Source: Candidatus Rifleibacteriota bacterium (GTDB taxonomy: Bacteria; Riflebacteria; Ozemobacteria; Ozemobacterales; Ozemobacteraceae). From it: a DNA stretch of 12,590 bases. The translations under genes were made by a program, and so were the position numbers. A model generated the notes under the pieces. That model made no database searches. It was given only the letters and a program-made list of their open reading frames with translations, and was not told the DNA's origin. The stretch covers positions 1 to 12,590 of the forward strand of contig JAKQOH010000011.1 in assembly GCA_029565415.1 (NCBI GenBank), read 5' to 3'. Positions 1 to 12,590 of this stretch are shown in pieces. Every line of letters starts with the position of its first letter. The first letter of the stretch is position 1.

Positions 1-1030
1 CGTATCCCTGGCTTCCCATCGCCTGCACCGCGAAATCCGCGACGGCGAAGGCCGCCTCGGTGCAGTACACCTTGGCGATGGCCGTCTGGACGAACGAGGA
101 ACCCTTGCCGCCCGCCTGCTCGACCGCGCGCCAGACGTGCAGCCGCGACGCCTCGACCCGCAGCGCCGCGTCGGCGAACCGCCACTGGATGCTCTGGAAG
201 CTGCCGATCGGCTTGCCGAACTGCTTCCGGCCCTTGGCATGCTGCGCGGCATCGTCGTAGACCTGCTGGCTGAGACCGGTCGCAATCGCGGCGACCGCGA
301 TGCGCAGCTCGTCCATGAGCTGGTCATACAGGTCGAGACCGAAGCCGTAGGCGCCGATCAGGCTCTCGGGGGCGAGCCGCACCTTGTCGAAACTCACCGG
401 TGCCGCCTCGAGGCCGTTCATGCCCATCGTCTGATGGGGGTTGCCGATCTGGATGCCGGCCGTCTCGCGGGGAATGGCGAACAGGGATGTCGCGGTATCC
501 CCGGCGTCCTCGGCCCGTGCCAGGACGACGATATACGCCGCGCGGCCGGCCCAGTTCACATAGGCCTTGCCGCCCGTGACCTCGAAGGCGCCGTCGGGCA
601 GCTTCCTGCAGACGGTGGACAGGGCGCCGAGGTCGCAGCCGGCTTCCCGCTCCGTCGCGGCGATCGAGAACAGGGCCTTTGCCGAGGCGGCGGCTTTGGC
701 CAGCTCGTTCTTGGAGGCGAAGTTGAACGCCCGCCCGTTCAGGCGGATCCCGAGGACCACCTGCTGTGCGAGAAGGAGGGCCGTTGCCGGGCTGTGCCGG
801 CCGACTTCCTCCAGCAGCACGGAAAGCTGGAACAGCCCGAGCCCTTCACCGCCGAGATCCGTGGGCAGGAATGGCCGCAACAGTTCGCGCTCACCCACGA
901 CGGCCGGAAGATCGTCCGGCAGACGGCCGGTCTCGTCGATGCCGGCGGCAAAGCGGGCGAGTTCCTCGTCCGCGAGGGCACGCCAGGCCGTCTGGCGCTG
1001 CAAATCCTTCTCTTCGAACTCGAAGTTCAC
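1..1030 (-). CDS. Acyl-CoA dehydrogenase, partial (C-terminus beyond the window edge)
   Basis: FAD-dependent acyl-CoA dehydrogenase; the family removes two hydrogens from the alpha-beta carbons of an acyl-CoA and passes the electrons to ETF. I read 343 codons without a stop from a GTG at 1030-1028 to the edge. The N-terminus begins MNFEFEEKDLQRQ. The helical N-domain is followed by the middle beta-domain (ATEREAGCD around residue 150, a divergent form of the usual TE-x-x-AGSD signature; GGKAYVNWAG around 175). The C-terminal helical domain has RKQFGKPIGSFQSIQW near residue 265 and QAMGSQGY at the edge. The catalytic glutamate region, normally after this last motif, is outside the window, so activity cannot be judged. 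An AAGGA lies 10 nt before the GTG. It is the second gene after butyrate kinase (56-nt gap), which suggests short- or branched-chain acyl-CoA metabolism; the exact substrate is not readable. Confidence 0.93.
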   Translation of the reverse strand, partial: MNFEFEEKDLQRQTAWRALADEELARFAAGIDETGRLPDDLPAVVGERELLRPFLPTDLGGEGLGLFQLSVLLEEVGRHSPATALLLAQQVVLGIRLNGRAFNFASKNELAKAAASAKALFSIAATEREAGCDLGALSTVCRKLPDGAFEVTGGKAYVNWAGRAAYIVVLARAEDAGDTATSLFAIPRETAGIQIGNPHQTMGMNGLEAAPVSFDKVRLAPESLIGAYGFGLDLYDQLMDELRIAVAAIATGLSQQVYDDAAQHAKGRKQFGKPIGSFQSIQWRFADAALRVEASRLHVWRAVEQAGGKGSSFVQTAIAKVYCTEAAFAVADFAVQAMGSQGY

Positions 1031-1066
1031 AGGGGTGCGATCCTTTCTTGTCTCGTTGCGTCCCGG

Positions 1067-1086
1067 CCCGAACCGGCCGGTTCGGG
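1067..1086. repeat. 20-nt perfect palindrome between butyrate kinase and acyl-CoA dehydrogenase
   Basis: The sequence CCCGAACCGGCCGGTTCGGG is its own reverse complement. It starts immediately after the butyrate kinase stop (TGA at 1089-1087). As RNA it can form an 8-bp stem with a GGCC loop. No U-tract follows on the minus strand, so it is not a classical intrinsic terminator. It may be an mRNA-stabilising or processing hairpin that sets unequal expression of the two genes, or a dyad DNA site. Confidence 0.75.
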
Positions 1087-2157
1087 TCAGTAGTCCTTGG
1101 CCTGCTCCTCGCCCCGGAGGACGCGGAGTCCGCCCATCGCCAGCGCGGCCAGCTCATCCTCGCCCGGGACGACGACGACACGGCCGATCGGCTCGATATA
1201 CTCTTTTATATATTCCACCAGGTGCGTGCACTTCGCCGCGCCGCCGGTGATCACGAACGCCCGGATGTTGCCCTTCAGGGCCGCGTAATACGAGCCGATC
1301 TCCTTCGCGACCTGGTGAGCCATGCCGAGCAGAACGTTTCGCGCATACTCGTCCCCCTTGTCGATCCGGTCCGAGATCTCGATCAGGTTGCTGGTGCCCA
1401 GATAATTCACGAGGCCGCCGCGGCCGACGACCATCTTCTTCACCTCGGCATGGGTATACTTGCCGCTATAGCACAGGGCCGCGAGATCCAGCGTGGGCAG
1501 CGTGCCCGCGCGTTCCGGCGTATAGGGGCCCGACTCGAGGCCGTTGCTGACATCGATGCACCGGCCGCCCTGGAGGGCAACGACCGAGATGCCGCCGCCG
1601 AGATGGGTCGCGACGAAGTTGTCCTTGCTGAAATCCCAGCCTTCCCGGATACAGGTCTGGCGCACCACGGCGCGGATGTTCAAGGCGTGCCAGATACTTC
1701 GCCGCGGCATCTCTTTCAGGCCGGAGAACCGGGCGATATCGAGCATCTCGTCGACCACGACCGGATCGACGATATAGGCGGGCATGCCGAACTCGGTGTG
1801 GAAGCCGAAGGCAAGCACCGCGCCCAGGTTGCTGGCGTGTTCGCCGTATCTGCCGCTGCGCAGGTCGTCGACCATCTGCTGGCTGACCTTGTAGGTGCCG
1901 CTGACCATGGGTTTGAGCAGGCCGCCCCGGCCGACGACGGCGCTGAGCTCCTTCGGGGCGATGCCCTGCCGGAAGAGAAACGCGAGCATGGCGTCCCGGC
2001 GCATCGGATACTGGTCAAGAATCTTGGGATAGGCTTCGAGATCGGCAGGCGAATGGTCGATCTTCGCCGTGGTCACCTGCTTTTCATTCTCGAAGAGACC
2101 GAGTTTCGTGGTCGTGGAGCCGGGATTGACGACGAGGATTCGAATGGGAGAGCTCAT
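1087..2157 (-). CDS. buk: Butyrate kinase (acetate/propionate kinase superfamily)
   Basis: Catalyses reversible phosphoryl transfer between butyryl-phosphate (or a branched-chain acyl-phosphate) and ADP, a cytoplasmic step giving ATP during acid formation or consuming ATP during acid uptake. The product is 356 residues, typical for butyrate kinases. ASKHA-fold motifs are visible: the N-terminal phosphate loop NPGSTTTKLGLF (about 11-22), VVGRGGLLKP, ATHLGGGISVV, and the C-terminal FVITGGAAK. The ATG at 2157 is preceded by AAGGAAAGGAACC, and a good promoter lies about 100 nt upstream. It is followed by an acyl-CoA dehydrogenase. The usual partner, phosphate butyryltransferase, is not in the window. 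Isobutyrate or another short branched substrate is possible. Confidence 0.95.
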   Translation of the reverse strand: MSSPIRILVVNPGSTTTKLGLFENEKQVTTAKIDHSPADLEAYPKILDQYPMRRDAMLAFLFRQGIAPKELSAVVGRGGLLKPMVSGTYKVSQQMVDDLRSGRYGEHASNLGAVLAFGFHTEFGMPAYIVDPVVVDEMLDIARFSGLKEMPRRSIWHALNIRAVVRQTCIREGWDFSKDNFVATHLGGGISVVALQGGRCIDVSNGLESGPYTPERAGTLPTLDLAALCYSGKYTHAEVKKMVVGRGGLVNYLGTSNLIEISDRIDKGDEYARNVLLGMAHQVAKEIGSYYAALKGNIRAFVITGGAAKCTHLVEYIKEYIEPIGRVVVVPGEDELAALAMGGLRVLRGEEQAKDY

Positions 2158-2264
2158 GGTTCCTTTCCTTGCTTTGACGGGCGGAAGCGGCTTCTTTCTG
2201 TACGGGGGCCCTTCGTGCGCCCGCGGTGGGTGATCGGGTCATGACACCGGGAGAGAACGGACGA
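2158..2264 (-). other. Butyrate kinase 5' leader, no gene seen
   Basis: About 100 nt between the predicted transcription start and the ATG. No open frame with a ribosome-binding site was seen. It holds small GC-rich inverted repeats, such as GAAGC/GCTTC around 2183-2193, but no riboswitch class I recognise. Confidence 0.4.
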
Positions 2265-2293
2265 ATGGTAGCATCGCCCCGGGAACCTGTCAA
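2265..2293 (-). promoter_or_regulatory. Sigma-70-type promoter for the butyrate kinase unit
   Basis: On the minus strand, TTGACA (2293-2288) is followed by a 17-nt spacer and TACCAT (2270-2265). The -35 is a perfect consensus. It lies 20 bp beyond the stop of the upstream metallo-hydrolase gene. Predicted start near 2258, giving a leader of about 100 nt before the butyrate kinase ATG. It suggests that butyrate kinase and acyl-CoA dehydrogenase form their own unit. Confidence 0.72.
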
Positions 2294-2312
2294 ACCGCCG
2301 CCGGTGCCGGGT

Positions 2313-2987
2313 TTACTCCCATTCTCCGGTGAGGAAGGGGTTGTGCGCCGCCTCGTGCGCCATGCGCGTCGCCGGCCCGTGTCCGGGCAGGACGAGCCGG
2401 TCGCCGAGCGGCAGCAGCCGTTCCCGGATCGAACGGACCAGCAGTGCCCCGTCGCCGCCGGGAAAATCCGACCGGCCGACCGAGCCTGCGAACAGGGCAT
2501 CCCCCGTGATCACCACGTCGGGGAAGGCGAGGGCCAGACCGCCCGGCGTGTGCCCCGGCACCGCGATGACCGTGCCCGTCGCGCGGCCGACCGTCAGCGT
2601 GTCGCCGTGGCCGGCGAACGTCTCGGGCGGTCGCGCCGTGAAGGCGGCATCGAGGAACATCGAAAGGTTGAGCCGCGCATCCCCGAGCATGGGGGCGTCT
2701 TCCCGGGAACACAGGACCGGTGCCCCGGTGTGGGTGCGCACGTGTTCGAGGCCGGCGATGTGGTCCGCGTGGCCGTGCGTGAGAAAAATCCGTGTCGTCT
2801 TCCAGGCCAGCTCCTCGAGCCGGCCGATCAGACGAGGATCGTCGTCGGCCGGATCGACGATCAGACCGTCCCCTGCCTCCCGGTCGTACACCAGGTAGGT
2901 GTTGACCTCGAGCGAACCGAGCACGAGGCACTCGATTTCGAGACTGCCGATGGTGTACCGTTTGTTCATGGGGATCGGCCGCCTCAC
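2313..2987 (-). CDS. Metallo-beta-lactamase fold hydrolase, glyoxalase II-like
   Basis: Probable binuclear-metal thioesterase of the glyoxalase II / YcbL group; the natural substrate cannot be read. The metal motif HGHADH is at residues 71-76. Further ligands appear in GHTPGG, GDALFAGSVGRSDFP (bridging Asp) and the final LPGHGPATR. The length (about 218-224) fits the short YcbL-like forms, which lack the long C-terminal glutathione-binding domain of classical GloB. The GTG at 2987 forms a GTGA overlap with the preceding hpt stop. An ATG six codons later (2969), with GAGG 12 nt upstream, is an equally good start and gives MNKRYTIGS. Third gene of the epimerase-hpt-hydrolase unit. No clear terminator follows. 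Confidence 0.9.
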   Translation of the reverse strand: MRRPIPMNKRYTIGSLEIECLVLGSLEVNTYLVYDREAGDGLIVDPADDDPRLIGRLEELAWKTTRIFLTHGHADHIAGLEHVRTHTGAPVLCSREDAPMLGDARLNLSMFLDAAFTARPPETFAGHGDTLTVGRATGTVIAVPGHTPGGLALAFPDVVITGDALFAGSVGRSDFPGGDGALLVRSIRERLLPLGDRLVLPGHGPATRMAHEAAHNPFLTGEWE

Positions 2988-3540
2988 CGCTCTCTCTCGT
3001 AGATATCGGGCTTGAGCACCCCGATGAAGGGAACGTTTCTATAGTAGTCTTTATAATCGAGACCGTAGCCGACGGCGAACTCGCTCGGCAGCTCGAAGCC
3101 GCAGTAGTCGACCCGCACCGGCCGCTGGTGGCACTGGGGCTTGCTGCACAGCGAGCACACTTTCAGGCTCTTGGGGTGCCGCGCCGACAGCAGGTCGATC
3201 AGATACGACAGCGTCAGTCCCGTATCGACGATATCCTCGACGATCAGCACGTTCCGGCCCTCGATGCTCTCGTTCAGGTCTTTCAGGATGCGCACCACGC
3301 CCGAGCTCTTCGTGGCGTGGCCGTAGCTGCTGATCGCCATGAACTCGGTGTTGACGGGCAGCTCGATGTGCCGGCACAGGTCGGCCATGAACAGGAAGGC
3401 GCCCTTGAGGATGCAGACCAGCACGATGGTTTCGCCGGCGTAATCGGCGGTGATCCGGCGGCCCAGCTCGGCGATCCGGGCCTGGATCTCCCCGGTTCCG
3501 ATCAGGACCCGCTCGATGTCCGGATGCGGTGATGTCGACG

Positions 3541-3544
<4 letters not shown>
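2984..3544 (-). CDS. hpt: Hypoxanthine phosphoribosyltransferase
   Basis: Purine salvage enzyme: hypoxanthine (or guanine) plus PRPP gives IMP (or GMP) and pyrophosphate, in the cytoplasm. With the GTG start at 3544 it has 186 residues, the normal size. Visible motifs are [12 protein letters not shown] (about 45-56), the flexible loop [11 protein letters not shown] (72-82), the PRPP-binding [14 protein letters not shown] (99-112; E103, D104, D107) and the base-binding [13 protein letters not shown]. The GTG overlaps the epimerase stop as GTGA and has GGTGAT 7 nt upstream. A longer frame would need a TTG at 3568 and a 28-nt overlap, so I reject it. Translation appears coupled to both neighbours. 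Confidence 0.95.
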
Positions 3545-4476
<932 letters not shown>

Positions 4477-4628
4477 CAGCGATCTCCTGTCTGCGTGATT
4501 GGAAGTGCCTATTCAATCATCCGGTCAGGGAAAAATCAATCGCGATTTCGGGAACTTTTGCCCGGCCGCGCGGTCTGTATCTTCCGAACGATCTCCTCAA
4601 CACCATCGATTCTTCAGGAGGCATCAAC
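4477..4628. promoter_or_regulatory. Divergent intergenic region between the epimerase unit and htrA
   Basis: A 152-nt gap between divergent starts must carry promoters for both sides. Ribosome-binding sites are clear on both strands (AGGAG before 4476 on the minus strand; AGGAGG at 4616-4621 on the plus strand). A TATCTT at 4578-4583 could be an htrA -10, but no good -35 sits at the right distance. Minus-strand TTGATT in the middle of the gap is only a weak candidate. Confidence 0.4.
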
Positions 4629-6152
4629 ATGAACCATCCGCTGATCGGGCGCGCCCGGCTGCGCCTCATCCTGCTCGTCCTTGTCCTGACGGGCTTCCTC
4701 TATGCTGCCGCAACGGCCCAGGCCGAACCCGGCCAGGCGGCCCGCGAGCTCCAGGCGGCCTTCACCAGCGTCGCGAAGAGTCTCAAGCAGAGCGTCGTGA
4801 ATATCCGGATCGAACGCACGATCGGCGGCGGGGCCCAGGGTGACGAAGAAGAAGGTGAAGACCAGTTTCAGGGCACCCCGTTCGAAGACCTCTTCAAGGA
4901 CTTTTTCCGGAACATGCCGCGCGGCCGCCGGTTTGGTCCGCGGGGTCCGAACAAGACCGAAGGCGCGGGGTCGGGCGTGATCTTCGCTGCCGACGGCACG
5001 ATCCTGACGAACAACCACGTCGTCAAAGGGGCCTCGAGCATCACCGTCAAGTTCCATGACGGCCGTGAAGCCCGGGCCAAGGTCGTCGGCCAGGATCCCC
5101 AAAGTGATCTGGCCGTCATCCGCGTGAATGTCGACTTCCCCTTGCAGCCCGCCACGTTCGCCGATTCCGACAAGGTCGAGGTCGGCCAGTGGTGCATGGC
5201 GATCGGCAGCCCGCTCGGCCTCGAGCAGACGGTCACGGTCGGCGTCGTCAGCGCCGTCGGCCGTTCCGGCATCGGCGCCACGGCCATCGAGGATTTCATC
5301 CAGACCGACGCGAGCATCAATCCCGGCAACTCGGGCGGCCCCCTCGTGGATCTCGACGGCCGGGTCATCGGCATCAACACCCTGATCTTCACCGCCCCGG
5401 GGTCGGGAATCGGCTTCGCCATCCCCTCGTCGATGGCTTCCCGGGTCGCCACCCAGATCGTGAAAACCGGCTCGGTCGAGCGGCCCTATATCGGCATCAC
5501 CATGCAGGCCGTCACCTCGGAGCTGGCCGAGCATTACTCCCTTCCCGACAAGTCCGGCGCCGTGGTCATGGATGCGAACTCGGACGCCCCCGCCGCCAAG
5601 GCCGGCCTGAAGCAGATGGACATCATCCGGGCGATCGACGGCAAGGAGATGAAGTCCACGAATGACGTCCAGAAATACATCCTGAGCCGCAACGTGGGCG
5701 ACACCGTCACGATGGAAATCCGGCGCAACGGGGTGAAACACGAGATCCCGGTCAAGCTCGAGCGGATGCCCCGGACGTTCGGCCTGCGTGATCCCGAAGA
5801 CCTCGTCCGGCAGCAGGAAGGGACGAAGGAAAAAGCCGAAACCGCCGAAACGGCTGCCCGCCGGCTCGGCTTCACATGGACGCCGGTGACATCGGATCTG
5901 GCCTCGACCCTGAAGCTCGGCAAAACGTCGGGCATCATCGTGAAGGACGTGAAAGAGGGGAGTCCTGCCGACGAGGCGGGCCTGATGCCCCGGGATGTCA
6001 TCACCCAGGTGAACGGGAAGGCCGTGACGGATGAAACATCGCTGGCAGAGGCGCTGAACCAGCCTTCCGGCACGAAGAAGAGTTCGGTTCTGGTCGTGCA
6101 GCGGAATGGGGCACCCTTGTTTCTCGTCGTTGCCGAGCCGTCGGAACACTAA
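4629..6152 (+). CDS. degP: Periplasmic HtrA/DegP-type serine endoprotease with two PDZ domains
   Basis: Envelope quality-control protease and chaperone that degrades misfolded exported proteins. The product has 507 residues. Signal peptide: positive N-region with R8, R10 and R12, hydrophobic 13-28, likely cut after AQA at 32. The trypsin-like domain has an intact triad: H130 (TNNHVV), D160 (SDLAVI) and S235 (GNSGGPLV). PDZ1 starts near 285 (RPYIGITMQ) and PDZ2 near 412 (LGFTWTP, then GIIVKDVKEGSPADEAGL). The linker before the protease core is acidic and contains a Gly/Arg-rich part (RGRRFGPRGP), like the LA loop of the family. The ATG is placed by AGGAGG at 7-nt spacing. A single gene, ended by a strong terminator. 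DegQ or DegS-like assignment is less likely because two PDZ domains are present. Confidence 0.96.
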   Translation: MNHPLIGRARLRLILLVLVLTGFLYAAATAQAEPGQAARELQAAFTSVAKSLKQSVVNIRIERTIGGGAQGDEEEGEDQFQGTPFEDLFKDFFRNMPRGRRFGPRGPNKTEGAGSGVIFAADGTILTNNHVVKGASSITVKFHDGREARAKVVGQDPQSDLAVIRVNVDFPLQPATFADSDKVEVGQWCMAIGSPLGLEQTVTVGVVSAVGRSGIGATAIEDFIQTDASINPGNSGGPLVDLDGRVIGINTLIFTAPGSGIGFAIPSSMASRVATQIVKTGSVERPYIGITMQAVTSELAEHYSLPDKSGAVVMDANSDAPAAKAGLKQMDIIRAIDGKEMKSTNDVQKYILSRNVGDTVTMEIRRNGVKHEIPVKLERMPRTFGLRDPEDLVRQQEGTKEKAETAETAARRLGFTWTPVTSDLASTLKLGKTSGIIVKDVKEGSPADEAGLMPRDVITQVNGKAVTDETSLAEALNQPSGTKKSSVLVVQRNGAPLFLVVAEPSEH

Positions 6153-6166
6153 CCCTTGTCCCTGCG

Positions 6167-6207
6167 CCGGCCGCTTCCACTCTATGGGAAGCGGCCGGTT
6201 TCATTTT
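6167..6207 (+). terminator. Intrinsic terminator of htrA/degP
   Basis: A perfect 12-bp stem (CCGGCCGCTTCC at 6167-6178 with GGAAGCGGCCGG at 6187-6198) with an 8-nt loop, followed by TTTCATTTT. It begins 14 nt after the htrA stop. Confidence 0.92.
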
Positions 6208-6232
6208 CGGACAAGAATCGTTAACGAACTTG

Positions 6233-6291
6233 CCTGATCAGCCGATACACCGTCCATCCAACTGGTCGTGAACCGACCGTCGCTGATCAGG
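6233..6291. repeat. Inverted repeat with CTGATCAG cores upstream of the small membrane peptide
   Basis: CCTGATCAGC (6233-6242) is the exact reverse complement of GCTGATCAGG (6282-6291). Each arm contains the 8-bp palindrome CTGATCAG; the core centres are 49 bp apart. Between them GGTCG-TGAAC-CGACC can form a small inner stem. The right arm ends inside the AGGAG ribosome-binding site of the 6303 gene. It could act in RNA, hiding the ribosome-binding site, or in DNA as two operator half-regions. A weak promoter candidate (TTAACG, 17 nt, GATACA) overlaps the left arm. Confidence 0.65.
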
Positions 6292-6302
6292 AGTCGCCTC
6301 AC

Positions 6303-6461
6303 ATGATGAAGGAAGTCGTCCTTGCCATCGCACTCACCCTCTTCTTTTCCGTCGGAGTCGGCGTGCTGTTCGTCCGAACCATCATGGAGATGCTGGAGAT
6401 TCTTTTCACGGAATCCCCCTCGCAGCGGGAGCATCACGGGCAGACCGGCAAGGGGAACTGA
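6303..6461 (+). CDS. Small single-pass membrane protein, 52 residues, unknown function
   Basis: I do not recognise a family. The frame starts MMKEVVLAIALTLFF and has a hydrophobic segment at residues 5-24 or so (rich in Leu, Val, Phe). A short amphipathic part follows (RTIMEMLEILFTE), then a polar tail ending HHGQTGKGN. AGGAG lies 9 nt before the first ATG, and codon use is GC-ending like the neighbouring genes (GTC, CTC, ACC, ATC), both of which support a real gene. Its leader holds a striking inverted repeat. It is separated from htrA by the terminator and is convergent with the lipoprotein gene, with 11 nt between stops. It could be an envelope-stress or secretion accessory peptide; that is only a guess. 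Confidence 0.65.
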   Translation: MMKEVVLAIALTLFFSVGVGVLFVRTIMEMLEILFTESPSQREHHGQTGKGN

Positions 6462-6479
6462 CGAGCCGGCGATCAGTTC
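6455..6479. repeat. Inverted repeat spanning two convergent stop codons
   Basis: GAACTGA (6455-6461) pairs with TCAGTTC (6473-6479) around an 11-nt GC-rich loop. The left arm contains the TGA of the small membrane protein and the right arm contains the TGA of the minus-strand lipoprotein. No T-tract is present on either side, so it would be at best a weak bidirectional terminator. Confidence 0.45.
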
Positions 6480-7102
6480 TGGCGGAGAATGCCGTGGAGG
6501 GAGCAGCGGAACAAACGCCGCCCGTCTTTATACACGATCGAGTACTCGCCGCCATCCGGACATCGTGGTGTATCGACAAGTATTTTTTCTGACTTGAGCT
6601 TGTCCGGATCGAACTTGAACATCTTTTTGCCCGTTTTCTTGTCGTAGTACAGGATGGCGAGGATCATCGACTTCATGATCGAGAAGCAGCGCAGCTTCTG
6701 GTCTTCCGCGTAGCTCGAGATCTTTTTCAGGACATCCTGGTAGCGGCGCTGCGCCCGGCCGTATTCGGAAAACATCGACCGATGGGTCTTGATGTCGACG
6801 CTCGGGGTATTGAACGCGTTGATGTTCTGGATCAGGTTCAGGTACGTCTGCTGGAACTCGGTATGCACTTCCTTGAAGCGCACCTGCTCGAACACGCTGC
6901 CTGAGGCGATTCCGGCGGTTGCGGTGGCCGGTCGTGCCTGGGCAGGCCGGGCTGTGCGTGGGGTGGATTCCGGGGGGGTGACTCCGCCACAGCCGCACAG
7001 GAACAGGGCGAACGCCAGGAAACAAAGAACCGGTCCGCATACCAACCGCGTATGCAGACTGAGGGTGATCGACTGCCGGTTCTCGTTCTGGTGACTGTCC
7101 AC
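6473..7102 (-). CDS. Putative lipoprotein with C-terminal pilin-like Cys motif
   Basis: Function unknown. 209 residues from a GTG at 7102. A hydrophobic segment at 20-37 leads to the lipobox LCGC, so Cys38 is the probable lipidated residue. A Pro/Ala/Thr-rich linker (about 42-64) follows, then a predicted helical region (about 72-150) containing QQTYLNLIQNINAF and QRRYQDVLKKISSYAE. The C-terminus has CPDGGEYSIVYKDG with a later RCSLHG (C181, C200, H203). This spacing resembles the tail of many type IV pilin and pseudopilin proteins (CP-GG-Y ... C-S-HG), though no prepilin N-terminus is present. No ribosome-binding site precedes the GTG, but a strong promoter puts the transcript start only about 8 nt away, so translation may be nearly leaderless. 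It is divergent from the FHA-kinase operon, hence possibly functionally linked. Confidence 0.8.
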   Translation of the reverse strand: MDSHQNENRQSITLSLHTRLVCGPVLCFLAFALFLCGCGGVTPPESTPRTARPAQARPATATAGIASGSVFEQVRFKEVHTEFQQTYLNLIQNINAFNTPSVDIKTHRSMFSEYGRAQRRYQDVLKKISSYAEDQKLRCFSIMKSMILAILYYDKKTGKKMFKFDPDKLKSEKILVDTPRCPDGGEYSIVYKDGRRLFRCSLHGILRQN

Positions 7103-7116
7103 GTGCGTGACGGAAC

Positions 7117-7145
7117 ATCTTACCCGCCATAGAGCGAGGTGTCAA
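7117..7145 (-). promoter_or_regulatory. Sigma-70-type promoter for the lipoprotein gene
   Basis: On the minus strand, TTGACA (7145-7140), 17-nt spacer, TAAGAT (7122-7117). Predicted start near 7110, only about 8 nt before the GTG at 7102. Confidence 0.75.
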
Positions 7146-7153
7146 TCGGATCT

Positions 7154-7177
7154 GCGCCGGTCTCGTGCCGCCGGCGC
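7154..7177. repeat. GC-rich inverted repeat between two divergent promoters
   Basis: GCGCCGG (7154-7160) and CCGGCGC (7171-7177) flank a 10-nt loop. The repeat lies just upstream of the lipoprotein -35 and about 50 bp upstream of the FHA-operon -35. It is a possible operator for either or both, but in GC-rich DNA a 7-bp repeat can arise by chance. Confidence 0.35.
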
Positions 7178-7224
7178 CGCGTCTGAGGGTGAATCGTGCT
7201 GGCGGAGCGGATTTGAGCTGTTTG

Positions 7225-7253
7225 TTGAAGCACGAGGGACCCTGTGGTATACT
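7225..7253 (+). promoter_or_regulatory. Sigma-70-type promoter for the FHA-kinase-phosphatase operon
   Basis: TTGAAG (7225-7230), 17-nt spacer, TATACT (7248-7253), with TGG just before the -10 making an extended -10 (TGnTATACT). Predicted start near 7260, leaving a leader of about 28 nt that contains GAGGGGG 7 nt before the ATG. Confidence 0.8.
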
Positions 7254-7287
7254 CCAGCGACTCTTGAGAATTTGAGGGGGAAGCCGC

Positions 7288-8466
7288 ATGGCCGACGAAT
7301 CGAAGAAAACCGTATTCCGGAGGATCGTGGTTCCTGACGAGGAGAAGAAAAAATACCTCGTCGGCAACACGCCGCCGTTTCTCGGCAAACCGTTCGAATT
7401 GTCGCGCGAGGATTTCACGATCGGTCGCGAAGAGGGCCGTTCCCTCCAGATCCCGAGCGACATGGTCTCCCGCCTGCATGCGACGATCGGCTTCAAGGAC
7501 GGCAACTACTACCTCGTCGACAATGACAGCTCGAACGGCACGTTCCTGAACAACAACCAGGTTGCCGCCGCGACGCCGATTCAGCTCAATCACAAGGACG
7601 TCGTCAAGGTCGACACCTACGAGTTCATCTTCATCGATTCTGCCCGCGCCGACCTGTGGGAGACCCTCAAGCCGCTCAACCGCACCGGCGCCCAGATCGT
7701 CACCTTCTACAGTCCAAAGGGCGGCACGGGGCTGACAAGCGTCGTCTGCAACCTGGCCCATGCGATGGCCACGAGCACCAAGAAAAAAGTCGCCGTGGCC
7801 GACTTCAATCTGCGGTTCGGCGACGTACTGACCTATATGGCCGGAAAGCCCGGCCTTGGTATTCATGAACTGATCCAGGATCCCAATATCACGGGCGAAA
7901 CGATCGGTAAGTTCCTCCGTCAGGGGCCTTCCTTCAATTACCTCACGGCTCCCGTCAAGACGGAATACGCCGAGCTGGTGAAGGCGGATCACGTCAAGAA
8001 GATCCTCTGGAGCCTCGAAGCGAATCACGATTTCGTCATCGTCGATCTGAAGAATGAAATCGACGACGTCTCCCTCACGACCTGGGAGATCTCGAACCTG
8101 ATTTACCTCGTTGCCCAGCCGGAAATCGGCCAGATGCTCGCCCTCAAGAAGATTCTCGACATCATGGGACAGCTCAAATATCCCGAGTCGAAGGTGAAGG
8201 TGCTCATCAACCGCCTCGGCCGGCCCGGCACCCTCTCGGCCGAGGAAGTGAAGGCGATCATCAAGCGCGATTTCGTAAGCCTGCCGTTCGCCCCCGAAGA
8301 TGCGGTTCTGACTTCCCACGGCGGCCAGTTGTATGTGAAGGAACGGCCATCGTCAGCTCTTTCCCAGGCCGTGATGAACATTCAGCGCACGATCTGCGGT
8401 GAGGAGACCGTTGCGGCGGTCGAAGGCGGCATCTTCGGCAAGCTCCGCTCAATCCTGGGCTTCTGA
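7288..8466 (+). CDS. FHA domain fused to CpaE/TadZ-like (MinD/ParA superfamily) ATPase with altered P-loop
   Basis: A 392-residue fusion. The FHA domain (about 33-118) binds phosphothreonine peptides in this family. Its key residues are present: IGRE (45-48), S61-R62-L63-H64 and SSNGT (81-85). The ParA-type domain (about 137-370) has the deviant Walker A SPKGGTGLTS. The signature Lys (K144) is kept, but the usual P-loop Lys is Leu149; substitutions at this site are known in CpaE/TadZ proteins. Walker A' is VADFNLRFGD (D172) and Walker B is FVIVDL. LTAPVKTEYAELV and VKVLINR also match CpaE. The C-terminal tail IFGKLRSILGF resembles the MinD membrane-targeting helix. First gene of the operon; the kinase follows after 10 nt. 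It probably reads kinase marks and directs a membrane assembly such as a pilus or secretion machine; the target is not in the window. Confidence 0.9.
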   Translation: MADESKKTVFRRIVVPDEEKKKYLVGNTPPFLGKPFELSREDFTIGREEGRSLQIPSDMVSRLHATIGFKDGNYYLVDNDSSNGTFLNNNQVAAATPIQLNHKDVVKVDTYEFIFIDSARADLWETLKPLNRTGAQIVTFYSPKGGTGLTSVVCNLAHAMATSTKKKVAVADFNLRFGDVLTYMAGKPGLGIHELIQDPNITGETIGKFLRQGPSFNYLTAPVKTEYAELVKADHVKKILWSLEANHDFVIVDLKNEIDDVSLTTWEISNLIYLVAQPEIGQMLALKKILDIMGQLKYPESKVKVLINRLGRPGTLSAEEVKAIIKRDFVSLPFAPEDAVLTSHGGQLYVKERPSSALSQAVMNIQRTICGEETVAAVEGGIFGKLRSILGF

Positions 8467-8476
8467 ACAGACTTCC

Positions 8477-10267
8477 GTGACCGACTACTGCGGGAAGAAG
8501 GCCGGCAACTACACCATCACCCAGAAACTGGGAGATGGCGGATTTGCCACCGTGTACCTCGCCCAGCACACCGTGCTCGAGAAGCGGGCGGCCGTGAAGT
8601 TCCTGCTCGAGGAGTGGGTCAACGAACCCGACGTCGTGAGCCGGTTCTTCGACGAGGCCCGGACGATGGAGCGACTGAAGGAAAGCCCCAACATCGTCGA
8701 GATCATCGACATCGCCAGCAAGGAGATCTGCGATCGCGAAGGGCTTCCCCCCTACTTCATCATGGAGTACATCGACGGGAAGTCGCTCGAGGCGAAGATC
8801 CATTCGGATGAGGGGTTCACGCTCGAGTTCATCGCCGAGGTGATCTCCACGGCCCTCGCGGCTCTTGCCCATTGTCACGACAAAGGCGTTGTACACCGAG
8901 ATATAAAACCGAGCAATATTCTTCTCACCGCCGATGGCAAGGTCAAACTGACGGATTTCGGCATCGCCAAGGCGAAGCTGAACACCAGCAAGACGGGAAG
9001 CGGCCTCACGCTCGGCTCGACGGACTATATGTCTCCCGAGCAGGCTCTGGGGAAGCGCGATCTCGACCACCGCTCCGACATCTACTCGATCGGGGTCACC
9101 TTGTACGAGATGGTCGTCGGAAAGCTGCCGTTCATCTCCGACAACCCCAACTCCGTCGCCTTGATGCACATCCAGGAACCGCCCGTCGCGCCCATCGAGG
9201 CCAACCCCGCCTGTCCTCCGCGGCTGAATCACATCATCCTGAAGGCGATGGAGAAGAAGCGGGAAGACCGCTACCAGACCTGCGAGGAGATGATCGAGGC
9301 GCTCCGTCACATGGACGAGCCGGAAACCCCCGTCACGGCCGATGTCGAGACGGTCGATCTGGCCTCGATGAAGCCCGAGCTCCCCGAGGATGGCCTGAAA
9401 GACAAGGAGGCTGTGCCTCAACCCGGCGACGAGGGGCTGGCTTCCCGGGCCACGACCAAGATCACGCAGAGCCTCGCTTCGAAGCCGGTCCGGAACTCGA
9501 TGTTCATGTTCGGCCTGGTGATCTTTTTCACCGTCCTGTTCCTGGGCATCTTCAAGGGATACAACGCCTACGTCCAGGGGACCATCTCCATCGAAACGAG
9601 CCCGTCGGGCACCGAGATCGCCCTCGACGGCAGGCTTGTCGGCACCAGTCCGATCACCCTTCCGCTGCCGCCCGGCTCATACCGGGTCGTCTTCTCGTTC
9701 CCGGGATATGCCACGGCGGCCGTCAAAGCGGATCTCCCCGAGCATGGGGCTGTCACCGTGCGTCGCGATCTGCGAAAGCTCGTTCCCAACATCGACGCGC
9801 TGGCCGGGAACGCCTTCGAGGGGCTTCCCCGCGCCGCTGACGTCGATTCCCGCAAGAGCCGGCAGGTGGCCCAGCAGACCGACGCCCTACGCCGGATCGA
9901 ACGGTTCCTTTCCCAGTATGACGAGGTGCCGGCGGCCCATCTCGCCTGGGAGCGCCAGGCTGGCGGGCTCGGCTATCTGTCGACGGCCGAAGGCTACTAC
10001 CGGCAGCGGTCTGCCGAACAGCCGCGCAATGTCCTTCTGATGACGATGCTGGGGCGCATCCTGCTGGCCCGCGGGAAGATGAAAGAGGCTCTCGACACCC
10101 TGTCGAACGCCTGGGCCATCGATTCGAACGATATCCTGCTGTTGAACTCGCTCGGGGACTACTTCAAAAAAGAGGGAAGCACCGAGAGGGCGCGACAATA
10201 CTACCAGTTGTCGCTGTATCTCGACCCCGGGCAGACAGCAATTCTCGAGACCCTGAAAGACCTGTAG
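8477..10267 (+). CDS. Transmembrane Hanks-type Ser/Thr protein kinase with PEGA and TPR-like regions
   Basis: Phosphorylates Ser/Thr of partner proteins. About 596 residues from a GTG at 8477. The kinase domain (about 11-275) is complete: glycine loop LGDGGFATVY, K41 (AAVKF), the alpha-C glutamate in FFDEARTMERL, HRDIKPSNI (D142), DFG (D160), activation-segment exit GSTDYMSPEQ and RSDIYSIGVTLYEM. A Pro/Glu-rich juxtamembrane segment, one transmembrane helix (about 342-362, MFMFGLVIFF...) and an outer part follow. The outer part has a PEGA domain (about 368-435; SIETSPSGTEIALDG, PPGSYRVVFSFPGY) and TPR-like helices at the end (from about 505). The GTG has no clear ribosome-binding site and is 10 nt after the FHA-ATPase stop, so translation is probably coupled. 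A GTG at 8399 would add 26 unconserved residues overlapping the upstream gene. The outer segments suggest envelope sensing. Confidence 0.94.
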   Translation: MTDYCGKKAGNYTITQKLGDGGFATVYLAQHTVLEKRAAVKFLLEEWVNEPDVVSRFFDEARTMERLKESPNIVEIIDIASKEICDREGLPPYFIMEYIDGKSLEAKIHSDEGFTLEFIAEVISTALAALAHCHDKGVVHRDIKPSNILLTADGKVKLTDFGIAKAKLNTSKTGSGLTLGSTDYMSPEQALGKRDLDHRSDIYSIGVTLYEMVVGKLPFISDNPNSVALMHIQEPPVAPIEANPACPPRLNHIILKAMEKKREDRYQTCEEMIEALRHMDEPETPVTADVETVDLASMKPELPEDGLKDKEAVPQPGDEGLASRATTKITQSLASKPVRNSMFMFGLVIFFTVLFLGIFKGYNAYVQGTISIETSPSGTEIALDGRLVGTSPITLPLPPGSYRVVFSFPGYATAAVKADLPEHGAVTVRRDLRKLVPNIDALAGNAFEGLPRAADVDSRKSRQVAQQTDALRRIERFLSQYDEVPAAHLAWERQAGGLGYLSTAEGYYRQRSAEQPRNVLLMTMLGRILLARGKMKEALDTLSNAWAIDSNDILLLNSLGDYFKKEGSTERARQYYQLSLYLDPGQTAILETLKDL

Positions 10268-10292
10268 CCGCGAGAGGAGAGGGGGGAGGAAC

Positions 10293-11051
10293 GTGGAATA
10301 CAAGGTATTCGGCCGCTCCGATGTGGGAAAGGTGCGATCGAACAATGAAGATACCTATTTTGCCGCCGACCGTGACGGCGTGTTCCTCGTTGCCGATGGC
10401 ATGGGGGGCCACAAGGCCGGCGAGGTTGCCTCCGGCCTGACCCGCGACGTGCTCGGCGCGAAGCTCGCGAAATTGGATAACGGTGCAAATATAGAGGCGT
10501 CTATTCGAGATGCGTTTCTCGCGGCGAACGAGAGTGTCCGCAACACCGCCTCGACGAACACCGATCAGCAGGGAATGGGGTGCACCTGTGTCCTGCTGAT
10601 GCTGCGCGAGCAGAACTTCTTCATCGCCCATGTCGGCGACAGCCGCGTCTATCTCTTCCGCAAAAGCCAGCTCAAACAGGTGACCCGCGATCACTCCTAT
10701 GTCGAGGAGTTGTTCATCCGGGGCCTCATCAACGAGGAAGAGAAGAAAGGCCACCCCTACCGCAACCAGATCACCCGGTATATCGGCTGCTCGGCGAAGC
10801 TCGAAGTCGATATCACCTCGGGCCCCGTCTGGAACGACGATGTGTTCCTGCTGTGCAGCGACGGGCTCACCGAAGAGGTTGGCGACAAACGGATCCAGGA
10901 GATCTTCGAACAGAACGCCGATCCCGAGGCCTCCGCAAACCGGTTGATCGAAGAGGCGCTTGCGAACGGCGGCCGCGACAACGTTTCCGTAATCGTCGTC
11001 CAAGTGACGGGCAAAAAAACCAGCTTCTTCAAAAAGCTGCTCGGCTGGTGA
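10293..11051 (+). CDS. PP2C-family Ser/Thr protein phosphatase with MinD-like C-terminal tail
   Basis: Metal-dependent phosphatase (PppA/PrpC/Stp type) expected to reverse the action of the adjacent kinase. 252 residues from a GTG with GGGGGGAGGA just upstream. Metal-binding and motif residues are intact: D10 (SDVG), NNED (D20), VADGMGG (D35), HVGDSRVYL (D116), CSDGLTEE (D190) and GGRDN (D229). The usual GMGTT is GMGCT here. The last residues, KKTSFFKKLLGW, are an amphipathic basic tail beyond the normal end of the fold and closely resemble the E. coli MinD tail (GFLKRLFGG), so peripheral membrane attachment is likely. It follows the kinase after 25 nt in the same operon and ends at a GC-rich hairpin. 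Confidence 0.95.
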   Translation: MEYKVFGRSDVGKVRSNNEDTYFAADRDGVFLVADGMGGHKAGEVASGLTRDVLGAKLAKLDNGANIEASIRDAFLAANESVRNTASTNTDQQGMGCTCVLLMLREQNFFIAHVGDSRVYLFRKSQLKQVTRDHSYVEELFIRGLINEEEKKGHPYRNQITRYIGCSAKLEVDITSGPVWNDDVFLLCSDGLTEEVGDKRIQEIFEQNADPEASANRLIEEALANGGRDNVSVIVVQVTGKKTSFFKKLLGW

Positions 11052-11090
11052 CCCCGGGCCGGTGCCCGGGGCCTCTGAACTGCCTCAGAG
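11052..11090. terminator. Hairpins between convergent phosphatase and cNMP-ATPase genes (possible bidirectional terminator)
   Basis: An 8-bp stem, CCCCGGGC (11052-11059) with GCCCGGGG (11064-11071), starts directly after the phosphatase TGA. A second stem, CTCTGA (11073-11078) with TCAGAG (11085-11090), includes the TGA of the minus-strand gene. Neither has a T-tract, so termination is plausible by position but not proven by sequence. Confidence 0.45.
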
Positions 11091-12296
11091 CCCGAACACG
11101 TCCTTGATCATCGAGAACATGTTCCAGGTGCCCTTGTCGGCCTCTTCGCCGACCAGGCAGCGGCACAGCCGCTCCACCGACACGACGAGCGGCGAGTTTT
11201 CCGGTGCGTCGAGAACGAACGGGGTTCCCTTGTTGACCGACGGGATGACGATGTCCCCCTCGCTCGGAATGAAGTAACTGATGGCATAGCGCAGCGAATT
11301 CTCGACGCGCGACGGCTCCAGACCGAGGGTCTTGAAGGCGCGGTTCAGCACCACCTTCACCTTTTCCCGTGGAATTTTCATCCGCTGGAACAGCTCGAGC
11401 AGCAGCTTCGTGTTCTTCACGAACGTCAGCTCCATCGTCATGATCAGCATGACGAGATCGCTGATTTCCAAAAGCCGCAGCTCCAGGTCGGTGAGCTGGT
11501 TGTGGGTGTCGAGGATCACGTAGTCGTAGTTCGCCCGCAGGATCTCGATGATCTGCTCGATGAAGTCGATCCGGATCCGCTCAGCCATCTCGGGAAGCGG
11601 CGGCGGGAGCAGGATCTTGAGCCCCGACTTGTGGGTCGTCAGCTGGGCTTCTATTTTCTCCAACTTGAGCGGCCCCGGAGCGTTGTACAGTTCGTAGATG
11701 TTCCGGTCGTTGGGAAGGCTGAGCAGGATCGCCTGGTCGCCGAACGACAGGTTCAGATCGACCAGCACGACGCGCTTGCGCCACTTTTTCGCGAGCATGA
11801 CGGCCGTGTTGGCCGACAGCACGGACTTGCCGGCCCCGCCCTTCACGTTGAAGAAGGTGACGATCTGGCCGAAGGGTGTCTTGGTCAGCCCCTGTTCGAG
11901 CAGAACGGTGGCTCGGCGGGTGTACTGTTCGCGCAGTTCCCGGGCGAAGCCGGCGTGAAGACCGATCAGGCGGAGAACGTCGTCCTTCGGAATGAACAGG
12001 ATCTGGAACTCCTGGTATCCCACCAGGGTCGTCAGGGCCGGCGTCCCGTTGAGGATCTCCACTTCTCCGTAGGTGTCACCCGGGTCGAGGGTGAACAGGG
12101 TCTTTTTGCGCCCGTCGTGTGTTTTGATGACCGAAAGCTGTCCTTCGACGACGAGGAAAACGTCCTTGATCTCCTCGCCTTCGTTGAGAATCCGGGTGCC
12201 AGACGTGTACTTCTGGATCCGGCAGGTTTTCTTCAGCTTCTCGACTTCGCGGGTCGGAAGCGTGCTGAAAAACGGAAATGTTTTCAGATCGATCAT
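11085..12296 (-). CDS. Cyclic-nucleotide-binding-like domain fused to CpaE/MinD-like ATPase
   Basis: 403 residues from the ATG at 12296 (GAGGA 10 nt upstream; a start at 12401 would precede the promoter). The N-terminal CRP-type beta-roll (about 5-115) includes GTRILNEGEEIKDVFLVVEG and GDTYGEVEILNGTPALTT. The Gly-Glu of the phosphate cassette is there (GE at 78-79), but the Arg that normally contacts the cyclic phosphate is missing (PALTT in place of an R-S/T-A type string), so it may not bind cAMP. The ParA-type domain has an intact deviant Walker A NVKGGAGKS (K152 and K157), Walker A' VVLVDLNLSFGD (D180) and Walker B YDYVILDT. The C-terminal tail MFSMIKDVFGL again resembles a MinD-type amphipathic anchor. 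It is convergent with the kinase operon, has its own promoter and is a paralogue in its ATPase half of the FHA fusion. It could pair with that protein. Confidence 0.9.
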   Translation of the reverse strand: MIDLKTFPFFSTLPTREVEKLKKTCRIQKYTSGTRILNEGEEIKDVFLVVEGQLSVIKTHDGRKKTLFTLDPGDTYGEVEILNGTPALTTLVGYQEFQILFIPKDDVLRLIGLHAGFARELREQYTRRATVLLEQGLTKTPFGQIVTFFNVKGGAGKSVLSANTAVMLAKKWRKRVVLVDLNLSFGDQAILLSLPNDRNIYELYNAPGPLKLEKIEAQLTTHKSGLKILLPPPLPEMAERIRIDFIEQIIEILRANYDYVILDTHNQLTDLELRLLEISDLVMLIMTMELTFVKNTKLLLELFQRMKIPREKVKVVLNRAFKTLGLEPSRVENSLRYAISYFIPSEGDIVIPSVNKGTPFVLDAPENSPLVVSVERLCRCLVGEEADKGTWNMFSMIKDVFGL

Positions 12297-12333
12297 CGCT
12301 TGAACATCCTCGGCGTGGATTTCGACACGGGCG

Positions 12334-12363
12334 AGTATAGATTGACAGGGCGTGTTCCTGCAA
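12334..12363 (-). promoter_or_regulatory. Sigma-70-type promoter for the cNMP-ATPase gene
   Basis: On the minus strand, TTGCAG (12363-12358), 18-nt spacer, TATACT (12339-12334). Predicted start near 12327, about 30 nt before the ATG at 12296. The -10 hexamer is identical to that of the convergent FHA-kinase operon. Confidence 0.65.
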
Positions 12364-12590
12364 CCTCTTTGATTCCCTGCCCCGTTCTTCCGCTCGAACA
12401 CCCGATCCGAAACCGGTTACACCACAAATACACAAAGACACGAAAGAATACGCACCACAGAGATACTCCGTTGAAATTTCCCTCGGATTCAAGAACGCAT
12501 CCGCAGATGGAGGGCAGATGAACGCAGATGAAAAACCAGAGAGGAACGAACGCCTGGCCCCCCCTTGTATCCAGTATGCGCCGCAAACTC
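12364..12590. other. Gene-free right edge
   Basis: Upstream of the cNMP-ATPase promoter no convincing gene was found. The stretch holds the degenerate repeat and about 50 nt of unassigned sequence to the edge. A frame on the minus strand (12293-12586) translates the repeat and overlaps the promoter, so I do not call it. Confidence 0.5.
12415..12540. repeat. Degenerate short-period intergenic repeat
   Basis: From 12418 the plus strand has a run of short CA/GA-rich units (ACACAAAGACACGAAAG, CACCACAGAGATAC). A second block then has three copies of GCAGATG about 10-11 nt apart (around 12500-12527). Such strings, and their reverse complement (CATCTGCGTTCATCTGC), match from memory a dispersed intergenic sequence common in many environmental bacterial genomes. 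Open frames across it on either strand look spurious. The base composition is clearly more A-rich than the genes. Confidence 0.6.

Follow-up and report, generated by a model that had tools for sequence, protein, structure and literature searches.

A conserved block of FHA-ATPase, Hanks-type kinase, PP2C phosphatase and CNB-ATPase genes in Riflebacteria, a candidate Ser/Thr-phosphorylation module for the cell envelope

The 12,590-nucleotide stretch of Candidatus Rifleibacteriota DNA analyzed here (the window) carries a block of four adjacent genes, three on the plus strand (7288-11051) coding for an FHA-ATPase, a PEGA/TPR Hanks kinase and a PP2C phosphatase, and a fourth, convergent gene on the minus strand (11085-12296) coding for a CNB-ATPase (Table 1). 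A sequence-only reading had described a reader (FHA), a writer (kinase) and an eraser (PP2C) adjoining CpaE/MinD-type ATPases, and every gene is present as first described, with domain matches. We observed the domains, conservation and synteny of the block, intact reader, writer and eraser sites, and two losses, that of the P-loop lysine in one ATPase and of the CNB arginine in the other. The interpretation we favor, to which we give an even chance, is that the block encodes a membrane-associated, phosphothreonine-gated Ser/Thr-phosphorylation module serving the cell envelope, in which reader and effector are two CpaE/TadZ-type proteins. Because the fourth gene lies on the minus strand and is convergent, the block cannot be one operon. 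Two conserved neighbors lie upstream, and the product of the nearer one adjoins PBP1A in two rearranged genomes. No Rfam or tRNA features were found in the window.

Table 1. Features of the four-gene block and its upstream neighbors (window coordinates)
Feature	Position	Strand	Evidence
DegP/HtrA-type periplasmic protease, conserved neighbor	4629..6152	+	TIGR02037 above cut-off; synteny
Small membrane-anchored or lipoprotein-like protein, conserved neighbor	6473..7102	-	Synteny; no family match
FHA-ATPase, N-terminal FHA fused to CpaE/TadZ/MinD-type deviant ATPase, 392 aa	7288..8466	+	Pfam/NCBIfam, 86 homologs, AlphaFold2 model, fold match
FHA domain, intact phosphopeptide pocket G46 R47 S61 H64 N83	7417..7608	+	PF00498; homolog pocket residues
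Deviant Walker A KGGTGLTS, signature lysine present, P-loop lysine replaced by Leu	7717..7740	+	86/86 homologs Ile/Leu/Val
FHA-ATPase C-terminal tail GGIFGKLRSILGF, candidate membrane-targeting helix	8425..8463	+	Conservation, model
Hanks-type Ser/Thr kinase, one TM, extracytoplasmic PEGA and TPR-like repeats, 596 aa	8477..10267	+	Domain matches, hydropathy, catalytic residues
Kinase transmembrane segment, predicted	9497..9553	+	Hydropathy; also 11/11 orthologs scanned
Kinase PEGA domain	9578..9769	+	PF08308 E=2.6e-12
Stp1/IreP-type PP2C phosphatase, 252 aa	10293..11051	+	NF033484 259.7 bits vs cut-off 230
PP2C C-terminal extension ...TSFFKKLLGW past catalytic domain, candidate membrane tail	11010..11048	+	Family model ends at residue 237
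CNB-ATPase, degenerate CNB-type domain fused to CpaE-type ATPase, canonical KGGAGKS P-loop, 403 aa	11085..12296	-	Domain matches, 88 homologs
CNB-ATPase C-terminal tail GTWNMFSMIKDVFGL, candidate membrane-targeting helix	11088..11132	-	Conservation, model
CNB-type domain without phosphate-binding Arg	11964..12215	-	Domain match, homolog residues

The FHA domain of the FHA-ATPase is matched at E=2.3e-17, and the residues at the positions that we take to form the phosphopeptide pocket (G-R, S, H, N) are intact in 83-84 of 84 homologs. Judged by these residues, the domain would qualify as a phosphothreonine reader, and the dead pocket that the sequence-only reading had named as a possible counter-indication appears not to apply. 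The MinD/ParA-type domain falls under the Pfam cut-offs (AAA_31, 21.9 versus 27 bits) but is clear by fold: a Foldseek search with the AlphaFold2 model placed the protein in the MinD/ParA family with 3ea0 as best match, and 3ea0 and MinD tied in a second structural alignment. Both ATPases are of the CpaE/MinD-like type that had been claimed for them, but the FHA-fused one is deviant, with the P-loop lysine in none of 86 homologs (I, L or V in all 86) and the signature lysine kept in 84 of 84. Since the P-loop lysine is missing, the FHA-ATPase is probably no strong ATPase and would instead act as a scaffold or partner. This loss is no proof of lost nucleotide binding, and 3ea0 itself carries KGGDGGS. 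The loss is also frequent in CpaE-type relatives, affecting 30 of the 55 read (5/6, 1/17 and 24/32), and therefore not peculiar to the FHA fusion.

The CNB-ATPase, whose gene starts with the ATG at 12296, matches cNMP_binding (1.5e-15) and AAA_31 (5e-11). Of the two ATPases in the block it alone has a canonical P-loop motif, KGGAGKSV being present in 85 of 88 homologs, with the pattern not found in the remaining 3. The earlier description of this protein as a cNMP-ATPase holds for the cNMP_binding-type domain and its fusion to a CpaE-type ATPase, but the ligand-binding arginine is absent: none of the 81 homologs read (of 88) has this phosphate-binding residue, and A, S, C, T, V or I is found instead. 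Because the arginine is missing, sensing of cAMP or cGMP seems doubtful. A Foldseek search with the CNB-ATPase model, which is weak (mean pLDDT 71), returned mostly CNB domains, with 3ea0 at rank 43.

The kinase, which likely starts at the GTG at 8477, matches Pkinase at 6.7e-49, with TPR matches under the cut-off. Its catalytic residues are invariant across 17 sequences, and HRD and DFG are present in 89 of 89 homologs. The first 350 residues match the PknB-PASTA model at 321.9 bits against a cut-off of 450; by family score the kinase is not of the PknB/Stk1-PASTA type, and it has PEGA where PASTA would be expected. Counted genome-wide, irrespective of the protein that carries it, PASTA was detected in 12 of 12 genomes. 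A VD[LI] stretch lies ahead of the kinase transmembrane segment. The PP2C scores above the curated Stp1/IreP family cut-off, and its metal-site Asp is invariant in 15 sequences.

The FHA-ATPase, the CNB-ATPase and the PP2C, which are the soluble proteins of the block, end in tails that resemble CpaE/MinD membrane anchors and may have a membrane role. In the FHA-ATPase, F383, K385 and L386 are invariant (23 sequences) behind a variable linker, and the model shows a short helix at 383-390 with pLDDT under 50; in the CNB-ATPase, G389, T390, W391, M393, F394, V400 and G402 are invariant (23 sequences), with a helix at 394-401 that also has pLDDT under 50. In G011 the FHA-ATPase extends further at its C-terminal end. 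The PP2C tail form is retained in 11 of 15 distinct orthologs with a visible end, and the four that end otherwise have an acidic extension (G008, G009, G024) or are unlike the pattern (G013). The hydrophobic moment did not discriminate, as 25-55% of 415 background proteins reach the scores of the three tails and 53% at least equal that of the E. coli MinD tail. A fixed sequence pattern matched none of the three tails except that of the FHA-ATPase. A less strict test of composition, designed after the tails had been seen, did set them apart: among 394 background ORFs it was passed by 14, of which 6 were block PP2Cs. It was failed by 4 of 11 FHA, 2 of 7 CNB and 1 of 7 PP2C family tails.

Orthologs were counted at E <= 1e-60 in 24 genomes of one Riflebacteria class and in 15 others of the phylum. 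The FHA-ATPase was found in 18 of the 24 and in none of the 15, the kinase in 17 and the full-length CNB-ATPase in 15 of the class genomes; the six class genomes with no FHA-ATPase match are assemblies of unstated completeness. FHA-ATPase and kinase genes are adjacent in 16 of 18 genomes, and PP2C and CNB-ATPase genes are convergent neighbors in 13 of 15 determinable genomes, the CNB-ATPase gene being located elsewhere in G010 and G014. The block stays intact where its flanks differ, on both sides in G004 and upstream in G009. Since most genomes of the class share this arrangement, it is not due to chance, and the concern that the four genes might be neighbors only in this genome falls away.

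Beyond the window, envelope-related neighbors include an SH3x3 (SH3-domain) protein, NamZ and PBP1A, the last being close by in 10 of 13 loci and not found on that side within about 16-18 kb in the other 3. Metabolic-gene synteny (hpt, FolC, butyrate kinase-like) is likewise conserved, so the neighbors by themselves say little about the cargo; the conserved neighbors moderately favor a cell-envelope role over a pilus. Two downstream assignments were discarded: tadABC, suspected from gene lengths, for which Pfam instead revealed the SH3 protein and two proteins that match no Pfam family, and a Mur ligase, suggested by Pfam, for which NCBIfam gave FolC.

In the mechanism that we favor, the N-terminal receiver of CpaE/TadZ-type proteins would have been replaced by FHA in one ATPase and by a degenerate CNB domain in the other. 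The kinase would span the inner membrane, sense the envelope via its extracytoplasmic PEGA/TPR part and, when active, place a threonine phosphate on itself or on a membrane partner. The FHA-ATPase, a deviant ATPase with the dimer-type signature lysine, would bind this mark, possibly on the kinase itself, and the CNB-ATPase, as its presumed partner with an intact P-loop, would provide the nucleotide cycle. Similar C-terminal tails would hold both ATPases and the PP2C at the membrane, and the PP2C would reset the mark. The output would most likely concern where or when the envelope (peptidoglycan) is synthesized and remodeled, and the module might in this way control a site or time of assembly. 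Rather improbable, in our estimate, is a more specific form, a phosphothreonine-gated spatial switch in which the P-loop-lysine-less FHA-CpaE and the canonical CNB-CpaE pair at the membrane and direct PBP1A peptidoglycan synthesis according to what the PEGA kinase senses in the envelope, a conversion from pilus to cell wall and from receiver to Ser/Thr-phosphate input; the pair could then be a heterodimer, with its signature lysine completing the active site of the partner. In an unrooted tree with long branches, FHA-ATPase and CNB-ATPase each form their own clade (100/100), both among CpaE-type sequences, and the FHA clade clusters with L019, L143 and L145, which are further paralogs (99/91). 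On this ground we rejected a recent origin of the two ATPases by tandem duplication; as they are not sister paralogs, the heterodimer is only a guess.

The most probable alternative, though still an unlikely one, is that the module, in the manner of CpaE/TadZ, controls a type IV/Tad pilus or else a machine resembling type II secretion, with FHA or CNB replacing the receiver as input. The ATPases and tails are CpaE-type, T2SSE-family ATPases occur in 12 of 12 genomes with 17-34 matches each, and, in G010 and G014 only, the CNB-ATPase has a PilB-like/PilM-like pair at a distance of about 10-11 kb. However, each genome has so many secretion ATPases that closeness in these two similar genomes can be chance; a single PilB-like query gave no match in the flanks of any of the 18 FHA loci (at most 10 kb, shorter at contig ends), and a separate CpaE, which carries a receiver in G003, adjoins a CpaF-like T2SSE ATPase (456-466 aa) in 11 of 11 genomes. 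Neither Tad pilus genes nor T7SS core genes were recognized among the annotated neighbors of the block. The sequence-only reading had proposed phospho-control of a pilus or secretion machine and a check of the distance to its genes. The conserved reader, writer and eraser set with CpaE/MinD-type ATPases is borne out; the neighbors moderately favor the envelope, and the PilB-like query found no gene near the FHA loci and one about 10-11 kb from the CNB-ATPase in two genomes. Its remark that no T6SS genes are visible extends from the window to the genomes: the sheath gene VipB was found in 0 of 12, with a control search positive in E. coli, and a T6SS setting was rejected.

We consider it decidedly unlikely that the block serves general envelope-stress signaling of the PknB/Stp1 kind, with the FHA-ATPase merely one substrate and the CNB-ATPase an unrelated convergent neighbor. 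The Stp1/IreP score of the PP2C and the sub-cut-off PknB-PASTA match agree with it, as do the opposite strand of the CNB-ATPase gene and its displacement in two genomes, but the convergent adjacency persists even with differing flanks, and both ATPases occur together in 15 class genomes while neither was seen full-length in any of the 15 genomes from the rest of the phylum. Least credible is a Min/MipZ stand-in that positions the divisome in bacteria without recognizable MinC: MinC_C was over the cut-off in 0 of 12 genomes (two weak sub-threshold matches), MinD is among the best folds and the tails are MinD-like, but neither the block nor its annotated flanking genes include a recognized division gene, other ParA/MinD-like matches occur in each of 14 genomes and many bacteria without MinC have no known substitute.

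FHA domains usually connect Hanks kinases with metabolic enzymes, transporters or secretion machines. An FHA-CpaE/MinD fusion that is shared at class level and sits beside its kinase and phosphatase would couple Ser/Thr phosphorylation directly to intracellular positioning, and a limited search of open-licence papers found no published description of such a module. Several CpaE input-domain types (receiver, FHA, CNB) coexist in single genomes, and our results suggest that CpaE proteins serve as an adaptable platform with swappable input domains.

Compared to MinD, the ATPases described here carry an FHA or CNB fusion, and MinC is not over the cut-off. The PpkA/PppA/Fha switch of T6SS likewise has a kinase, a PP2C and an FHA protein encoded together, but here the sheath gene is lacking in 12 of 12 genomes and the FHA is fused to an ATPase. 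PknB/Stk1 with Stp1/PrpC shares a transmembrane Hanks kinase with extracytoplasmic domains and an adjoining Stp1-type PP2C; FHA readers are known for these kinases, whereas here PEGA/TPR stands in place of PASTA and the reader is fused to a CpaE-type ATPase. PMC6213207 names FHA partners such as GarA for such kinases. The nearest published set that we found with the same part types is that of type VII secretion variants (PMC11217815), which have a kinase, a PPM phosphatase and FHA, T7SSf adding a TadZ-like receiver-ATPase, and for which the authors suggest phospho-control of the machine. There, however, FHA is carried by EssC, an FtsK-type ATPase, or by a DUF6382 protein, and in T7SSf the TadZ-like protein has a receiver (PMC11217815). 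With CpaE/TadZ of Tad pili, the two ATPases share an N-terminal signal domain, a ParA/MinD-type ATPase of the deviant Walker A group and a short C-terminal tail. In contrast to CpaE/TadZ, the CNB-ATPase motif is canonical rather than deviant, the block is not beside Tad genes, with another CpaE adjoining a CpaF-like ATPase elsewhere, and the receiver (REC) is replaced by FHA or by an arginine-less CNB domain.

Domain and family models found an FHA-ATPase, a kinase, a PP2C phosphatase and a cNMP-type ATPase (here CNB-ATPase, after its cyclic-nucleotide-binding-type domain, CNB) lying side by side in the window, just as the sequence-only reading had described them. Because the CNB-ATPase gene is opposite in direction to the other three, the unit consists of a three-gene run and one convergent gene. 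Searches of the window for tRNAs and Rfam elements found none.

Positions and domain assignments of the four genes of the block
Gene	Position	Strand	Assignment
FHA-ATPase	7288-8466	+	FHA domain PF00498 (E=2.3e-17), then MinD/ParA-type domain
Kinase	likely GTG 8477 to 10267	+	Pkinase, PEGA and sub-threshold TPR matches
PP2C	10293-11051	+	over the cut-off of the NCBI Stp1/IreP model
CNB-ATPase	11085-12296	-	cyclic-nucleotide-binding-type domain joined to CpaE-type ATPase

The block is not confined to this genome, a point set beforehand as a test. FHA-ATPase was detected at E <= 1e-60 in 18 of 39 phylum genomes, all 18 among the 24 genomes of the Riflebacteria class of Ozemobacter sibiricus, and most of its named close homologs belong to Candidatus Ozemobacteraceae and Riflebacteria. 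Among the best 80 of 316 genome-collection matches, the 18 best loci align with the query from residues 1-22 onward, and the other 62 start no earlier than residue 121, which is in essence the ATPase part. FHA-ATPase was not found at this threshold in six class genomes, of unstated completeness; other CpaE-type matches occur in five of these and FHA domains in all six. The kinase is present in 17/24 and full-length CNB-ATPase in 15/24 class genomes; five more CNB-ATPase matches, from outside the class, score no more than 209-226 bits and lie mostly in the ATPase part. Two records are titled Methylomirabilis (L005) and Erysipelotrichia (L014), yet both carry Riflebacteria-type orthologs; since the Ozemobacter class list includes G005 (L005) and G027 (L014's contig stretch), these titles are probably wrong.

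Gene order recurs as well. In 16 of 18 genomes the kinase lies next to FHA-ATPase on the same contig; the pair is not seen in G027, where the contig breaks, or in G011, where the neighbouring gene has a partial match of only 30% to the kinase. The kinase is next to PP2C in 17 genomes. Of the 15 genomes in which the arrangement could be determined, 13 have PP2C and CNB-ATPase as convergent neighbours. Two rearranged genomes (G010 and G014) carry CNB-ATPase on a separate contig, and no full-length copy was found in G001, G011 or G028. All four genes are kept in G009, where the upstream side is different, and in G004, which is without the queried neighbours on either side save for a 38% NamZ-like match 16 kb off. 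The parts of the block and their conservation are well shown.

The FHA pocket retains G and R in 83/84 homologs (one gap) and S, H and N in 84/84. The kinase does not vary at K, E, HRD, DFG or the activation-loop threonines across 17 sequences, nor does PP2C at the metal-site aspartates across 15, and the CNB-ATPase P-loop reads KGGAGKSV in 85/88 homologs. FHA-ATPase keeps its signature lysine (84/84), with Ile, Leu or Val at the P-loop lysine position in 86/86 homologs. Its best solved Foldseek match, 3ea0, likewise has no P-loop lysine (KGGDGGS), and tied with MinD in a second alignment. The lysine is missing, with Cys, Thr, Ser, Arg or Asn in its place, from 30 of 55 other CpaE-type relatives read (5/6, 1/17 and 24/32, the 32 having been chosen for likeness to FHA-ATPase); its loss is therefore a recurrent trait of the CpaE-type family, and the uniformly hydrophobic replacement is the mark of the FHA type. 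At the position of the phosphate-binding Arg of cAMP/cGMP receptors, the CNB domain of CNB-ATPase carries Ala, Ser, Cys, Thr, Val or Ile (81/81 read of 88).

Riflebacteria genomes contain several CpaE-type ATPases that differ in their N-terminal input domains. In an unrooted tree of 68 ATPase domains, which carried a long-branch warning, FHA-type and CNB-type each formed one clade (100/100) and were not sisters; the FHA clade grouped with L019, L143 and L145 at 99/91. L019 and L143 are CNB-ATPases (CNB-CpaE) and lack the P-R cassette. A separate CNB-CpaE type (L142, L144) retains P-R, the cyclic-nucleotide arginine, at that place as judged by eye, and L141 and L146 are receiver-CpaE proteins. 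In 11/11 genomes covered by both searches, a CpaE-type protein adjoins a T2SSE ATPase whose length is CpaF-like; Pfam showed a receiver domain on the G003 copy.

Several features suggest a link of the block to the membrane. A single TM segment is predicted in the kinase; PEGA and TPR are C-terminal to it and should thus be located outside the cytoplasm. Short, Phe/Leu-rich tails with Lys form the C-terminal ends of FHA-ATPase, CNB-ATPase and PP2C and are conserved past variable linkers (in relatives, ...GGIFSKLKSILGF, ...GTWNMFSLIKEVFGL and ...TSFFKKILGW); that of PP2C lies past the catalytic domain and is replaced by a different end in 4/15 orthologs. Structure models place short helices at the ends, with low confidence. 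By hydrophobic moment, the tails did not stand apart from other proteins; by a compositional test selected post hoc they did, with 8/388 other background ORFs passing. Membrane targeting is likely for FHA-ATPase and CNB-ATPase, and plausible for PP2C.

Which machine might be served was approached through gene content and neighbourhood. The T6SS sheath gene VipB was found in 0/12 genomes, in line with the earlier statement that no T6SS genes are visible, and MinC scored over the cut-off in none of 12; T2SSE-family (type II/IV secretion or pilus-type) ATPases are abundant, with 17-34 matches in each of 12 Riflebacteria genomes. As to nearness to pilus or secretion genes, a PilB-like query had no match in any of the 18 FHA loci. 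Past the window end, CNB-ATPase is usually followed by an SH3x3 protein (EntFM-like in NCBIfam, far under the cut-off), two proteins of no Pfam family whose N-termini bear hydrophobic segments, then NamZ exo-muramidase, FolC and a class A PBP. Of 13 loci examined, 10 have PBP1A close to CNB-ATPase; both rearranged genomes are among them, and there a small membrane protein of the type encoded at 6473-7102 is also close. HtrA and this small protein flank the block's other side. These neighbours give moderate support to an envelope role, and only moderate because synteny extends to FolC, hpt and other metabolic genes.

The small protein (window 6473-7102, with relatives in L001-L018, L139 and L140) is membrane-anchored, has no Pfam or NCBIfam match, and ends in CP.GG.YS..YKDGRR.F.CS.HG, which we take to be reminiscent of clostridial pilin-like C-termini. 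It adjoins the block and, in two genomes, PBP1A. The rearranged loci (L140 5409-8267 and 12463-14730; same in L139) also place CNB-ATPase near a clostripain-type peptidase, PBP1A, a Clp-type AAA ATPase and a PilB/PilM-like pair.

As a mechanism, we infer that kinase phosphorylation would be read by the FHA domain, that the CpaE-type pair would be bound at the membrane, and that PP2C would reset phosphorylation, with an output directed at the cell envelope. A limited search of the open-licence literature found no earlier account of an FHA-CpaE fusion. Of the published part lists noted, those of the T6SS switch and of some T7SS variants come nearest; the latter combine a kinase and a phosphatase with FHA and a TadZ-like protein (PMC11217815).
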